The notes beneath the pieces are model-generated. The model saw only the letters and a program-made list of their open reading frames with translations, did no database searches and was not told the origin of the DNA. The translations under genes and the position numbers were made by a program. Shown here in pieces: positions 1-64,000 of a stretch of DNA of 64,000 bases. The stretch is from Roseobacter insulae (GTDB lineage Bacteria > Pseudomonadota > Alphaproteobacteria > Rhodobacterales > Rhodobacteraceae). The stretch's first letter is position 1, and the number at the start of each line of letters is the position of its first letter. The DNA lies in NCBI RefSeq assembly GCF_019375555.1, contig NZ_JAHXDN010000005.1, forward strand, positions 124,001-188,000, read 5' to 3'.

Positions 1-1107
1 GGCTATTCGGGGTTGCGGCTACGAGCCGAACTGGAACAGGCCGATATCTTTCAGGAATACGCCGTTTTTCAGGGCGCGAGCTATTTCCGCGGGATCGGTA
101 CCGGCGAGACATACGGTCTGTCAGCGCGCGGGCTCGCCCTGAAAACCGGCGATCCGATGGGCGAGGAATTTCCCGACTTCACGGCCTTCTGGCTGGAAAC
201 GCCGCACCCCGGTTCCGGCACGGTTGTGCTGCATGCCCTGCTCGACAGTGTGAGCTGTACCGGTGCCTACCGTTTCGACATCTCGCATGGCGACACGCTG
301 CGCATGTCTGTCTCCGCCGAGATCTTTGCCCGTGCCGAAATGCGTCACGTCGGTATCGCGCCACTGACATCCATGTTCCTGTTTGACGAGACCATGCGCC
401 AGCGGTTCGATGATTTCCGCCCGGCGGTACACGACAGCGATGGATTGCTGATCCACAATGGCGCCGGAGAGGTGATCTGGCGGCCGCTGGCGAACCCCCT
501 GACACTGCAGATCAGTGCGTTTGCCGACAACAATCCGCGCGGCTTTGGCCTGATGCAGCGTCCGCGGAATTTCCGCGACTACGCGGATCTCGAAGCGCTT
601 TACCACTCGCGTCCCTCAGTCTGGATCACTCCGCAGGAAGACTGGGGGCAAGGCTCCGTCACCCTTGTCGAGATTCCCGCTGATCTGGAAATCTACGACA
701 ACATCGTCGCTTACTGGCGCCCCTCGGAACCGATTGCCGCAGGCGCCAGCCACAAAATGAGCTACCTGCTGGATTGGGGAGAGGACCCGGCGCCACAGGC
801 GGAAATGCCGCTGCGCGTCGTCAACACGGCAATCGGCGGGCGGCCTGAAGGCGGCAATATCGTCGCGATTGATTTTGAAGACGGTGCACTTGTTCCCGAC
901 GATCTGTCACGCGTGGATATCATACTGCGCGGCAGCGCGGGAACGGTGACGCCCGGACTGGTGCAAAGAAATCCTGAAACCAATGGGCCGCGACTGGCGT
1001 TTACCTTTCAACCAGAAGAGGCCCGCTACATCGAATTCCGGGCACAGTTGCGCCTGGATGGCGCGCCGCTCAGCGAGGTGTGGCTTTACCGTTGGACAAC
1101 CGGATGA
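1..1107 (+). CDS. opgG: Glucan biosynthesis protein G, 5'-truncated
   Basis: This is the C-terminal 368 residues of OpgG (MdoG), the periplasmic protein needed to build osmoregulated periplasmic glucans. The frame is open from base 1, so the start and signal peptide lie outside the window. The family usually has about 510 to 530 residues, so roughly a quarter is missing. The segment GASYFR followed by YGLSARGLAL and EEFPDF is characteristic of the family. The stop overlaps the ATG of opgH by four bases (ATGA), so the two are co-translated, as in other opgGH operons. A TTG at base 13 is not a credible start, because homology continues upstream of it. Confidence 0.93.
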   Translation, partial: GYSGLRLRAELEQADIFQEYAVFQGASYFRGIGTGETYGLSARGLALKTGDPMGEEFPDFTAFWLETPHPGSGTVVLHALLDSVSCTGAYRFDISHGDTLRMSVSAEIFARAEMRHVGIAPLTSMFLFDETMRQRFDDFRPAVHDSDGLLIHNGAGEVIWRPLANPLTLQISAFADNNPRGFGLMQRPRNFRDYADLEALYHSRPSVWITPQEDWGQGSVTLVEIPADLEIYDNIVAYWRPSEPIAAGASHKMSYLLDWGEDPAPQAEMPLRVVNTAIGGRPEGGNIVAIDFEDGALVPDDLSRVDIILRGSAGTVTPGLVQRNPETNGPRLAFTFQPEEARYIEFRAQLRLDGAPLSEVWLYRWTTG

Positions 1108-3011
1108 AAGACCTGACTGCGGATATCGGCACAACCGACACGCGGGCAATGCCGCCGCGGGCACCTCTGAGCATGCGCGCGCAGGATTTTTCCGCGCCGC
1201 CCGACGCCGCCGTTGCCTTGGGCGATCAGACACCCCGGCGTACACTGGGGTGGCGGCTGGCGGTTTTTGTCCCGGCGCTTGTCGGAACGGCGCTGCTGGT
1301 ATCGGGAATTTATGGCTGGCTGGCGGAAACCGGCATGACTGGTCTGGAATGGGCGTTGCTGATGATGATCGGCGTGACGTTCATCTGGGTCACCCTGTCG
1401 GTCAGCACCGTTGGTGTGGCCATCGCCGGTCTTCTGGCCCGCGAGGAGGCACAGACGCGGCCTCGCGGGGATGTGCACCCCCTGAATGTCGCGCTGCTCG
1501 TCCCGGTCTACAACGAGGTTCCCAGCGATGTTTTCGGGAATGCCGCCGCAATGCTCGAGGACCTCGCGCGGCGTGACACCAGACATCGCTACGCGATCTT
1601 TGTTCTTTCCGACACCCGCGATGCCGCCATTGCGCTTGAAGAAGAACAGGCCTTCGAGGTCCTGCGCACCTCCGCACCCGCTGGGATCGCCGTGCACTAT
1701 CGTCGCCGCGCGACGAATACCGACAAGAAGGTCGGCAACCTCGTTGATTGGATCACCGGGTGGGGGGCTGCCCACGATGCGATGGTGGTGCTTGACGCGG
1801 ACAGCCTGATGACCGGCCGCGCAATCGATCGGCTGGCCGATGAACTCAGCGTCGACCCGCACGCGGGATTGATCCAGACCTTCCCCATGCTGATCGGGGC
1901 AGAAACGCTTTTCGCGCGGCTGCAACAGTTTTCTAACATCGCTTACGGATGGCTGCTCGCCGAAGGGTTGGCAAAGTGGGCACGCAGCGAAGGGAACTAC
2001 TGGGGGCACAACGCGATTATCCGGACCCGCGCGTTCGCGGCTTCTGCAGGGTTGCCCTACCTTCGCGGCCGTAAGGGCCGGTCTGAACTGATCCTCAGCC
2101 ACGATTTTGTCGAAGCGGGCCTGTTGCGGCGCGCCGGCTGGCGTGTCCGGTTCCTGCCCCGGGTCACCGGCAGCTTCGAGGAAACACCCGGCACACTGAT
2201 AGACTATGTCCTGCGGGATCAGCGCTGGTGTCGCGGGAACCTGCAACACCTGCGTCTGCTGCGTACAGCCGGACTGCACCCCGTGTCACGGTTTCACCTG
2301 TTGCACGGTGCCGTGAGCTACCTGTTATCGCCTGCCTGGTTCGTCCTGCTGGTGATCTGGGCGCTGCTGGGCAAGGATTCCGAAACCAACGTGGTGCGCT
2401 ATTTTAACGAGACCAATCCCCTGTTTCCCGACTGGCCCCCCGAGATGAGCCACATCGATTCAGCGGTGTTTCTCGTCATCATGTACGCGATGTTGCTCAG
2501 CCCCAAGCTTGTGGGTGCGGCCATTATCTCGCTGCACCCCAAGGCCACACGGGTCTACGGCGGCCGTATCGCCTTTTTGATGGCATTTGCGGTGGAGATC
2601 ATTCTCTCCATTGCTTACGCGCCGGTTCTGATGATCCAGCAAACGCGGGCCGTATTACGGGCGATGTTTGGCAAGTCAGACGCCTGGGCGGCGCAGTCGC
2701 GGCATGCGAACGCCTATCCGCTGACAACGCTGATCCGGTTCCATTGGGTGGAAACGGTTCTGGGCCTGCTGCTTCTGGTGGGTCTGGCAGCGGGCCTTGT
2801 ATCATTCTGGCTTATCCCCATCGCGGCCAGCCTGAGCCTTGCGGTGCCGCTGTCGGCACTCAGCGCCTGGCCCCTGCCCCGCTCCCTGCCCGGCGGCCTG
2901 CGTATGCAAAGCCCCAATACGCTGCGCGAACCCGCGATCGTCGGACGCGCGCGGAATGCGCGCTCCCGGATGCGCATGGTTCTGAATGCAAACCGGTTTC
3001 CGGCTGAGTGA
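1104..3011 (+). CDS. opgH: Glucan glucosyltransferase H
   Basis: OpgH (MdoH) is the inner-membrane family 2 glycosyltransferase that polymerises the glucose backbone of osmoregulated periplasmic glucans from UDP-glucose. The protein has 635 residues. Two membrane segments come first (about 52-73 and 82-112). The catalytic domain follows, with VPVYNE near residue 134, the DAD triplet near 231-233 and a QRW motif (DQRWCRGN) near 375. More membrane segments fill the C-terminal third. I chose the ATG at 1104, which overlaps the opgG stop, over an in-frame GTG at 1080 inside opgG. The N-terminal extension before the first membrane segment is shorter than in E. coli MdoH, as is common in Alphaproteobacteria. 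Confidence 0.93.
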   Translation: MKDLTADIGTTDTRAMPPRAPLSMRAQDFSAPPDAAVALGDQTPRRTLGWRLAVFVPALVGTALLVSGIYGWLAETGMTGLEWALLMMIGVTFIWVTLSVSTVGVAIAGLLAREEAQTRPRGDVHPLNVALLVPVYNEVPSDVFGNAAAMLEDLARRDTRHRYAIFVLSDTRDAAIALEEEQAFEVLRTSAPAGIAVHYRRRATNTDKKVGNLVDWITGWGAAHDAMVVLDADSLMTGRAIDRLADELSVDPHAGLIQTFPMLIGAETLFARLQQFSNIAYGWLLAEGLAKWARSEGNYWGHNAIIRTRAFAASAGLPYLRGRKGRSELILSHDFVEAGLLRRAGWRVRFLPRVTGSFEETPGTLIDYVLRDQRWCRGNLQHLRLLRTAGLHPVSRFHLLHGAVSYLLSPAWFVLLVIWALLGKDSETNVVRYFNETNPLFPDWPPEMSHIDSAVFLVIMYAMLLSPKLVGAAIISLHPKATRVYGGRIAFLMAFAVEIILSIAYAPVLMIQQTRAVLRAMFGKSDAWAAQSRHANAYPLTTLIRFHWVETVLGLLLLVGLAAGLVSFWLIPIAASLSLAVPLSALSAWPLPRSLPGGLRMQSPNTLREPAIVGRARNARSRMRMVLNANRFPAE

Positions 3012-3183
3012 TTTTTCCCATGTTTGTTGGCGTTGGAGCCTTCTGAATACCTTGCGGGCCAGCCGGGTCGCCGCACAACCGATCAGCTTCTCAGGGCTCC
3101 ACCGTTAATCTCGTTGTCGCGACAGATGGCAGCCGCATTTGAACTGACGTGACGCCGATCCGCGCAGGCCACGAAGTCGTAGC

Positions 3184-4020
3184 CTACAGACCTTCGTACC
3201 AGTCGATCATCATCTCTGCCCATCCATCCGGCACAACATGACCACCGGGAAACAAGGCGAACTCCAACGCGGACCCTTCAGCACAGCGATCCCATGCCCG
3301 CCGCATGAACGATCCCCTGGTCACAAAGCGATCCGCGCGCAACTGGTTGCAGGCATTGACCTCGCGCCACATGCGCAGGGTGTAAAAGATGTCACCCTGC
3401 ATCAATGCGCCGGGATCGGTGGCATCCGCGCCGCGCAATACCCGCCCTTCCAAAGGCACCGTACCATCGGTCCACCCATGGGTATGCAACAGCCTGACCG
3501 GCCCTTTGCACGCGGTCGGGTGCGGCCGCCAGAAACCACCGGCAACCGGCGCATAGGCCGCAAAGGCTCCGGGTTCCTGGCATGCCATGTAAGACGTCAT
3601 CGACCCGCCGATGGAGAACCCGCTCAGCAGCACGCGGCTCGCGTCAAATCCGAAGCGCGCCGCCGCGTCATCCCGCACCGCGGCCAGAAATGCCGGTTCA
3701 TCGCGCAGCTTCTGACGCCCCGGTATGAAGGACCATCCGCGTCCGCGTCCCTCCGCGTAGGGGATACCGTCCGGGGCAATCAGCACATAGCCGCGGTCAA
3801 GCGCGGTATTGACCCAATCCTTTGGGCGCAAGGCGCCGGCACCCGACCCGCCGTAGCCGTGGATATAGAGGATCGCGCCCTTGATTGGCCCCTCTGGCAA
3901 GCGGACATGGTATTCACCCATGTCGATCGCGCAGGGGTCAGCGGTGTCGCCGCAGCCGGCTGCGGCCATCCCGGACCATCCAAGCCACGTCAGGGCCAGC
4001 GCCGCCAATAGCCGTGTCAT
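3184..4020 (-). CDS. Secreted alpha/beta-hydrolase, PHB depolymerase/LpqC type
   Basis: This is an exported esterase of 278 residues related to polyhydroxybutyrate depolymerase-like and feruloyl esterase-like enzymes (LpqC/COG3509). A signal peptide spans about residues 1-21. The nucleophile elbow is GFSIG with Ser136. An HGYGGSG oxyanion segment lies near 54, an Asp in HGWTDGTVPL and a His in FPGGHVVP complete the likely triad. The ATG at 4020 was preferred because the signal peptide begins there; an upstream extension in the same frame overlaps the rhodanese gene. The substrate cannot be read from the sequence. It is the last gene of a minus-strand group with a rhodanese and a YHS protein, separated from the rhodanese by 4 bp. 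Confidence 0.85.
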   Translation of the reverse strand: MTRLLAALALTWLGWSGMAAAGCGDTADPCAIDMGEYHVRLPEGPIKGAILYIHGYGGSGAGALRPKDWVNTALDRGYVLIAPDGIPYAEGRGRGWSFIPGRQKLRDEPAFLAAVRDDAAARFGFDASRVLLSGFSIGGSMTSYMACQEPGAFAAYAPVAGGFWRPHPTACKGPVRLLHTHGWTDGTVPLEGRVLRGADATDPGALMQGDIFYTLRMWREVNACNQLRADRFVTRGSFMRRAWDRCAEGSALEFALFPGGHVVPDGWAEMMIDWYEGL

Positions 4021-4024
4021 CCGT

Positions 4025-4519
4025 TCAGCTCTCCCTGCGCACCGGCAAACCGCGTTTGATCCAACCCGGGCCCGCGCCAGAGCCAAGCATGCCCTCTGGC
4101 ACGTCGATAATTCTGGTAAAGCCTGCATCGACCAGTTTCGCGCTCTGATGCCGCGATCGCACGCCCCGCGCGCAGATCAGCGCAACCGGGCGGGAAGCGT
4201 CATTGCCGACTTCGACCATCAGGGCAGTGATAAAATCCTTGCGCCGCATGTCCAGCGGGATCGCCCCCTCACCGACGCCGGTCAGTGCCCATTCATCGGG
4301 ACGCCGGATATCAATCAGGAGAATGTCACCGCTGAGTGCCGCAGCATGCGCATCGGGCGCGCTTAGAGCATTGTCCCCGGTCTCCGCCCAGATATTGAAC
4401 CAGCGCGCGGCAAATGCACTGCCGGTCACAATGCCGATGGCACCCAAGGCCAAGAACCCCCGGCGCGTATGTCGCGCCGAAGGCTTGGCAGGGGGAGAAG
4501 ACGGGGTGTTCTCAGACAT
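4025..4519 (-). CDS. Rhodanese-domain protein with Tat-like leader
   Basis: This 164-residue protein has one rhodanese (sulfurtransferase) domain. The leader holds a twin arginine (TRRGFLALGA, residues 18-27) followed by a hydrophobic stretch, which suggests Tat export or membrane anchoring. The domain runs from about residue 50 to 155, with DIRRPDEW near 70 and the active-site loop CARGVRSR beginning at Cys116, so the catalytic cysteine is present. It lies 2 bp after the YHS gene and 4 bp before the esterase gene and is probably co-transcribed with both. Moving sulfur or redox work on a periplasmic substrate is an inference from the family. Confidence 0.85.
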   Translation of the reverse strand: MSENTPSSPPAKPSARHTRRGFLALGAIGIVTGSAFAARWFNIWAETGDNALSAPDAHAAALSGDILLIDIRRPDEWALTGVGEGAIPLDMRRKDFITALMVEVGNDASRPVALICARGVRSRHQSAKLVDAGFTRIIDVPEGMLGSGAGPGWIKRGLPVRRES

Positions 4520-4521
4520 GA

Positions 4522-5046
4522 TCAGTTGACAGGGGCCGAGCTTTGAAATTGCGGGATCGGACGGTCGGAGGCGGCGTCAGCTTCGATGTCGACCCAGTTC
4601 GCTTCGGACAGCTGCAGATTTCCAGGGATGTCTTCTTCCCAGAAGCCCACCACGTTGCGGGTGATATTGAGGTAGAGTTTTCCATCAAGAATGCGCCACA
4701 GGTTAGGGTTGCCCGGAACCTTGCCGCCCTGCGCCACGCCGTAGGCGCAATGCCCGTCATATTGGGGTACGTATTTTTCCGGGTCGTTCAAAAAAGTTGT
4801 TCTGTTTTCCTCGGTCGAAAATGCGAAGGTGGCACCATTGTAGGTCGCGGTTATGTCTTTGTCACCCGGGATGGCCTTTGGTTGATCCGCGCCGATGGGC
4901 GCCTGCTCCAGATCAAAATAGGAAACCACGTCGTAGCCGGATACGGCGTAGCCTGTGGGATCGACGTATTGGTCGCCAGCCCAGGCCGAAGACGCAAGGG
5001 TCAGGGCAGTAGCGGCGCCAGCAATCAAGAGAGAGAAACGGGTCAT
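4522..5046 (-). CDS. YHS-domain exported protein
   Basis: This 174-residue protein has a clear signal peptide (cleavage after ASSAWA, about residue 23) and a YHS-type domain. Visible family features are GYAVSGYDVVSYF near residue 34, FSTEENRTTFLNDPEKY and DGHCAYGVAQGGKVPGNP. YHS proteins of this kind are periplasmic, are often found beside copper, mercury or redox genes, and lack an established enzymatic role. The ATG at 5046 was chosen because the signal peptide starts there; upstream in-frame codons give an implausible leader. It heads the group with the rhodanese and esterase genes. Confidence 0.85.
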   Translation of the reverse strand: MTRFSLLIAGAATALTLASSAWAGDQYVDPTGYAVSGYDVVSYFDLEQAPIGADQPKAIPGDKDITATYNGATFAFSTEENRTTFLNDPEKYVPQYDGHCAYGVAQGGKVPGNPNLWRILDGKLYLNITRNVVGFWEEDIPGNLQLSEANWVDIEADAASDRPIPQFQSSAPVN

Positions 5047-5216
5047 TGGATGCTCCAGTTCAAGGGTACAGGTATCGAAGTGACCAAGGCCACGCCCTTC
5101 CATCTAGAAGCAGGGTAACCCGTTTTGCACCCCCCGCGCCCGCTGCCTCGCAGCGTTGTGATGAATCGCCGCTGCGATGTGATCCCATCGTGAAAGAGAG
5201 GATGGGTGCCCTGTGC

Positions 5217-6011
5217 CTAGCGCAGCCTTGGCGGCTTGTCGGGATCAAGGCCGGGAGCGGTTACCGCAACAGGGGCAGCCTCCTGCACCTGCGGCAAATC
5301 AAAGCGCAGGCCCACACGTTCCATACGAGCAGTCATCGGATCGGACGCCCGGAAAAAACCGACATCCATCGCCCCGGCTTCGACGGTCGAAAACGTCAAG
5401 GCTTCGGCTGCGGCGCGCGCCAATGCCGCCTCGGCCTCGGGCACGGCGCCGACAAAGCCCAGCATATGCCCCTGCGCGCCTGTCTCCTGTGTTGTCGCAA
5501 CAAGGTAGGCGCATTTGGCAAGGCCCATCGCCGTCGCCAGTTTGCTGTCAATCGCGGTGATCAGTTCCTCGGGAAGGCCTTTAGGGGCGTGCACCTGCGC
5601 GATCCGCGCCTCCACCTCATCCGGTTGGTTGCCGAGGGTCCGGTGCAGCCATTCCACAGCACTATCCGGCAGCAGGATCGCAGAGGGCGCGACATCGAGG
5701 TTCACACCCAGACCAATCCTTTGACCGGCGAGCATGCCTGACAAGACCCGTCCGGAAAGCGCGACATAGGGCATAGTCTGGCCCGCGAAACCGGCGAGAC
5801 GCTCTTCGCGATCAAACACCAGGACGTAGCGCGCCTCAGCCACCTCAAAGATCTCCGGTGATATCTGGTCCCCTCCGCCGGCATCTTCTGCCAGCATGAG
5901 AAACAATTCAGAGGCCGCCAGCCGCTCGTAGAACCGCAAGCGTGCCGCATCATCCGTCGGGGCCGCTTGCATGGCTGCATGGGCGTGGTCCAGCGGAGTC
6001 AGATCGCTCAT
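5217..6011 (-). CDS. SseB-family protein
   Basis: This 264-residue protein resembles the SseB/enhanced serine sensitivity family found downstream of DNA-repair or metabolic genes in Rhodobacterales. The N-terminal part (LDHAHAAMQAAPTDDAARLRF) and the central AEARYVLVFDREERLAGFAG match the SseB pattern. No catalytic motif or membrane segment is visible, so it is likely cytosolic. The ATG at 6011 overlaps the stop of the glycosylase-like gene by four bases (ATGA), which supports translational coupling. The biochemical role of the family is not settled. Confidence 0.75.
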   Translation of the reverse strand: MSDLTPLDHAHAAMQAAPTDDAARLRFYERLAASELFLMLAEDAGGGDQISPEIFEVAEARYVLVFDREERLAGFAGQTMPYVALSGRVLSGMLAGQRIGLGVNLDVAPSAILLPDSAVEWLHRTLGNQPDEVEARIAQVHAPKGLPEELITAIDSKLATAMGLAKCAYLVATTQETGAQGHMLGFVGAVPEAEAALARAAAEALTFSTVEAGAMDVGFFRASDPMTARMERVGLRFDLPQVQEAAPVAVTAPGLDPDKPPRLR

Positions 6012-6601
6012 GCCAGCACCTCGGCAACGCGCGCACGCAGACGCGGCAGGACGTCGCCCTCGAACCACGGGTTCTTCCTGATCCACCCGGTGTTGCGCCA
6101 ACTCGGATGCGGCAGGACAAACATGTTTTCCCCGTAGTTCCGCCAATCCTGAACGGCCTGTGTGACGGATGCCACTTTGCCGATGTGATATTTCATCGCA
6201 TAGCTGCCGATCACCAGTGTGAGTTTGACATCCGGCAGCATCGCCATCGCCTTGTCGCGCCAGGTTCGCGCGCAGACCGGCGGCGGCGGCAAATCTGAGC
6301 CCTTGGCATTGTAACCGGGAAAGCAAAACGCCATGGGCAGGATGGCGATCCGGCTTTTGTCGTAGAAGGTATCCTCATCCACTGACAGCCAATCGCGCAG
6401 GCGATCGCCCGACGGGTCGGTGAAAGGACGTCCTGATTTGTGCACTTTCATCCCCGGGGCCTGCCCGGCGATCAGAATACGCGCGCCCGGTGCGAACCAG
6501 ACAACCGGGCGAGGTGCATGCGCGGTAACGGTTTGGGCAAATCGATCCCTGCACAGGGTGCAGGCGGCAAGGTCATCTCTCATATCCATCATGCGTGTCA
6601 C
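6008..6601 (-). CDS. Uracil-DNA glycosylase superfamily protein
   Basis: This 197-residue protein belongs to the uracil-DNA glycosylase superfamily (COG1573-like). Motif GQAPGMKVHKSGRPF near residue 46 corresponds to the catalytic water-activating loop, and HPSWRN near 165 to the minor-groove loop. Four cysteines (14, 17, 93 and 110) have a C-x2-C ... C-x16-C pattern, like the iron-sulfur cluster ligands of family 4 enzymes. That the protein binds a cluster is an inference. It may remove uracil from DNA, but the residue after GQAPG differs from canonical family 4, so substrate and activity are uncertain. Several close in-frame ATGs (6601, 6592, 6589) could serve as start. Confidence 0.75.
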   Translation of the reverse strand: MTRMMDMRDDLAACTLCRDRFAQTVTAHAPRPVVWFAPGARILIAGQAPGMKVHKSGRPFTDPSGDRLRDWLSVDEDTFYDKSRIAILPMAFCFPGYNAKGSDLPPPPVCARTWRDKAMAMLPDVKLTLVIGSYAMKYHIGKVASVTQAVQDWRNYGENMFVLPHPSWRNTGWIRKNPWFEGDVLPRLRARVAEVLA

Positions 6602-6652
6602 CTAAACCATTGGGCCGCGCTTGCAATGGGGGGCAAGAAATGGTGATCAACC

Positions 6653-6676
6653 TTATTTCGATAAACATCGAAATAA
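6653..6676. promoter_or_regulatory. Perfect 10-bp inverted repeat, likely ArsR operator
   Basis: Arms TTATTTCGAT (6653-6662) and ATCGAAATAA (6667-6676) are perfect inverted copies separated by AAAC. The site lies 40 bp upstream of the ArsR start and is AT-rich in a GC-rich genome, as expected for an operator of a dimeric winged-helix repressor. Autoregulation by the adjacent ArsR protein is inferred. Confidence 0.75.
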
Positions 6677-6703
6677 ATCTTGCGGTTTCGTCAAGCTTTC
6701 GAT

Positions 6704-6715
6704 ATTTCGAGAAAT
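6704..6715. promoter_or_regulatory. Second smaller ATTTC dyad next to the arsR start
   Basis: ATTTC (6704-6708) and GAAAT (6711-6715) form a dyad with a 2-bp spacer directly before the ATG of the ArsR gene. The half-site ATTTCGA also occurs in the larger dyad at 6653-6676, so this may be a secondary operator. Confidence 0.5.
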
Positions 6716-7060
6716 ATGAAAATTAATACACCGGAAAACCTCGACCTCACAATTGCTGCGGCACGTTTCGCAGCCCTTGGATCGGAACAACGCCTGGCGG
6801 TATTACGCAGTCTCGTCCGAGCCGGCCCGGAGGGGCTGAGCATTGGCAACCTGGGCGCCCGCACCGGTGTCACCGGATCGACCCTGACCCATCATATGAA
6901 AATTCTCGCCTCTGCCGGGCTGGTCACACAGGCCAGGCAGGGGCGCAGCATCATCTGTGCCGCCGTCGCCTTCGATGAAGTGCAGAGCCTGTCGGAATTT
7001 TTGCTGAACGAATGCTGCGCCGATACGGCCAACCCCGGTGGAGACCATGACCATGGCTGA
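6716..7060 (+). CDS. ArsR-family metalloregulator
   Basis: This 114-residue winged-helix repressor has the ArsR fold: an N-terminal helix with RFAALGSEQRLAVLRSL, then the recognition helix around GVTGSTLTHHMKIL (residues 51-64). The usual ELCVCDL metal box of ArsR is absent. Instead there is a vicinal pair Cys100-Cys101 near the C-terminus, Cys81, and a His/Asp-rich tail ending HDHG, a plausible alternative metalloid or metal site. The start at 6716 was chosen because the dyad and the ArsR domain begin just around it. It overlaps the permease gene by 8 bp and probably controls it. The inducer is not known. Confidence 0.88.
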   Translation: MKINTPENLDLTIAAARFAALGSEQRLAVLRSLVRAGPEGLSIGNLGARTGVTGSTLTHHMKILASAGLVTQARQGRSIICAAVAFDEVQSLSEFLLNECCADTANPGGDHDHG

Positions 7061-8081
7061 TACAACGCACACCCAGAGCGGCAACCGCCGCCTGCCCCGC
7101 ATAGGTGCGTGGGGTGTCACCGCCACGCTTCTGCTACTGATCTTCATTTTTGACACACCCCGGTTCGCCCCCTCCCTTGTGTTTCTGGCCGAAGCACTCG
7201 CCGGGACAGCGCCGTTTATCCTGTTCGCAGTGCTTGCGGTTGCCTATCTGAAGGCCACAGGTTCGGAAACCTTGCTGGCCAAAGCATTTTCAGGGCATCA
7301 GGCGCGCATGATCGTGATGGCCGCGCTTTTGGGCGGGCTATCGCCCTTTTGCAGCTGCGAAGTGATCCCCTTCATCGCCGCACTTCTGGCCGTGGGCGCG
7401 CCATTGGGGGCGGTTATGGCCTTCTGGCTGGCCTCCCCGCTGATGGATCCGGCGATGTTCGCCATTACCTCCGGCACCCTTGGCTGGGAGTTTGCGACAG
7501 CCAAGGCCATGTCCGCCATCGGGCTGGGAATGCTCGGCGGTTTCGGAACGATGCTGTTTGCACGCACCCCGGTTTTCACTAACCCGTTGCGCGAACGCCC
7601 GGCTGTCGGCGGATGCTGCAGCGTGAAAAAACCGTTCAGCGGCACACCCCTGTGGCGCTTCTGGCAGGAAACCGACCGCCGCGAAACGTTCCGGCACACA
7701 GCGCAGGAAAACGCCCTGTTCCTGCTTAAGTGGCTGACACTGGCCTATGTGATCGAAGCAATGATGTTGGCCTATGTGCCGGCCGAGCTCATCGCAGGTT
7801 TGCTGGGCGGCACCGGTGTATGGCCAATCGTCATGGGCGCCTTGGTCGGCGCACCTGCCTATCTGAACGGATATGCCGCGGTGCCGCTTGTCGACGCTTT
7901 GCTGGCGCAGGGAATGGCGCCGGGGGCGGCGATGTCCTTCGTGATCGCCGGTGGGGTAAGCTGTATCCCGGCGGCAATTGCAGTCTGGGCGCTGGTCAAG
8001 CCAAAGGTCTTTGTCGCCTACCTCGTCTATGCGCTCATCGGTTCCGTCATTGCCGGGCTGGCCTGGCAGATGATCGCATAA
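7053..8081 (+). CDS. Permease of the YraQ/ArsP (DUF318) family
   Basis: This polytopic membrane protein of 342 residues has about eight hydrophobic segments in two halves. The family signature SPFCSCEVIPF is present, with Cys100 and Cys102 in or near a membrane segment. A second vicinal Cys pair (188-189, GGCCSVKKP) lies in the central loop. The second half repeats the fold with GAPAYLNGYAAVPL and GGVSCIPA. Relatives include ArsP, which exports trivalent organoarsenicals. Together with the overlapping ArsR gene, metalloid or thiol-reactive substrate export is likely. ATGs at 7047 and 7053 and a GTG at 7038 are possible starts; 7053 has the best spacing from GGAG. Confidence 0.85.
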   Translation: MADTTHTQSGNRRLPRIGAWGVTATLLLLIFIFDTPRFAPSLVFLAEALAGTAPFILFAVLAVAYLKATGSETLLAKAFSGHQARMIVMAALLGGLSPFCSCEVIPFIAALLAVGAPLGAVMAFWLASPLMDPAMFAITSGTLGWEFATAKAMSAIGLGMLGGFGTMLFARTPVFTNPLRERPAVGGCCSVKKPFSGTPLWRFWQETDRRETFRHTAQENALFLLKWLTLAYVIEAMMLAYVPAELIAGLLGGTGVWPIVMGALVGAPAYLNGYAAVPLVDALLAQGMAPGAAMSFVIAGGVSCIPAAIAVWALVKPKVFVAYLVYALIGSVIAGLAWQMIA

Positions 8082-8186
8082 AAGCCACCGCCGCGCGCCG
8101 GACGCACCCCATGCCGCCAAGCGGCTCCCCGTTGATCACCGCCATGGCATCGCGTAGCAAGGTGAGACGACAATCGGGAGCCGTCG

Positions 8187-9434
8187 ATGCATCGCGTCTG
8201 GAACTTTCTGACCAACTATTCGCTCTTGCTGATTATCGGCGCCCTGATCGCCCTCGTCTGGGCAAACATCGATTACGACAGCTACCACCATTTCGTTGAA
8301 TTCAAGATCTGGGATCACGCGCCCATCGGCCACTTGCACGACGGCCATCGCACCCTGACACTACACTATCTGGTCAACGATATCCTGATGGCACTGTTTT
8401 TCGCGATTGCGGCCAAGGAAGTCTGGGAAGCGGTTATCCTCAAGAACGGATCACTGCGCGGCAAAAAAGCTGCAACCCCCTTGGTTGCAACGCTTGGCGG
8501 CATGGTCGGACCGATCTCCATCTACCTCGGTCTCGCCCTGTTGTTCGGATCGGACACCTACAACGCGGTCGCCAATGGCTGGGCCATCCCGACGGCAACG
8601 GACATTGCATTCTCCTATCTTGTCGGGCGCATCGTTTTTGGTGCGGGGCATCCGGCCGTGCGGTTCCTGCTGCTGCTGGCCATCGCGGATGACGCAGCCG
8701 GTCTGATCATTCTGGCGGTGTTCTATCCTTCTGGCGATCTGGCACCCGTATGGTTACTGTTTTCTGCCGGGGCGGCGATTGCGGTGTTTATTCTGGCCAA
8801 CTGGCTGCCGAGGTTTCTCGATCGCGGCAACCAGGCGCGACCGAACTCGACCTGGGTGCGGACCCGGCTGCATTACCTCCCCTATCTGATCGCGGCCTGC
8901 CTGTCGTGGTATGGCTTTATGCGTTCGGGTCTGCACCCTGCCCTCGGCCTCTTACCCATTGTTCCGACAATTCCGCACGCGGACCGGGCATTCGGCATAT
9001 TCGCCGAGGCCGAAAAATATCTGACGGACCTGCTCAACCAGATCGAGCACGCGCTGAAAGGACCGGTCGAAATCGTGTTGTTCTTCTTCGGATTGCTGAA
9101 CGCCGGCGTGCAGTTCTCTTCCATCGGCGATGCGACCTGGCTGGTGCTTGCCGGCCTTATCGTTGGCAAGCCGGTGGGCATTTTGCTGTTTGGCTGGGTT
9201 GCTGCCGGTCCCCTGCGGCTGGGGCTGCCTCAGGGTATGCGCACCGTCGACCTTGTTGTCATCGGCTGCGTCGCGGCGATCGGCTTTACTGTATCGCTTT
9301 TTGTCGCATCCGTGGCCTTTGCCCCGGGCGATATACAGGATGCGGCAAAAATGGGCGCGCTCTTCAGCTTCGTGGCTGCATTCATCAGCATTATCGCCGG
9401 CGTTGTGTTTCGGGTGGAAAAGCAACCGGGCTGA
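8187..9434 (+). CDS. nhaA: Na+/H+ antiporter NhaA
   Basis: This 415-residue integral membrane protein is an NhaA-type electrogenic sodium/proton antiporter for pH and sodium homeostasis. Family features are WAIPTATDIAFSYL, the conserved Asp pair in LAIADDAAGLI (the ion-binding DD), and a C-terminal IGFTVSLFVASVAF helix. About eleven to twelve membrane segments are visible. A central loop with repeated acidic and aromatic residues (HADRAFGIFAEAEKYL) occurs near residue 265. The gene begins 105 bp after the permease, so it may have its own promoter. Confidence 0.93.
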   Translation: MHRVWNFLTNYSLLLIIGALIALVWANIDYDSYHHFVEFKIWDHAPIGHLHDGHRTLTLHYLVNDILMALFFAIAAKEVWEAVILKNGSLRGKKAATPLVATLGGMVGPISIYLGLALLFGSDTYNAVANGWAIPTATDIAFSYLVGRIVFGAGHPAVRFLLLLAIADDAAGLIILAVFYPSGDLAPVWLLFSAGAAIAVFILANWLPRFLDRGNQARPNSTWVRTRLHYLPYLIAACLSWYGFMRSGLHPALGLLPIVPTIPHADRAFGIFAEAEKYLTDLLNQIEHALKGPVEIVLFFFGLLNAGVQFSSIGDATWLVLAGLIVGKPVGILLFGWVAAGPLRLGLPQGMRTVDLVVIGCVAAIGFTVSLFVASVAFAPGDIQDAAKMGALFSFVAAFISIIAGVVFRVEKQPG

Positions 9435-9507
9435 GACGCGGGCCCGAAACAGCTCACCTGAAAGGCGAAAACCCGCCGTTTCTGGAAGATCGCGCCATCT
9501 GTATGCG

Positions 9508-9537
9508 TTGTACATTTGTTTCGAATTAAGACATAAT
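9508..9537 (+). promoter_or_regulatory. Possible sigma-70 promoter before the kpsT-like gene
   Basis: TTGTAC (9508-9513) and CATAAT (9532-9537) are separated by 18 bp in the only AT-rich stretch of the 195-bp gap between nhaA and the kpsT-like gene. A weak 6-bp hairpin (CCTCTG-CTAA-CAGAGG) follows before the gene. This is a pattern match only. Confidence 0.35.
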
Positions 9538-9629
9538 ATTGCCCAACACGGTAGATAATCCGTAAATAACCTCTGCTAACAGAGGGCAGGCAGGCCCGTG
9601 TCCGGGTCTACGCGCAACCGGAGCAGGTC

Positions 9630-10289
9630 ATGCTGGCGTTCGAAAATGTATCGAAGTCCTTTTGGACGGGATCCCAGCACAAGGTGATCCTGGACCGCGT
9701 GTCGTTCAAGGTTGAGCTTGGCAACTCTCTGGGCATCCTTGCCCCGAACGGTACCGGCAAGACCACGCTGATCAACATGATGGCCGGTCTGGAAAAACCG
9801 GACGAAGGCGAGATCAGGCGTGGCTGTAATATCTCCTTCCCCCTTGGGTTCATGGGCGGCGTGGTGACCAAGGTCTCCGCGATGGAGAATGCGCGCTACA
9901 TTGCCCGCCTGTATGGGCTTGATCCCGACTATGTTGAGAGTTTTTGCCGCTGGTTATGCGGATTAGGCGAGTATTTCGACCAGCCTCTCGGCACCTATTC
10001 GGCCGGGATGCGGGCGCGGTTTTCATTCTCCCTCATGCTGGCGCTCGATTTCGACATGTACCTGATCGACGAGGGCATGCCCGGCACCACGGACGTGGAA
10101 TTCAACCGAAAGGCAGGCGAAATCCTGCAAGAGCGGTTGCGCACCACGACAATCATCATCGTGTCTCATCAGGCGAAAACGCTTGAGAAATTTGCCCGCT
10201 CGGCTGCCGTGCTGATGAATGGGCAATTTCACATGTTCGACACATTGGAAGAAGCGAAACGTCTTTATGACTACCAAACCGACAGCTAG
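9630..10289 (+). CDS. kpsT: KpsT-like polysaccharide export ATPase
   Basis: This 219-residue ABC ATPase is of the capsule/lipopolysaccharide O-antigen export type. Walker A is APNGTGKTT (about residues 38-46), the signature loop is YSAGMRARFSFSL near 130, and Walker B is MYLIDEGMP near 147. A short form of about 220 residues without a C-terminal substrate-binding domain matches KpsT. The last 23 bp overlap the next gene, so KpsT-like and KpsE-like proteins are co-translated. No KpsM-like permease is encoded nearby, so the membrane partner must lie elsewhere. Confidence 0.88.
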   Translation: MLAFENVSKSFWTGSQHKVILDRVSFKVELGNSLGILAPNGTGKTTLINMMAGLEKPDEGEIRRGCNISFPLGFMGGVVTKVSAMENARYIARLYGLDPDYVESFCRWLCGLGEYFDQPLGTYSAGMRARFSFSLMLALDFDMYLIDEGMPGTTDVEFNRKAGEILQERLRTTTIIIVSHQAKTLEKFARSAAVLMNGQFHMFDTLEEAKRLYDYQTDS

Positions 10290-11922
10290 AAAGTTCCGCA
10301 TCAAGCGTGCATCGCCCGGTCTGAGTGCGGAAAACGCCAACCCCTCCGAGCGCCCGCTTGCAAAGGATGAGGAGGTTGCCGAGCAAAAGGCGGCTGAAAA
10401 AGACGCGGCGCCCAAAAAGGACGACGCAACCGCAACCGGCAATGTGGCTGTCGAGCTTGATGCCATCCGACGCGAGGGGCTGACAGGTCGCCAGCTGCGC
10501 ATGGCACGGCGGGTTGCCCACAAGAACGGTCTCGCGCCGACGTCGGATTTCGACGCGGTCCGCCTGCTGCGCAAGCGTGGTATCGATCCCTTCCAACGGT
10601 CCAACATGCTGGAGCTCGTTGTTCCGCAAAATCAAAACGATCCTTTGCAGGACGGAAAGACTGGTGCGGAGGGCGAGACGGCGAAAGGGTCTGACCGGGG
10701 CCGTGTTCAGCTGCCCCAGACCCTGCCAATGGGCCGGGAAACCCTGCCCTCCACTGACCTGAACCCGGCCGATCTGCGCAACCGGCAGATTTCCGAGATT
10801 CAGCGCGACATCACGGCTCGGCGCCGCCGCAAGATGGGCATGCTGCTTGTCCGGCTGGCCTTTTTCGTGTTTTTGCCCACTGTGCTTGCGGGATGGTATT
10901 TCTATGCTGTCGCCACACCCATGTACTCCACCAAGTCTGAATTCCTGATCCTGCAGGCCGACAATCAGGGCGGCAGCGGGATCGGCGGGTTGTTGTCCGG
11001 CACCCAGTTTGCCACCTCGCAGGACAGCATTGCCGTCCAGTCCTATCTGCAATCCAAGGACGCGATGTTGCGCCTGGATGCTGATGTCGGCTTCAAATCG
11101 CATTTCTCGCAACAAGACATCGACCCCATTCAACGGCTTGCAACCGATCCGTCGAACGAACAGGCCTACAAAACTTACAAGAAGAATATCAAGGTTGGCT
11201 ATGATCCGACCGAAGGGGTGCTGCGCATGGAAGTGATTGCCGCCGATCCCCAGGTCAGCGCAGCTTTCAGTCAGGCCCTGATCAACTATGCCGAAGACCG
11301 TGTGAACGCCCTCAGTCAGCAAAAGCGCGGCGATCAGATGGCAGAAGCCCAGGCAAGCTTTGAGAAATCCGACAAGGAGCGCCGCGCCGCGCAGGAAGCC
11401 CTCGTCAACCTTCAGATACAGGGGGCAACGCTTGACCCCGAGGCGGTCATCGCCGGACTCCGGGCGCAGATCAACCAGGTTGAACTGCAGTTGCTTGAAA
11501 AAGAACTGCAACTCGCGGCCCTGCTGGACAACGCACGCCCCAACCAGTCCCGGGTGGATGGTGCACGCGGGGACGTGCGGCGTCTGAACGATCAACTGGC
11601 CGATTTGAATGCGCGGATGACCGACGCCAGCCAGGGCGAAAACTCGCTGGCACAACTGAGCGTCCGTATCCAGATGGCCCAGGCAGATCTCGCGACGCGG
11701 GACATGCTGCTGCAATCGGCCCTGCAGCAAATGGAACAGACCCGGATGGAAGCAAATCGTCAGGTCCGGTATCTGACAACCAGCGTTGAACCGGTTCCGT
11801 CGGAGGAGCCCAGCTACCCGCGTAAGTTCGAAAATACGATCGTGGCCTTCTTGATCTTTGCCGGTATCTACCTGATGATCTCGCTCACGGCATCCATCCT
11901 CCGTGAACAGGTGACTTCCTGA
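10267..11922 (+). CDS. KpsE-like capsule export inner-membrane protein
   Basis: This 551-residue polysaccharide co-polymerase/export adaptor is KpsE/Wza-partner-like. The first 190 residues are a charged cytoplasmic region, unusually long and rich in Lys, Glu and Ala. One membrane segment follows (about 195-217). A large periplasmic coiled-coil region (roughly 340-490, with ANLRAQ- and DLATRDML-type heptads) comes next, and a second membrane segment closes the protein near 535. That two-membrane, coiled-coil layout is typical of KpsE. The ATG at 10267 was chosen because it overlaps the kpsT end. It links the ABC transporter to periplasmic export. Confidence 0.85.
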   Translation: MTTKPTARKFRIKRASPGLSAENANPSERPLAKDEEVAEQKAAEKDAAPKKDDATATGNVAVELDAIRREGLTGRQLRMARRVAHKNGLAPTSDFDAVRLLRKRGIDPFQRSNMLELVVPQNQNDPLQDGKTGAEGETAKGSDRGRVQLPQTLPMGRETLPSTDLNPADLRNRQISEIQRDITARRRRKMGMLLVRLAFFVFLPTVLAGWYFYAVATPMYSTKSEFLILQADNQGGSGIGGLLSGTQFATSQDSIAVQSYLQSKDAMLRLDADVGFKSHFSQQDIDPIQRLATDPSNEQAYKTYKKNIKVGYDPTEGVLRMEVIAADPQVSAAFSQALINYAEDRVNALSQQKRGDQMAEAQASFEKSDKERRAAQEALVNLQIQGATLDPEAVIAGLRAQINQVELQLLEKELQLAALLDNARPNQSRVDGARGDVRRLNDQLADLNARMTDASQGENSLAQLSVRIQMAQADLATRDMLLQSALQQMEQTRMEANRQVRYLTTSVEPVPSEEPSYPRKFENTIVAFLIFAGIYLMISLTASILREQVTS

Positions 11923-11923
11923 T

Positions 11924-12757
11924 ATGACGCATGTTTCCGTCGGCGATCTGACGATCGGCAATGACCTTCCGCTGACCGTGATCGCCGGTCCGTGCCAGCT
12001 TGAAAGCGCGGATCACGCGCAGATGATCGCCGGCAGGATGAAAGAGGCCTGCGCGGCAGCCGGGGCGCAATATGTTTTCAAGGCCTCCTACGACAAGGCC
12101 AACCGTACATCGCTTGACGGCGCGCGCGGCATGGGGATCGACGAGGGGCTCAAGGTCCTGCAATCCGTCGGCAAGGCCAACGGCGTTCCGGTCATCACCG
12201 ATGTGCATTCCGAGGCGCAATGCGCCATCGCAGCCGAGGCCGTCGATATCATCCAGATCCCCGCGTTTCTCTGCCGTCAGACCGACATGCTGCTGGCCGC
12301 TGGCAACACCGGTGCCGCGATCAACGTGAAAAAGGGTCAGTTCCTCGCCCCCTGGGAGATGGAGAACATCGTCACCAAGATCGAATCCACCGGCAACCGG
12401 CGGATTCTGCTTACCGAGCGAGGCACGACCTTTGGCTACAACACTCTGGTTGTGGATATGCGTTCGCTGCCGCAGATGGCGCAGACCGGCTACCCGGTCG
12501 TGATGGACGCTACTCATTCGGTACAGCAGCCGGGCGGGCGTGGCGGCTCCTCCGGCGGGCAGCGTGAATTTGCCCCGGTGATGGCGCGGGCGGCCGTGGC
12601 GGTTGGCGTGGGGGCCGTGTTCATGGAAACGCATCAGGATCCGGACAACGCGCCCTGCGACGGTCCGAACATGATCTACCTCGATCAGATGCCCAAACTC
12701 ATCGAGACGCTGATGAGCTTTGACCGGCTGGCCAAGGCATCACCCCTCACCTTCTGA
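11924..12757 (+). CDS. kdsA: 3-deoxy-D-manno-octulosonate 8-phosphate synthase
   Basis: KdsA condenses phosphoenolpyruvate with arabinose 5-phosphate to make KDO 8-phosphate, the precursor of KDO for lipopolysaccharide and capsule linkers. The 277 residues include the family motif IAGPCQLES near residue 18, KASYDKANRTS near 46 and the metal/substrate region TERGTTFGYNTLVVDMRS. The length fits the family. The start follows the kpsE stop by one base, so the three genes form one operon, in line with a KDO-containing surface polysaccharide. It converges on the asmA gene with a 6-bp gap. Confidence 0.95.
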   Translation: MTHVSVGDLTIGNDLPLTVIAGPCQLESADHAQMIAGRMKEACAAAGAQYVFKASYDKANRTSLDGARGMGIDEGLKVLQSVGKANGVPVITDVHSEAQCAIAAEAVDIIQIPAFLCRQTDMLLAAGNTGAAINVKKGQFLAPWEMENIVTKIESTGNRRILLTERGTTFGYNTLVVDMRSLPQMAQTGYPVVMDATHSVQQPGGRGGSSGGQREFAPVMARAAVAVGVGAVFMETHQDPDNAPCDGPNMIYLDQMPKLIETLMSFDRLAKASPLTF

Positions 12758-12763
12758 AACCGC

Positions 12764-14698
12764 TTAGTCGAAGAGCTTTTTCAGAAGCTTCTCCTTGACC
12801 TTGTCCTTGACCGCATCCTCGGTCGATTGTCCGGGCTGCGAGGTGACACCCAGCTTTTCGTTGATCTTCTCCTTGGCCTTGTTCTCCAGCTCATCCTTCT
12901 TGGCGTCGATCTCCGCGTCAAAGGCAGCTTCCAGATCAGGCCGGATGGAGATATCGGACCACGGCCCGACGAACCGCACCGGAATGGAGATACCCTGCCC
13001 GCTGTTGGCGCGCAGGGCGATCGGCGTGACGGTGTAATCCATATTTTGCGCGCCCAACCCGATGTTACCCGTGCCCGACGCGCGATAATTCTTGAGCTGC
13101 AACAGCAGATCCCTGTTTTTCAATACACCCGACGCAATGGTCCAGGTGCCGGTGAGACTGTCAAACACGGTCGTGCCGCTGCCAACGTCGCCGGACCGCA
13201 TAAGCCGGTCGAGGTCGATCCCCTGAATGGTGCCTTTTCCGATGGCAAGGGATCCGTCGCCGGACAGCGACCGCATGATCGCATCCACCGTGTTGCCCGC
13301 GCCCAGAAAGGACAGCTGCGCGTTGCCTTGTCCGGTCAGCCTGTTCAATCCAGCAGCGTCACTCAGCAAGGGTTGGATCTGAATGGCCTTGGCGCCGATG
13401 CTGCCTCCGACAGACAGGCCACTGCGATTGTTGATCACGAATTCGCCGCTCACATTTCCGCCGTAGGCCTGCACGTCGCGCAGCTCGAAAACCATGCGCG
13501 ACCGGTCGTTGCGCAGCAGCGTGCGCGTGGGGCCAAGTTTGAATTGTCCAAGGTCGATGCTTTGGGCGGTCAGGGCGATTTCACCGTTGAAGGCAGCCAG
13601 GCCGCTGGCATCGATCGGCGTCTTTGGCCATCCGTCGGTACCGGCATTTGCAGAACCACCGCCGCCACTGCCACTGCCGGTGCCCGCGCCGGAGGCAGCC
13701 TCCTGTCTCAGATCCAACGGACCTGCATCCAGTTGCGCATTGATCTGTGGCACCCCGTTGAGTTCGATATCCGCAGCGCCTGACAGGCGGTTGCCGCCCA
13801 GATCGACCGCAAGATCGCGCAGCGACAGCCTGCGGTCAGGTGTCAGCGTCACATCCGTCGTCATGTCGATCCTGCGGCCAAGGTTATGAGGCAGGTCGGC
13901 CCCGGGCAGGCCGAGCGCTTTCAGAAACGCGTCGGTGGTATCGGTTTTCAGTGTGAGTGCGCCGGCAACAGCGCCTGCCGTGTTGGCACGCCCGTCAAAC
14001 GATAGCGTTCCGGCTGCCGTGTCGATTGACGCCTTGAGGGTCTGGGTTTCACCGGTGATGAACCCGGCAAAACCATCAATCACAGCCTCCACCGTGACGG
14101 CCTGTGCGGTTGGGCGCAACACGGCGCGAATGTCCGCAGGGCCAAGTCGTTCCGGCCAGTCGAGTGTCAAATCAACGCCTTCATACGACACCAGATCGCT
14201 GCCTTCCGCGTCATACACCAAACGCGCATCCGTAATTTTCAGACGCTCGATGCTGATGGTACGCGCGGGGCGGGTCGGCGCGGTCTCCGTTGAAATCTGG
14301 GCCTCGCCGGTGGCATCGGTGAATTGCCAGCTCGCGCGGCCATCCTTGCGTTGCTCCAGCCGGATGGTCGGGCTTTCGGCTTCGATGTTGGTGATCCGGA
14401 TATCGCCCCGCAACAGCGCCATCGCATCGACACCAATCGCCGCATTGGCGGCCTGCAGCATCGGCCCTTGCTCTGACCAGGTGGCATTGCCCACTTCCAG
14501 AGCACCGGCGCGCACGCCGAGCACCGGCCAGAATGACAAGGCGACATCGCCGGTAATGGACACCTCGCGTCCCGTTGCATTGCGCAGTTGCTCCGCCGCG
14601 ATGCGGGCTACGCGATCCGCGGGCAGAAAGAGCAGTGACACGATGGCAACCACCACAAGGACGACCAAAAATCCGACCAGCCGAAAAATCCATTTCAT
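12764..14698 (-). CDS. AsmA-family outer-membrane biogenesis protein
   Basis: This 644-residue protein has one N-terminal membrane anchor (about residues 5-26) and a long periplasmic region rich in beta-strand repeats, as in AsmA/TamB-related lipid transport proteins. The start [17 protein letters not shown] and the segment [16 protein letters not shown] near 101-116 are typical of the family. A glycine/serine-rich linker ([17 protein letters not shown]) lies around residue 340. The C-terminal part (about 410-570) contains the AsmA C-terminal domain. A phospholipid-handling role between the membranes is inferred from the family. It is transcribed divergently from rimO across 66 bp. Confidence 0.88.
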
Positions 14699-14764
14699 CC
14701 GCGTACCCTCACCTCAGCCTGCAAGCCCTTTTCGGGGGCCCTCACTTCCACTATAGCGCAAGTC

Positions 14765-16138
14765 ATGAGCACAAACCCACCCAATCTGCGCCCCGATCTG
14801 GCGCCCACCCCCCGGCTCGACACCCCCGTGCGACCCGGGCAGCCGACCATCGGCATGGTGAGCCTGGGATGCCCCAAAGCGCTTGTCGACAGTGAGCGTA
14901 TTCTGACCCGCCTGCGGGCAGAAGGCTACGGTATTTCACCTGACTATGCAGGGGCGCATGCCGTTATTGTGAACACCTGCGGATTTCTGGACAGCGCCAA
15001 AGCCGAAAGCCTCTCCGCCATCGGAGAAGCGCTGAACGAAAACGGCCGGGTGATCGTGACCGGGTGCCTTGGAGCGGAGCCGGAATACATCACCGGCGCG
15101 CATCCAAGCGTGCTTGCGGTAACCGGCCCGCATCAATACGAACAGGTGCTGGATGCGGTGCACAAGGCGGTTCCCCCCAGCCCGGACCCGTTTGTCGATC
15201 TGCTCCCGGCCACGGGTGTGAGCCTCACACCCCGCCACTTCAGCTATCTGAAAATCTCCGAAGGCTGCAATCACAAGTGCCGGTTCTGCATCATCCCGGA
15301 CATGCGCGGCAAGCTCCAATCGCGCCCGGCACATGCGGTGATGCGGGAAGCCGAAAAGCTGGTAGAAAACGGCGTCAAAGAGCTGCTTGTGATCAGTCAG
15401 GACACGTCCGCATACGGCGTGGATATCAAACATGCCGAAGACCGTGGGCACCGCGCGCATATGACGGACCTCGCGCGTGATCTCGGCAGTCTAGGCGCAT
15501 GGGTCCGGCTGCACTACGTCTACCCTTACCCGCATGTGCGGCAGCTGATCCCGCTGATGGCCGATGGTCTGGTACTGCCCTATCTGGACATCCCGTTCCA
15601 GCATGCACACCCTGCCGTGCTCAGGCGCATGGCGCGGCCCGCCGCGGCGGCAAAAACCCTGGATGAGATCGCGGCATGGCGCGACATATGCCCAGATCTG
15701 ACCCTGCGCTCGACGTTCATCGTTGGATATCCCGGCGAAACCGACGCTGAATTCCAGACGCTGCTGGACTGGATGGACGAGGCCCAGCTGGATCGGGTTG
15801 GGTGCTTCCAGTACGAAAACGTTGATGGTGCGCGTTCCAATAACCTGCCGGATCATGTGCCCGACGACATAAAGCAGGACCGTTGGGACCGTTTCATGGC
15901 CAAGGCTCAAACCATCTCCGAGGCGAAGCTTGCAGCGAAGGTGGGCCAGCGGCTTGATGTGATCGTGGACGAGGTGGATGCTGACGCCGCCACCTGCCGC
16001 ACGAAATCCGACGCGCCGGAGATCGACGGCAACCTGTTCATTGACGAGAACTTCGATCATTTGTCCGCAGGCGATATTGTCACCGTCGATGTCGACGAAG
16101 CGGGGGAATACGATCTGTGGGGACGCCTGCCTGCCTAG
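14765..16138 (+). CDS. rimO: Ribosomal protein S12 methylthiotransferase
   Basis: RimO adds a methylthio group to Asp89 of ribosomal protein S12 using two iron-sulfur clusters and S-adenosylmethionine. The 457-residue protein shows the UPF0004 domain with Cys36, Cys72 and Cys101, then the radical SAM domain with CNHKCRFC (Cys168, 172 and 175), and a C-terminal TRAM domain. The sequence [14 protein letters not shown] distinguishes RimO from the related tRNA enzyme MiaB. A 25-residue N-terminal extension precedes the first conserved strand. Confidence 0.96.
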
Positions 16139-16242
16139 GGCCGCGGGCGCGGTGACAGGTTTCTTCGACAGTGCGCCACCTGAAATGCTATCGTCACGAG
16201 ACCCACCTGTTCGACAGCCAACCCATCTGTGACGGAGCCATC

Positions 16243-16485
16243 ATGACCAATACCCCAAGAATCGCCCAGAAATCCCCCTATCGCGTCGATGTTTCGGCGG
16301 GCAAAACCTACTTCTGGTGCAGCTGTGGCCAATCTTCCAGGCAACCATTTTGCGACGGATCGCACAAGGACACGCCCTTCACGCCAGTCAAGTTCGAGGC
16401 GGAGGCCGACAAGACCCTGTTTTTCTGTGGATGCAAGGCCACCGGCAACGCGCCTCTTTGCGACGGAAGTCACTCTGATCTTTGA
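16243..16485 (+). CDS. CDGSH iron-sulfur domain protein (two domains)
   Basis: This small protein of 80 residues carries two CDGSH motifs, CSCGQSSRQPFCDGSH and CGCKATGNAPLCDGSH. Each gives the three cysteines and one histidine that hold a labile 2Fe-2S cluster. Such two-domain proteins serve in iron, redox or sulfur metabolism, but the target is not known. I chose the ATG at 16243 because the protein family starts at this point (TNTPRIAQKSPYRV); an upstream GTG would add a poorly conserved tail. It is free-standing between rimO and the next small gene. Confidence 0.92.
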   Translation: MTNTPRIAQKSPYRVDVSAGKTYFWCSCGQSSRQPFCDGSHKDTPFTPVKFEAEADKTLFFCGCKATGNAPLCDGSHSDL

Positions 16486-16568
16486 ATAATCGGTTACGTT
16501 TCTTGGCATGTCTTGAAAATGTTCCCTTTATGTTCTAAATTCAAAGAGAACGACTCAGGGGGTGCGTC

Positions 16569-16919
16569 ATGTCATTTGAACCTCAGTTTCCGGATCTTTT
16601 TGCGCCCGAGCAAGGCGCCTTGCCGATCGAACAGCCTCAGCCCGCAACGGAAAAACAGGTGCGTTACGCGCAGGCTATCGCGCTGAAGACGGGCGCAACC
16701 ATCCCGCACCGTGCGCGGGCCACCCGAGCGGCGCTATCGCAATGGATCGAGGCGCATAAACCCAAAGCTCCAACCGGAAAATTTGCAAACTACCCCTCGT
16801 CGAAACAAGTGGCTTTTGCAGAGCGGATCGCGCGGATCAAGCACCGGGAAATCCCGCATGAGTGCTTTCGCGACAAGGTGATGATGTCGAAATGGATTGA
16901 CGGAAACAAGCCGCGGTAA
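16569..16919 (+). CDS. Small protein with two tandem homologous repeats
   Basis: This 116-residue protein is not one I can name. It has two related segments. Residues 26-65 (ATEKQVRYAQAIALKTG...) and 75-114 (PSSKQVAFAERIARIKH...) both read KQV-x-(Y/F)-A-(Q/E)-x-IA, then IPH, and end in (Q/K)WI-(E/D)-x-(H/N)KP. The motif recalls small DUF3072-like units, each a helix pair. A short acidic N-terminus precedes them. The gene has good codon use and a clean start, and lies alone on the plus strand. Nucleic-acid or protein binding is possible, but no function is assigned. Confidence 0.7.
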   Translation: MSFEPQFPDLFAPEQGALPIEQPQPATEKQVRYAQAIALKTGATIPHRARATRAALSQWIEAHKPKAPTGKFANYPSSKQVAFAERIARIKHREIPHECFRDKVMMSKWIDGNKPR

Positions 16920-17019
16920 GATTGGCGCAGGGTGCGCCCGGCCCTACGATGGTTGCCGTCGTTGCACAACCAAGTCGGTCTCCTGACCGAGCCCGCATCA
17001 CCACGCCCTGCACCGATCC

Positions 17020-17730
17020 CTACAGGCTTGCGGCCGTCCTTCGAACCGTTTCCAGACGTTGGCGGTTGGGCGGGTGCGTTCCAAGGAACCTGTCACCGGG
17101 ATCGGGAATGCGGGCAAAGAATTCCGCCCCGCGCAACGGGTCGAATCCCGCACGCGCGGTGATGATCGTTCCCAGCGCATCCGCTTCCAGTTCGAAATCC
17201 TTGGAGTAGGTGCGCGCGCCGACCTGAGCCCCGGTGCGCTGCGCGGATTCGACGGCTTCGCCGGAGCCTCCGAGCAGAACGGCAAGGCTGCCTGCGATCA
17301 CGGCACCTGCCACCGCATTTTGCTGCTGGCGCGCAATATGTCCGGCAATATGGTGGGCCGCTTCATGGCCCATGACGAATGCCAGTTCGTCAGCATTTCG
17401 CGCGTCGCGGATCAGGCCCACGGTGAAGGCGATAATCGGGCGCCCCGATTTGTCGAGGGTCTGATACGCGTTGGCAGGCTGGTTCGGTCGATCGTCCACG
17501 ATGATTTTGAAATCGCAATTGACGCGTTGCGTCCGGGCGCGGCATTCACGCTCGGCAATCGGCTCAACCGTTCGGACAACACTGGCAAAGGTGCGCGTCG
17601 TCATGCCCGCGCCACCAGCATTGCCGGTCGCCTGCGGCGCGGGCTGGCCCGACGGCGACGAAACTGTTGTCACCTCGCAACCGGCCAGAGCCAGCGTGGC
17701 GACAACGGCAACAAGGGATTTAAATCGCAT
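17020..17730 (-). CDS. M48 metalloprotease lipoprotein
   Basis: This 236-residue zinc peptidase of family M48 is a predicted lipoprotein. The lipobox LAGC has its modified Cys at residue 18. The zinc site is HEAAHH (His122, Glu123, His126), and the third ligand is probably Glu180 in the sequence ELEAD. The rest is short compared with BepA-like proteins and has no TPR repeats, so this is a minimal M48 form, similar to LoiP/YcaL. Outer-membrane protein quality control is the usual role of such enzymes. Confidence 0.88.
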   Translation of the reverse strand: MRFKSLVAVVATLALAGCEVTTVSSPSGQPAPQATGNAGGAGMTTRTFASVVRTVEPIAERECRARTQRVNCDFKIIVDDRPNQPANAYQTLDKSGRPIIAFTVGLIRDARNADELAFVMGHEAAHHIAGHIARQQQNAVAGAVIAGSLAVLLGGSGEAVESAQRTGAQVGARTYSKDFELEADALGTIITARAGFDPLRGAEFFARIPDPGDRFLGTHPPNRQRLETVRRTAASL

Positions 17731-17855
17731 TCATCCACTTCCTTCAGGAACTGTAGTTTTCGCCCTACACATTAGCACCTTGATCGACAGCGACCACCCC
17801 GTTCACGCAGCTTTGTGCCCCTTGCAATGCCGATCTCATGGCGTACTGTGCCCAC

Positions 17856-18083
17856 ATGTTTACAATCGAGCATGAATTCGACGCCACGGTGGTGACCCTT
17901 GTGGATGACGGCCAAGCCCCACTGAATGAGGACGTGACCGTTCACGCCACGGAAAGCGCGATTCTGCTCAATCAATACGACCCGCGCACGGATCGTACGG
18001 TTTCTATTACACTGTCGCCGGAACAATGGCGTGACCTGACGGCTGCGTTGAATCTTCCGGAAGGTGTATACCGCGCGCCTTAA
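17856..18083 (+). CDS. Small conserved-looking hypothetical protein
   Basis: This 75-residue acidic protein starts with FTIEHEFDATVVTLVDDGQA and has no signal peptide or membrane segment. I do not recognise it with confidence, but the codon use is gene-like and it has an ATG with a clean stop. A small beta-strand-rich N-terminal part is followed by a helix (SPEQWRDLTAALNLP). It is 63 bp upstream of the aminotransferase gene on the same strand and may be co-transcribed with it. No function is suggested. Confidence 0.6.
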   Translation: MFTIEHEFDATVVTLVDDGQAPLNEDVTVHATESAILLNQYDPRTDRTVSITLSPEQWRDLTAALNLPEGVYRAP

Positions 18084-18146
18084 GGAAAGCTGACCGCACA
18101 ATGATCCGGCGCGCCCAAGGCGTGCCCGACGTTTGGAGACCCGCAG

Positions 18147-19013
18147 ATGAGCATTGGTTCAAATATCACCACATATTTCAACGGCACATGGCACCGCGGC
18201 GACGTGCCGATCATGACTGCCGCGGATCACGGCGCGTGGCTGGGCACAACTGTTTTCGACGGGGCGCGGTTTTTCAACGGGCTGGCACCTGATCTGGCGC
18301 CCCATTGCGCACGCGTCAACAAATCGGCGCAGGCGCTGATGCTGACACCGACCGTGTCAACCGAGGACATGGTCGACATCGTGCGCGAGGGCCTGAAGCA
18401 TTACGGTCCGGAGGATTCCGTCTACATCCGCCCGATGTACTGGGGCATTCACGGCGATGAGACAGCCATTGTGCCGCGCGGCGAAGACACCGGCTTTGCC
18501 ATCAGCCTCGAACAGATCCCGATGGCTCCCGCCGATGCCTCTGCAACTTTGGGGCGCACCCGTTTCCGGCGGCCGGTGATGGAGGACAGCGTCGTCAACG
18601 CCAAGGCCGGGTGCCTCTATCCCAACAACGCGCGCATGTTGGCAGAAGTCCGCGCCCGCGGGTTCAGCAATGCGCTGGTTGCCGACGCGATGGGCAATGT
18701 CGCGGAAACCGCAACCGCCAACATCTTCATGGTCAGGGACGGGGAAGTCTTCACGCCTGTTGCAAATGGCACGTTCCTGGCAGGAATTACCCGCGCGCGG
18801 CATATGGAAAACATGGCAGCGGACGGTATAGCGGTACACGAAACGGTACTGACTTTCGAAGATTTCCAGAACGCCGACGAGGTTTTCATGACCGGAAACA
18901 TGTCAAAGATCACGCCCGTGAAAACCTTCGAAGACACTCAATACCAAGTTGGCCCCGTGGCGCGACGCCTGCGCGACATGTACTGGGACTGGGCAGCGTC
19001 ACAGCCGCTATGA
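18147..19013 (+). CDS. Class IV aminotransferase, branched-chain type
   Basis: This 288-residue pyridoxal-phosphate enzyme is of the fold-type IV group (IlvE, D-amino acid aminotransferase, aminodeoxychorismate lyase). The Schiff-base lysine is Lys153 in VNAKAGCLYPN. Further marks are DHGAWLGTTVFDGARFF near the start and GNVAETATANIFMV near 186-200. It most resembles branched-chain amino acid aminotransferases, which act in leucine, isoleucine and valine synthesis and degradation, but the substrate within the fold cannot be fixed. A GGAG lies 8 bp before the ATG. The 3' end overlaps the BLUF gene by 6 bp on the opposite strand. Confidence 0.88.
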   Translation: MSIGSNITTYFNGTWHRGDVPIMTAADHGAWLGTTVFDGARFFNGLAPDLAPHCARVNKSAQALMLTPTVSTEDMVDIVREGLKHYGPEDSVYIRPMYWGIHGDETAIVPRGEDTGFAISLEQIPMAPADASATLGRTRFRRPVMEDSVVNAKAGCLYPNNARMLAEVRARGFSNALVADAMGNVAETATANIFMVRDGEVFTPVANGTFLAGITRARHMENMAADGIAVHETVLTFEDFQNADEVFMTGNMSKITPVKTFEDTQYQVGPVARRLRDMYWDWAASQPL

Positions 19014-19409
19014 GTCCTCTGCCTGAGCCGACCTGACGAAAATAGCGCGGATATCCATGACAGATGCGCTGGCCAGGGCACCGAGATGAATTTCCAGCGG
19101 CGACCACATCCAGGAAACTGCCGGGTCGTGTTTCATGGACCAGCTTGGGAACAGCCTGTCCTGCACCGGTTCTGTGACAAGCGGGGTCACTTCGACATGC
19201 CGGTCATCCGCGCGTATCCGCTCAAACGTGGCCTCCACCTGCGCCCTGGGACCTTCGAGAAGCTGCAGGAAGATATCTGACCGGCAAATCAGCGCCCCGG
19301 TGATATTGCTCCGCGCGTTCCGGGCACGGGACGTGGCAAGAATATTGACCAACATGTTCAGATCGTAGCCAAATGGTCTGGATGCGTAGATCAGTTGCAG
19401 CATGGGCAT
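19008..19409 (-). CDS. BLUF-domain blue-light sensor protein
   Basis: This 133-residue protein is essentially one BLUF domain, which binds FAD and senses blue light. Key residues align with those of AppA: Tyr8 (LIYASR), Asn31 (SRARNARSNITG), Gln49 (IFLQLLEG), Trp90 and Met92 (SWSM). The spacings between Asn31 and Gln49 and between Gln49 and Trp90 match those of AppA exactly. There is no output domain, so signals must pass by protein-protein contact. It is read opposite to the universal stress gene across a 136-bp gap and could share regulation with it. Confidence 0.85.
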   Translation of the reverse strand: MPMLQLIYASRPFGYDLNMLVNILATSRARNARSNITGALICRSDIFLQLLEGPRAQVEATFERIRADDRHVEVTPLVTEPVQDRLFPSWSMKHDPAVSWMWSPLEIHLGALASASVMDIRAIFVRSAQAEDS

Positions 19410-19545
19410 CGGTCATGGCCCCCTGTATACATTTGACAAGCATCGCGCCTGAACGCACGTCTGTCCAGAGGATCAGCGAGGTAGATTGAGATTGCGCCGC
19501 CTGCAATCTGAGGTCATGATCTGCCCAAAAGGGGGACATCGAAAG

Positions 19546-20001
19546 ATGCGCAAGTTTCTCGTCGTGCTCGACGACAGCCGTGAATGCCTCAACGCGATGC
19601 GTTTTGCAGCGATGCGGGCGGCTCACACGGGCGGTGGGGTGGAAATCCTCTCGGTGATCCCGCCGGATGAATTCAATCACTGGATTGGCGTGGGCGAAGT
19701 CATGCGGGAAGAAGCCCGCGAGCGGATCGAAGTGCATTTCGAGGTATTCGCCAAGTGGATGCGCGACCGGCAGGGGATTGACCCTGAACTGGTGGTCCGC
19801 GAGGGCCATGCGGTAGAGGAAATCCTTGCCCAGATCCATGAAGACCCCGAGATCGGAGTCCTCGTTCTGGGCGCTGGCACGGACAAGAAGGGACCGGGCC
19901 CGCTTGTCACACAGCTCACGAAAAGCGCAGGTGCCCTGCCGATCCCGATAACGATTGTTCCCGGCGATCTGAGCAAGGAAAAGCTGGAAGCGATCACCTG
20001 A
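19546..20001 (+). CDS. Universal stress protein (UspA family)
   Basis: This 151-residue protein has one Usp domain. The start KFLVVLDDSRECLNAMRFA matches the first strand and helix, and VLVLGAGTDKKGPGP near residue 103-117 is the ATP-binding loop type G-x2-G-x9-G(S/T) in modified form. Nucleotide binding and a role in stress survival are inferred from the family. The ATG at 19546 follows a purine-rich GGGGGAC. It is transcribed divergently from the BLUF gene. Confidence 0.87.
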   Translation: MRKFLVVLDDSRECLNAMRFAAMRAAHTGGGVEILSVIPPDEFNHWIGVGEVMREEARERIEVHFEVFAKWMRDRQGIDPELVVREGHAVEEILAQIHEDPEIGVLVLGAGTDKKGPGPLVTQLTKSAGALPIPITIVPGDLSKEKLEAIT

Positions 20002-20108
20002 TCGATGCGCAGCGAACCGGGGGCCCCTGACGGCAGATTAGAATCGTTCCAAACCTTGACTTAGCCCGTGCCGATCCGCATATCTGGAACAGCTTCAGGA
20101 GACGTTCC

Positions 20109-20672
20109 ATGTTCATCCAAACAGAATCGACACCCAACCCGGCCACTCTGAAATTTCTGCCCGGTCAGACCGTGCTTGAAATGGGAACGGCGGATTTCCC
20201 GACCGCGGACACGGCGGACAAGTCGCCGCTGGCCACACGGATTTTTAGCGTTGACGGCGTGACCGGCGTGTTCTTCGGCACCGATTTCGTCACCGTCACC
20301 AAGGCGGACGCGGTGGAGTGGGATCATATCAAACCCGCCTTGCTGGGCGCGATCATGGAGCATTTCCAATCGGGTCAGCCGGTGATGGCGGGCGATCATA
20401 CGCCTGCATCCGGCCACGCCGAACACACCGGCGAAGACGGCGCGATCGTGGGCCAGATCAAGGAACTGCTCGACAGCCGGGTACGCCCGGCCGTGGCGCA
20501 GGATGGCGGTGACATCACATTTCATGGCTTTGACCGCGGTGTTGTCTACCTGCACATGCAGGGTGCCTGTGCGGGCTGCCCTTCCTCCACGCTGACCTTG
20601 AAAATGGGCATCGAAAACCTGTTGCGGCATTACATCCCGGAAGTCACGGAAGTGCGGCCCGTCGCCCCCTGA
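20109..20672 (+). CDS. NifU/Nfu-type iron-sulfur scaffold protein
   Basis: This 187-residue protein has the two-domain layout of mitochondrial Nfu1. An N-terminal Nfu domain (FIQTESTPNPATLKFLPG) is followed by a NifU C-terminal domain with the cluster motif CAGC (Cys154 and Cys157, in GACAGCPSS). It likely carries 4Fe-4S clusters to target enzymes such as lipoyl synthase or aconitase. The length fits. It begins the group of genes that continues with a GFA protein, tsaB and rimI, although a gap of 19 bp separates it from the GFA gene. Confidence 0.93.
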   Translation: MFIQTESTPNPATLKFLPGQTVLEMGTADFPTADTADKSPLATRIFSVDGVTGVFFGTDFVTVTKADAVEWDHIKPALLGAIMEHFQSGQPVMAGDHTPASGHAEHTGEDGAIVGQIKELLDSRVRPAVAQDGGDITFHGFDRGVVYLHMQGACAGCPSSTLTLKMGIENLLRHYIPEVTEVRPVAP

Positions 20673-20691
20673 CGCCCGCGTGGCACATGAC

Positions 20692-21129
20692 ATGACAGAC
20701 CAGACCGGCGTAACCGGCAGATGCTATTGCGGCGCGAAGTCCCTTCGGTCTTCGGCTGCACCCCATGTCGTCGCCTATTGCCATTGCACTGATTGCAAAC
20801 GCGTGACCGGCGCACCGGTGGCAGCATTCGCCGCTTTTTGCGAGGCTGATCTGATCATCACACCGGACCCCGGACCACCGGTGTCGCACCACCCCGGTGT
20901 CGTCCGGTGGTTCTGCACCGCCTGTGGCTCACCGCTTGCCGCGCAGTATGACTATCTGCCGGGCCAGGTCTATGTGCCCATCGGCCTGCTGGATCAGGCC
21001 GCAGACCTGGAACCGTCGCTCCACAGCCATGCAGAAAACAGGGTGCCCTGGCTCCATATCGACGATGACCTGCCCCGGCAGACCGGCAGCGGCAGAGACA
21101 TCTTGTTGTCGCCACCCGACATCGAATGA
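20692..21129 (+). CDS. GFA/CENP-V-family zinc protein
   Basis: This 145-residue protein belongs to the glutathione-dependent formaldehyde-activating (GFA, Mss4-like) family. The zinc ligands are in GRCYCGAKS, YCHCTDCKRVTG and FCTACGSPL. Despite the name, activity of most members is unproven. A start at the ATG 20692 is preferred to a GTG at 20680. The stop overlaps the tsaB start by four bases (ATGA), so the two are translationally coupled. The reason for this coupling is unknown. Confidence 0.85.
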   Translation: MTDQTGVTGRCYCGAKSLRSSAAPHVVAYCHCTDCKRVTGAPVAAFAAFCEADLIITPDPGPPVSHHPGVVRWFCTACGSPLAAQYDYLPGQVYVPIGLLDQAADLEPSLHSHAENRVPWLHIDDDLPRQTGSGRDILLSPPDIE

Positions 21130-21749
21130 CCGGTTCTCATGACAAACGCCCGGTGATTCTGGCCTTCGACACCTCAGCTGCCTGCTGCTCAGCGGCGGTG
21201 TTGCAGGGCGACCGGATCATCGCTCAGGCAGAAGAACAGATGTCCAAGGGACAGGCCGAGCGGCTTATGGACCTGTGCAAGGAATTGCTGAACGCATCTG
21301 CCCTTCACTTCAGGGACTTAGCGGCAATCGGCGTGGGCGTTGGCCCCGGCAACTTCACCGGCATTCGGATCTCTGTCGCGGCAGCACGTGGATTGGCTTT
21401 GGGCCTTGGCGTTCCCGCCGTTGGCGTCACCGGGTTCGAAGCATTGCGGCACGGTTTTTCCGGGGCCTGCGCCTGTGCGATCCCCGCGCGCCGGGGTCAG
21501 GTCTATCTTCAGGTATTTGACGGTATTACCACACAATCGCCGGTACTGGTGCCCGGCGATGCGCTGCCTGCTTTCGAAGGACCACTGATTGGCGCGAGCG
21601 GACAGGAAGCGGCGCATCCCGTTGCTGTATCCATTGCCCACCTGGCGGCGCGGCGCTTTCGTGACGCGCCTGCCAGACCCGCACCGCTGTACCTGCGCCC
21701 GGCAGACGCCGCGCCAGCGCGCGATGCGCCTCCCGCGATTCTCCCATGA
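21126..21749 (+). CDS. tsaB: tRNA threonylcarbamoyladenosine synthesis protein TsaB
   Basis: TsaB (YeaZ) is the regulatory partner of TsaD in forming N6-threonylcarbamoyladenosine at position 37 of ANN-decoding tRNAs. The 207 residues show the ASKHA fold start ILAFDTSAACCSAAV and the typical GVGVGPGNFTGIRISVAAAR near residue 70. The length fits. Start and stop both overlap neighbours by four bases (GFA and rimI), so the three form a tightly coupled operon. Pairing tsaB with rimI is common in bacteria. Confidence 0.93.
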   Translation: MTGSHDKRPVILAFDTSAACCSAAVLQGDRIIAQAEEQMSKGQAERLMDLCKELLNASALHFRDLAAIGVGVGPGNFTGIRISVAAARGLALGLGVPAVGVTGFEALRHGFSGACACAIPARRGQVYLQVFDGITTQSPVLVPGDALPAFEGPLIGASGQEAAHPVAVSIAHLAARRFRDAPARPAPLYLRPADAAPARDAPPAILP

Positions 21750-22159
21750 CACTCGCCGAACTGGCCCGGATACATGCGGCGGCATTCGCTGCTGATCGCG
21801 CCTGGTCCGCGGAGGAACTGGGCAGTTTGCTGGATGGAAAACATGTGCAGCTGCACACGCATCAGCAAGGATTCGCCCTTGTTTCCACCGTGGCGGGACA
21901 ATCTGAGCTTCTGACCCTTGCGGTCGACCCCGCGCATCAGCGGCAGGGGATTGCAGGCATTCTCATGGCCGAATGGATGGCGACAGCGGATGCAGAGACC
22001 GCGTTTCTTGAAGTGGCGGCAGATAATCTGCCCGCGCAAGCCCTTTATCTCAAACATGGATTCGCGGAGCACGCGCGCCGCAGGCGATATTACAAACGGG
22101 CCAATGGCGCGGCTGTGGATGCGGTGATCATGCAGGCTGCGTTGACCCGCGGTCAGTAA
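21746..22159 (+). CDS. rimI: Ribosomal-protein-alanine acetyltransferase RimI
   Basis: This 137-residue GNAT acetyltransferase lies directly after tsaB, the usual position of rimI, whose product acetylates the N-terminus of ribosomal protein S18. The acetyl-CoA loop is (V)DPAHQRQGIAG (about residues 61-71), and EVAADNLPAQALYLKHGF is the usual C-terminal motif. The sequence is a bit short compared with E. coli RimI (148 residues), and S18 as the target is inferred from the context. The 156 bp that follow hold the promoter of the BMP gene cluster. Confidence 0.85.
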   Translation: MTLAELARIHAAAFAADRAWSAEELGSLLDGKHVQLHTHQQGFALVSTVAGQSELLTLAVDPAHQRQGIAGILMAEWMATADAETAFLEVAADNLPAQALYLKHGFAEHARRRRYYKRANGAAVDAVIMQAALTRGQ

Positions 22160-22191
22160 CGCAAATCCCCCCGCGATCTTTGAAAAACCGG

Positions 22192-22220
22192 TTGACCCTG
22201 CCGATCAGCTAGGCCCTAAT
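22192..22220 (+). promoter_or_regulatory. Candidate promoter of the nucleoside importer operon
   Basis: TTGACC (22192-22197) and CCTAAT (22215-22220) with a 17-bp spacer lie 95 bp before the BMP gene, in the gap after rimI. The -35 box is near consensus, the -10 box weaker. TTTGCGCAGG follows the -10 box directly, a variant of the TTGCGCA motif seen upstream of ccr and mdh. Confidence 0.45.
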
Positions 22221-22315
22221 TTGCGCAGGATCAGATAACATCTGCTCATACTGGGCGGCGGCAGAGCTCGATCGGTGACGCTCCCGCCCCAAAATCACAA
22301 CTGGGAGACCCCTGA

Positions 22316-23314
22316 ATGACTCTTATGCAAAAATTCCTCGGTGCCACGGCTGCGCTTGCGCTGTCGGCCGGTGCTGCCATCGCCGATCCGGCGCTGATCT
22401 TCGATCTGGGTGGCAAGTTTGACAAATCCTTCAACGAGTCCGCCTACAACGGCGCACAGCGGTGGGCCGATGAAACCGGTGGCAAATATCTTGAGATCGA
22501 ACTGCAATCCGAAGCGCAGCGCGAACAGGCGCTGCGCCGCTTTGCCGAGGCCGGTGCAAACCCGGTGATCACCACTGGTTTTGCGATGAGCGATCCCATC
22601 GCCCAGGTTGCGCCCGATTATCCGGACACCATTTTTGTTACGATCGACGGCTGGGTGCCCGATCAGGAAAACGTGCTGACCATTGGTTTTGCCGAGCATG
22701 AAGGCTCCTACCTCGTGGGCATGATGGCCGCCATGGCGTCGAAATCCGGCACCGTTGGCTTCATCGGCGGCATGGATGTGCCCTTGATCCGCAAATTTGC
22801 CTGCGGCTATGCACAGGGCGTGAAAGCGGTGAACCCGGACGCGACGGTGATCTCCAACATGACGGGTACAACCCCCGCCGCTTGGAACGACCCCGTGAAA
22901 GGATCTGAACTGACCAAGGCCCAGATCAGCCAGGGCGCTGATGTTGTCTTTGCCGCGGCTGGCGGCACCGGTGTCGGTGTGCTGCAAACCGCTGCTGACG
23001 AAGGCATCCTGTCCGTCGGTGTGGACAGCAACCAGAACCCGCTGCACCCTGGCAAGGTTCTGACCTCCATGCTTAAACGTGTGGATGTCGCGGTCTATGA
23101 CATCATGAAGGCCGGCGATGATGTGAAACCGGGTTTCCGCGCGATGTCCCTTGCGGATGAAGGTGTTGACTATGCGTTGGACGAGAACAATGCGGCCCTG
23201 GTTTCCGACGACATGAAAGCGAAAGTCGATGCCGCCAAGGCGAGCATTGTCGACGGCTCCACCGCCGTGCACGATTATACATCAGATGACAGCTGCCCCG
23301 CTCTGAGCTTCTGA
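22316..23314 (+). CDS. BMP-family ABC transporter substrate-binding protein
   Basis: This 332-residue periplasmic binding protein belongs to the BMP (PnrA/BmpA) family, whose members bind purine nucleosides. The signal peptide covers about residues 1-23 (ending AAIA). The family motif is LGGKFDKSFNESAYNG near residue 31. Further typical segments are FIGGMDVPLIRKFACGYAQGV and GVDSNQNPLHPGKVLTSMLKR. The three following genes encode the matching ATPase and permeases, 2 to 3 bp apart or overlapping, so this is one complete importer operon. Nucleoside specificity is inferred from the family. A purine nucleoside phosphorylase (deoD) is encoded 15 kb downstream. Confidence 0.92.
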   Translation: MTLMQKFLGATAALALSAGAAIADPALIFDLGGKFDKSFNESAYNGAQRWADETGGKYLEIELQSEAQREQALRRFAEAGANPVITTGFAMSDPIAQVAPDYPDTIFVTIDGWVPDQENVLTIGFAEHEGSYLVGMMAAMASKSGTVGFIGGMDVPLIRKFACGYAQGVKAVNPDATVISNMTGTTPAAWNDPVKGSELTKAQISQGADVVFAAAGGTGVGVLQTAADEGILSVGVDSNQNPLHPGKVLTSMLKRVDVAVYDIMKAGDDVKPGFRAMSLADEGVDYALDENNAALVSDDMKAKVDAAKASIVDGSTAVHDYTSDDSCPALSF

Positions 23315-23316
23315 GC

Positions 23317-24870
23317 ATGACAGCTGACGACACGTCGGGGCGGCAGGAAACTGCCGCCCCCGCCATTGAACTCAAGGGTATTTCAAAAGCCTTTGGGCCG
23401 GTTCAGGCCAATAAAGACATTTCCATCCGCGTCATGCCCGGCACGATCCACGGGATCATCGGCGAAAACGGCGCGGGCAAGTCGACCCTGATGTCGATCC
23501 TCTATGGCTTTTACAAGGCCGATAAGGGCGAGATTTTCATCAGCGGTCAGAAAACTGAAATTCCCGACAGTCAGGCAGCCATCGCTGCCGGGATCGGGAT
23601 GGTGTTCCAGCATTTCAAACTGGTTGAGAATTTCACGGTGCTTGAGAATATTATTCTGGGTGCCGAAGATGGCGGATTGCTGAAACCGTCGCTGTCCAAA
23701 GCCCGCAAGACGCTGCTTGAACTGGAACATGAATACGGGCTCAACGTCGATCCCGACGCGGTCATCGAGGATCTGGGTGTCGGTATGCAACAACGGGTAG
23801 AGATCCTCAAAGCGCTCTACCGCCAGGCAGACATTCTGATCCTCGACGAGCCTACCGGCGTCTTGACACCTGCCGAAGCGGATCAGTTGTTCCGCATTCT
23901 GGACAGGCTGCGCGCAGAGGGCAAAACCATCATCCTGATCACGCATAAACTGCGTGAGATCATGGAAGCCACGGATACGGTCAGCGTGATGCGGCGGGGC
24001 GAAATGACAGCAACGGTCAAAACTGCCGACACATCGCCAGCCGAACTGGCCGAACTCATGGTCGGGCGCAAGGTGCTGCTGCGCGTGGACAAGACCCCGG
24101 CAACCCCCGGGGATGTGATTTTGGACATCAAGGGCCTGCGGGTCGTTGATGACGCAGGTGTCGAGAGGGTCAAGGGCATTGATCTGCAAGTGCGTGCGGG
24201 GGAAATCGTTGGCATCGCGGGGGTTGCGGGCAACGGGCAGTCCGAACTGCTCGAAGTCCTGGGCGGCTATGCCGATGGCACCGGAGAGATCCGGGTAAGC
24301 GGTCAGCCACTGGATCTGGCAGGCAAGCGCGCAGATGGGCGATCCCGTCGGGCGCGGGGCATCGCGCATGTTCCTGAAGACCGGCAGCGCGAAGGCCTGA
24401 TCATGGATTTCTCGGCCTGGGAAAACACAGCCTTCGGCTATCATCGGGACCCATCATATCAATCCGGCGTGCTGTTGAACAACGCGGCCATCCGGTCTGA
24501 CACCGAAGCCAAGATGCAACGCTTTGACGTGCGCCCGCCCAACCCAGCGCTGGCGGCCAAGAATTTCTCCGGCGGGAACCAGCAGAAGATCGTGCTGGCC
24601 CGCGAGATCGAGCGAAATCCCGACCTGCTGTTGATCGGCCAGCCGACACGCGGTGTGGACATCGGGGCCATTGAGTTCATTCACCAGCAAATCGTCGCCC
24701 TGCGCGACAAGGGCAAGGCGATCCTGCTGGTCTCGGTGGAACTGGAGGAGATCCTGGCACTGGCGGACCGGGTTGCGGTGATGTTTGACGGTCACATCAT
24801 GGGTGAGCGTCAGTCCGCAGAGACCGACGAAAAGGAACTGGGGCTTCTGATGGCCGGTGTGGGGAGCTAA
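23317..24870 (+). CDS. Nucleoside ABC transporter ATP-binding protein
   Basis: This 517-residue protein holds two ABC ATPase domains in one chain, as in the sugar/nucleoside importers of the BMP group (YufO/NupO type). The first Walker A is GENGAGKST near residue 48, and Walker B is ILILDEPTGV near 170. The second domain has a degenerate Walker A (GVAGNGQSEL, without the Lys-Ser/Thr) but keeps the signature FSGGNQQKIVLARE and RGVDIGAIEF. Such asymmetry is typical of the family. It begins 2 bp after the BMP gene and 3 bp before the first permease gene. Confidence 0.95.
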   Translation: MTADDTSGRQETAAPAIELKGISKAFGPVQANKDISIRVMPGTIHGIIGENGAGKSTLMSILYGFYKADKGEIFISGQKTEIPDSQAAIAAGIGMVFQHFKLVENFTVLENIILGAEDGGLLKPSLSKARKTLLELEHEYGLNVDPDAVIEDLGVGMQQRVEILKALYRQADILILDEPTGVLTPAEADQLFRILDRLRAEGKTIILITHKLREIMEATDTVSVMRRGEMTATVKTADTSPAELAELMVGRKVLLRVDKTPATPGDVILDIKGLRVVDDAGVERVKGIDLQVRAGEIVGIAGVAGNGQSELLEVLGGYADGTGEIRVSGQPLDLAGKRADGRSRRARGIAHVPEDRQREGLIMDFSAWENTAFGYHRDPSYQSGVLLNNAAIRSDTEAKMQRFDVRPPNPALAAKNFSGGNQQKIVLAREIERNPDLLLIGQPTRGVDIGAIEFIHQQIVALRDKGKAILLVSVELEEILALADRVAVMFDGHIMGERQSAETDEKELGLLMAGVGS

Positions 24871-24873
24871 CGC

Positions 24874-25968
24874 ATGGAAGTGATGCCAAAATGGGCCGAG
24901 GTGATCCTCGTGCCACTCATCTCGCTGCTTCTTGCGGCGATCCTGTCGGCACTGGTCATCATGGCGATCGGCGAAGACCCGATCGCGGCTGTCCAGCTCA
25001 TGGTCACAGGCGCTTTGGGCAGCACCTACGGATGGGGCTACACGCTCTACTACGCGACCAATTTCCTTTTCACGGGTCTGGCGGTATCGGTTGCCTTCCA
25101 TGCCGGGCTGTTCAACATCGGTGGCGAAGGTCAGGCCATGCTCGGCGGGTTGGGCGTTGCCCTCATGTGCCTGCTGATCCCTTGGCCCCACTGGACCCTT
25201 GCGTTGATTGGCGCCAGCGCGGGTGCTGCGCTCTTCGGGGCTGCATGGGCTGCCATTCCGGCATATCTGCAAGCCAAACGTGGCAGCCACATCGTTATCA
25301 CAACGATCATGTTCAATTTCATTGCCGCGGCATTGCTGAACTATCTTCTGGTGAATGTCATGCGCCCCCAGGGCAGCATGGACCCGGCCTCGGCGCGGTT
25401 TCCAGAGGCCGTGCATCTGCCAACCCTGCACGACTTGCTTGCCCCCATTGGCATCAGTTTTTCCAAGGCCGCCCCGGCAAACGTCACCTTTCTGATTGCG
25501 GTTCTGGCCTGTGTGCTGGTCTGGTTCCTTCTGTGGCGCACATGGCTTGGCTATGAAATCCGCAGCTACGGCAAATCCGAACCCGCGGCGAAATACGCCG
25601 GTATCTCTCCCACCGCCATCACGATGATCGCGATGCTGATCTCCGGTGGGCTGGCGGGGATGATGGCCATCAACAACGTGATGGGCGAAGCGGAAAGGCT
25701 GGTGCTGAACGCCGTGGAAGGCGCGGGCTTCATCGGGATTGCCGTGGCGCTGATGGGGCGCAGCCACCCCTTTGGCGTGTTTCTGGCCGCCGTGCTCTTT
25801 GGCTTTCTCTATCAGGGCGGCGCGGAACTGGCGCTCTGGACGAATATACCGCGTGAACTCATCGTGGTGATTCAGGCATTGGTGATCCTTTTCACGGGGG
25901 CGCTGGACAACATGGTCCGTATGCCGCTGGAGCGGTTGTTCCTCATGACACGTCGGGGGAGCGGCTGA
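24874..25968 (+). CDS. Nucleoside ABC transporter permease 1
   Basis: This 364-residue permease of the BPD_transp_2 type has about nine to ten membrane segments. Typical marks are GLAVSVAFHAGLFNIGGEGQ near residue 65 and the coupling region GYEIRSYGKSEPAAKYAGI. It pairs with the next permease to make the channel of the nucleoside importer. Its stop overlaps the start of the second permease by one base (TGATG), so both are made in stoichiometric amounts. Confidence 0.95.
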   Translation: MEVMPKWAEVILVPLISLLLAAILSALVIMAIGEDPIAAVQLMVTGALGSTYGWGYTLYYATNFLFTGLAVSVAFHAGLFNIGGEGQAMLGGLGVALMCLLIPWPHWTLALIGASAGAALFGAAWAAIPAYLQAKRGSHIVITTIMFNFIAAALLNYLLVNVMRPQGSMDPASARFPEAVHLPTLHDLLAPIGISFSKAAPANVTFLIAVLACVLVWFLLWRTWLGYEIRSYGKSEPAAKYAGISPTAITMIAMLISGGLAGMMAINNVMGEAERLVLNAVEGAGFIGIAVALMGRSHPFGVFLAAVLFGFLYQGGAELALWTNIPRELIVVIQALVILFTGALDNMVRMPLERLFLMTRRGSG

Positions 25969-26936
25969 TGGATTTCCTGACCCTCATCCAACTGCTGGAC
26001 AGCACAGTGCGTCTGGCAACACCCTTGCTGCTTGCGTGCCTTGCGGGCCTCTTTTCTGAACGCGCGGGCATTTTCGACATCGGACTGGAAGGCAAGATGC
26101 TTGCCGCGGCGTTCTTCTCTGCCGCCATTGCCGCCCTGACGGGGTCGGTCTGGCTGGGCCTGCTTGCCGGCATCGCGGCCTCCATGGGGTTCAGCCTGCT
26201 GCATGGGCTCGCCTCGATTACCTTCCGTGGCAATCAGCTGATCTCTGGTGTGGCCATCAACTTTCTGGCGGCCGGTCTGACCGTTCTGATCGCACAGGAC
26301 TGGTTCAGCCAGGGCGGGCGCACCCCGTCGCTGATGGGCGGCGCACGGTTCGAACCGATCACCCTGCCCTTCGCGGAAAACCTTGGCACCGTGCCGTTTC
26401 TCGGCCCGATCTACGCAGAGCTGATCTCCGGCCATTCCATTCTGGTCTACATCGCCTTTCTGACCGTGCCGCTGACATGGTGGATTCTGTTTCGCACGCG
26501 TTTCGGCCTGCGCCTGCGCGCGGTTGGCGAGAACCCCGCGGCGGTGGACACAGCGGGTGTTTCGGTTGTCGGGCTGCGCTACGCCGCCGTGATGATATGC
26601 GGCATGTTGTGTGGCATTGCCGGGGCTTATCTGTCCACGGCGCTTCAGGCGGGCTTCGTCAAGGACATGTCCGCGGGGCGAGGCTTTATCGCACTGGCGG
26701 CACTGATCTTTGCCAAATGGCGGCCCTGGCACGCGCTTTACGCCACCTTGCTCTTCGGTCTCTTCGGCGCCTTGGAAACGCGGCCCGATGTAATTCAGGC
26801 GATTTTTGGCATCAAGGTGCAAGGCGCTTTGCTCGGGGCGCTGCCGTACGTGATGACCGTGATCATTCTGGCAGGTTTTGTCGGCAAAGCCGTCCCGCCG
26901 CGGGCGGGCGGCGAACCCTACGTGAAAGAACGCTGA
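25968..26936 (+). CDS. Nucleoside ABC transporter permease 2
   Basis: This 322-residue permease is the second half of the channel of the BMP-type importer. Features are LLLACLAGLFSERAGIFDIG, the GNQLISGVAINFLAAGL segment, and the coupling region FGLRLRAVGENPAAVDTAGV. About eight to nine membrane segments can be seen. The C-terminus ends with a charged tail (GGEPYVKER). It is the last gene of the operon; 96 bp separate it from the TauE/SafE gene. Confidence 0.95.
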   Translation: MDFLTLIQLLDSTVRLATPLLLACLAGLFSERAGIFDIGLEGKMLAAAFFSAAIAALTGSVWLGLLAGIAASMGFSLLHGLASITFRGNQLISGVAINFLAAGLTVLIAQDWFSQGGRTPSLMGGARFEPITLPFAENLGTVPFLGPIYAELISGHSILVYIAFLTVPLTWWILFRTRFGLRLRAVGENPAAVDTAGVSVVGLRYAAVMICGMLCGIAGAYLSTALQAGFVKDMSAGRGFIALAALIFAKWRPWHALYATLLFGLFGALETRPDVIQAIFGIKVQGALLGALPYVMTVIILAGFVGKAVPPRAGGEPYVKER

Positions 26937-27032
26937 CCGCATAAGGCCAGATTTGCCAATTATGTCAGTCCTCTTTTCTGCAGAGCAGCAAGGGGCATTG
27001 ATTTTATGTCCCGCTGTGCTCTAACAGAGGAC

Positions 27033-27947
27033 ATGCAAATCTACCTCCCCATCGCCGAAGTATCGGTCAATGCCTTCCTGCTGCTGGGGCTGGGTGGGAT
27101 CGTGGGCATTCTTTCGGGGATGTTCGGGGTTGGCGGCGGTTTTTTGATGACACCGCTGCTGTTCTTCATCGGCATCCCGCCGGCGGTTGCGGTCGCCACC
27201 GAGGCCAACCAGATCGTAGCCTCATCCTTTTCCGGCGTTCTGGCCCACCTCAGGCGGAAAACCGTGGATCTCAGGATGGGCACGGTGCTCCTGATCGGCG
27301 GTCTGGTCGGGGCAGCGATGGGGGTTGTGGTTTTCAACTACCTCAAGGCCCAGGGTCAGGTCGACCTGTTGGTCAAGCTCTGCTACGTCGTTTTCCTTGG
27401 CGTCATCGGCAGCCTGATGTTCATCGAGAGCCTCAACGCCATTCGCAAGACAAAATCGGGCAAGGCGCCCGCGCGCAAGAAACACAACTGGGTTCACGGT
27501 CTGCCCTTCAAAATGCGCTTTCGCGTCTCGGGGCTGTATATCTCGGTGATACCGCCCGTTCTGGTTGGGGTTTCCGTGGGCATTCTGGCCGCCATCATGG
27601 GTGTCGGCGGTGGCTTTATCATGGTTCCGGCGATGATCTATCTGCTCGGCATGCCAACAAAGGTCGTGGTTGGGACCTCGCTGTTTCAGATCATTTTTGT
27701 GACTGCATTTACCACGCTGCTGCATGCCACCACGAACTTCACCGTCGACATCGTGCTTGCCGTTCTGTTGTTGGTCGGGGGCGTCATCGGCGCGCAAATC
27801 GGCACCCGGATCGGCGTCAAGATGAAAGCCGAGCAACTGCGCATTCTGCTGGCCCTGATGGTTCTGGTTGTCTGCGGAAAGCTGGCCCTCGATCTCCTCC
27901 TGATGCCGTCGGAGCTCTACTCCATCGGCGCGGCGACAGGTCACTGA
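27033..27947 (+). CDS. TauE/SafE-family sulfite or anion exporter
   Basis: This 304-residue membrane protein of the TSUP family has two repeats, each with a GVGGGF motif (GMFGVGGGFLMTPLLFF near residue 30 and IMGVGGGFIMVPAMIYL near 190). About eight membrane segments flank a basic loop (KTKSGKAPARKKHNW). The family exports sulfite, sulfoacetate or other small sulfur and carbon anions. The ATG at 27033 was chosen since the family begins with a short polar N-terminus; another in-frame ATG exists at 27006. The stop shares one base with the next start (TGATG). Confidence 0.85.
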   Translation: MQIYLPIAEVSVNAFLLLGLGGIVGILSGMFGVGGGFLMTPLLFFIGIPPAVAVATEANQIVASSFSGVLAHLRRKTVDLRMGTVLLIGGLVGAAMGVVVFNYLKAQGQVDLLVKLCYVVFLGVIGSLMFIESLNAIRKTKSGKAPARKKHNWVHGLPFKMRFRVSGLYISVIPPVLVGVSVGILAAIMGVGGGFIMVPAMIYLLGMPTKVVVGTSLFQIIFVTAFTTLLHATTNFTVDIVLAVLLLVGGVIGAQIGTRIGVKMKAEQLRILLALMVLVVCGKLALDLLLMPSELYSIGAATGH

Positions 27948-28720
27948 TGATGGGGCGCCGCATCATATCCACCCTCCTGGCGCTGGTCTTTGGCCTTGTC
28001 GCCACGGCACAGGCTGAAGAAGTCGTGCTTGGTCTGAGCAAGGACAAGATTTCGATCACCACCAATTTCGCCGGATCGGAAATCCTGATCTTCGGCGCAA
28101 TCAAGCGCGAAGAGGTCATTCCCGAGGGCCCGCCGCTCGAAGTCATCGTCGCGGTGGCGGGCCCTTCGGCACCTTTGACCGTAAGACGCAAAGAGAAGCG
28201 CCTTGGCATATGGGTGAACACCGATGCCGTGGAAGTGGATCGCGCGCCCAGTTTTTACGCCGTGCACACCAGCGGCCCGCTGCGTGATGTGCTCAAGGAC
28301 GTGGAGGATCTGCGGCACAAGATCTCCGTTCCGCGCGCCATCCGCTCCGTTGGGGCACCGCCGGACATTCAGGACGCCAGCAGCTTTACCGATGCGCTGA
28401 TCCGCATCCGGGGGCGATCCAACCTTTACCAGCTGCGCGAAGCTTCCGTCACGGTGACCGACCAGACGCTGTTCCGCACAGCGGTACAATTGCCCGCCGC
28501 TTTGACCGAGGGCGACTACGCCACGCGCATCTTTCTCACCCGTGACGGCGCAGTGATCTCCAGCTACGAAACCACGATCGATGTGCAAAAAGTGGGAATG
28601 GAGCGCTGGTTGTTCGAACTGTCGCGCGGGCAGCCTCTGATATATGGCATCATGTCGCTGGCCATTGCCATCGCCGCGGGCTGGACCGCATCCGCCGTAT
28701 TCCGCATCTTCCGCGCCTGA
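27947..28720 (+). CDS. TIGR02186-family alphaproteobacterial membrane protein
   Basis: This 257-residue protein has an N-terminal signal peptide (about 1-22), a periplasmic region and one C-terminal membrane segment (about 231-250). The segments EEVVLGLSKDKISITTNFAGS and LIFGAIKREE fit the alphaproteobacterial TIGR02186 family, whose function is unknown. It is translationally coupled to the TauE/SafE-type exporter before it, a pairing common in this group, so it likely works with the exporter as an accessory subunit. Confidence 0.85.
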   Translation: MMGRRIISTLLALVFGLVATAQAEEVVLGLSKDKISITTNFAGSEILIFGAIKREEVIPEGPPLEVIVAVAGPSAPLTVRRKEKRLGIWVNTDAVEVDRAPSFYAVHTSGPLRDVLKDVEDLRHKISVPRAIRSVGAPPDIQDASSFTDALIRIRGRSNLYQLREASVTVTDQTLFRTAVQLPAALTEGDYATRIFLTRDGAVISSYETTIDVQKVGMERWLFELSRGQPLIYGIMSLAIAIAAGWTASAVFRIFRA

Positions 28721-28780
28721 GGCACCGGGCGACCGGCAATGTGGCCGCGATGCCCGCTCTGGCGTTCTGCCGCGGCGAGG

Positions 28781-29482
28781 TTACCCACGCCCGATGTAAG
28801 GCATCGTCGTCGCCATCACGGTCATGAACTGCACATTTGCCTCCGGCGGCATTTCCGCCATGTGAAGCACCGACGTCGCTGCGTTTTTCACGTTCATCGT
28901 CTCGGTACCGGGTTGCGACGTCTTGAGTTTTTCGAGCAGTTCCGTCTCTGCATTCCCGATGTCGATCTGGCCGCAGGCGATCCCAAACGCCCTGCCGTCC
29001 AGCGACAGGGTCTTGGTCAACCCGGTCACCGCATGTTTTGTCGTCGTGTAGCAGACCGAATTGGGACGTGGCACATAGGCGGAGAGCGATCCGTTGTTGA
29101 TGATGCGCCCGCCCTGCGGGTCTTGCCGGCGCATCTGCCGGAAGGCCAGTTGCGCGGCAATGAACATGCCACCGATGTTCACCTGCATCACTTCCGCCCA
29201 GTCCCCCAGATGTATCTCGTCAATGGTGCCTGCGGGTCCAAAAAGTCCGGCATTGTTGAAAAGCACATCAAGATGTCCAAAAGCCTCGAAAGCGCTGTTC
29301 ATGCCGTCGGGGTCGGTAACATCCGCAGGCAGCGGCACAGCACTTTCGTAGCGGTCCGCCAGCGCTTCCAGACGGTCGGCGCGGCGGGCGATCAGGCCCA
29401 CGCGCCACCCGGCCTCCAGAAAGACCTCTGCGGTGGCGTGGCCGATGCCGGAACTGGCCCCTGTGATCATTATGGACTTCAT
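28781..29482 (-). CDS. SDR-family oxidoreductase
   Basis: This 233-residue short-chain dehydrogenase/reductase has the cofactor motif TGASSGIG near residue 7, the NNAG structural motif near 81, and the catalytic S...YxxxK set (a Ser in GSLSAY and YTTTK near 148-152). The first-strand segment IARRADRLEAL is compatible with NADP(H). The substrate cannot be told. The start at 29482 overlaps the helicase stop by four bases (ATGA), so it is made from the helicase operon. It converges on the TIGR02186 gene with a 60-bp gap. Confidence 0.87.
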   Translation of the reverse strand: MKSIMITGASSGIGHATAEVFLEAGWRVGLIARRADRLEALADRYESAVPLPADVTDPDGMNSAFEAFGHLDVLFNNAGLFGPAGTIDEIHLGDWAEVMQVNIGGMFIAAQLAFRQMRRQDPQGGRIINNGSLSAYVPRPNSVCYTTTKHAVTGLTKTLSLDGRAFGIACGQIDIGNAETELLEKLKTSQPGTETMNVKNAATSVLHMAEMPPEANVQFMTVMATTMPYIGRG

Positions 29483-31023
29483 CGCATATCCTCCACTTCT
29501 GGTTCGGTCAGAGACAGCGCCGGGGCCGCGATACTGCGCAAATCGTCCACCATCAGCGGCCCGGTGGGCATCGACAACCGGTTGCGCACAACCCAGATGA
29601 GGCGCTCCTGCGCGCGGGTAATCGCGACATAGGCCAGCCGTTTCCACAGCGGCTGTCCGGCCTCGGTGCGCCCCATACGCGCCGCCGCATAGAGGTCGGG
29701 CGCAAAGACCTGAACCGTGTCCCACTGGCTGCCTTGCGCCTTGTGGATGGTCACCGCGGCCCCATGCAGGAAGGTGGCACCCATCCGGGCGGCAAAGGGA
29801 ATGAACGGCTCTTCTTCATCCGGTTTTTCGATCTTCACGATCGATGCGGCGGATACCTGCGGGTCTTCCGCCCCCATCACGTGCAACCGGCTGAAACCAG
29901 GTTTGCGGCCTTCTCCCAGATAGATGACCTGCGCCCCCTTGATCAGGCCGCGTGCTTCCAGATCCAGTCGTTTTTTCCGGTGCTTCAGGGGCAATTCAAG
30001 ACCGTCACAAATCAGGGGTTCACCTTCCAGCAACGCATCTTCGGGCGCGCCGTGCACCTGACGAAAGGCGTTGATCAGCCGGATGCGTGTCGCGTTGCGC
30101 CACACCAGAACAGGGCTGCGCGCCATCAGGTCAACTTCGACCCGCTGCCCCCAGACAACACGATCATCCCGCGCGGCGGCCTGCTCGACCATCCGCTCAA
30201 ACTGCTCGAAGCCAAGCGCAGGGTCACCCAGCGCATGCGCGAGGTCCAGAATGGGGTTGTCCGCCTCCTGCCGGTGAATACGGTTCAGGGTCAGAATACG
30301 CTTTTCCGGCAGCTTCTCAAAAACCATGGTGCCCGACTGGTTTACCGGCGCAAGCTGCGCCGGGTCACCAAAAAGCAGAAGAGTTGGAAAGATCTCCTTC
30401 AGGTCCTCGAACTGCTTGTCATCCAGCATCGACGATTCATCGACAAACCCGATGTCCAGCGGCTCCTCGCGGCGTTTCCATCCGGTAATGAAATCAGAGC
30501 CGCGCAAACCGGCCGCTGCGAGGGCCCCCGGGATCGATTTGTTGGAGGCATAAAAGGCCGCAGCCCGGTCAAGTGCTACGTCTGTCAGGCCTTCGACCTC
30601 GGGGCGTTCTTCTCCCCCCGTGGCCAGCCATTCCGCGATCCTTTCGTACTCGGGATCATAGACCGGCGTATAGAGAATTCGGTGAATTGTTGTGGCCGGA
30701 ACGCCGCGTAACCGCAGCACGCTGGCGGCCTTGTTGGTCGGGGCGAGGATCGCAAGCGTGCGTTTGTCGCGCCGCTTCCGGGATTCGTAATCTCCCGACA
30801 CGATTTCCACGCCGGCGTTTTCCAGTGCCTTGTAAAGCTCTGCGAGCAAAAGGGTTTTTCCGGAACCTGCCTTGCCGGTCACGGCCATAACGGAGGTGGC
30901 GGAGCTTTTAGGTGGCGTCAAAAGCTGATCATCGAGATCAATGCCCGCGCCGCGCAGGACATCCGTCACGCTGTCGAAAGCGGTGGCCTGATCGTCAGAG
31001 AATTCGAGCGCGGGAATGGTCAT
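29479..31023 (-). CDS. RecD-like ATP-dependent DNA helicase
   Basis: This 514-residue superfamily 1 helicase carries motif I TGKAGSGKT near residue 49, motif II with the acidic pair in GFVDESSMLD, motif III GDPAQLAPV, motif V TIHKAQGSQWDTVQVF and motif VI YVAITRAQERLIW. The N-terminal AAA domain and the UvrD_C_2 C-terminal domain make it like RecD2 and phage Dda, and not the PcrA type. It might serve in recombination or fork repair. It lies 53 bp downstream of luxI on the same strand, so quorum-sensing readthrough could reach it. Confidence 0.9.
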   Translation of the reverse strand: MTIPALEFSDDQATAFDSVTDVLRGAGIDLDDQLLTPPKSSATSVMAVTGKAGSGKTLLLAELYKALENAGVEIVSGDYESRKRRDKRTLAILAPTNKAASVLRLRGVPATTIHRILYTPVYDPEYERIAEWLATGGEERPEVEGLTDVALDRAAAFYASNKSIPGALAAAGLRGSDFITGWKRREEPLDIGFVDESSMLDDKQFEDLKEIFPTLLLFGDPAQLAPVNQSGTMVFEKLPEKRILTLNRIHRQEADNPILDLAHALGDPALGFEQFERMVEQAAARDDRVVWGQRVEVDLMARSPVLVWRNATRIRLINAFRQVHGAPEDALLEGEPLICDGLELPLKHRKKRLDLEARGLIKGAQVIYLGEGRKPGFSRLHVMGAEDPQVSAASIVKIEKPDEEEPFIPFAARMGATFLHGAAVTIHKAQGSQWDTVQVFAPDLYAAARMGRTEAGQPLWKRLAYVAITRAQERLIWVVRNRLSMPTGPLMVDDLRSIAAPALSLTEPEVEDMR

Positions 31024-31076
31024 GGCGCGACCCTACAGGGGGCGCGCGCCGGGGGCCAGACGTGACCTGCGCTGTT

Positions 31077-31715
31077 TCAGCCGGCCCGGGCCAGCTGGCG
31101 GTTTTCAACACGCCCGAATGCGCGGTCAAACCACAGCCGCGACAGTTCCAGCGACACACCGGCCCGCGCTGCAATCTTTGCCTGCGCCTGCGGTGTGAAT
31201 TCCCACAGACCAACGCTGATTTGATCGCGGCCCGTGCCCTCGCTGCCCAGAACTTCCGGAGAGGAGCCGATCATGCGGTAGATCCGCACCATGCGGGCGT
31301 CGAACACACCAACAAAGTGTTTCACGCCAAATCCGTTCATGATCTCGCCACCCGCCAGCATCAGAGCGGCGGCGACACGGCTGGGGGCCTCACGATTGAG
31401 GCAAAAGCGGGTGCATTCCCAGATCAGCGGCGAGGTGACGGTGCCGCCGCCCATCAACTGGGTGAAATGATCGTTCACCATGGTGCGTTCGGTTGTTGGC
31501 AGAAACCGCATGGAGCCGCCATGCGTGCCGTCCGGCATTTCCCAGATGACATAGAGAGGGTTCATCGCATCGTATTCATCGCGCTCGAAGCCGGTATCGT
31601 CCACGGTCACTTCCCATCCCAGCCGTGTCTTGAACTGATCCGCCCGATCCTTGAACATTGAAGCCGCGAGTTTGGGGTGGCGATCAAGCTGGTCTGCGTA
31701 AATATAGCGAAGCAT
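31077..31715 (-). CDS. LuxI-family acyl-homoserine-lactone synthase
   Basis: LuxI-type enzymes join S-adenosylmethionine and an acyl carrier to make N-acyl-homoserine lactone signals. This one has 212 residues. All ten residues conserved in the family can be placed: Arg24, Phe28, Trp34, Glu44, Asp46, Asp49, Arg70, Phe84, Glu100 and Arg103. The acyl chain length cannot be predicted with certainty. An AAGGAAA lies before the ATG. It is 114 bp downstream of luxR on the same strand, and that gap holds a perfect 22-bp palindrome at 31778-31799. Confidence 0.95.
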   Translation of the reverse strand: MLRYIYADQLDRHPKLAASMFKDRADQFKTRLGWEVTVDDTGFERDEYDAMNPLYVIWEMPDGTHGGSMRFLPTTERTMVNDHFTQLMGGGTVTSPLIWECTRFCLNREAPSRVAAALMLAGGEIMNGFGVKHFVGVFDARMVRIYRMIGSSPEVLGSEGTGRDQISVGLWEFTPQAQAKIAARAGVSLELSRLWFDRAFGRVENRQLARAG

Positions 31716-31777
31716 GGCATTTCCTTTGGTCAGTGCGAGGCGTGATCAAAGGATGGCTTGAGGATGTTTAACACCGT

Positions 31778-31799
31778 CCAACCCGCGCGCGCGGGTTGG
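31778..31799. repeat. Perfect 22-bp palindrome between luxR and luxI
   Basis: Arms CCAACCCGCGC (31778-31788) and GCGCGGGTTGG (31789-31799) are exact inverted copies with no spacer. The site lies 62 bp upstream of luxI. It is 20 to 22 bp long like a lux box, but lacks the usual CT-N12-AG sequence. No T-run follows in either direction, so it is not a standard terminator. Confidence 0.7.
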
Positions 31800-31829
31800 T
31801 AACCTTTCGGGGCTGACCGGGGGTGAAAT

Positions 31830-32552
31830 TCACACGACAATAAGCCCGCGGCTGAGGGCGCGGGCAACCGCGTGGGTGGTGTTGGACGCGCCCAGTTTAA
31901 AGCGCGCGCTTTCGATATAGACGCGCAGCGTATGCTCGGAAATCGAAAGAGTTTCAGCCACTTGCGCCCGGCTGTAACCGATCGCAAGCAGGGTCATCGC
32001 ATCGATTTCGCGCGGGGACAGTGGTTGAGATTGTTCCGGTGCGCGGTTGGGTTCGAACTCCAGCGCCTTTTGGTTAAAATAATGGGCGATCAGGATCAGC
32101 TCACGGCGGTTCGTTTCCGTGAATTCCTCCCATGTATCGTCGTCACAGGTGTGATTCACGGTAAAGAGGGCGAACTGCCCGTTAGGCCCGCGAATCGGAA
32201 TGGAGTAACCCTGATTTCCGATCCCATACGCGATTGCTTCGGTCTGAAACGCGCGTACAGCCTTGCTCGACCAATCCAGCTTCTTCCAGTCTACCGGGTG
32301 GAACCGCTTGTAACAGCCGGCAATGACCGGATCGATCCTGATGTAGTTCTGCTCCTGGTATCGCGCGGCCCAGTCCAGAGGATACGTGCCGTAGCCATAT
32401 TGTTCACCCGCGCTGTCCACCCAATGGTAGACCATGTTATCGACGTTGAAGTGCTCCCTCAGCTTCAGGATGGCATCCTGGATGGATTCAAGCGTGTCCG
32501 CCTGCTCCAGCGCCGCCAAAACCTCCTCCACCGTCGTGTTCGCTACCACCAT
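31830..32552 (-). CDS. LuxR-family quorum-sensing regulator
   Basis: This 240-residue regulator has an N-terminal autoinducer-binding domain (about residues 15-165, with WVDSAGEQYGYGTYPLDW and DPVIAGCYKRFHPVDW) and a C-terminal helix-turn-helix domain (LSPREIDAMTLLAIGYSRAQ...SISEHTLRVYIESARFKL). The conserved Trp, Tyr, Asp and Gly positions of the AHL pocket are present. The ATG at 32552 (VVANTTVEEV) was chosen. It overlaps the 3' part of a small upstream gene, which suggests coupled translation. It likely responds to the signal from the neighbouring LuxI. Confidence 0.92.
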   Translation of the reverse strand: MVVANTTVEEVLAALEQADTLESIQDAILKLREHFNVDNMVYHWVDSAGEQYGYGTYPLDWAARYQEQNYIRIDPVIAGCYKRFHPVDWKKLDWSSKAVRAFQTEAIAYGIGNQGYSIPIRGPNGQFALFTVNHTCDDDTWEEFTETNRRELILIAHYFNQKALEFEPNRAPEQSQPLSPREIDAMTLLAIGYSRAQVAETLSISEHTLRVYIESARFKLGASNTTHAVARALSRGLIVV

Positions 32553-32706
32553 GTACCGTGCCCTGCGTCCTCTCGTGAAGGGCGGCGATCTCGGCCAGGG
32601 CAACAATTGCGGTATCGTCCAACTGCTCGGCCAGCACCGGTAAGTCGTTGGCAGTCGCAAAAGTTTTCAAGTCCGTAAGAACGTCCAAAATCCAGTCACT
32701 TCTCAT
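32488..32706 (-). CDS. Small leader-like protein upstream of luxR
   Basis: This 72-residue frame starts MRSDWILDVLTDLKTFATAN and has a clear ribosome-binding site (AGAGGC, 9 bp before the ATG). The first 47 residues form amphipathic helices with many Leu, Asp and Ala (QLDDTAIVALAEIAALHE), and resemble small proteins that I recall next to quorum-sensing genes in roseobacters. The last 20 residues are low-complexity Gly-rich and overlap luxR in another frame. It may regulate LuxR activity or translation; both are inferences. Confidence 0.55.
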   Translation of the reverse strand: MRSDWILDVLTDLKTFATANDLPVLAEQLDDTAIVALAEIAALHERTQGTVHGGSEHDGGGGFGGAGAGGHA

Positions 32707-32859
32707 ATCAGACTCGCCTCTTAAAGGTTAATGAAAGATTAACACAACTCTAACATGTACTAACGAGGGTTGAAAATTCGCCTTTATTTACTCCCCAGAA
32801 ATAGCGATGCCAGATTTTGTAAGTGGTTGATACTAAAGTGCGTCACACGTATAACGGGA

Positions 32860-32895
32860 AACGCCCGCGTCACATGCACGTGATTCGCGGGCGTT
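32860..32895 (-). terminator. Hairpin downstream of ccr, possible terminator
   Basis: AACGCCCGCG (32860-32869) pairs with CGCGGGCGTT (32886-32895), and TCAC/GTGA (32870-32873 and 32880-32883) adds an inner stem. It lies 30 bp after the ccr stop on the minus strand. The T-tract that follows is poor (GTTTCCC), so termination is likely but not certain. The rest of the 218-bp gap holds an AT-rich stretch that should carry the promoter of the small luxR-associated gene. Confidence 0.5.
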
Positions 32896-32924
32896 AGTCA
32901 GTGTAAAACTGCATCATTCAGGTG

Positions 32925-34205
32925 TTAACGATGCGCCTCCAGCGCGTCCTCGAAAGTGCGCAGACCGGTCGTTGGTGCCTGTACCAGAACCGACATGTTG
33001 CCCGGCTTATGCGCGTTGCGCAGCATTTTCATATGCGCATCCGGCAGGTCCGCCCAGGTGAAGACCTCCGACATACAGGGATCAAGACGCCGCTCAAGCA
33101 TCAGCTTGTTGGCCGAAGACGCCTGTTTGAGATGCGCGAAATGGCTGCCCTGCAAGCGCTTCTGGTGCATCCACATGTAGCGCACGTCAAATGTCAGGTT
33201 GAACCCGGATGTGCCGGCACAGATCACCACCATACCGCCTTTTTTCACCACGAAGGTGGACACGGGAAAGGTCGCCTCGCCAGGATGTTCGAACACCATG
33301 TCGACATTGACGCCCTTGCCGGTGATGTCCCAGATCGCCTTGCCGAATTTGCGCGCCTCGGTGAACCATGCGGCATATTCCGGCGTGTTGACCGTGGGCA
33401 GCTGGCCCCAGCAGTTGAAATCCTTGCGGTTCAGAACGCCCTTTGCCCCCAGATCCATCACGAACTGGCGTTTGCTTTCGTCGGAGATGACGCCGATGGC
33501 ATTGGCCCCGGCGGTATTTATCAACTGGATCGCATAGGACCCCAGACCGCCCGACGCCCCCCAAACCAGCACGTTCTGGCCCGGTTTGAGATCATGCGGC
33601 TCGTGACCAAACAGCATCCGGTAGGCAGTGGCGAGCGTCAGCGTGTAGCAGGCGCTCTCTTCCCACGTCAGGTGCTTGGGGCGCGGCATCAGCTGTTGGC
33701 TCTGCACATTGGTGAACTGCGCAAAGGATCCGTCCGGCGTCTCGTAGCCCCAGATCCGCTGGCTGGAGGAATACATCGGGTCACCGCCATTGCACTCCTC
33801 GTCGTCGCCATCGTCCTGATTGCAGTGAATCACCACCTCGTCGCCGACTTTCCAGCGCTTCACCTTATCACCCACCGCCCAGACGATGCCGGAGGCATCG
33901 GAACCGGCGATATGATAGGGCTGCCCGTGTCCGTCAAACGGGCTGATGGGTTGTCCGAGCGACGCCCAGACACCGTTGTAGTTCACACCTGCCGCCATCA
34001 CCAGTACGAGGACGTCCTGACTGTCCAGCTCAGGTACATCGACGACTTCCTGCTGCATTGCCTTATCCGGCTCGCCATGCCGCTCCCGCCGGATCGCCCA
34101 GGCGTACATCTGTTTGGGCACATAGCCCATCGGAGGCATCTCCCCCATCTCATAGAGGTCTTTCTCGGGCGCGTCATATTGCGCGATGGTTGTGTCCAGT
34201 GCCAT
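32925..34205 (-). CDS. ccr: Crotonyl-CoA carboxylase/reductase
   Basis: Ccr reductively carboxylates crotonyl-CoA with CO2 and NADPH to ethylmalonyl-CoA, the key step of the ethylmalonyl-CoA pathway for acetate assimilation. The protein has 426 residues and a medium-chain dehydrogenase fold. Visible are the GroES-like domain with NYNGVWASLGQPISPFDGHG near residue 75 and the nucleotide loop VWGASGGLGSYAIQLI near 217. The CO2-site residues include Asn and His in this region, and VFEHPGEATFPVST is a family mark. The length fits other Ccr proteins. The upstream gap carries TTGCGCAAC motifs. Confidence 0.96.
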   Translation of the reverse strand: MALDTTIAQYDAPEKDLYEMGEMPPMGYVPKQMYAWAIRRERHGEPDKAMQQEVVDVPELDSQDVLVLVMAAGVNYNGVWASLGQPISPFDGHGQPYHIAGSDASGIVWAVGDKVKRWKVGDEVVIHCNQDDGDDEECNGGDPMYSSSQRIWGYETPDGSFAQFTNVQSQQLMPRPKHLTWEESACYTLTLATAYRMLFGHEPHDLKPGQNVLVWGASGGLGSYAIQLINTAGANAIGVISDESKRQFVMDLGAKGVLNRKDFNCWGQLPTVNTPEYAAWFTEARKFGKAIWDITGKGVNVDMVFEHPGEATFPVSTFVVKKGGMVVICAGTSGFNLTFDVRYMWMHQKRLQGSHFAHLKQASSANKLMLERRLDPCMSEVFTWADLPDAHMKMLRNAHKPGNMSVLVQAPTTGLRTFEDALEAHR

Positions 34206-34288
34206 GCCAGCCTCCAGCTTTTCCTATCAGTCACTCTCAAACATGCCGCATTGCAGAATCGCTGCGGTATTGAGATTGGATATGCACT

Positions 34289-34306
34289 GTTGCGCAACAT
34301 TGCAAC
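34289..34306. promoter_or_regulatory. TTGCGCAA-type motif upstream of ccr
   Basis: GTTGCGCAAC (34289-34298) is a perfect palindrome, followed at once by ATTGCAAC (34299-34306). It lies 84-101 bp upstream of the ccr start. The half-site TTGC recalls the sites of short-chain fatty acyl-CoA regulators (ScfR family, for example PccR and RamB) known from Paracoccus. The identity of the regulator is inferred. Confidence 0.5.
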
Positions 34307-34353
34307 ACCAGAGCATCTCTTTTTGTAACTTTATGACCGAGCAACCGCAGCAA

Positions 34354-35721
34354 TTATTCTGCAGATGCATCCAATCTCACTTGGTTTTCAACCGAGTTTG
34401 CATAGTAGGACAGCACGTCCCGTTGCTCGGTGATCGCCTGCCAGCCGTCGGCAACCTCCTCGACAATGCCGTGTTTGCGCATTTGCCGGAGCGCCTGATG
34501 CACGGCCTCCGCAAGAGTGTCATAGGTTGTCTGGGGCATACACGCGCGCAACGGGCGCGCAATCTGCTGCACGGTCGCAACCAGAGCCTCTTCGGATGCC
34601 GGGGCCGATTGCTGCAGGATGGCCTGTGATACCAGCGGTACCGCCAGCACCGGCATTGCGTCGCGAATGCGCGCCATCAGGCATGCCGCCAACTCCTCAA
34701 CCGGTTTGTCAGCGCCGAAATCACGCAAGGAAAGCGGCTCTCCGAAAACCACGGCGGCCGTTCCAAATCGGGTCACACGTCCGCGCAGGCCCTGCCAGAA
34801 TTTACTGAGAATAAAGCGTACCACGACCGAAATCCGGGCCCCGAACCGCCGATCCCCGCGCGCCGCAGCGGCAATCAACACCCGGTCTTCGAGCACCCTG
34901 TCGTAGTTGATCGCCACCGGCACGAAAACCACGTTGCGACCGTCAGGCTCATATCCTTCGAGAACATAAGCCAGAAGCCCGAGTTTGGGGGGCATCAACT
35001 GCCCGTTAAGGCTTAGCCCGCCTTCGGGAAAGATACCCTGCGCCACGCCACCCGCGGTCGCCATCTGCACATAGCGCGCCAGCACTTTCCGGTAGAGCGC
35101 CCCACGAGACCGGCGTCGGATAAAATACGCCCCCATCATCCGGATCAGGCGGCTGAGCGGCCAGACCCGTGCCCATTCCCCCACAGCATAAGACAGGGTG
35201 GAGGTCTGGGCCGCAAGGTATGTGACCAGCACGTAATCCATGTTGGAGCGGTGGTTCATGATGAACACAACCGTGGCATCCTGCGGAATACCCTTGATGA
35301 TCTCCTCGTTTCTGGGGCCGGTCCAGACCGTGTAGATCGAATTCACCAGCAACCGCGCCAGACGGATACCGACGCTGAAATAGGCTACGGCACTGAAGCT
35401 CGGCACGATTTCACGCGCATAAGACCGGGCGCGCTCAAAGGCGACGTTTTCGGGGACATCATGCTCATTCGCGTGATTGACGATCTCCCGGGTGACCTCC
35501 GGGTCATAAATCAGTCGCTGGATCATGTCGTGGCGCCGCGCGAGCTTGAAGGGTTCGATGGGCCGCGTCAGACGTTCGTTCAGCTGGGTGACCGCCTTTT
35601 CCAACCGACGCCGGAAAAACCACCGCACCGACGGAAAGAGGAAATGGGAGGCAAAGGTGACGGCCGCAAAGAGCACGATCAGCACAAAGAGCCAGAGCGG
35701 AAGTTGAACGACCTGCGTCAT
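34354..35721 (-). CDS. Glycerolipid acyltransferase, PlsB/PlsC type
   Basis: This 455-residue protein has an N-terminal membrane segment (about residues 8-28) and an acyltransferase domain. The catalytic HX4D is in NHRSNMDYVLVTY, and the phosphate-binding motif is FPEGGLSLNG. Family members add acyl chains to glycerol 3-phosphate or lysophosphatidate. The extra N- and C-terminal regions are more like glycerol-phosphate acyltransferases (PlsB/GPAT) than the short PlsC. The start ATG at 35721 was chosen because it opens the membrane segment. It is transcribed opposite to the GNAT gene, starting 45 bp away. Confidence 0.82.
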   Translation of the reverse strand: MTQVVQLPLWLFVLIVLFAAVTFASHFLFPSVRWFFRRRLEKAVTQLNERLTRPIEPFKLARRHDMIQRLIYDPEVTREIVNHANEHDVPENVAFERARSYAREIVPSFSAVAYFSVGIRLARLLVNSIYTVWTGPRNEEIIKGIPQDATVVFIMNHRSNMDYVLVTYLAAQTSTLSYAVGEWARVWPLSRLIRMMGAYFIRRRSRGALYRKVLARYVQMATAGGVAQGIFPEGGLSLNGQLMPPKLGLLAYVLEGYEPDGRNVVFVPVAINYDRVLEDRVLIAAAARGDRRFGARISVVVRFILSKFWQGLRGRVTRFGTAAVVFGEPLSLRDFGADKPVEELAACLMARIRDAMPVLAVPLVSQAILQQSAPASEEALVATVQQIARPLRACMPQTTYDTLAEAVHQALRQMRKHGIVEEVADGWQAITEQRDVLSYYANSVENQVRLDASAE

Positions 35722-35766
35722 GGCAAGACCCTTGCAGGCCGGACGCCCGAGAACAATATGAAATGA

Positions 35767-36360
35767 ATGGAATTCTGCATAACCACCGGATTTGACGCTG
35801 ACGAACGGGATACGGTCGCGGCCCTTTATTGGCAAGCGTTCGGGTACAAGCTGGGCCGGGTACTGGGCCCCGACGCCAAGGCTCTGCAATTTCTCAGACG
35901 CGTGATCGACCCTGACTATGCGCTCGTGGCGCGGGGGTCTGACGGTCAAATCCTCGGTATCGCAGGCTACAAAACATCCTCCGGCGCTCTGGTGGGCGGC
36001 GACTACGGGGACTTGCAAAGGGTCTACGGGGCCTGGGGCGCGTTATGGCGCGGCCTCGTCCTGTCGGTGATCGAGCGTGATCTGGATCCTGATATCCTGC
36101 TGATGGACGGTATCTGCGTGCACGCCGATGCGCGCGGTCTCGGATTGGGCACCGCGCTGCTCTCGGCAATCAAGGCAAAAGCACTTGAACTGGAAAAATC
36201 CGGCGTGCGACTGGATGTCATCAACACCAATCCACGGGCCAGGGCACTTTATGCGAGGCAGGGATTCACGCCGCAAAAAGAGGAAAGCACAGGCCCTTTC
36301 CGTTATGTGTTCCGGTTTGACACGGCAATCGAGATGGTTTGGCGGGCACAGGCCAACTAA
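35767..36360 (+). CDS. GNAT-family N-acetyltransferase
   Basis: This 197-residue acetyltransferase has a GNAT domain with the acetyl-CoA loop VHADARGLGLGTALLSAI near residue 118-135 and the C-terminal NTNPRARALYARQGF motif. The substrate is unknown. The gene is divergent from the acyltransferase and just upstream of ecm, with about 98 bp between. Its N-terminal half (FGYKLGRVLGPDAKALQFL) is not a common motif. Confidence 0.82.
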   Translation: MEFCITTGFDADERDTVAALYWQAFGYKLGRVLGPDAKALQFLRRVIDPDYALVARGSDGQILGIAGYKTSSGALVGGDYGDLQRVYGAWGALWRGLVLSVIERDLDPDILLMDGICVHADARGLGLGTALLSAIKAKALELEKSGVRLDVINTNPRARALYARQGFTPQKEESTGPFRYVFRFDTAIEMVWRAQAN

Positions 36361-36458
36361 GGCTTGATGCCGCAATGCAGCGAATTGACAAAGGTATAAT
36401 ATTCCAAGTATCCATCCCATGACGAAATAAAGTTACGCAAGTGATTCACGAGGTTCGC

Positions 36459-38426
36459 ATGTCAGACGCCAAAAAAGACCGCCCCTGGCTGATCCGCACG
36501 TACGCTGGCCACTCGACCGCGACAGCGTCGAATGCGCTCTACCGTTCCAATCTGGCAAAGGGACAGACCGGGCTTTCCGTCGCCTTCGACCTGCCCACGC
36601 AGACAGGCTACGACAGTGATCATGTTCTGAGCCGGGGCGAGGTTGGCAAGGTGGGTGTGCCGGTGAGCCATCTGGGCGACATGCGCGCGCTGTTCGACCA
36701 GATCCCGCTGGAAAAGATGAATACCTCGATGACCATCAATGCGACGGCGCCCTGGCTGCTGGCGCTCTACATCGCGGTGGCCGAGGAACAGGGCGCGGAT
36801 GTCGCCTCGCTGCAGGGCACCGTGCAGAACGATCTGATCAAGGAATACCTCAGCCGCGGCACCTACATCTGCCCCCCCGCGCCCAGCCTGAAGATGATCG
36901 CCGATGTGGCGGAGTACTGTTATACCAATGTGCCCAAATGGAACCCGATGAACGTCTGTTCCTACCACCTGCAGGAAGCGGGCGCGACGCCGGAGCAGGA
37001 ACTGGCCTTCGCACTGGCAACGGCCACCGCCGTTCTGGATGCGCTGAAGCCGCGCGTGCCAGCGGAAGATTTCCCCGCACTCGTCGGGCGAATTTCCTTC
37101 TTCGTCAACGCGGGCATCCGTTTTGTCACCGAGATGTGCAAGATGCGCGCCTTTGTCGATCTTTGGGATGAGATTTGCCGGGACAGGTATGGCGTCGAAG
37201 ATCCGAAATTCCGCCGCTTCCGCTATGGTGTGCAGGTGAACTCGCTGGGCCTGACCGAACAGCAACCTGAAAACAACGTCTACCGCATTCTCATCGAAAT
37301 GCTGGCGGTAACCCTGTCCAAGAAAGCCCGTGCCCGCGCCGTGCAACTGCCCGCATGGAACGAAGCGCTTGGGTTGCCCCGCCCCTGGGATCAGCAATGG
37401 TCGATGCGGATGCAGCAGATCATGGCCTATGAGACAGACCTTCTGGAGTTCGACGATCTTTTCGATGGGAACCCGGCAGTTGACGCCAAGGTCGCGACGC
37501 TGAAGGAAGGTGCACGGCATGAGCTGGAGACCCTCGACGGCATGGGCGGCGCCATCGAGGCGATCGACTATATGAAAGCCCGGCTGGTCGACAGCAACGC
37601 CGCGCGTCTGGGGCGCATCGAGGCCGGTGAAACGGTTGTCGTCGGCGTCAACAAGTGGACGCAGGGCGAACCCTCGCCGCTGATGACCGGCGATGGCGGC
37701 ATCATGGTGGTGGACCCGGCGGTCGAGGCGGAACAGATCGCGCGCCTTGAAGCATGGCGCGCGGATCGCGACGCAGGGGCGGTAAAGGCGGCACTGGCGG
37801 ACCTGCGCGCGGCCGCAGCCGAGGGTCGCAACGTTGTGCCGCCCTCCATCGCGGCGGCGAAGGCCGGGGTGACCACTGGCGAGTGGGCCGCGCAGATGCG
37901 CAGCGTGCATGGCGAATACCGGGGCCCCACGGGTGTCTCCGGTGCGCGCTCGAACAAGACGGAAGGACTGGACGACTTGCGCGATGCGGTCGACGCGGTC
38001 AGTGACAGGCTCGGGCGCCGGTTGAAATTCCTCGTGGGCAAGCCGGGGCTGGACGGTCATTCCAACGGCGCGGAACAGATCGCCGTGCGTGCCCGCGACT
38101 GCGGCATGGACATCGCTTATGAGGGCATCCGCCTGACCCCGGCCGAGATTGTCGCCGCAGCACAGGAAGATCAGGCCCATGTGGTGGGCCTGTCGATCCT
38201 GTCGGGCAGCCATATCCCACTGGTCGAAGACCTGATGAAACAGATGCGGGAGGCCGGTCTTGGGCATGTGCCGGTCATTGTCGGCGGGATCATTCCGGAC
38301 GACGATGCGGCGCATTTGCGCAAGATGGGCGTGGCGCGTGTCTACACGCCGAAAGACTTCGAACTGAACACGATCATGATGGATATCGTCACACTGGCTG
38401 ACCCGCAGGCCGTCGCCGCGGAATAG
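36459..38426 (+). CDS. ecm: Ethylmalonyl-CoA mutase
   Basis: Ecm (MeaA) is a coenzyme-B12 mutase that converts ethylmalonyl-CoA to methylsuccinyl-CoA in the ethylmalonyl-CoA pathway. The 655 residues contain the acyl-CoA mutase large domain ([20 protein letters not shown] at the start) and a C-terminal cobalamin-binding domain with the DxHxxG motif in [12 protein letters not shown] single-chain protein of this size with both domains, next to ccr, marks it as Ecm and not methylmalonyl-CoA mutase. I chose the ATG at 36459, which follows GAGG; a GTG at 36441 is less likely. It lies about 2.3 kb from ccr on the opposite strand. Confidence 0.93.
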
Positions 38427-38515
38427 GCACGGACGGCTCCCGCCGCGCTCTTTTCTCTTGTTCCCGCGCCGCTCCACAGGCAGATTGCGCGCGACCAAAC
38501 AGGGGAAACACCATC

Positions 38516-39220
38516 ATGACTGTCCATATCGGGGCAAAGCCCGGAGACATTGCCGAAACCGTGTTGATGCCGGGCGACCCTTACCGCGCCCGCTGGGCGG
38601 CGGAGACGTTCCTGCAGGACGCAAAGCTGGTGAACGAAGTGCGCGGCATGTTGGGCTTTACCGGCACCTACAAGGGCAATCGGGTCACGATACAGGGCTC
38701 CGGCATGGGCATGCCCTCGCTGTCGATCTACGCCAATGAGCTGATGACGGAATACGGGGCGCAGACGCTGATCCGCATCGGATCCTGCGGCGGTATGCAA
38801 CCGCATGTTGCCGTACGGGATGTCATTATCGCGATGTCCGCGACGACAATTACCTCGCCGTCATCGGGTATCTTCAAGGAAATCAACTTTGCCCCGACGG
38901 CAGACTATGCGCTGTTGGCCGCAGCGGTTGCGGTTGCCAAGGGCAAAAACACAACCACCCATGTCGGCGGTATCTATTCGTCGGATGTATTCTATTCAGA
39001 ACGCCCGGATCTGGATGAGCAGATGGTGCGTCACGGCATTCTCGGTGTCGAAATGGAAGCCGCCGAACTCTACACACTGGCCGCCCGTCACGGACGGCGC
39101 GCGCTGGCCATCCTGACCGTGAGCGACCATCTGCAAACCGGTGAAGCGCTGCCCTCGGAAGACAGGGAAAAGACTTTCGGCGACATGGTGGAAATCGCGC
39201 TCGACGCCGCTTTCACCTGA
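38516..39220 (+). CDS. deoD: Purine-nucleoside phosphorylase (DeoD type)
   Basis: DeoD splits purine nucleosides with phosphate into base and ribose 1-phosphate. The 234-residue length fits the bacterial hexameric type. Visible motifs are [15 protein letters not shown] near residue 17, [16 protein letters not shown] near 61 and [17 protein letters not shown] near 178. The catalytic Asp is in SDHLQTGE. It may feed on nucleosides brought in by the BMP-type ABC importer at 22316-26936. It ends 3 bp from the convergent DUF1989 gene. Confidence 0.95.
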
Positions 39221-39223
39221 GCC

Positions 39224-40072
39224 TTACGCACCATGTGACCCATCATAGCTGTTGACCGGGGGCGACGACCAGCCACTCAGCACCCCCGCCCGGGGCGCAA
39301 AGACCTCCACAAGCAAGGGATAGCAGGCTGCGGTATCGCTGGAATGTTCGGACGAGCAATCGCCGCCCGGGCAGGCGCTGAGATTGCCCAACAGATCAAT
39401 CTCCGCAAAGAACTCCAGATAATCGCCGGGGCGCACGGGTGAGGCTTTCATGAAATACTGGCCGGTGTCTCGGGTAAACCCGGTGCACATGAAGACATTC
39501 AGCACGTCATGCACCAAGGGTTCGGCCTCGGCAGCCGGTACATTCAGATGCGCGGCCAGCGACCGGGTCAGGTTGGAGTGGCAGCAATGGTGGTACTGCC
39601 CGCCATCCGATAGCAGCGCATGGGTGTAGGGGTCGCAGCGGGTGCCGATGACGTCATGCACCGAGCCGCCGAAAGCATCGATGCCATACCAGCTCAGCGT
39701 GTCATGGGTGAGTGTCGCAATCGGGCGCAGGTGCGGAAAGGACGACCACATGCGCTCGCCCGCTGTAATGTGGGTGCCGTGCAGCGCGCGGGTCTTGCCG
39801 GAGTAGAACCGCTCGGAGAGATCCCGTGCATTATGCAGGTTCAGGTCGCCCACTTGCGGGCCATCCACACTGCGGATCCGGAAAAACTGCCCGGCAGGGA
39901 CCGAAAACACCCGTGCCTCGCGGGGCGGCACAAGCACCTCGTCCACCTTGGTCAGGTGCTGCCGGGCCGTGGTGTAAAGTGCCATGTCCGGCGCGGGCAG
40001 CGTCTCCACCGGATAGCAGATAACCGGTTTGACAGCGCGGCGCGCGTCGGCGTCAGCAGGGGCTTGGGCCAT
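39224..40072 (-). CDS. DUF1989 (urea carboxylase-associated) protein
   Basis: This 282-residue protein is of the DUF1989 family, often called urea carboxylase-associated or UAAP. The segment VFSVPAGQFFRIRSVDGPQVGD is typical, and there are many Cys and His residues (YHHCCHSNL, SACPGGDCSSEHSSD). The function is not established; some members sit next to urea or arginine use genes, which is not the case here. The start is the ATG at 40072. The next two genes of this minus-strand block (a small membrane protein and an AhpD-like protein) lie upstream of it. Confidence 0.85.
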   Translation of the reverse strand: MAQAPADADARRAVKPVICYPVETLPAPDMALYTTARQHLTKVDEVLVPPREARVFSVPAGQFFRIRSVDGPQVGDLNLHNARDLSERFYSGKTRALHGTHITAGERMWSSFPHLRPIATLTHDTLSWYGIDAFGGSVHDVIGTRCDPYTHALLSDGGQYHHCCHSNLTRSLAAHLNVPAAEAEPLVHDVLNVFMCTGFTRDTGQYFMKASPVRPGDYLEFFAEIDLLGNLSACPGGDCSSEHSSDTAACYPLLVEVFAPRAGVLSGWSSPPVNSYDGSHGA

Positions 40073-40105
40073 GGGGTGATGTCCTTTCAGATTGTTCCGG
40101 CACGG

Positions 40106-40318
40106 TCAGCTCTTGGGCAGATGAGACTTACATGTCTGCGGCGGGCCTTTCTGAGAGGTAAAGGCCTCGGCCCCGCAGGCGGCGCATTTGTATTTCCGCA
40201 GGCTGCCCCGGTTGCCCGCCCGGTCCTCACGCCAGCGGCAGCCGCGGGTGTTCCGGTTGCGCCGCGCGAAGATGGCCACGACGATAAAGGCAATGATCAG
40301 ACCGAGGACGATGTGCAT
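40106..40318 (-). CDS. Small membrane protein with zinc-ribbon tail
   Basis: This 70-residue protein has one N-terminal membrane segment (HIVLGLIIAFIVVAIFA, residues 2-18), a basic linker (RRNRNTRGCRWREDR) and a C-terminal CAACGAEAFTSQKGPPQTC region with four cysteines counted with the linker Cys, likely a zinc ribbon. It lies 3 bp after the AhpD-like gene and 33 bp before the DUF1989 gene. I do not know its function. Binding of an RNA or protein by the ribbon is possible. Confidence 0.7.
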   Translation of the reverse strand: MHIVLGLIIAFIVVAIFARRNRNTRGCRWREDRAGNRGSLRKYKCAACGAEAFTSQKGPPQTCKSHLPKS

Positions 40319-40321
40319 GGT

Positions 40322-40882
40322 TTACGTGAATTGCTTGCCGAAGGCGCCGTAGGAATGTGCATGAGCGTCGGGCGTACTGCCGTTTGCGGGGTGCCTTTCC
40401 GGGTCGTCCGCGTAGTCGAAATTGATGCCCGCGCCTTCGACGATCCGGTTCATCATGTTGAAAAGAGCGTTCACCTGCACCGCTTCAAAAAGCGCTACCT
40501 CGTCCCATCCCGCGTCGTACACCGCCCGGGCGTCGGCCTCGGTCAACCGGCTGGGCAGTGTGTTGAGCTTGCGCACATAGGCCAGCAGCGGCCGCAGCTT
40601 GTCCCCGATCGGGGCGCTGTCGAAATCCGCGATCATGGCGTCCATCAGATCAGCGTCAAACCCGAAAAGCACGGCATAGGCTTTGTGGCTACCGTGACAG
40701 AAGGTGCAGGCGTTCAGTCCCGAGGTATAGGTTGCGATCATTTCCCGCTCGGCCACGCTGAGCGCGCCCGCTCCCCGCAGAACGCCATTCGTATAGTTCA
40801 TCAGCGGTGCGACGTTCTCCGGAAACCGATGGAACAGATCCGCCAGATGTGCCGTTTCAGGCAGGCTTGTCAGAAAGGGCAA
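40322..40882 (-). CDS. AhpD-like carboxymuconolactone decarboxylase-family protein
   Basis: This 186-residue protein is of the alkylhydroperoxidase AhpD/peroxidase-related type. The active-site motif CTFCHGSH holds the two redox cysteines and the proton-relay His. It starts with TTG at 40882, which has an AGGAG 7 bp upstream; no ATG lies in the right place, and longer frames back to 40939 give a tail not like the family. A role in peroxide defence is inferred. The stop is 3 bp from the small zinc-ribbon gene. Confidence 0.82.
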   Translation of the reverse strand: MPFLTSLPETAHLADLFHRFPENVAPLMNYTNGVLRGAGALSVAEREMIATYTSGLNACTFCHGSHKAYAVLFGFDADLMDAMIADFDSAPIGDKLRPLLAYVRKLNTLPSRLTEADARAVYDAGWDEVALFEAVQVNALFNMMNRIVEGAGINFDYADDPERHPANGSTPDAHAHSYGAFGKQFT

Positions 40883-40927
40883 CGCTCTTCTCCTCACGCT
40901 TGGGCGCAAAGGATGGCACGGGGCGCC

Positions 40928-40982
40928 GCCGGGCTGCAAGCCCGGCTCCGCAGTGTCGTGGCGCGTCCCTGCGGGACGCGCC
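40928..40982 (-). repeat. Hairpin pair downstream of sdhB (copy E of the three-base-loop family)
   Basis: The stem GGCGCGTCCC (40960-40969) and GGGACGCGCC (40973-40982) is closed by a three-base loop, 18 bp after the sdhB stop. A second stem, GCCGGGCT/AGCCCGGC (40928-40935 and 40939-40946), also has a three-base loop. Read on the minus strand, GCGGAGCCGGGC follows, like the core GGCGGAGCCCCGG of the copies near sucC and sucD. No T-tract is seen. Confidence 0.7.
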
Positions 40983-41000
40983 TCCGCTGGATCACAGGTG

Positions 41001-41780
41001 TCAGACCCGGCGTTCGACCATCATCTTCTTGATGTTGGCAATCGCCTCGGCAGGGTTCAGGCCCTTGGGGCAGGTCTTGGCGCAATTCATGATGGTGTGG
41101 CAGCGGTAGAGCTTGAACGGGTCTTCCAGATCGTCGAGCCGTTCGCCCGTCGCCTCATCCCGGCTGTCGATGATCCATCGGTAGGCGTGCAGCAAAGCGG
41201 CGGGCCCGAGGTATCGGTCGCCATTCCACCAATAGCTGGGGCAGGAGGTGGAGCAGGAGGCGCACATGACGCATTCATAAAGCCCATCGAGCTTCTTGCG
41301 GTCCTCGATGGATTGCTTCCATTCCTTCGCCGGGCGGTTTGTCTTGGTCTCCAGCCAGGGCATGATACTGGCGTGCTGCGCATAGAAATGCGTGAGGTCG
41401 GGAATAAGGTCCTTGACCACCGGCATATGCGGCAGCGGGTAGATTTTCACGTCGCCCTTGATCTCGTCCATGCCGTAGATACAGGCCAGCGTGTTGATGC
41501 CATCGATGTTCATCGCACAAGAGCCGCAGATGCCCTCGCGGCAGGACCGGCGGAAGGTCAGTGTCGGGTCGATCTCGTTCTTGATCTTGATCAGCGCGTC
41601 CAGAATCATCGGCCCGCAGGCATCCAGATCGACGAAATAAGTGTCCACGCTCGGGTTTTCGCCATCATCCGGGTTCCAGCGGTAAATCTGGAACTTGCGG
41701 AGATTGGTCGCCCCGTCCGGTTTCGGCCAGGTCTTGCCCTTGGTCATGCGGGAGTTCTTGGGAAGCGTCAGTTGAACCAT
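41001..41780 (-). CDS. sdhB: Succinate dehydrogenase iron-sulfur subunit
   Basis: SdhB carries the three iron-sulfur clusters of succinate dehydrogenase (complex II). Of 259 residues, the 2Fe-2S cluster site shows Cys80, Cys85, Cys88 and Cys100 (CREGICGSC ... C). The 4Fe-4S and 3Fe-4S sites are in [16 protein letters not shown] and further C-terminal [17 protein letters not shown]. It is the last gene of the sdh operon, after an inserted FkbM methyltransferase and a lipoprotein gene. The three-base-loop hairpins follow. Confidence 0.97.
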
Positions 41781-41801
41781 GGTCCGGGTCTCCTGTCAGG
41801 T

Positions 41802-42131
41802 CTAAAGGGTCTGCAATGCAGCGGGCGCGGCCGCAGTCAGACATTGTTGCGTTCCGGGGCGTGAAAGCACCGCCCGAATGGTGGCTGCGGTCCCCTCGTC
41901 CACGCCGGTGATCGCGTCGGCGGCAAGAGACTGGACTTCGCTCGCATCGGCATTATCCACGATGCAGTTGGTGAAGGGCTGGAAAAGTTGCTTGGGCACC
42001 TGCGGGAAATAGACCGCCAAAGCCTCCGGCAGGATGGATTTCGCGGCGTTGCGCCCGGCTGTGTCCGTTGCCCGTTGCACATCCGCGCAGGCGGCCAGCA
42101 ACAGGAGTGCAGGAAGAAGTAAACGGATCAT
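41802..42131 (-). CDS. Small predicted lipoprotein in the sdh operon
   Basis: This 109-residue protein has a lipoprotein signal with the box LLAAC near residue 15 (IRLLLPALLLLAAC). The mature part is helical and Ala-rich, with Cys residues (NCIVDNAD and QQCLTAAA) near the middle and end that could form a disulfide. It starts with an ATGA overlap on the FkbM gene and ends 21 bp before sdhB, so it belongs to the operon. Similar small genes next to sdhB are seen in roseobacters from memory; the role is not known. Confidence 0.75.
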   Translation of the reverse strand: MIRLLLPALLLLAACADVQRATDTAGRNAAKSILPEALAVYFPQVPKQLFQPFTNCIVDNADASEVQSLAADAITGVDEGTAATIRAVLSRPGTQQCLTAAAPAALQTL

Positions 42132-42823
42132 GATAGCCACCTTGTAAATAAGACATCCATGTAGCGCGGGCGCGCGCGTTTACCGGCGCCAGAGCCGACC
42201 TTGAGCACGTCCCGCCACTCCAGCCCGGCCGCCGCCAGAATGGCAACCGCTTCGGATGGCGCGCCAACACCGGCAAAGCGGTGGGTCAGCGACAGCTCAA
42301 GGATCACGAAGTCGCAGCGTTTCAGAGTATCATGCGCGCCTTTGAGAATTTCCAGTTCGGACCCCTCGGTATCGACTTTCAACCCCGCCCGCCCCGGGTA
42401 GGCCACCGCGATGTCATCCAGTCGCCTGACCGGAACATAATGCTTGTCGGTTTTGGTAAAGCTCTTGGCCAGGGGATCGGTGCGCCGCAACAGGCTGGCC
42501 ATCGCCGTTTCTTCGCCTTTTGCGGAATGCGGCACCATCAAGGTCGCCTTGCCCTCCTGCGCACCAAGCGCGGCGGCGTGAAAATGGAATTCCTTCAGAT
42601 GGCCCTTGGCGCGCACGCGTTCGGCGCTATCCTGTTGCGGATCGATCAGGACGAACTGCGCCTGCGGAAAGCTGCGATACAGCCAGGGCGTTCCGCTGTC
42701 GACACCAACGTCGAACACAACCCCGGGGTCAAAGCCATATCCCCGGAGATACGGCGCACGCGTCTTGATGGGATGGGCCACCATCCCTTCCGATTTCAGC
42801 GTGCGTCGCAGGTCTTGCAGCAT
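42128..42823 (-). CDS. FkbM-family methyltransferase in the sdh operon
   Basis: This 231-residue S-adenosylmethionine-dependent enzyme is of the FkbM type. The nucleotide-binding part starts with VVFDVGVDSGTPWLYRSFPQ near residue 35, followed by FVLIDPQ. The typical LKVDTEGSELEILKGA motif lies near residue 145. FkbM enzymes O-methylate sugars or lipids. It lies 5 bp after sdhA and overlaps the lipoprotein gene by 4 bp, so it is co-transcribed with succinate dehydrogenase. This is an odd place for such an enzyme. Confidence 0.85.
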   Translation of the reverse strand: MLQDLRRTLKSEGMVAHPIKTRAPYLRGYGFDPGVVFDVGVDSGTPWLYRSFPQAQFVLIDPQQDSAERVRAKGHLKEFHFHAAALGAQEGKATLMVPHSAKGEETAMASLLRRTDPLAKSFTKTDKHYVPVRRLDDIAVAYPGRAGLKVDTEGSELEILKGAHDTLKRCDFVILELSLTHRFAGVGAPSEAVAILAAAGLEWRDVLKVGSGAGKRARPRYMDVLFTRWLS

Positions 42824-42828
42824 CTGGG

Positions 42829-44634
42829 TCAGAACGTCCGCTTCTTGGGCGCGATCTTCTTGGGATCGATGCCGCCGTCGTTATGGCTGGTGAGCGGCTG
42901 CTCGTGAACGCCGCGATAGCCGAGTGACGCCTTGTTGCCCTTGAACCAGATCAGCGAGTGCTTGCGCCAGTTCTTGTCGTCCCGCTCCGGATGGTCCTCA
43001 TGCGCATGGGCACCCCGGCTCTCCTTGCGCGCCTCGGCCCCGGTGATCGTGGCCACCGCGTTGGGGATGAGATTGGCCAGTTCCAGCGTCTCCATCAGGT
43101 CGGAGTTCCACACGAGGCTTCGGTCGGTCACACCGACATCCGCCCATTTGCCGGCCACTTCTTCCATCGCCTTCTTACCGTCGGCCAGCGTGTCATTGGC
43201 ACGGAAGACGGCAGCGTCTTTCTGCATCGTTTGCTGCATTTCGAGGCGCAGCTCTGCGGTGGGCATCGCCCCCTTGGCATATCGGGTGTTGTCAAAACGA
43301 TCGAGCGTGGCCTGAACAGATGCCGGGTTGGGCGTCGGCACGGCGCTGTCGGGGTCCACGATCTTGCCCGCGCGGATGGCGGCTGCCCGGCCAAAGACCA
43401 CGAGGTCGATGAGCGAGTTGGACCCAAGGCGGTTCGCGCCGTGCACGCTTGCACAACCCGCCTCACCCACGGCCATCAGGCCGGGGGAGACGCGGTCGGG
43501 GTCGTCCTTGGTCGGCGCCAGCACTTCACCCCAGTAATTCGTCGGAATACCGCCCATGTTATAGTGCACGGTTGGCAGCACCGGGATCGGCTCCTTGTTG
43601 AGGTTCACGCCCGCGAAGATGCGCGCAGATTCAGAGATGCCCGGCAGGCGGAGCTTGAGCGTCTCGGGCGGCAGGTGGTTGAGGTTCAGGTGGATGTGAT
43701 CGCCATCCTTGCCGACCCCCCGGCCCTCGCGGATCTCCATCGTCATGCAGCGGCTGACGTAATCCCGCGGCGCGAGATCCTTGTACTGCGGGGCATAGCG
43801 CTCCATGAAGCGCTCGCCCTCGGAATTGGTCAGATACCCGCCCTCGCCGCGCGCGCCTTCGGTGATGAGGCACCCGGCACCGTAAATACCCGTCGGGTGG
43901 AACTGCACGAACTCCATATCCTGCAAAGGCAGCCCGGCCCGCGCGGTCATGCCGCCGCCGTCGCCCGTGCAGGTATGCGCGGAGGTGGCGGAGAAATAGG
44001 CGCGGCCATAGCCACCCGTGGCAAGCACCACCATCTTGGAGGCAAAGAGGTGCAGCGTGCCGTCATCCAGCTTCCAGCAGAGCACGCCCTGGCAGACGCC
44101 GTCCTCGGACATGATCAGGTCGATGGCGAAATACTCGATGTAGAACTCCGCGTTGTTCTTGAGCGACTGACCATACAGCGTATGCAGGATCGCGTGGCCC
44201 GTCCGGTCGGCAGCGGCGCAGGTGCGCTGCACCGCAGGACCCTCACCAAATTCGGTGGTGTGGCCACCAAAGGGCCGCTGGTAAATCTTGCCCTCTTCGG
44301 TGCGGCTGAACGGCACCCCGTAGTGCTCCAACTCATAGACCGCCTTGGGCGCTTCGCGGGCAAGGTATTCCATCGCATCCGTATCGCCCAGCCAGTCGGA
44401 CCCTTTCACGGTGTCATACATGTGCCACTGCCAGTTGTCGGGCCCCATATTCGACAGCGAGGCCGCGATACCGCCCTGCGCGGCCACGGTGTGGGAACGC
44501 GTCGGAAAGACCTTGGTCACACAGGCGGTACGCAGCCCCTGCTCCGCCATGCCGAGCGTCGCGCGCAGGCCAGCGCCGCCAGCCCCCACCACAACCACGT
44601 CGTATTCATGTGTTTCGTATTCATAAGCAGCCAT
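42829..44634 (-). CDS. sdhA: Succinate dehydrogenase flavoprotein subunit
   Basis: SdhA oxidises succinate to fumarate with covalent FAD. The 601 residues start with the Rossmann motif [12 protein letters not shown] near 15, and the FAD-linked His48 is in [11 protein letters not shown]. The catalytic region [21 protein letters not shown] and the C-terminal [16 protein letters not shown] are present. The ATG at 44634 was chosen because the family begins [11 protein letters not shown]. It lies between sdhD (56 bp upstream) and an inserted FkbM gene (5 bp downstream). Confidence 0.97.
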
Positions 44635-44690
44635 GGATGTCTCTCCTGGTCTCAGGTAGGGGGCGCGCGCCGAGCCCGCGCAGCATGTGT

Positions 44691-45062
44691 TCAGAGTGCA
44701 AGACGCACAATCGCGTAGAGGCCGACAGCCATCGCGGCATAGCTGACACATGTCATCGCCACGATCGCCACCTTCTGGGCCAACCCATGCACATAGTCTT
44801 CAATCAGCGCCTGAACACCGCCCGCGAAATGTTTGAACGTCACGATGATGGTCAGGCCTGCCACAACCGCCGGGAACGGGCGGTTGAAGGTGGCGGTGAC
44901 CTCCTCGTAGCTCGCGCCCAGCATCGGGCCGAAGGTGAAGACAAAAAGCGGGATCAGGATCAGCAGCGCACCGGAACTCACGGTCATCGACCAGTGATGT
45001 TCGGTGCCGGTTTTCGCGGACCCCATTCCGGTGGCGCGTTTGCGGTCAGTCAGATAGCTCAT
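44691..45062 (-). CDS. sdhD: Succinate dehydrogenase membrane anchor subunit D
   Basis: This 123-residue hydrophobic protein has three membrane segments and the sequence [24 protein letters not shown] near residue 68, where His and Asp-Tyr are typical of the heme b and quinone site of SdhD. It follows sdhC by 10 bp and precedes sdhA by 56 bp. Order and size mark it as SdhD. Confidence 0.92.
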
Positions 45063-45072
45063 CTCAGCCCCC

Positions 45073-45456
45073 TCAAATCACGGCAATGGTCAAAAGGGTC
45101 AGCAGCACCGAGCCGCCGATCACAGCGTAGCCGAGTTTATAGGCGGTATCGAGGTCAAGGCCGATGCCCTGATCCCAGATCAGGTGCCGCAGGCCCGCCA
45201 GCGCATGATACCACAACCCCCAGAGCGACAGGGTCATCACCAGATCGCCGAACCAGCTGGTCAGCACACCGTCGGCATAGGCGAAATATTCCGGCGAGGT
45301 GGCCGCCGCCAGAAACCACCAGACCACCAGTAAGGACGAGATCAGCAGGGCGTTGCCGGTGATCCGCGTCAGGATCGATGTCATCGAGGTGAGCTGGGGG
45401 CGATAAATCGTCAGATGCGGCGACAGGGGGCGGTTCCCCCGATTTACATCGGCCAT
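45073..45456 (-). CDS. sdhC: Succinate dehydrogenase cytochrome b556 subunit C
   Basis: SdhC is the first gene of the operon. The 127 residues have RPLSPHLTIYRPQLTSMTSIL near the N-terminus, the common SdhC signature with Ser and His at the quinone site, and WYHALAGLRHLIWD with the heme-ligand His. Three membrane segments are seen. The ATG at 45456 was chosen because the family begins ADVNRGNRPLSPH; an earlier start in the same frame is basic and not conserved. The upstream 156 bp hold several palindromes. Confidence 0.95.
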   Translation of the reverse strand: MADVNRGNRPLSPHLTIYRPQLTSMTSILTRITGNALLISSLLVVWWFLAAATSPEYFAYADGVLTSWFGDLVMTLSLWGLWYHALAGLRHLIWDQGIGLDLDTAYKLGYAVIGGSVLLTLLTIAVI

Positions 45457-45551
45457 GATAGATTCCTTTTGTTCCCTGCGTTTCTTTTTACTTCTTATTA
45501 CGGCAATGTCACGCACCTGAACCTTCTCCAGCCGCGGTTATTTGGCACGCT

Positions 45552-45570
45552 TTAAACAAAATTTGTTTAA
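45552..45570. promoter_or_regulatory. TTAAACAAA/TTTGTTTAA dyad upstream of sdhC
   Basis: TTAAACAAA (45552-45560) and TTTGTTTAA (45562-45570) are perfect inverted repeats with one base between. The site is 96-114 bp upstream of sdhC and next to the paired TGTGATCAC element. Its AT-rich sequence suggests a regulator site; the protein is not known. Confidence 0.6.
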
Positions 45571-45578
45571 CGCCACCG

Positions 45579-45612
45579 ATTTGTGATCACGCGCGATCTG
45601 GGTGTGATCACA
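45579..45612. promoter_or_regulatory. Paired TGTGATCAC palindromes upstream of sdhC
   Basis: ATTTGTGATCAC (45579-45590) and GTGTGATCACA (45602-45612) hold two GTGATCAC palindromes, whose starts are 21 bp apart. They lie 123-156 bp upstream of sdhC and end just before the DUF1194 stop. The same pair with the same spacing and nearly the same flanks lies upstream of sucC (53138-53171). Confidence 0.75.
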
Positions 45613-46278
45613 TTACCGCGCGCCGCTGAGTTGCCGGGTGGTCTCGCGCTGCAATTTGCGCCTGATTTGCGCCGGGTAATCCTCGAACCCATTGGCGGTG
45701 ATGACAAACGCGCCCTCTCCCCTGATCAGGTTTTCATAAAACCACCCGGTCAGATCATCGTCATCCGTTTCGATTGCCAGCGCATTGACCGTGATATCCC
45801 CTGCCGCCAGCGCCGGATGGCGGTCGCGCGGAAGGATGCCTTCGTTCGAGACGCCATCGCCTGAAACGTCGATCACCCGCCTTTTGCAATGCGGTACCAG
45901 GGCCAGGGCGTCTTCGGCGGCGATCAGCGCCTCGCCGATCGCGGTGGAGTAATTGCGCCAGACCCGGCGGTTCGTCGCCACGGCCTCTGCAAGCCGTGCA
46001 ACATCGTCGTCGGACATGATCGCTGTCCATGGAATGGTCTGGCGCTGGCGGGACGATCCTGTCCACTGGATCAGCGTCACATGCGCTTCCTGTTCGATCA
46101 GCGCGTCTATCACGATGCCATCGCGCAAGGCGGCGGCCAGCCCCTGCATCTGGATCTGGTATTCACGCTCGTCAACCGACCCGGAGACATCCACGGCAAG
46201 CACAAGAGCCAGCTGGCAGGCCAGCGCGGCCGGGGCGCCGAGGACCAGCGCGAGGAATGTCGAGGCGACGTGTTTCAT
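45613..46278 (-). CDS. DUF1194 von Willebrand factor A-like secreted protein
   Basis: This 221-residue exported protein has a signal peptide (cleavage after residue 20, ALA) and a VWA-like domain. The metal-ion-dependent adhesion site starts with Asp30 in DVSGSVDEREY, and the Thr and Asp positions later (STAIGEAL, DVSGDGVSNEG) complete it. The family is DUF1194 of unknown function. It is the last gene before the sdh promoter region, read in the same direction as sdhC but upstream of it. A role in binding surface proteins is possible. Confidence 0.87.
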   Translation of the reverse strand: MKHVASTFLALVLGAPAALACQLALVLAVDVSGSVDEREYQIQMQGLAAALRDGIVIDALIEQEAHVTLIQWTGSSRQRQTIPWTAIMSDDDVARLAEAVATNRRVWRNYSTAIGEALIAAEDALALVPHCKRRVIDVSGDGVSNEGILPRDRHPALAAGDITVNALAIETDDDDLTGWFYENLIRGEGAFVITANGFEDYPAQIRRKLQRETTRQLSGAR

Positions 46279-46332
46279 CCTGCCAGACTACGCAGCCTGC
46301 GCCGCAAGCCCATGCTTTTTTTCGTCGGGTGA

Positions 46333-47052
46333 TCAAAAATCGGCCAAGGCGCGCAAATGACCGTCGAGTTCTTCGCACAGGATGATTTCCTGCGTTTCCG
46401 GATCGTAGAACCCATTTGGCTCATCGCAGCTTTGCGCCGACAGGCGTAGCGTGTCCGGCAACACGAAATCCCGGTTGAGCGCATCCACCTCCTCCGCCAG
46501 AATCTGACCGACGTATGAGTTGCTGTCGCCCGTAAAGACCAATGACCGGCCCGGTGTCTCGGTAGCGATGTCATCCAGCACCGCGCCCCAGCTCGCATCC
46601 GCCAGATCGAATTCCTCAACACAGGTATCAAGCCGTTCCTGCGGCAACTCCAGTTCCAGCGCCAGATCCTCGCGCGCGTCAGGATTGGCCCCGTAAAACA
46701 GACAGATCATCGTGTAGTAGCGCTGAAGGTCAGGCCCGTGCACATCCCACAAGGCCAGCGCGTTCTCTTCCGATTCCCGCAGGAAACCGAAAGCCGCGTC
46801 ATACATGATCTCCACCGCGTCATCTTCCTCGAAAAACGCGTCGATCAACAGCACGCTCAGAACGTCCGCCGCATCTTCTTCCTGCCCGAACACCGGCAAT
46901 TGCAGGACATCGATCAGCGCGTGGCCCATCTCATGGTAGAGAATGGCCAGGACGTTGGCAGAGACGAATGCATCGTCCCGATCCTGCGCCCCGGCCGCGC
47001 CGGACACAAGCATCCCGCATAGCAGAAGCATGGTTTTGAGCCTTACGAACAT
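46333..47052 (-). CDS. DUF4344-family putative metallopeptidase
   Basis: This 239-residue exported protein (signal peptide to about residue 22) has the zinc motif HEMGH with His40, Glu41 and His44 near the start of the mature part, and a very acidic sequence (FGQEEDAADVL, DAFFEEDDAVEI). This fits the DUF4344 family of putative metallopeptidases. The motif lies unusually near the N-terminus. It is 54 bp upstream of the DUF1194 gene and may be expressed with it. Its target is not known. Confidence 0.82.
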   Translation of the reverse strand: MFVRLKTMLLLCGMLVSGAAGAQDRDDAFVSANVLAILYHEMGHALIDVLQLPVFGQEEDAADVLSVLLIDAFFEEDDAVEIMYDAAFGFLRESEENALALWDVHGPDLQRYYTMICLFYGANPDAREDLALELELPQERLDTCVEEFDLADASWGAVLDDIATETPGRSLVFTGDSNSYVGQILAEEVDALNRDFVLPDTLRLSAQSCDEPNGFYDPETQEIILCEELDGHLRALADF

Positions 47053-47094
47053 GCGCTTTGTCCTTCAGTTGCAGCGGGCGACGGCACGCCATGG

Positions 47095-48129
47095 TCACAA
47101 CGGCACAAGCGCCCAGTAATCCAGATCAAGCAAGACATCGGGCAAATACTTACCATCCGCGCCCTTCAGCGAGAAGGGGGCACCGCCCTTGGTCGCCACC
47201 AGCCGCAGTCGCAGCGCGCCGACCCCCGGCGCGCCGGTTTCGGCCTTGTCCAGAACCTCGGACCATGCGCGCACGGTATCGCCTGCAAGGCAGGGGTTGG
47301 CATGGGCGCCGCCGTTCAGGCCGACAACCATCTGCGCATTGGCCAGCCCGTTGAAGCTGAGCGCCCGCGCCATGGAGATCACATGCCCGCCGTAGATCAG
47401 CCGCGACCCGTCCGGGCGGGCGGTTGTGTCGAAATGCACCTTCGCCGTGTTCTGCCACAGGCGGGTGGCCATCATATGTTCTGCTTCTTCGACGGTCACA
47501 CCGTCTACGTGGTCGATCTGCTCGCCCACCTCATAGTCGCCCCAGCGGTGCGGTTCGCCCGCGAGGGTGAAATCGTAAGCGGTGAAATCGAGGCCCTTCG
47601 GGATCACCAGCTGCTCGGCGGGAATCACCTGTGACAGCTCCGGGACTACCGTTTCGGGCGCGTCGCTTGCGGCGTCCCGCTTGCGCACCATCACCCAGCG
47701 CACGTATTCCAGAACAACCGCGCCGTGCTGGTTGACGCCCTTGGTCCGCACCCAGACAACACCGGTTTTGCCATTGGAGTTCTCTTTCACACCAATGACT
47801 TCAGATACCGACCGCAGCGTGTCACCCGGCCAGACGGGCGACAGCCACCGCCCTTCCGCATACCCCAGGTTGGCCACGGCATTCAGCGAGATATCGGGCA
47901 CGGTTTTGCCAAAAACCACGTGGAAGGCGATCATATCGTCCAGCGGGCTGGCCGGCAGGCCGCAGGCCTGCGCAAACAGGTCCGAGGAATAGAGCGCATG
48001 GCGCGCGGGATAGAGCATATGGTACAGCGCCCGCTCACCGGTCTGCACCGTGCGCGGCACCGCGTGGTCTATCACCTGCCCGACGGCGTAGTCTTCGAAA
48101 AAACGGCCGGGGTTGGTTTTGGCCGCCAT
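47095..48129 (-). CDS. mch: Mesaconyl-CoA hydratase (ethylmalonyl-CoA pathway)
   Basis: Mch hydrates mesaconyl-C1-CoA to beta-methylmalyl-CoA in the ethylmalonyl-CoA pathway. The 344-residue protein has two MaoC-like hot-dog domains in tandem, with GRFFEDYAVGQVIDHAVPRT at the start and HRWGDYEVGEQIDHVDGVTV for the second. LYSSDLFAQACG and the two-domain form with this length fit Mch and not a simple enoyl-CoA hydratase. The ATG at 48129 shares one base with the stop of the DUF1737 gene. It is in a block with mcl2. Confidence 0.9.
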   Translation of the reverse strand: MAAKTNPGRFFEDYAVGQVIDHAVPRTVQTGERALYHMLYPARHALYSSDLFAQACGLPASPLDDMIAFHVVFGKTVPDISLNAVANLGYAEGRWLSPVWPGDTLRSVSEVIGVKENSNGKTGVVWVRTKGVNQHGAVVLEYVRWVMVRKRDAASDAPETVVPELSQVIPAEQLVIPKGLDFTAYDFTLAGEPHRWGDYEVGEQIDHVDGVTVEEAEHMMATRLWQNTAKVHFDTTARPDGSRLIYGGHVISMARALSFNGLANAQMVVGLNGGAHANPCLAGDTVRAWSEVLDKAETGAPGVGALRLRLVATKGGAPFSLKGADGKYLPDVLLDLDYWALVPL

Positions 48130-48332
48130 TACTGCGCGCCCAGCTTGATGTCGGGCGTATAGGTGCCGTCCACCTCCTTGATCACCGCCTGCCCGCACCG
48201 CATGACGCCGCTGGCATGATCGAAAGTCTGGGTCGGATCACCATATAATTCCCATCCCTTGTTCAACGCCTCCGTCACCTTGTGGCAGAACGCGGATGTA
48301 TCCGCTTCGGACAGGAACCGGTATAGTCGCAT
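48129..48332 (-). CDS. DUF1737 small protein
   Basis: This 67-residue protein has the DUF1737 pattern (MRLYRFLSEADTSAFCHKV, LNKGWELYGDP). It lies between nnrU and mch on the same strand, with the stop and the start of mch sharing one base, so it is translated with mch. DUF1737 proteins are short, soluble and of unknown function. The repeated position beside metabolic genes may hint at a regulator of enzyme level, but nothing in the sequence shows it. Confidence 0.82.
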   Translation of the reverse strand: MRLYRFLSEADTSAFCHKVTEALNKGWELYGDPTQTFDHASGVMRCGQAVIKEVDGTYTPDIKLGAQ

Positions 48333-48347
48333 TGAGGTCTCCTCGTT

Positions 48348-48905
48348 TCAGGCAGGGAAAGGCCAGACGCCCAGCCAGACATGCACCCACGCAACCAGCG
48401 CAAACAGGACAAGGCTGATCACCGCAAGCCGCACATATGTCGCGGTACCGGCAGGTTCGGGTGGCGTCCACTCCGGCTCTGCCCGGTTGATCATGATCAC
48501 AGACCCGACGGCCCATGCCAGCAATCCGCCAAAGAGCAGCACGGAGGCCAGATCACCATTTGCAAGCAAATGCGCGATGGCCCAGATTTTGAAACCGGTC
48601 AGTTGCGGATGCCGTATCTTGGTGGCAGGCCAGGCTTTCGCCCCCTTGGCCGCGCTTGACCCGAAAACCCAGAACGCCAGCAGCATAAGCGTGTTGTTCA
48701 CATGCACCATGAAGGCGGGCGGCTGCCAGACGGGGATGAACTCCGCCGCGCGATACCCCAGGATCATCAGAATCAAACCGGCCAGGATGCCGGCCGTCAC
48801 CAGCAGCTTGCCCGGCTCACCCATCGAGGCCCGGCGCGCCGGCGCCATCCGTTTGAAATAATGTGCAAGGGTCCACAGGACCAAACCGACGATCAGATAA
48901 ACCAT
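48348..48905 (-). CDS. NnrU-family membrane protein
   Basis: This 185-residue protein has about five membrane segments and the NnrU start (VYLIVGLVLWTLAHYFKRM), with RHPQLTGFKIWAIAHLLANGD near residue 100. NnrU is named for denitrification genes of Rhodobacter, but most copies, as here, lie away from such genes and relate to isoprenylcysteine methyltransferase-like proteins. It is 4 bp after mcl2 and 15 bp before the DUF1737 gene. Confidence 0.87.
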   Translation of the reverse strand: MVYLIVGLVLWTLAHYFKRMAPARRASMGEPGKLLVTAGILAGLILMILGYRAAEFIPVWQPPAFMVHVNNTLMLLAFWVFGSSAAKGAKAWPATKIRHPQLTGFKIWAIAHLLANGDLASVLLFGGLLAWAVGSVIMINRAEPEWTPPEPAGTATYVRLAVISLVLFALVAWVHVWLGVWPFPA

Positions 48906-48909
48906 GATG

Positions 48910-49767
48910 CTACTCCGCTGCTAAGGCCTGAATTGCATCCATCTTTGCCAGTGTTTCGCGGGCGGTGGCAACATGAAGATTTTCAACGATGCGCCCGTCA
49001 ACGACAGCCACCGCCTGCCCTTCGGCGACCGCGGCCTCGTAGGCTTCGATCTGACGGGTGGCAAGTTCAAGGTCCGCATCCGTCGGCGAGAACGCCGCAT
49101 TCGCGATCTCCAGCTGCGCGGGATGGATCAGGGTCTTTCCGTCGAATCCCATGTCACGCCCCTGCGCGCATTCCACCGACAGACCGTCATCATCCTTGAA
49201 GGCGTTGTAGACCCCGTCGACGATGGCAATGCCATGCGCCTTCGCGGCCAGCAGGCACAGGCCGAGGCCCGGCAGCATTGGCAGGCGGTCCGCACGGGAT
49301 CTGGCGTTCATGTCCTTGGCCAGATCATTGGTGCCCATCACCATCCCCTGGCACAGAGGATGGCCCGCAATGGCCGCGGCATGGAGCATCCCCATCGGTG
49401 TCTCCATCATCGCCCAAAGCGGCACGTCGCCGGTGATTGCGGCGAGCGCATCCAGATCATCAGGTCCATCAACCTTGGGCAGCAGGATCGCATCAGCCCC
49501 CATGGATTTGGCGGCTGCGGCATCGTCGGTGCCCCAAGGTGTGGACAGCGCGTTGATGCGGACGATGATCATGCGCGGCCCGTACCCGCCGGTCGCGAGG
49601 GCCTCGGCAAGCAGATCCCGGGCAGCGGTCTTTTCGTCCGGCGCCACCGCGTCCTCAAGATCGAAGATGATGGCATCCGTCGGCAGGCTTCTGGCTTTTT
49701 CCAAAGCGCGGGCTTTGGAGCCCGGAATATAGAGGACGGATCGCAAAGGGCGTAGGTTGGCGGGCAT
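48910..49767 (-). CDS. mcl2: (S)-malyl-CoA thioesterase, Mcl2 type
   Basis: Mcl2 hydrolyses (S)-malyl-CoA to malate and CoA, closing the ethylmalonyl-CoA pathway with Mcl1. The 285-residue protein is of the HpcH/HpaI citrate lyase beta family. Segments RSVLYIPGSKARALEKA, DAIIFDLEDAVAPDEK and GMVMGTNDLAKD, with the final IVENLHVATARETLAK, closely fit the Rhodobacter sphaeroides Mcl2 as I remember it and not the longer Mcl1. The ATG at 49767 was chosen over an upstream TTG at 49785. Mch is three genes downstream. Confidence 0.85.
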   Translation of the reverse strand: MPANLRPLRSVLYIPGSKARALEKARSLPTDAIIFDLEDAVAPDEKTAARDLLAEALATGGYGPRMIIVRINALSTPWGTDDAAAAKSMGADAILLPKVDGPDDLDALAAITGDVPLWAMMETPMGMLHAAAIAGHPLCQGMVMGTNDLAKDMNARSRADRLPMLPGLGLCLLAAKAHGIAIVDGVYNAFKDDDGLSVECAQGRDMGFDGKTLIHPAQLEIANAAFSPTDADLELATRQIEAYEAAVAEGQAVAVVDGRIVENLHVATARETLAKMDAIQALAAE

Positions 49768-50098
49768 CGGAGCGGTTCCACTCAAACTGCAAGGTTACAA
49801 AGTTGCGCAGAACTGCGCATTTTTTTACGGAAAGTTCAAGAGATTTTGTGCCGCGGCGCAGCAAAGATCAAATGCAATCTTTTTCCGTTCGGTCGATTAA
49901 CCATTATTTCAACCCTGAAGCGGATGCTGCCTGCGTCGGATATCTCGGCGAACGGATGTATCAGCAAGGCCGCTGACCTTTCAAATGAATGGGATATCGC
50001 AGGCATTAATCTTGAACCGGGGCCGCCCGGTCATCACCGGGAATCCGGTTGGGCCAGATGACAGCGGGTGCAGCCTTTCGAACGAAGGCAGACACATT
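49768..50098. other. 331-bp divergent intergenic region, mcl2 promoter side
   Basis: No gene is seen here. TGCGCAG (49804-49810) and CTGCGCA (49813-49819) form a perfect dyad with a 2-bp spacer, 37-52 bp upstream of mcl2, with TTGC half-sites on each side. The TTTTTTT run at 49820 to the right of it belongs to an AT-rich stretch. The rest (about 49830-50098) should carry the promoter of the small exported protein, but I could not fix boxes. Confidence 0.5.
49804..49819. promoter_or_regulatory. TGCGCAG/CTGCGCA dyad upstream of mcl2
   Basis: A perfect 7-bp inverted repeat with AA between lies close to the mcl2 start and overlaps its likely promoter. TTGCGCA, seen from the left side, is shared with the sites upstream of ccr (34289) and mdh (51356). 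It is taken as an operator, not a terminator, since no plus-strand gene ends before it. Confidence 0.5.
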
Positions 50099-50431
50099 AT
50101 GACACGCATGAAAAAAATGCTGCATCTGGGCGCTCTGAGCGCGGCAGCCGCAATTTATATTACGTCCACAACCGACGCTCTTGCGCAGAACGCGCGGAAC
50201 TGCGCACCGCGCGAGGCCGTCGTTGACCGGCTTGCCGAAGGATACGGCGAAACCCGCCAGTCCATGGGGCTTGGTGCCAACAACGCGGTGATCGAGGTTT
50301 TCGCCTCGGATGAGACCGGCACATGGACCATTACGGTGACAACGCCGAATGGCCTGACATGTCTTGTCGCGTCCGGGCAGTCTTTCGAGACACTTGCCGA
50401 AGCGCTGCCGGCAAAAGGCAACGACGCCTAA
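50099..50431 (+). CDS. Small exported hypothetical protein
   Basis: This 110-residue protein has a signal peptide (KKMLHLGALSAAAAIYITST to the cut after DALA, about residue 30). The mature part has two cysteines (NCAPREAVVDRLAEGYGE and GLTCLVASGQ), which may pair in the periplasm. The segment SMGLGANNAVIEVFASDETG resembles small secreted proteins common in roseobacters, but I cannot name a family. It is a single gene between mcl2 (divergent) and the TSUP gene (convergent). Confidence 0.7.
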   Translation: MTRMKKMLHLGALSAAAAIYITSTTDALAQNARNCAPREAVVDRLAEGYGETRQSMGLGANNAVIEVFASDETGTWTITVTTPNGLTCLVASGQSFETLAEALPAKGNDA

Positions 50432-50490
50432 ACCACCCGGCGGGCATCATCTGCCGGCGAATGTGCACACGGTTCTGGGATGGCCTGCCG

Positions 50491-51246
50491 TCAGGTGAGA
50501 CCGTCCCACACCAGCTTGATCCCGGTGAGGGTCAACAGAATATAGGTCAGCGCAAAAAAGACCCGTTCGGGGACCATATCATGCGCGCGAACCCCCAGCC
50601 AGGCGCCCAGCAGGGCGAAGGGCGCCAGTACCAGATTGGCCTTTACGGTCTCTAGCGTGAACATCCCCAGAAACGCATAGGGAATGAATTTCGCGATATT
50701 CACCAGCCAGAACACCAGTACCGTGGTCGCCTGATACTGGGTTTTTGTCACTTTCTTGGACAGCAGGTAGACGGCCGCTGGCGGCCCGCCGGCATGGCTG
50801 ACGAAACTGGTGAACCCCGCCACCGATCCTGCTGCAACTCCGGCCCAGGCGGGCAGGCTGCGCTTGGACAACGTCACCAGACCACGGCCCACGGCGACGT
50901 GCCACGCCACAAACCCGATCGAAATGGCGCCGATCAGCACCCGGAAGACATCCGGCTCGGCGACCCGGTACAAGGCCGCGCCCAGCGCCACCCCCGGCAG
51001 CCCCCCCAGAACCAGGAGACGTGCCGCGGCACCGTCCCACTTGCGCCAGTAGGGTCGCAGGGTCGACAGGTCGATCAGCATCAGCAGGGGCAACATCACG
51101 CCCAGCGCCTGCCCCGGTTCGATGACCAGTGCCAGCACACTGGCCGCAGCGAACGCCGCCCCGGAACCGAACCCACCCTTGGAGATGCCCGCGAACACCA
51201 CCGCCGGCCCGGCAACGGCAAAAAACATCCAATCCAAAACCAGCAT
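50491..51246 (-). CDS. TSUP-family (TauE/SafE) anion exporter
   Basis: This 251-residue membrane protein has about seven to eight segments. The TSUP motif near residue 20 reads GISKGGFGSG, and the second half has FVSHAGGPPAAVYLLSKKV with the conserved HAGGP. It is shorter than the exporter at 27033 and belongs to another branch. Substrates in the family are sulfite, sulfoacetate and similar anions. An AGAGG lies 6 bp before the ATG at 51246. It is transcribed away from mdh. Confidence 0.87.
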   Translation of the reverse strand: MLVLDWMFFAVAGPAVVFAGISKGGFGSGAAFAAASVLALVIEPGQALGVMLPLLMLIDLSTLRPYWRKWDGAAARLLVLGGLPGVALGAALYRVAEPDVFRVLIGAISIGFVAWHVAVGRGLVTLSKRSLPAWAGVAAGSVAGFTSFVSHAGGPPAAVYLLSKKVTKTQYQATTVLVFWLVNIAKFIPYAFLGMFTLETVKANLVLAPFALLGAWLGVRAHDMVPERVFFALTYILLTLTGIKLVWDGLT

Positions 51247-51308
51247 CTGACACCTCTGTTCCATGCGGATCTTGGCGCTCTTCCGAAGAACGCCGCCGAC
51301 TCACCTGA

Positions 51309-52382
<1,074 letters not shown>

Positions 52383-52404
52383 TCATCGACACCAGAAGAC
52401 CAAG

Positions 52405-52434
52405 GGGAGCCTGATCCGTCAGGCTCCCTTTTTT
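52405..52434 (+). terminator. Rho-independent terminator of mdh
   Basis: GGGAGCCTGA (52405-52414) pairs with TCAGGCTCCC (52419-52428) across a 4-base loop and is followed by six T. This is the clearest terminator in the window. It lies 22 bp after the mdh stop. Confidence 0.93.
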
Positions 52435-52496
52435 GTTGCCAGCTGCATAGAGGGTGCGAGGATTGACATTGCCCTGGCGAGGTGTTCCTTGACGCC

Positions 52497-53087
52497 ATGT
52501 CAAAAAGGCAACTGCCCACCCGCGACCGCATCGTGAAAGCGGCCCTCACCCTGCTGAGCAGCAAGGGAAACAGTGCTGTGCGCCTGTCGGATGTGGCCAG
52601 ACAGGCGGGTGTCAGCCGACAGGCCATCTACCTGCATTTTTCGTCTCGCGCAGACCTTTTCATCGCCGCCACGCAGGCGCTCGACGCTGAACTCGACCTG
52701 GCGGCGATGCTTCACGCCAGCCGCACTGCGGCATCGGGCCGGGATCGTCTGACCGCCTTCGTCTCCGCGTGGTGCAGCTATGTGCCGCAGATCTACTGCG
52801 TGGCACGTCCGCTGATGGATATGGCCCCGCGCGATGCCGAGGCCCATGCCGCTTGGAGCAAGCGCATGAACGACCTGCGCGAAGGCTGCGAGGCTGCGAT
52901 CACAGCGCTGCGCGACGACGATGACCTGCCCCGCAACATGGACCCGGAAACCGCGACGGACACGCTTTGGTCCCTGCTGACCGTACCCAACTGGGAAAAC
53001 CTGGTGGTGACACGCGGCTGGCCACAGGCCAAGTACGAACAAGAGATGGTAAAGACCGCGCAAAGCCTGTTTGTCGCCCCCCGGTGA
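52497..53087 (+). CDS. TetR-family transcriptional regulator
   Basis: This 196-residue regulator has the TetR helix-turn-helix (RLSDVARQAGVSRQAIYLHFSS, about residues 26-47) and a helical ligand domain. It lies between mdh, with its terminator, and sucC, 199 bp before sucC. That gap holds the paired TGTGATCAC element, so it is a candidate for the regulator of the suc and sdh operons. Its own upstream region lacks the element. The ligand is unknown. The start MSKRQLPTRDRIV at 52497 was chosen. Confidence 0.87.
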   Translation: MSKRQLPTRDRIVKAALTLLSSKGNSAVRLSDVARQAGVSRQAIYLHFSSRADLFIAATQALDAELDLAAMLHASRTAASGRDRLTAFVSAWCSYVPQIYCVARPLMDMAPRDAEAHAAWSKRMNDLREGCEAAITALRDDDDLPRNMDPETATDTLWSLLTVPNWENLVVTRGWPQAKYEQEMVKTAQSLFVAPR

Positions 53088-53137
53088 TCCGCAGCGCGCG
53101 AATCCCTGCAATTCAACGAAAATTAAGGCAGGCGCGT

Positions 53138-53171
53138 ATTTGTGATCACAGCATTTCTGCGTGTGATCACA
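53138..53171. promoter_or_regulatory. Paired TGTGATCACA palindromes upstream of sucC
   Basis: ATTTGTGATCACA (53138-53150) and GTGTGATCACA (53161-53171) hold two perfect 10-bp palindromes, with starts 21 bp apart, two turns of the helix. They lie 116-149 bp upstream of sucC. The pair upstream of sdhC (45579-45612) has the same spacing and shares ATTTGTGATCAC and GTGTGATCACA. Confidence 0.8.
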
Positions 53172-53286
53172 AAATGGGGAATTTGGCCAACTGATGCCCT
53201 CCGTTAGGGAAAACAGGTTCCATACCCTCGCGTTTAGCGCTTTAAATCCTCCAAGAACCGATCCAAACAGCACGGGACCAAACTCC

Positions 53287-54480
53287 ATGAACATCCATGA
53301 ATATCAGGCGAAAGCATTGTTGCGCAGCTACGGGGCACCGGTCTCGGACGGTCGTGTGGTGCTCAGGGCGGAGGAAGCCAAGACAGCCGCGGGCGCGCTG
53401 GACGGGCCGATGTGGGTGGTCAAGGCGCAGATCCACGCAGGTGGTCGCGGCAAGGGCAAATTCAAGGAAGCGGATGCGGGGGACAAGGGCGGCGTACGGC
53501 TGACCAAATCCGTCGAGGAAGCCGCCGAGGAAGCGAAAAAGATGCTGGGCCGCACGCTGGTCACGCATCAGACCGGCCCGACCGGCAAACAGGTCAACCG
53601 CATCTATATCGAAGACGGCTCCGGCATCGAAACCGAACTCTACCTCGCGCTGCTGGTGGATCGCCAGACCAGCCGGGTCAGTTTTGTCTGCTCCACCGAG
53701 GGCGGCATGGACATTGAAGAGGTCGCGGCGGCAACGCCCGAGAAAATCTTGTCATTCTCGGTCGATCCTGCCTCCGGGTACCAGGCGTTTCACGGGCGCC
53801 GCATCGCGTTTTCGCTGGGGCTCCAGGGCAAGCAGGTCAAGCAATGCGTCGGCCTGATGGGGCTCTTGTACAAGGCCTTCATGGAAAAGGACATGGAGAT
53901 GCTGGAGATCAACCCGCTGATCGTGACCGACGGCGGCGATCTGAAGGTGCTCGACGCCAAGGTCAGCTTTGACGGCAATGCGATCTACCGCCACGCCGAT
54001 ATCGCCGAACTGCGCGACGTGACGGAGGAGGACAGCAAGGAGCTGGAGGCTTCGAAATACGATCTCAACTACATCGCGCTTGATGGCGAGATCGGCTGCA
54101 TGGTGAATGGCGCGGGCCTTGCGATGGCGACGATGGACATCATCAAGCTCTACGGGGCGGAGCCTGCCAACTTCCTCGACGTCGGCGGCGGGGCGACCAA
54201 GGAGAAGGTCACCGAAGCCTTCAAGATCATCACCTCCGATCCGAATGTCAAAGGCATCCTGGTGAATATCTTCGGCGGCATCATGCGCTGCGATGTCATC
54301 GCCGAGGGGGTTGTCGCGGCGGTGAAAGAGGTGGGCCTGAAGGTTCCGCTGGTCGTGCGGCTCGAAGGCACCAACGTGCAGCAGGGCAAGGACATCATCA
54401 ACAACTCCGACGTGGATGTGATCGCCGCGGACGACCTGAAAGACGGCGCGCAAAAGATCGTGAAGGCCGTGAAGGGGTGA
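53287..54480 (+). CDS. sucC: Succinyl-CoA synthetase beta subunit
   Basis: SucC is the nucleotide-binding beta subunit of succinyl-CoA ligase. The 397-residue protein starts [15 protein letters not shown] and has the ATP-grasp elements [15 protein letters not shown] near residue 45 and LEINPLIV, and the C-terminal [18 protein letters not shown]. The ATG at 53287 was chosen because all SucC proteins begin here. Unusually, sucD does not follow at once: four other genes and 2.7 kb lie between. Confidence 0.97.
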
Positions 54481-54488
54481 GCGGCGGT

Positions 54489-54551
54489 CCGGGCATACGC
54501 CCGGCGAACGCTCCGGTGGAGCGTTCGAGCCGCGAACGGGCAGAGCCCCGG
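54489..54551 (+). repeat. Three-base-loop hairpin repeat, copy A (after sucC)
   Basis: A CCGGGC-ATAC-GCCCGG hairpin (54489-54504) is followed by GAACGCTCC-GGT-GGAGCGTTC (54506-54526) and then by the core GAACGGGCAGAGCCCCGG (54534-54551). It starts 9 bp after the sucC stop. Compare copies B and C. Confidence 0.8.
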
Positions 54552-54676
54552 CAACGCGTGCGCAGAAATGCTGAGAGCGACCCTTGCGGGTCTGAATTGA
54601 CAAAGACCTTAAGGCATCCGCGCAATCCCTGGGAAACGCCGCGAGACGGCACGACCGTCCACGCAAGACACATCAG

Positions 54677-55288
54677 ATGACCAACACATCAAAAACAATC
54701 GAAATTCGGAAATCGCGAGCGGCATATCTGGGCTTGGCACTGATTTGCGTCGTGCTGATCGGACTCGCTCATTCGGTGGCAAACGGTGGTATGCTCGACG
54801 ACCCCAGGGGGGGCGCATGGACAATACCATACGGCTGGTTTGGCGTGGTTTTTTTTGGTTCATGCCTCCTTACCGTTCTGAATGACCTTCTTTTCCGGCC
54901 GGCAACGATTCTCAGCCTCTCTCCTTCCGGTCTGCGAGACCTGCGATTCAGCCGCGATGAACTCCCTTGGGCAAGCGTTACAGGTGTCAGGGAATACAAG
55001 CTACTTGGAAGTCGCTGCGTGATTATTAACATCGATCCGGCCGATTTGACGGGCATGAAACTGAGTTGGCGATTTCGGTTTTGGCACAAACCAAATGCCT
55101 TGATAGGCGTGGATGGGGTCTGGGTCACGGCGGTTGGACTCAAGACAAATTTCAATGATTTGTTCTATGATATTTTGGCATATGCCCGAGCCCTCAGCCC
55201 CCACATGCAAATCCCGGGTGCTGAATCAGAATATCCGCCGTCGAGCTCTGCACCGAAAGCCGACCTCCCTGACCGCGAGATTTCTTAA
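54677..55288 (+). CDS. STM3941-like two-TM membrane protein
   Basis: This 203-residue protein has two membrane segments near the N-terminus (about 16-36 and 54-72) and a C-terminal soluble part ([38 protein letters not shown]) like the STM3941/PH-like family of unknown function. The start [15 protein letters not shown] fits the family. Its base composition is lower in GC than that of sucC and sucD on both sides, suggesting acquisition. It sits between a hairpin repeat and a lipoprotein gene. Confidence 0.72.
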
Positions 55289-55323
55289 TGCGTTGCGTGA
55301 CATATCCCCGGTCGGCGGCTGGC

Positions 55324-55836
55324 ATGAAAGGTTTGGCGCTATTGGCCTTCTTTCTCCTCACCGCCTGCTCCGCCGAAGGGGTCTCCCCCGATACGGCGGA
55401 GCTGCGCAACATGTGGCGGGCCAATCTGGTGCCGAAAAGCTCCCCCGCGGTGATGGTCAGCGCCTTTGACCGTTTCTGCGCCATAGGCCCGCGGGATGAT
55501 GCCACGCTGCGCGCCGCTGGCTACGTGCCCCTGCCACAGGAGGTGCCCGGCGCACGCGCCTACGTGATCGACGACCGTCGCCCGGCGGTCGCGGTATCCG
55601 ACAGCATGTGCGTGGTGCAGGCGGAATCGCGCACCGGCCAGACCGCCCGGTTCCGGAATTACATCGCCGCCACCTACCCGGATGCACGGCCCGTCGACCC
55701 CGAACCGCTGGGCCGCAACATCGAACAGGCCTGGTCCGTGGCCTCCGATCCGCCGACGCTGATCGCCACCGAGCGTACCGAAAGCTTCGGCTGGTACCGC
55801 TATGCGCTGATCCTGTTCCAGCCGGGGGCCTCATGA
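55324..55836 (+). CDS. Predicted lipoprotein of unknown function
   Basis: This 170-residue protein has a lipobox LTAC with the modified Cys at residue 15. The mature part has further Cys (RFCAIGPR, SMCVVQ) and a C-terminal sequence SFGWYRYALILFQPG. I do not recognise a domain. GC is high, as in sucC, unlike the gene before. The stop overlaps the next start by four bases (ATGA), so the two are co-translated. It may act at the outer membrane with the next protein. Confidence 0.7.
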   Translation: MKGLALLAFFLLTACSAEGVSPDTAELRNMWRANLVPKSSPAVMVSAFDRFCAIGPRDDATLRAAGYVPLPQEVPGARAYVIDDRRPAVAVSDSMCVVQAESRTGQTARFRNYIAATYPDARPVDPEPLGRNIEQAWSVASDPPTLIATERTESFGWYRYALILFQPGAS

Positions 55837-56315
55837 TCCGAGCGGCTGTCATATGCATAGCGTTCGCCAGCACGGCGGCGGCAGGCTCAGTTGCCGACAG
55901 CGCGATAGCGAGCTTCAACGCAATCTGCTTCAAGGCCGGCCAGACGGCAGCCGAAGCCCGGGCGCGCCTGCAGGGCCGCGACGGAAGCCCACTGCCCTAT
56001 GCCCTGACCTTCTGGGACATCACGCTGGAGCCCGCCCCGGACGCCCCGCCGCAGATCGAGCGCCGCTGCGAAGTGGCCTTTGATGGCGACCACACCGACG
56101 CCGCGATTGCCGCGCTGCGCGCCCAGATGGCGACGCCGCCGGTCTTCGGCTTTGCCATCGCCTTGCCCGCAACCCACGAACCGCTGCCCGGCACCGCGCT
56201 GATCGAAGGACGCGAACTGCTGCGGGGACGGGTCGCGGTGGTGCATGTGGGCCTGCGCGACGGCCGGACCTTCATGGCGGTCGACCGGCTGCCCGCCGGA
56301 TGGGAGGACGGCTGA
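55833..56315 (+). CDS. Exported hypothetical protein
   Basis: This 160-residue protein has a signal peptide (IRAAVICIAFASTAAA, cut near residue 18) and two Cys in the mature part (NAICFKAGQ, RRCEVAF) that may pair. Like the preceding lipoprotein it has a pattern of Cys and short strands, and both could share an origin. I cannot assign a family. The start overlaps the lipoprotein stop by four bases. The methyltransferase gene follows one base after the stop. Confidence 0.68.
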   Translation: MIRAAVICIAFASTAAAGSVADSAIASFNAICFKAGQTAAEARARLQGRDGSPLPYALTFWDITLEPAPDAPPQIERRCEVAFDGDHTDAAIAALRAQMATPPVFGFAIALPATHEPLPGTALIEGRELLRGRVAVVHVGLRDGRTFMAVDRLPAGWEDG

Positions 56316-56316
56316 G

Positions 56317-57114
56317 ATGCTGGATACCGCGCCCCGCCCCTGCCCCTGCTGCTCGGCCACCGATGCGCAGCCCTGGGATCAGTATTCGCCTGACGACTGG
56401 CAGGTGGTTCACTGTGCCGGCTGCAACATGACCTACCTACGCAACCCCGTGGCCTACGAAGCGCTGGAGGAGGATTTTGCCTGGGAAAAGACCTACGAGG
56501 AGAAAAAGGAAACCTCCAGGGGATCCACCGCCCTCAGCCCCGGCATCCGGTCGCTGCGCAAGAAACTGGGCCTGACCCATCGCGACAAGCACGACAAGTA
56601 CCGCGCATGGTTCAGCGATGGCCATGTTCTGGACATCGGCTGCGGTCTGGGCTCCCGCGTGCGCCCGCCGATGACCCCCTACGGCATCGAGCTGTCAAAG
56701 GGCATGCACGCCCAGGCCGATGCCTACATGCGGTCGCATGGCGGGTACTGCGCCCATGGTGCGGGGGCCGAGGCGATCTGGGACTTCGACGCGGGCCAGT
56801 TCGACGGCATCATCATGAATTCCTACCTGGAACATGAGACCGAGGCGATGACCGTGCTGAAAGGCGCGCACCGGGCGCTCAAGGACACGGGCGCGGTCTA
56901 TATTCGCGTGCCCAACTTCGGCTCGATCAACAGGCGGGTCATCGGTGCCAGCTGGTGCGGGTTTCGCTACCCCGACCACGTCAACTATTTCACGCTGGGC
57001 ACGCTGACCGAAACCTGCCGTCGCGCCGGGTTCGCCACCACGCTGGTCAACAGGATCGCCTTGCCCCTGGACGACAACATCACCGTGCTTTTGCACAAGG
57101 CGGGAGCATCATGA
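56317..57114 (+). CDS. Class I SAM methyltransferase with N-terminal zinc ribbon
   Basis: This 265-residue protein starts with a zinc-binding segment (Cys9, Cys12, Cys33, Cys36 in CPCC ... CAGC), as in SAM methyltransferases of the sugar-modifying type. The methyltransferase domain has the motif I VLDIGCGLGS near residue 102. The segment DGIIMNSYLEHETEAMTVLKG and YFTLGTLTETCRRAGF fit C-methyltransferase-like enzymes for surface sugars. The substrate is unknown. It ends 54 bp upstream of sucD. Confidence 0.8.
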   Translation: MLDTAPRPCPCCSATDAQPWDQYSPDDWQVVHCAGCNMTYLRNPVAYEALEEDFAWEKTYEEKKETSRGSTALSPGIRSLRKKLGLTHRDKHDKYRAWFSDGHVLDIGCGLGSRVRPPMTPYGIELSKGMHAQADAYMRSHGGYCAHGAGAEAIWDFDAGQFDGIIMNSYLEHETEAMTVLKGAHRALKDTGAVYIRVPNFGSINRRVIGASWCGFRYPDHVNYFTLGTLTETCRRAGFATTLVNRIALPLDDNITVLLHKAGAS

Positions 57115-57168
57115 TGCTGCTTCCTCCCCTCCTTATCCGGACCTTGAAATACCAAAAAGGGAACCAAA

Positions 57169-58056
57169 ATGGCCGTACTTATTGACGAAAACACCCGCGT
57201 GATCTGCCAGGGCCTCACCGGCTCTCAGGGCACGTTCCACACTGAACAGGCCATTGCGTACGGCACCAAGATGGTGGGCGGCGTGACGCCGGGCAAGGGC
57301 GGGCAGACACATCTGGAGCTGCCGGTCTTCAACTCGGTGCATGAGGCCAAGGCGAAAACGCAGGCCAATGCGAGCGTGATCTACGTGCCGCCGCCCTTCG
57401 CCGCCGATTCCATACTGGAGGCCATCGATGCGGAGATGGAGCTCATCGTCTGCATCACCGAAGGCATCCCGGTCCTGGACATGATGACAGTGCAGCGCGC
57501 GCTGGAAGGGTCCAAATCCCGACTGGTCGGGCCGAATTGCCCCGGGGTGATCACACCGGATGCGTGTAAAATCGGCATTATGCCCGGACATATCCACAAG
57601 CGCGGCTCCTGCGGCGTGGTCTCGCGTTCAGGGACTTTGACCTACGAGGCGGTGAAGCAGACCACCGATCTGGGCTACGGCCAGTCATCGGCGGTGGGCA
57701 TCGGCGGTGACCCGATCAAGGGCACCGAGCATATTGACGTTTTGGAAATGTTTCTGGCCGATGACGAGACGCAAAGCATTATCATGATTGGCGAAATCGG
57801 TGGCAGCGCCGAAGAGGATGCAGCGCAGTTCTTGGCGGACGAGAAGAAAAAGGGCCGCTGGAAGCCCACCGCAGGCTTTATCGCCGGCCGCACAGCCCCT
57901 CCCGGCCGCCGCATGGGCCACGCGGGCGCCATCGTCGCCGGCGGCAAAGGCGGTGCCGAAGACAAGATCGACGCCATGCGCGCAGCTGGCATCGTTGTGG
58001 CCGACAGCCCCGCGACGCTGGGCGAAGCTGTGAAAGAGGCGATTGAACGGGGGTGA
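57169..58056 (+). CDS. sucD: Succinyl-CoA synthetase alpha subunit
   Basis: SucD binds CoA and carries the active-site histidine. The 295 residues start with [20 protein letters not shown], and [11 protein letters not shown] and [14 protein letters not shown] with the phosphohistidine near residue 247 are typical. It follows AAAGGGA as ribosome-binding site. It is separated from sucC by 2.7 kb of accessory genes, unlike the usual close sucCD pairing. Confidence 0.97.
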
Positions 58057-58060
58057 GCCG

Positions 58061-58127
58061 CGAACCGAGCATAAGCGAGGCGAAAGCGCCAGTGGCGCTT
58101 TTGAGCGGCGAACGGGCGGAGCCCCGG
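58061..58127 (+). repeat. Three-base-loop hairpin repeat, copy B (after sucD)
   Basis: CCGAGCATAAGCGAGGC is followed by AAAGCGCC-AGT-GGCGCTTT (58083-58101) and the core GAACGGGCGGAGCCCCGG (58110-58127). It starts 5 bp after the sucD stop. Copy C follows with a period of 75 bp. Confidence 0.8.
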
Positions 58128-58135
58128 CGCAAGAC

Positions 58136-58202
58136 CGATCCGAGCATACGCGAGGCAAAGGTGCCAGTGGCACCTTTGAGGTCCGAACGGGCGGAGCCCC
58201 GG
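58136..58202 (+). repeat. Three-base-loop hairpin repeat, copy C
   Basis: CCGAGCATACGCGAGG is followed by CAAAGGTGCC-AGT-GGCACCTTTG (58156-58178) and the same core GAACGGGCGGAGCCCCGG (58185-58202). The flanks agree with copy B, while the stem differs and keeps pairing. A degenerate fourth part (GGGCATACGCG ... GGGCAGCCCCCGG, 58219-58246) follows. Confidence 0.8.
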
Positions 58203-58354
58203 TCTTCGATCAATCGTTGGGCATACGCGTTGAGGGCAGCCCCCGGCCACAGGCACGGGGCGATTAGCCCCCGCCCGTCAAACCGTAGGTGTGCCCTTGG
58301 TAAGACGAGGAAGCCGTACGCTCCCCGACGGTGCCGCCGAGTGGGAGATATCTA

Positions 58355-58795
58355 ATGACACGAATGCGGTACTTCGCCTTAGTCGCAGCATCAATGTTGG
58401 TTGTTTTTGTCTCCACACTACTAATTCCAATGGTGTTGGAGTTCGCGGTTGCAAAAGGGTACCAAGGACCTCTTGTCCCGGGATTGATGCTGTTTCTTTT
58501 TGCCTCCGTCGTATTCACCGTATTCATTCGGGTTGGCCGCGCGGGGGTGGAGCGTCGCGAAAACAGTAGGGTCGACACCAAGCAGACTTTGCTCGACCTG
58601 AAGCTCCCATTCTTTCTTCCGCTATCTGCCGCAAGTGCTTTTAGCGTTTTCGCCACCATTATTTTCCCAATGTCCTTAGCGATGGGCATTCACCACGACG
58701 GCTTCCAAGGCGTTTGGCGTAGTGCCCCGTGGCTGATCCTATTCATACCAATGCTTGCTAAAGAGCAGTCCGAAAATCTGAACGCCATGAGGTAA
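58355..58795 (+). CDS. Small membrane protein between sucD and odhA
   Basis: This 146-residue protein has four membrane segments (near residues 5-27, 35-60, 85-110 and 118-138) and charged loops (RAGVERRENSRVDTKQ). I do not recognise a family. Its base composition is lower in GC than the neighbours, and its codons are less biased, so it may be a late arrival. It ends 4 bp before odhA and is likely co-transcribed. The ATG at 58355 was chosen. Confidence 0.65.
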   Translation: MTRMRYFALVAASMLVVFVSTLLIPMVLEFAVAKGYQGPLVPGLMLFLFASVVFTVFIRVGRAGVERRENSRVDTKQTLLDLKLPFFLPLSAASAFSVFATIIFPMSLAMGIHHDGFQGVWRSAPWLILFIPMLAKEQSENLNAMR

Positions 58796-58799
58796 CCCC

Positions 58800-61757
58800 A
58801 TGACCGAACACTCCCCCAACGACCAGTTCCATGCCTCCTCCTTCATGCAGGGGCACAATGCCGCGTACCTCGAACAGATGTACGCGCGCTATGCATCCGA
58901 CCCCAATGCGGTCGATGACGCCTGGCGGGCCTTCTTCAAGGCGATGGGCGATGATGAGGTCTCGGTCAAGCGTGAGGCGCAAGGCCCCTCCTGGGCGCGC
59001 AGCGACTGGCCGCCGCAGCCGGGCGATGAGATGACCCAGGCGCTCACCGGCGAGTGGGCACCCGAGGCAGAACTCAAGGGCGCAGACAAAAAGATCCGGG
59101 CGAAGGCCGCCGAACAGGGCGTCGCCGTCACCGACGACCAGATCAAACGCGCCGTGCTCGACAGTATCCGCGCACTGATGATCATCCGCGCCTACCGCAT
59201 CCGGGGCCATCTGGTGGCCGATCTCGACCCGCTGGGCATGCGCGAAAACACGCCGCACCCGGAGCTTGACCCGAAATCCTACGGCTTCACCGAGGCCGAT
59301 ATGGACCGGCCCATCTTCATCGACAACGTGCTGGGGCTGGAAACCGCCTCGATGCGCGAAATCCTCTCCATCGTGAACCGCACCTACTGCGGCACCTTCG
59401 CGCTGCAATACATGCATATCTCCAACCCCGAAGAGGCGGGCTGGCTGAAAGAGCGCATCGAGGGGTTCGGCAAGGAGGTCTCCTTCACCCGCGAGGGGCG
59501 CCGCGCGATCCTCAGCAAGCTGGTGGAGGCCGAGGGTTTCGAGAAATTCCTGCACGTCAAATACATGGGTACCAAGCGCTTTGGCCTCGATGGCGGCGAA
59601 AGCCTCGTGCCCGCGATGGAGCAGATCATCAAGCGCGGCGGCGCGCTGGGGGTCAAGGACATCGTGATCGGGATGCCCCACCGCGGGCGGCTCTCGGTGC
59701 TCGCGAACGTGATGGCCAAGCCCTACAAGGCGATTTTCAACGAATTCCAGGGCGGCAGCTTCAAACCCGAAGACGTGGATGGCTCGGGCGATGTGAAATA
59801 CCACCTCGGGGCCTCGTCTGACCGCGAATTCGACGGCAACACCGTGCACCTCAGCCTCACCGCCAACCCCTCGCATCTGGAGGCCGTGAACCCGGTGGTG
59901 CTGGGCAAGGCGCGCGCCAAGCAGGACCAGAACAACGACGATGCGCGCACCTCCGTGATGCCGATCCTGCTGCATGGGGATGCCGCCTTTGCCGGGCAGG
60001 GCGTGGTGGCGGAATGTTTCGCGCTGAGCGGATTGCGCGGCCACAAGGCGGGCGGCACGATGCATATCGTGGTCAACAACCAGATCGGTTTCACCACCGC
60101 GCCGCATTTCTCGCGCTCCTCTCCCTATCCCACCGACAACGCGCTGGTGGTCGAAGCGCCGATCTTCCACGTCAACGGCGACGACCCCGAAGCGGTGGTG
60201 CACGCGGCGAAAGTGGCGACCGAGTTCCGCCAGAAGTTCCGCAAGGACGTGGTGATCGACATTTTCTGCTACCGCCGCTTCGGCCATAACGAAGGCGACG
60301 AGCCGATGTTCACCAACCCGGTGATGTACAAGAAGATCAAAGGGCAAAAGACCACGCTCAGCCTCTATACCGAACGCCTGGTGCGCGACGGGCTGATCCC
60401 CGAGGGCGAGATCGAGGACATGAAAGCCGCGTTCCAGGCCTATATGAACGAGGAGTTCGAGGCCGGAAAGGAATATCGCCCCAACAAGGCGGACTGGCTC
60501 GACGGCAAATGGTCCCATCTGGACAAGCAGAAAAACCAGTACCAGCGGGGCAAGACCGCGATTGCCAAGGCGACTTTCAAGGAGGTCGGCACGGCCCTGT
60601 CCAAGGCACCGGATGGCTTTCCTTTGCACAAGACCGTCGGACGCCTGCTGGAGACCAAGAAGACGATGTTCGACAGCGGCGAAGGCATCGACTGGGCCAC
60701 GGCGGAGGCGCTGGCCTTCGGCTCGCTGCTGACCGAAGGCTACCGCGTGCGGCTTGCCGGTCAGGACAGCACCCGCGGCACCTTCAGTCAGCGCCATTCA
60801 GGTCTGGTCAATCAGGAAACCGAAGAACGCTACTATCCGCTGAACAACATCAAGTCCGGTCAGGCGCATTACGAAGTGATCGACTCGATGCTCAGCGAAT
60901 ATGCGGTGCTGGGTTTCGAGTACGGCTACTCGCTGGCCGAACCCAATGCGCTGACGCTCTGGGAGGCGCAGTTCGGCGATTTCGCCAATGGCGCGCAGAT
61001 CATGTTCGACCAGTTCATCAGCTCCGGCGAAAGCAAATGGCTGCGCATGTCGGGTCTCGTCTGCCTGTTGCCGCATGGCTTCGAGGGGCAAGGGCCGGAG
61101 CACTCCTCCGCCCGGCTGGAACGGTTTTTGCAGATGTGCGGACAGGACAACTGGATCGTGGCCAATTGCACCACGCCCGCGAATTACTTCCACATCCTGC
61201 GGCGGCAGATCCACCGGTCTTTCCGCAAACCGCTGATCCTGATGACGCCGAAGTCGCTACTGCGCCACAAGCTCGCGGTCAGCAAGACGCAGGAATTCAC
61301 CACCGGGTCGAGCTTCCACCGGCTGATGTGGGACGATGCCCAGCAGGGCAATTCCGACACAAAGCTGGTGGCGGACAGCAAGATCAAGCGCGTGGTCATG
61401 TGTTCCGGCAAGGTTTATTACGACCTGCTGGAAGAACGCGACGCACGCGGCATCGACGACATCTACCTGTTGCGCGTCGAGCAGTTCTACCCCTTCCCGG
61501 CGCAATCGGCGGTGAAGGAACTGGAACGCTTCAAACAGGCCGAGGTCGTCTGGTGTCAGGAAGAACCGAAAAACCAGGGGGGCTGGACCTTCATCGAGCC
61601 CAACATCGAATGGGTTCTGGGCCGCATCAAGGCCAAGCACAAACGGCCGGTCTACGTGGGTCGCGCGACCTCGGCTTCCCCGGCCACCGGTCTGGCCAGC
61701 CAGCACAAAGCACAACAAGCGGCGCTCGTGAATGACGCGCTGACACTTCAGAAATAA
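58800..61757 (+). CDS. sucA: 2-oxoglutarate dehydrogenase E1 component
   Basis: SucA (OdhA) is the thiamine-diphosphate E1 that decarboxylates 2-oxoglutarate. The 985-residue protein shows the N-terminal peripheral-core binding segment ([20 protein letters not shown]), then [29 protein letters not shown] with the thiamine-diphosphate Mg site and [13 protein letters not shown]. The C-terminal part closes with [17 protein letters not shown]. It follows a small membrane protein gene by 4 bp and precedes odhB by 20 bp. Confidence 0.97.
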
Positions 61758-61777
61758 CTGGGCGAAGGAAGAAACAC

Positions 61778-63313
61778 ATGACCACCGAAGTTCGCGTCCC
61801 CACGCTGGGCGAATCCGTCACCGAAGCCACGGTCGCCACATGGTTCAAAAAGCCCGGTGACACGGTTGCCGTCGATGAAATGCTCTGCGAGCTGGAAACC
61901 GACAAGGTGACGGTCGAGGTGCCCAGCCCGGTTGCCGGTACACTCGACGAAATCGTCGCCGCCGAAGGCGATACGGTGGGCGTTGATGCCCTGCTCGCCA
62001 ATATCTCCGAGGGCGATGCAGGCTCCAAGGCCGCTCCCAAGGGGAAGGAAGCCGCCAAGGAGGCAGAGGCACCCTCCTCGGCCGCGCGCACCGCGTCGGG
62101 CGATGGCGGCGGCGGGTCCGTTGACGTGATGGTGCCGACGCTGGGCGAAAGCGTAACGGAGGCGACCGTCAGCACGTGGTTCAAGAAGGTCGGCGACAGC
62201 GTTGCCGCGGATGAGATGCTCTGCGAGCTGGAAACCGACAAGGTCAGCGTCGAGGTGCCTGCCCCCGCCGCCGGCACGCTCACCGAGATCCTCGCCCCCG
62301 AAGGCACAACCATCGAAGCAGGCGGCAAGCTTGCGGTCATGAGCCAGAGAGAGGGGGCGGCCGCCGCACCCGCCAAGCCGTCCGAGGCCCCTGCCGCGGC
62401 CCCGGCGGGCTCGGGCAGCGGCGCGGATGTCGAGGACGCACCCTCTGCCAAGAAAGCGATGGCCGAGGCCGGGGTCAGCCGCGATCAGGTCACCGGCTCG
62501 GGCCGCGATGGCCGCGTGATGAAGGAAGACGTGAATGCCGCCATTGCAGCCGCCAGCGCCGCCCCCGCACCTGCGGCGGCGGCACCGCGCGCGCCCGTGG
62601 CTGCGGATGATGCGGCCCGCGAGGAGCGGGTCAAGATGACCCGCCTGCGTCAGACCATCGCCAAGCGTCTGAAGGACAGCCAGAACACCGCCGCGATGCT
62701 CACCACCTATAACGAGGTGGACATGACCGAGGTCATGGCGCTGCGCACTGAATACAAGGACCTGTTCCTGAAAAAGCATGGCGTCAAGCTGGGCTTCATG
62801 TCCTTCTTCACCAAGGCCTGCTGCCACGCGCTGAAAGAGGTGCCGGAAGTCAATGCCGAGATCGACGGCACGGATATCGTCTACAAGAACTTCGTGCATA
62901 TGGGCATCGCGGCGGGCACGCCGACGGGTCTCGTGGTGCCGGTCATTCGCGACGCCGATGCGATGAGCTTTGCCGCCATCGAGAAGGCGATTGCCGAGAA
63001 AGGCGCCCGCGCCCGCGATGGCAAACTATCGATGGCTGAAATGCAGGGCGGCACCTTCACCATCTCCAACGGCGGGGTCTACGGCTCGCTGATGTCCTCG
63101 CCGATCCTGAACCCGCCGCAATCCGGGATCCTCGGCATGCACAAGATCCAGGACCGCCCGATGGCGATTGGCGGCGAAGTGGTGATCCGCCCGATGATGT
63201 ATCTTGCCTTGAGCTACGACCACCGCATCGTCGACGGCAAGGGCGCTGTGACGTTCCTGGTGCGGGTGAAAGAGGCGCTGGAAGATCCGCGCCGGCTGCT
63301 GATGGATTTGTAA
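61778..63313 (+). CDS. sucB: Dihydrolipoyl succinyltransferase E2 with two lipoyl domains
   Basis: SucB (OdhB) is the E2 of 2-oxoglutarate dehydrogenase. The 511-residue protein has two lipoyl domains in tandem, with the lipoylated Lys43 and Lys155 (both in ELETDKV). A subunit-binding domain spans about residues 218-253 ([20 protein letters not shown]). The catalytic domain ends with SYDHRIVDG (Asp481-His482). Two lipoyl domains are more than the single one of E. coli SucB (405 residues). Ala/Pro-rich linkers join the parts. Confidence 0.96.
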
Positions 63314-63335
63314 ACTGGCACGCCAATCGACCAGA

Positions 63336-63464
63336 GGGCCGCGCCCGACCTCGGGCCGAAGGCCGTCTTGCAAAGGCTCCGGGGGAGCCTTTGAGGCCGC
63401 AGGGGGCGTCAGCCCGGGGTGCACGTATGTGCGCCCTCCCCGTGGGGGAGGTCGGGCGCGGCCC
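63336..63464. repeat. Large 17-bp inverted repeat after odhB
   Basis: GGGCCGCGCCCGACCTC (63336-63352) and GAGGTCGGGCGCGGCCC (63448-63464) are perfect inverted copies 95 bp apart. The loop holds copy D of the three-base-loop hairpins. It begins 22 bp after the odhB stop. Confidence 0.8.
63371..63393 (+). repeat. Three-base-loop hairpin, copy D (after odhB)
   Basis: CAAAGGCTCC-GGG-GGAGCCTTTG has a 10-bp perfect stem and a three-base loop. Downstream is GGGGGCGTCAGCCCGGGG, similar to the core of copies A to C. Confidence 0.75.
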
Positions 63465-63480
63465 GAGGCGGGGCCTCGGG
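63435..63480 (+). repeat. Two further three-base-loop hairpins after odhB
   Basis: CCTCCCC-GTG-GGGGAGG (63435-63451) overlaps the right arm of the large inverted repeat, so the two structures exclude each other. CCCGAGGC-GGG-GCCTCGGG (63462-63480) follows. Neither has a T-tract. Confidence 0.7.
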
Positions 63481-63512
63481 CTATTTCCTGGTAAGTTACT
63501 GGTGGGGCAAAA

Positions 63513-63941
63513 ATGGACCTAAAAGAATTCATAATGGAGACGATCAGCGGCATTGTTGAAGCAACTGCCGAGCTTCAAAATCAGTACCAGGGACTCGGGG
63601 TAATCGTTAATCCGCCAGTCTCAGTCCAAGAACGAGACCTGTATGAGGAAAACAATGCCGGACACACGTATCGCCGTGTTGAAACCGTTCATTTCGACGT
63701 GGCCGTTTCCGCGACCTCGGAAAGTGGTGGAGGCGGCAAAGCCGGCTTGAAAATTCTTTCTGTCGAAGCCGGGCTTGATGGCAAACATGCTCGACGCAGC
63801 GAAGAGGCAAGTCGCGTCAAGTTCTCTATCCCGATGACACTCCCACCAAGTGCTGCAGAAACCAAAAATAAGCAGATCCTAGACCAAGACACTGCCGCCA
63901 GCTCTGGATCATATGATTTTGATGCGCGCGACGATTTATAA
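63513..63941 (+). CDS. Trypco2-like domain protein
   Basis: This 142-residue protein starts with an amphipathic helix (DLKEFIMETISGIVEATAEL), then a strand-rich part with VETVHFDVAVSATSESGGGG and KAGLKILSVEAGLDGK, and SRVKFSIPMTL. This order (helix, then beta strands around a GGGKAG turn) matches the trypsin-co-occurring domain 2 (trypco2) type, found beside proteases and conflict-system genes. The tail is acidic. It lies 199 bp after odhB, after the hairpin nest, with lower GC. No protease gene is visible in the window. Confidence 0.65.
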   Translation: MDLKEFIMETISGIVEATAELQNQYQGLGVIVNPPVSVQERDLYEENNAGHTYRRVETVHFDVAVSATSESGGGGKAGLKILSVEAGLDGKHARRSEEASRVKFSIPMTLPPSAAETKNKQILDQDTAASSGSYDFDARDDL

Positions 63942-64000
63942 TGCTGAGGCCGGTGCGCGACCGCCGGGCGGAAGCGAAGTGCCCGCCCGTCAAACCAAAG
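63942..64000. other. Window end, hairpin and shared 15-mer
   Basis: No gene is seen. CGGGCGG (63965-63971) pairs with CCGCCCG (63983-63989). The 15-mer CCCGCCCGTCAAACC (63982-63996) occurs also at 58270-58284, upstream of the membrane protein between sucD and odhA. Confidence 0.55.

Follow-up and report, generated by a model that had tools for sequence, protein, structure and literature searches.

The window, i.e., the whole stretch of 64,000 nucleotides of the Roseobacter insulae genome that was analysed (contig NZ_JAHXDN010000005.1, positions 124,001 to 188,000), carries genes of two TCA-cycle operons. On the reverse strand, sdhC (45073..45456; Pfam domain Sdh_cyt in the frame 45073-45516, with the ATG placed from the sequence) encodes the cytochrome subunit of succinate dehydrogenase and is the first gene of the sdh operon, and on the forward strand, sucC (53287..54480; Pfam domains ATP-grasp_2 and Ligase_CoA) encodes succinyl-CoA synthetase beta and is the first gene of the suc operon. 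Downstream of sucC and in the same direction are found sucD (57169..58056, +; CoA_binding and Ligase_CoA), sucA for 2-oxoglutarate dehydrogenase E1 (58800-61757, +; 2-oxoglutarate dehydrogenase domains) and sucB for the E2 component (61778-63313, +; acyltransferase domains), and a TetR-family gene (52482..53087, +) is located between mdh and the suc operator. Note that both operons appear to have received insertions, namely an FkbM-type methyltransferase frame (42128-42823, -) that separates sdhA from an sdhB-like gene (41001-41780) in the sdh operon, and frames at 54677-57114 (+), including a methyltransferase (56245-57114), between sucC and sucD in the suc operon.

Twin palindromes upstream of sdhC and sucC

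Each operon is preceded by two copies of the palindrome GTGATCAC, arranged as GTGATCAC-N13-GTGATCAC, at 53142..53170 on the forward strand for sucC (copies starting at 53142 and 53163) and at 45583..45611 on the reverse strand for sdhC (copies starting at 45583 and 45604). The original prediction had placed both sites correctly, together with the start-to-start distance of 21 bp at both operons and the 11 bp between the 10-mers, which correspond to 13 bp between the GTGATCAC 8-mers; its operator-to-start-codon distance of 116-156 bp came close, since we found 116 bp to the ATG of sucC at 53287 and 126 bp to the ATG of sdhC at 45456. The other copies in the window lie only in coding sequence, as had been noticed earlier: GTGATCAC occurs at 22565 within a 332-aa frame (22316-23314) and at 57547 within sucD.

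At the scale of the 4.88-Mb genome, exact GTGATCAC doubles with any spacer of 8-16 bp occur twice, at the sdhC and sucC sites only, when 0.007 would be expected from a composition-only estimate, and the reversed control pattern gave none. With the spacer fixed at 13 and up to two mismatches allowed, 12 matches were obtained, the two exact ones included. Within the window, single copies of the 10-mer were not clearly enriched when two mismatches at most were allowed (30 occurrences vs 23.4 expected, with 7 of 100 shuffles as high). Perfect copies of TGTGATCACA number four in the genome, three of which belong to the operators of the window, and the fourth is located 8 bp before the ATG of a gene for a 216-aa GntR/FCD protein.

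Conservation and putative targets of the double operator

The pair proved to be conserved upstream of sdhC and sucC in related genomes, a conservation on which the original prediction had staked its case. Indeed, the exact double (spacer 8-16) was identified in 267 of the 295 genomes of the window's family, which the named-genome scan suggests to be Rhodobacteraceae in the broad sense, and the reversed control was found in none of the 295. A class-wide scan recovered the double in 15 of 385 genomes, five of them from the window's family, leaving 10 of 380 others, and its reversed control matched in one genome (G367, at 6 places) and in none of the rest. Among these 10 genomes outside the family, some have GC-rich spacers resembling coding chance, which is not the case for G308, G440, G405 and G669. 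Because the double is present in 267/295 genomes of the family vs 10/380 other genomes of the class, the double operator is largely a trait of the window's family. We give no credence to the idea that the pairs are chance repeats: a single palindrome with mismatches stays near chance level in the window, but two exact doubles stand against the 0.007 expected in the genome, and the conservation across the family, set against its empty reversed control, rules chance out.

Most of the examined doubles sit before sdh or suc. A first classification by downstream gene counted 72 doubles upstream of sucC and 52 upstream of sdh, and the enlarged locus set, in which spacers of 12 and 13 alone were counted, comprised 202 pair records, of which 112 belong to suc and 90 to sdh (19 records with spacer 12 and 183 with spacer 13, each of three triple operators counting as two pairs). 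One double at sdh together with one at suc was found in 48 of the 59 family genomes with at least one double retrieved; the remaining 11 include genomes with a single double or with one not retrieved, as well as G177, which combines sdh with sucA. The named-genome scan, restricted to spacers 12-14, yielded at least 126 doubles on at least 120 stretches; among those listed, 92 were at sdh or suc and 34 elsewhere, and 29 of the latter came from organisms outside the window's family. Three of the 34 (L148, L181 and L186) adjoin mdh, with sucC either not seen or lying beyond the locus boundary, and two listed doubles (L175 and L178) belong to neither the sdh/suc nor the mdh group. Within the family, G042 has a third double upstream of class II fumarase (L025, G042:C16:228293), and the sucA double of G177 (L029, G177:C4:93432) lies upstream of the 2-oxoglutarate dehydrogenase E1 gene, which suggests a wider TCA regulon in some genomes.

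As a side observation, the two loci examined among the class-wide matches outside the family (L100 in G308 and L101 in G440, from one genus of family f15) contain GTGATCAC doubles with spacers of 14 and 13, respectively, that precede apparent TonB-dependent receptor genes, as judged by eye from the sequence. L101 also encodes, divergently from the double, a distant GntR protein (29% identity). These loci may possibly represent a second use of the paired motif.

Operator spacing and helical phasing

The distance within the pair is strictly kept, with a spacer of 13 in 156 of 173 sdh/suc doubles and of 12 in the other 17; classifying allowed 8-16, with the loci from the named-genome scan confined to 12-14. 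In three genomes from three genera (L366 in G285, L367 in G135 and L368 in G191), the sucC operator is a triple of GTGATCAC whose palindromes are exactly 21 bp apart. As a rule, however, the 112 suc and 90 sdh pair records have no further palindrome at the -21 register.

The position of the operator relative to the sdh promoter was expressed as an offset, counted from the last operator base up to the G of GTGAC, the promoter elements being deduced from conservation. Anchoring the sdh loci on GTGAC revealed (C)GTGAC(A), followed 16 bp after the hexamer by T and A, each conserved in 88% of 67 loci. All 77 placeable loci of the 90 (13 lacked a match; pair records with identical flanks were merged, and the first [CGT]GTGAC from base 35 onward was taken) fell into the classes 48 (1 locus), 57-60 (61 loci), 68-70 (7 loci) and 78-80 (8 loci), with no value between the classes, which are separated by about one helical turn. 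In a motif-model version of this analysis (52 loci, 3 of them scoring weakly), 14 of the 16 minority offsets deviated from whole turns by no more than 1.5 bp. A tree built from 75 SdhC proteins, with few columns and many forks open, requires at least four changes for the class around 69 and at least five for the class around 79, across well-supported branches; these repeated changes mean that the offset classes are not one inherited state. As an example, the window has an offset of 70, and its neighbour on the SdhC tree, from G187, belongs to the 58 class. Such whole-turn-only offsets are the trace that would be expected from face-dependent action from upstream.

In the window itself, the putative -35 element of sdh (GTGACA, 45507..45512, -) starts 70 bases after the operator, and the TA of the putative -10 element starts at 45490 (-), both placed by conservation. 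Counted from this -10 element, the palindrome centres would lie ~109-110 and ~130 bp upstream of the sdh transcription start, and at an offset of 58 the centre of the nearer palindrome would lie ~97 bp upstream. A near-perfect palindrome, TTAAACAAAATTTGTTTAA, is also present at 45552-45570 between the sdh operator and this promoter, and is possibly the site of another regulator. The sucC promoter is placed less firmly than the sdh promoter: of 96 loci, 56 have a conserved TTTA-like element at offsets 45-48, 19 have it at another offset and 21 gave no score, so that its distribution is scattered, with a peak at 47, one turn short of the main sdh class. Its equivalent in the window (53218..53223, +; offset 47) has the letters TTCCAT, for which the promoter assignment is weak.

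A GntR/FCD protein as candidate regulator and its proposed mode of action

The original prediction, in which one regulator recognizes palindromes in register and co-regulates sdh and suc, stands in these respects, and fails in its choice of the neighbouring TetR protein as that regulator. We regard it as very unlikely that this protein binds both double palindromes and co-regulates the two operons. Its gene adjoins the sucC operator, and dimeric TetR proteins often bind nearby palindromes, but few genomes of the family have relatives: at E<=1e-20, a match (34-53% identical) was found in only 23 of 295 genomes, the own genome included, vs 267 with the double, and at the same cut-off none was found in the same-genus genome G266, which has two doubles. 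Moreover, the double shows no association with TetR (19 of 23 genomes with a match vs 248 of 272 without; p=0.25), and the fourth perfect site of the genome sits at a GntR gene. The TetR candidate is therefore not supported.

The GntR/FCD protein preceded by this fourth site (216 aa, G000:C12:465404-466051), encoded on another contig than the window, is a far better candidate than TetR because of its self-site and of its presence/absence link with the double. It combines a helix-turn-helix with an FCD domain (PF00392 and PF07729 above cut-offs). Of the genome's 18 genes with an FCD domain, no other has GTGATCAC or a perfect TGTGATCACA close to the start codon region; a 10-mer with one mismatch is found there in a single further gene. 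Among 50 orthologous GntR genes examined, 44 have the GTGATCAC self-site just before the start, namely all 30 nearest orthologs and 14 of 20 more distant ones (72-78% identical), which were chosen manually among the lowest of the matches listed; the exact self-site was not found in the other six of these 20. In 33 of the 44 orthologs, a TTGA[CT] element precedes the self-site, with exactly 18 bp from start to start, which would put the -10 region and the last part of the spacer under the palindrome.

The double was present in 260 of 265 genomes with a strong GntR match (cut at E=1e-70, a value set after the table was seen) vs 7 of 30 without, and absent from the other 23 of these 30 (Fisher p=1.7e-23, in a test that ignores relatedness). 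Among the five genomes with a strong match and without an exact double, G040 and G291 keep a one-mismatch double at sucC and the other three are assemblies of 71, 73 and 92% completeness; the exact self-site was found in none of the five. Note that a search of 22 genomes with three mismatches allowed gave mostly chance matches; from it, only the best locus per genome was used. In two weak-match genomes (G033 and G122), the protein is diverged (46-51% identity) and its gene has a perfect self-site, and in two genomes with no double the best GntR match looks broken, ending at residue 99 of 216 in one (L263, G109) and showing internal stops in the other (L260, G157). Conversely, the double is kept in six genomes that have no clear ortholog (G019, G096, G114, G256, G264 and G273), one of them called 100% complete. 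The GntR gene is located ~8-14 kb from a double in G033, G081, G154, G208, G274 and G294, and the locus numbers RSP_0966-0981 suggest a like proximity in R. sphaeroides, whereas the window's genome has the gene on another contig.

RSP_0981, a GntR regulator of Rhodobacter (Cereibacter) sphaeroides, is reportedly AkgR. In the published passages available, RSP_0981 is predicted to control sucCD, sdh and 2-oxoglutarate dehydrogenase (PMC4344238), GTGATCAC is mentioned among the AkgR binding sites and AkgR is termed an activator (PMC6365646). The candidate resembles this regulator, as far as these passages describe it, in belonging to the GntR family and in having GTGATCAC at targets and at its own gene; the predicted targets also correspond, since here, by site, the doubles lie at sdhC and sucC with sucD, sucA and sucB downstream. 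On the basis of this match in motif and targets to the published statements, the operator most likely belongs to the AkgR regulon and the candidate would be of AkgR type. The system described here differs from these accounts by the strict pair (a triple in three genomes), the 21-bp register, the phase relative to the sdh promoter and the single self-site. We found no paired sites or helical phasing for AkgR in the available parts of the literature on the regulator, its motif and its targets; literature matches for TGTGATCACA and, among those listed, for GTGATCAC were mainly unrelated human, plant and viral ones.

Altogether, the operator is real and conserved, its assignment to a known kind of regulator is well supported, and we consider it very probable that the twin palindromes are AkgR-type operators at which paired dimers on one face of the DNA activate sdh and suc, a single dimer repressing akgR. 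Indeed, the 21-bp register of two turns and the whole-turn sdh offsets can be read as two dimers on one face. Two neighbouring AkgR dimers, separated by two helical turns, would thus occupy the DNA upstream of each promoter (sdhC and sucC) and would act on RNA polymerase from there to activate both operons, and the single self-site, overlapping the akgR promoter, would allow AkgR to repress its own gene. The sites with their spacing, conservation and helical phasing, the self-site and the link between gene and sites can be seen in the sequences, whereas AkgR binding and dimer-dimer contact are what we infer from this arrangement; the predicted direction of regulation, i.e., activation, comes from published statements, the available part of PMC6365646 calling AkgR an activator, and the upstream, phased position of the operator fits activation of the target genes.

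Two other readings of the same sites were considered. GntR/FCD proteins are commonly repressors, and the AkgR-type self-site overlaps the putative promoter of its own gene, so the sites could be AkgR operators that serve as repressor sites, by looping or occlusion, at sdh and suc in the window's lineage. We hold this to be unlikely, since the sdh operator is found 48-80 bp before the -35 element and keeps its helical phase with it, an arrangement that fits upstream activation better than occlusion (looping could be phased too), and AkgR is termed an activator in the part of PMC6365646 available. Somewhat less probable still is that another GntR/FCD paralog, or a regulator sharing GTGATCAC, mainly occupies the sdh and suc operators, with the akgR-like protein mainly regulating itself. 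The 18 FCD-domain matches in the own genome, the six genomes that keep the double without a clear ortholog, the distant GntR (29% identity) beside a double in a genome of another family, and GTGATCAC as the proposed site of a distant Pseudomonas GntR protein (PMC6365646, from the part available) would speak for it, but GTGATCAC lies near the start of none of the 17 other FCD genes, and the self-site, like the presence/absence link, speaks for the 216-aa GntR protein.

Returning to activation by paired AkgR dimers, the pairs, triples and single self-sites may be generalized further: there is about an even chance that AkgR works as an array of one-face dimers, with two at the TCA targets, three at sucC in some lineages and one at its own gene, in which the number of dimers separates activation (two to three) from self-repression (one) and the sdh promoter shifts by whole turns only. 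If so, natural genomes would record a face-of-helix rule. The present results provide a likely regulator for two core operons of the TCA cycle throughout the window's family and describe the operator as a paired unit with strict two-turn spacing, and the whole-turn-only variation between operator and promoter would serve as a natural experiment on whether a GntR/FCD protein activates in a face-dependent manner. These details of architecture (pairing, triples and phasing) lift the operator above routine, and we make no claim that they are unpublished.

Class I upstream activators such as CRP, when bound at distal sites, activate from upstream in a manner that depends on the face of the helix. 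The arrangement proposed here would be alike in this respect, with another protein family and two to three adjacent palindromes at a 21-bp register. According to the available part of PMC6365646, the GntR-like protein PS417_07240 of the Pseudomonas simiae deoxyribonate cluster is 32% identical to AkgR and has GTGATCAC as its proposed site at -47 to -40 from its own start codon; it thus shares the palindrome before its own gene and differs by having one described site and by its role in deoxyribonate catabolism. CceR of R. sphaeroides and Paracoccus denitrificans belongs to the LacI family. In R. sphaeroides, sdh is among the central carbon genes under its control (PMC4344238, PMC11323563, in the parts available), and its motif is [A/G/T]GTT N6-8 AAC[A/C/T] (PMC4344238); it has sdh control in common with the present system, and its family and motif differ from those of the GTGATCAC site. 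Finally, AGCGCTAA-type palindromes were seen by eye downstream of the operator at sucC in some genomes (L006 and L007), and these resemble the RSP_1663 (CceR) motif GTT N6-8 AAC as given in the available part of PMC4344238.
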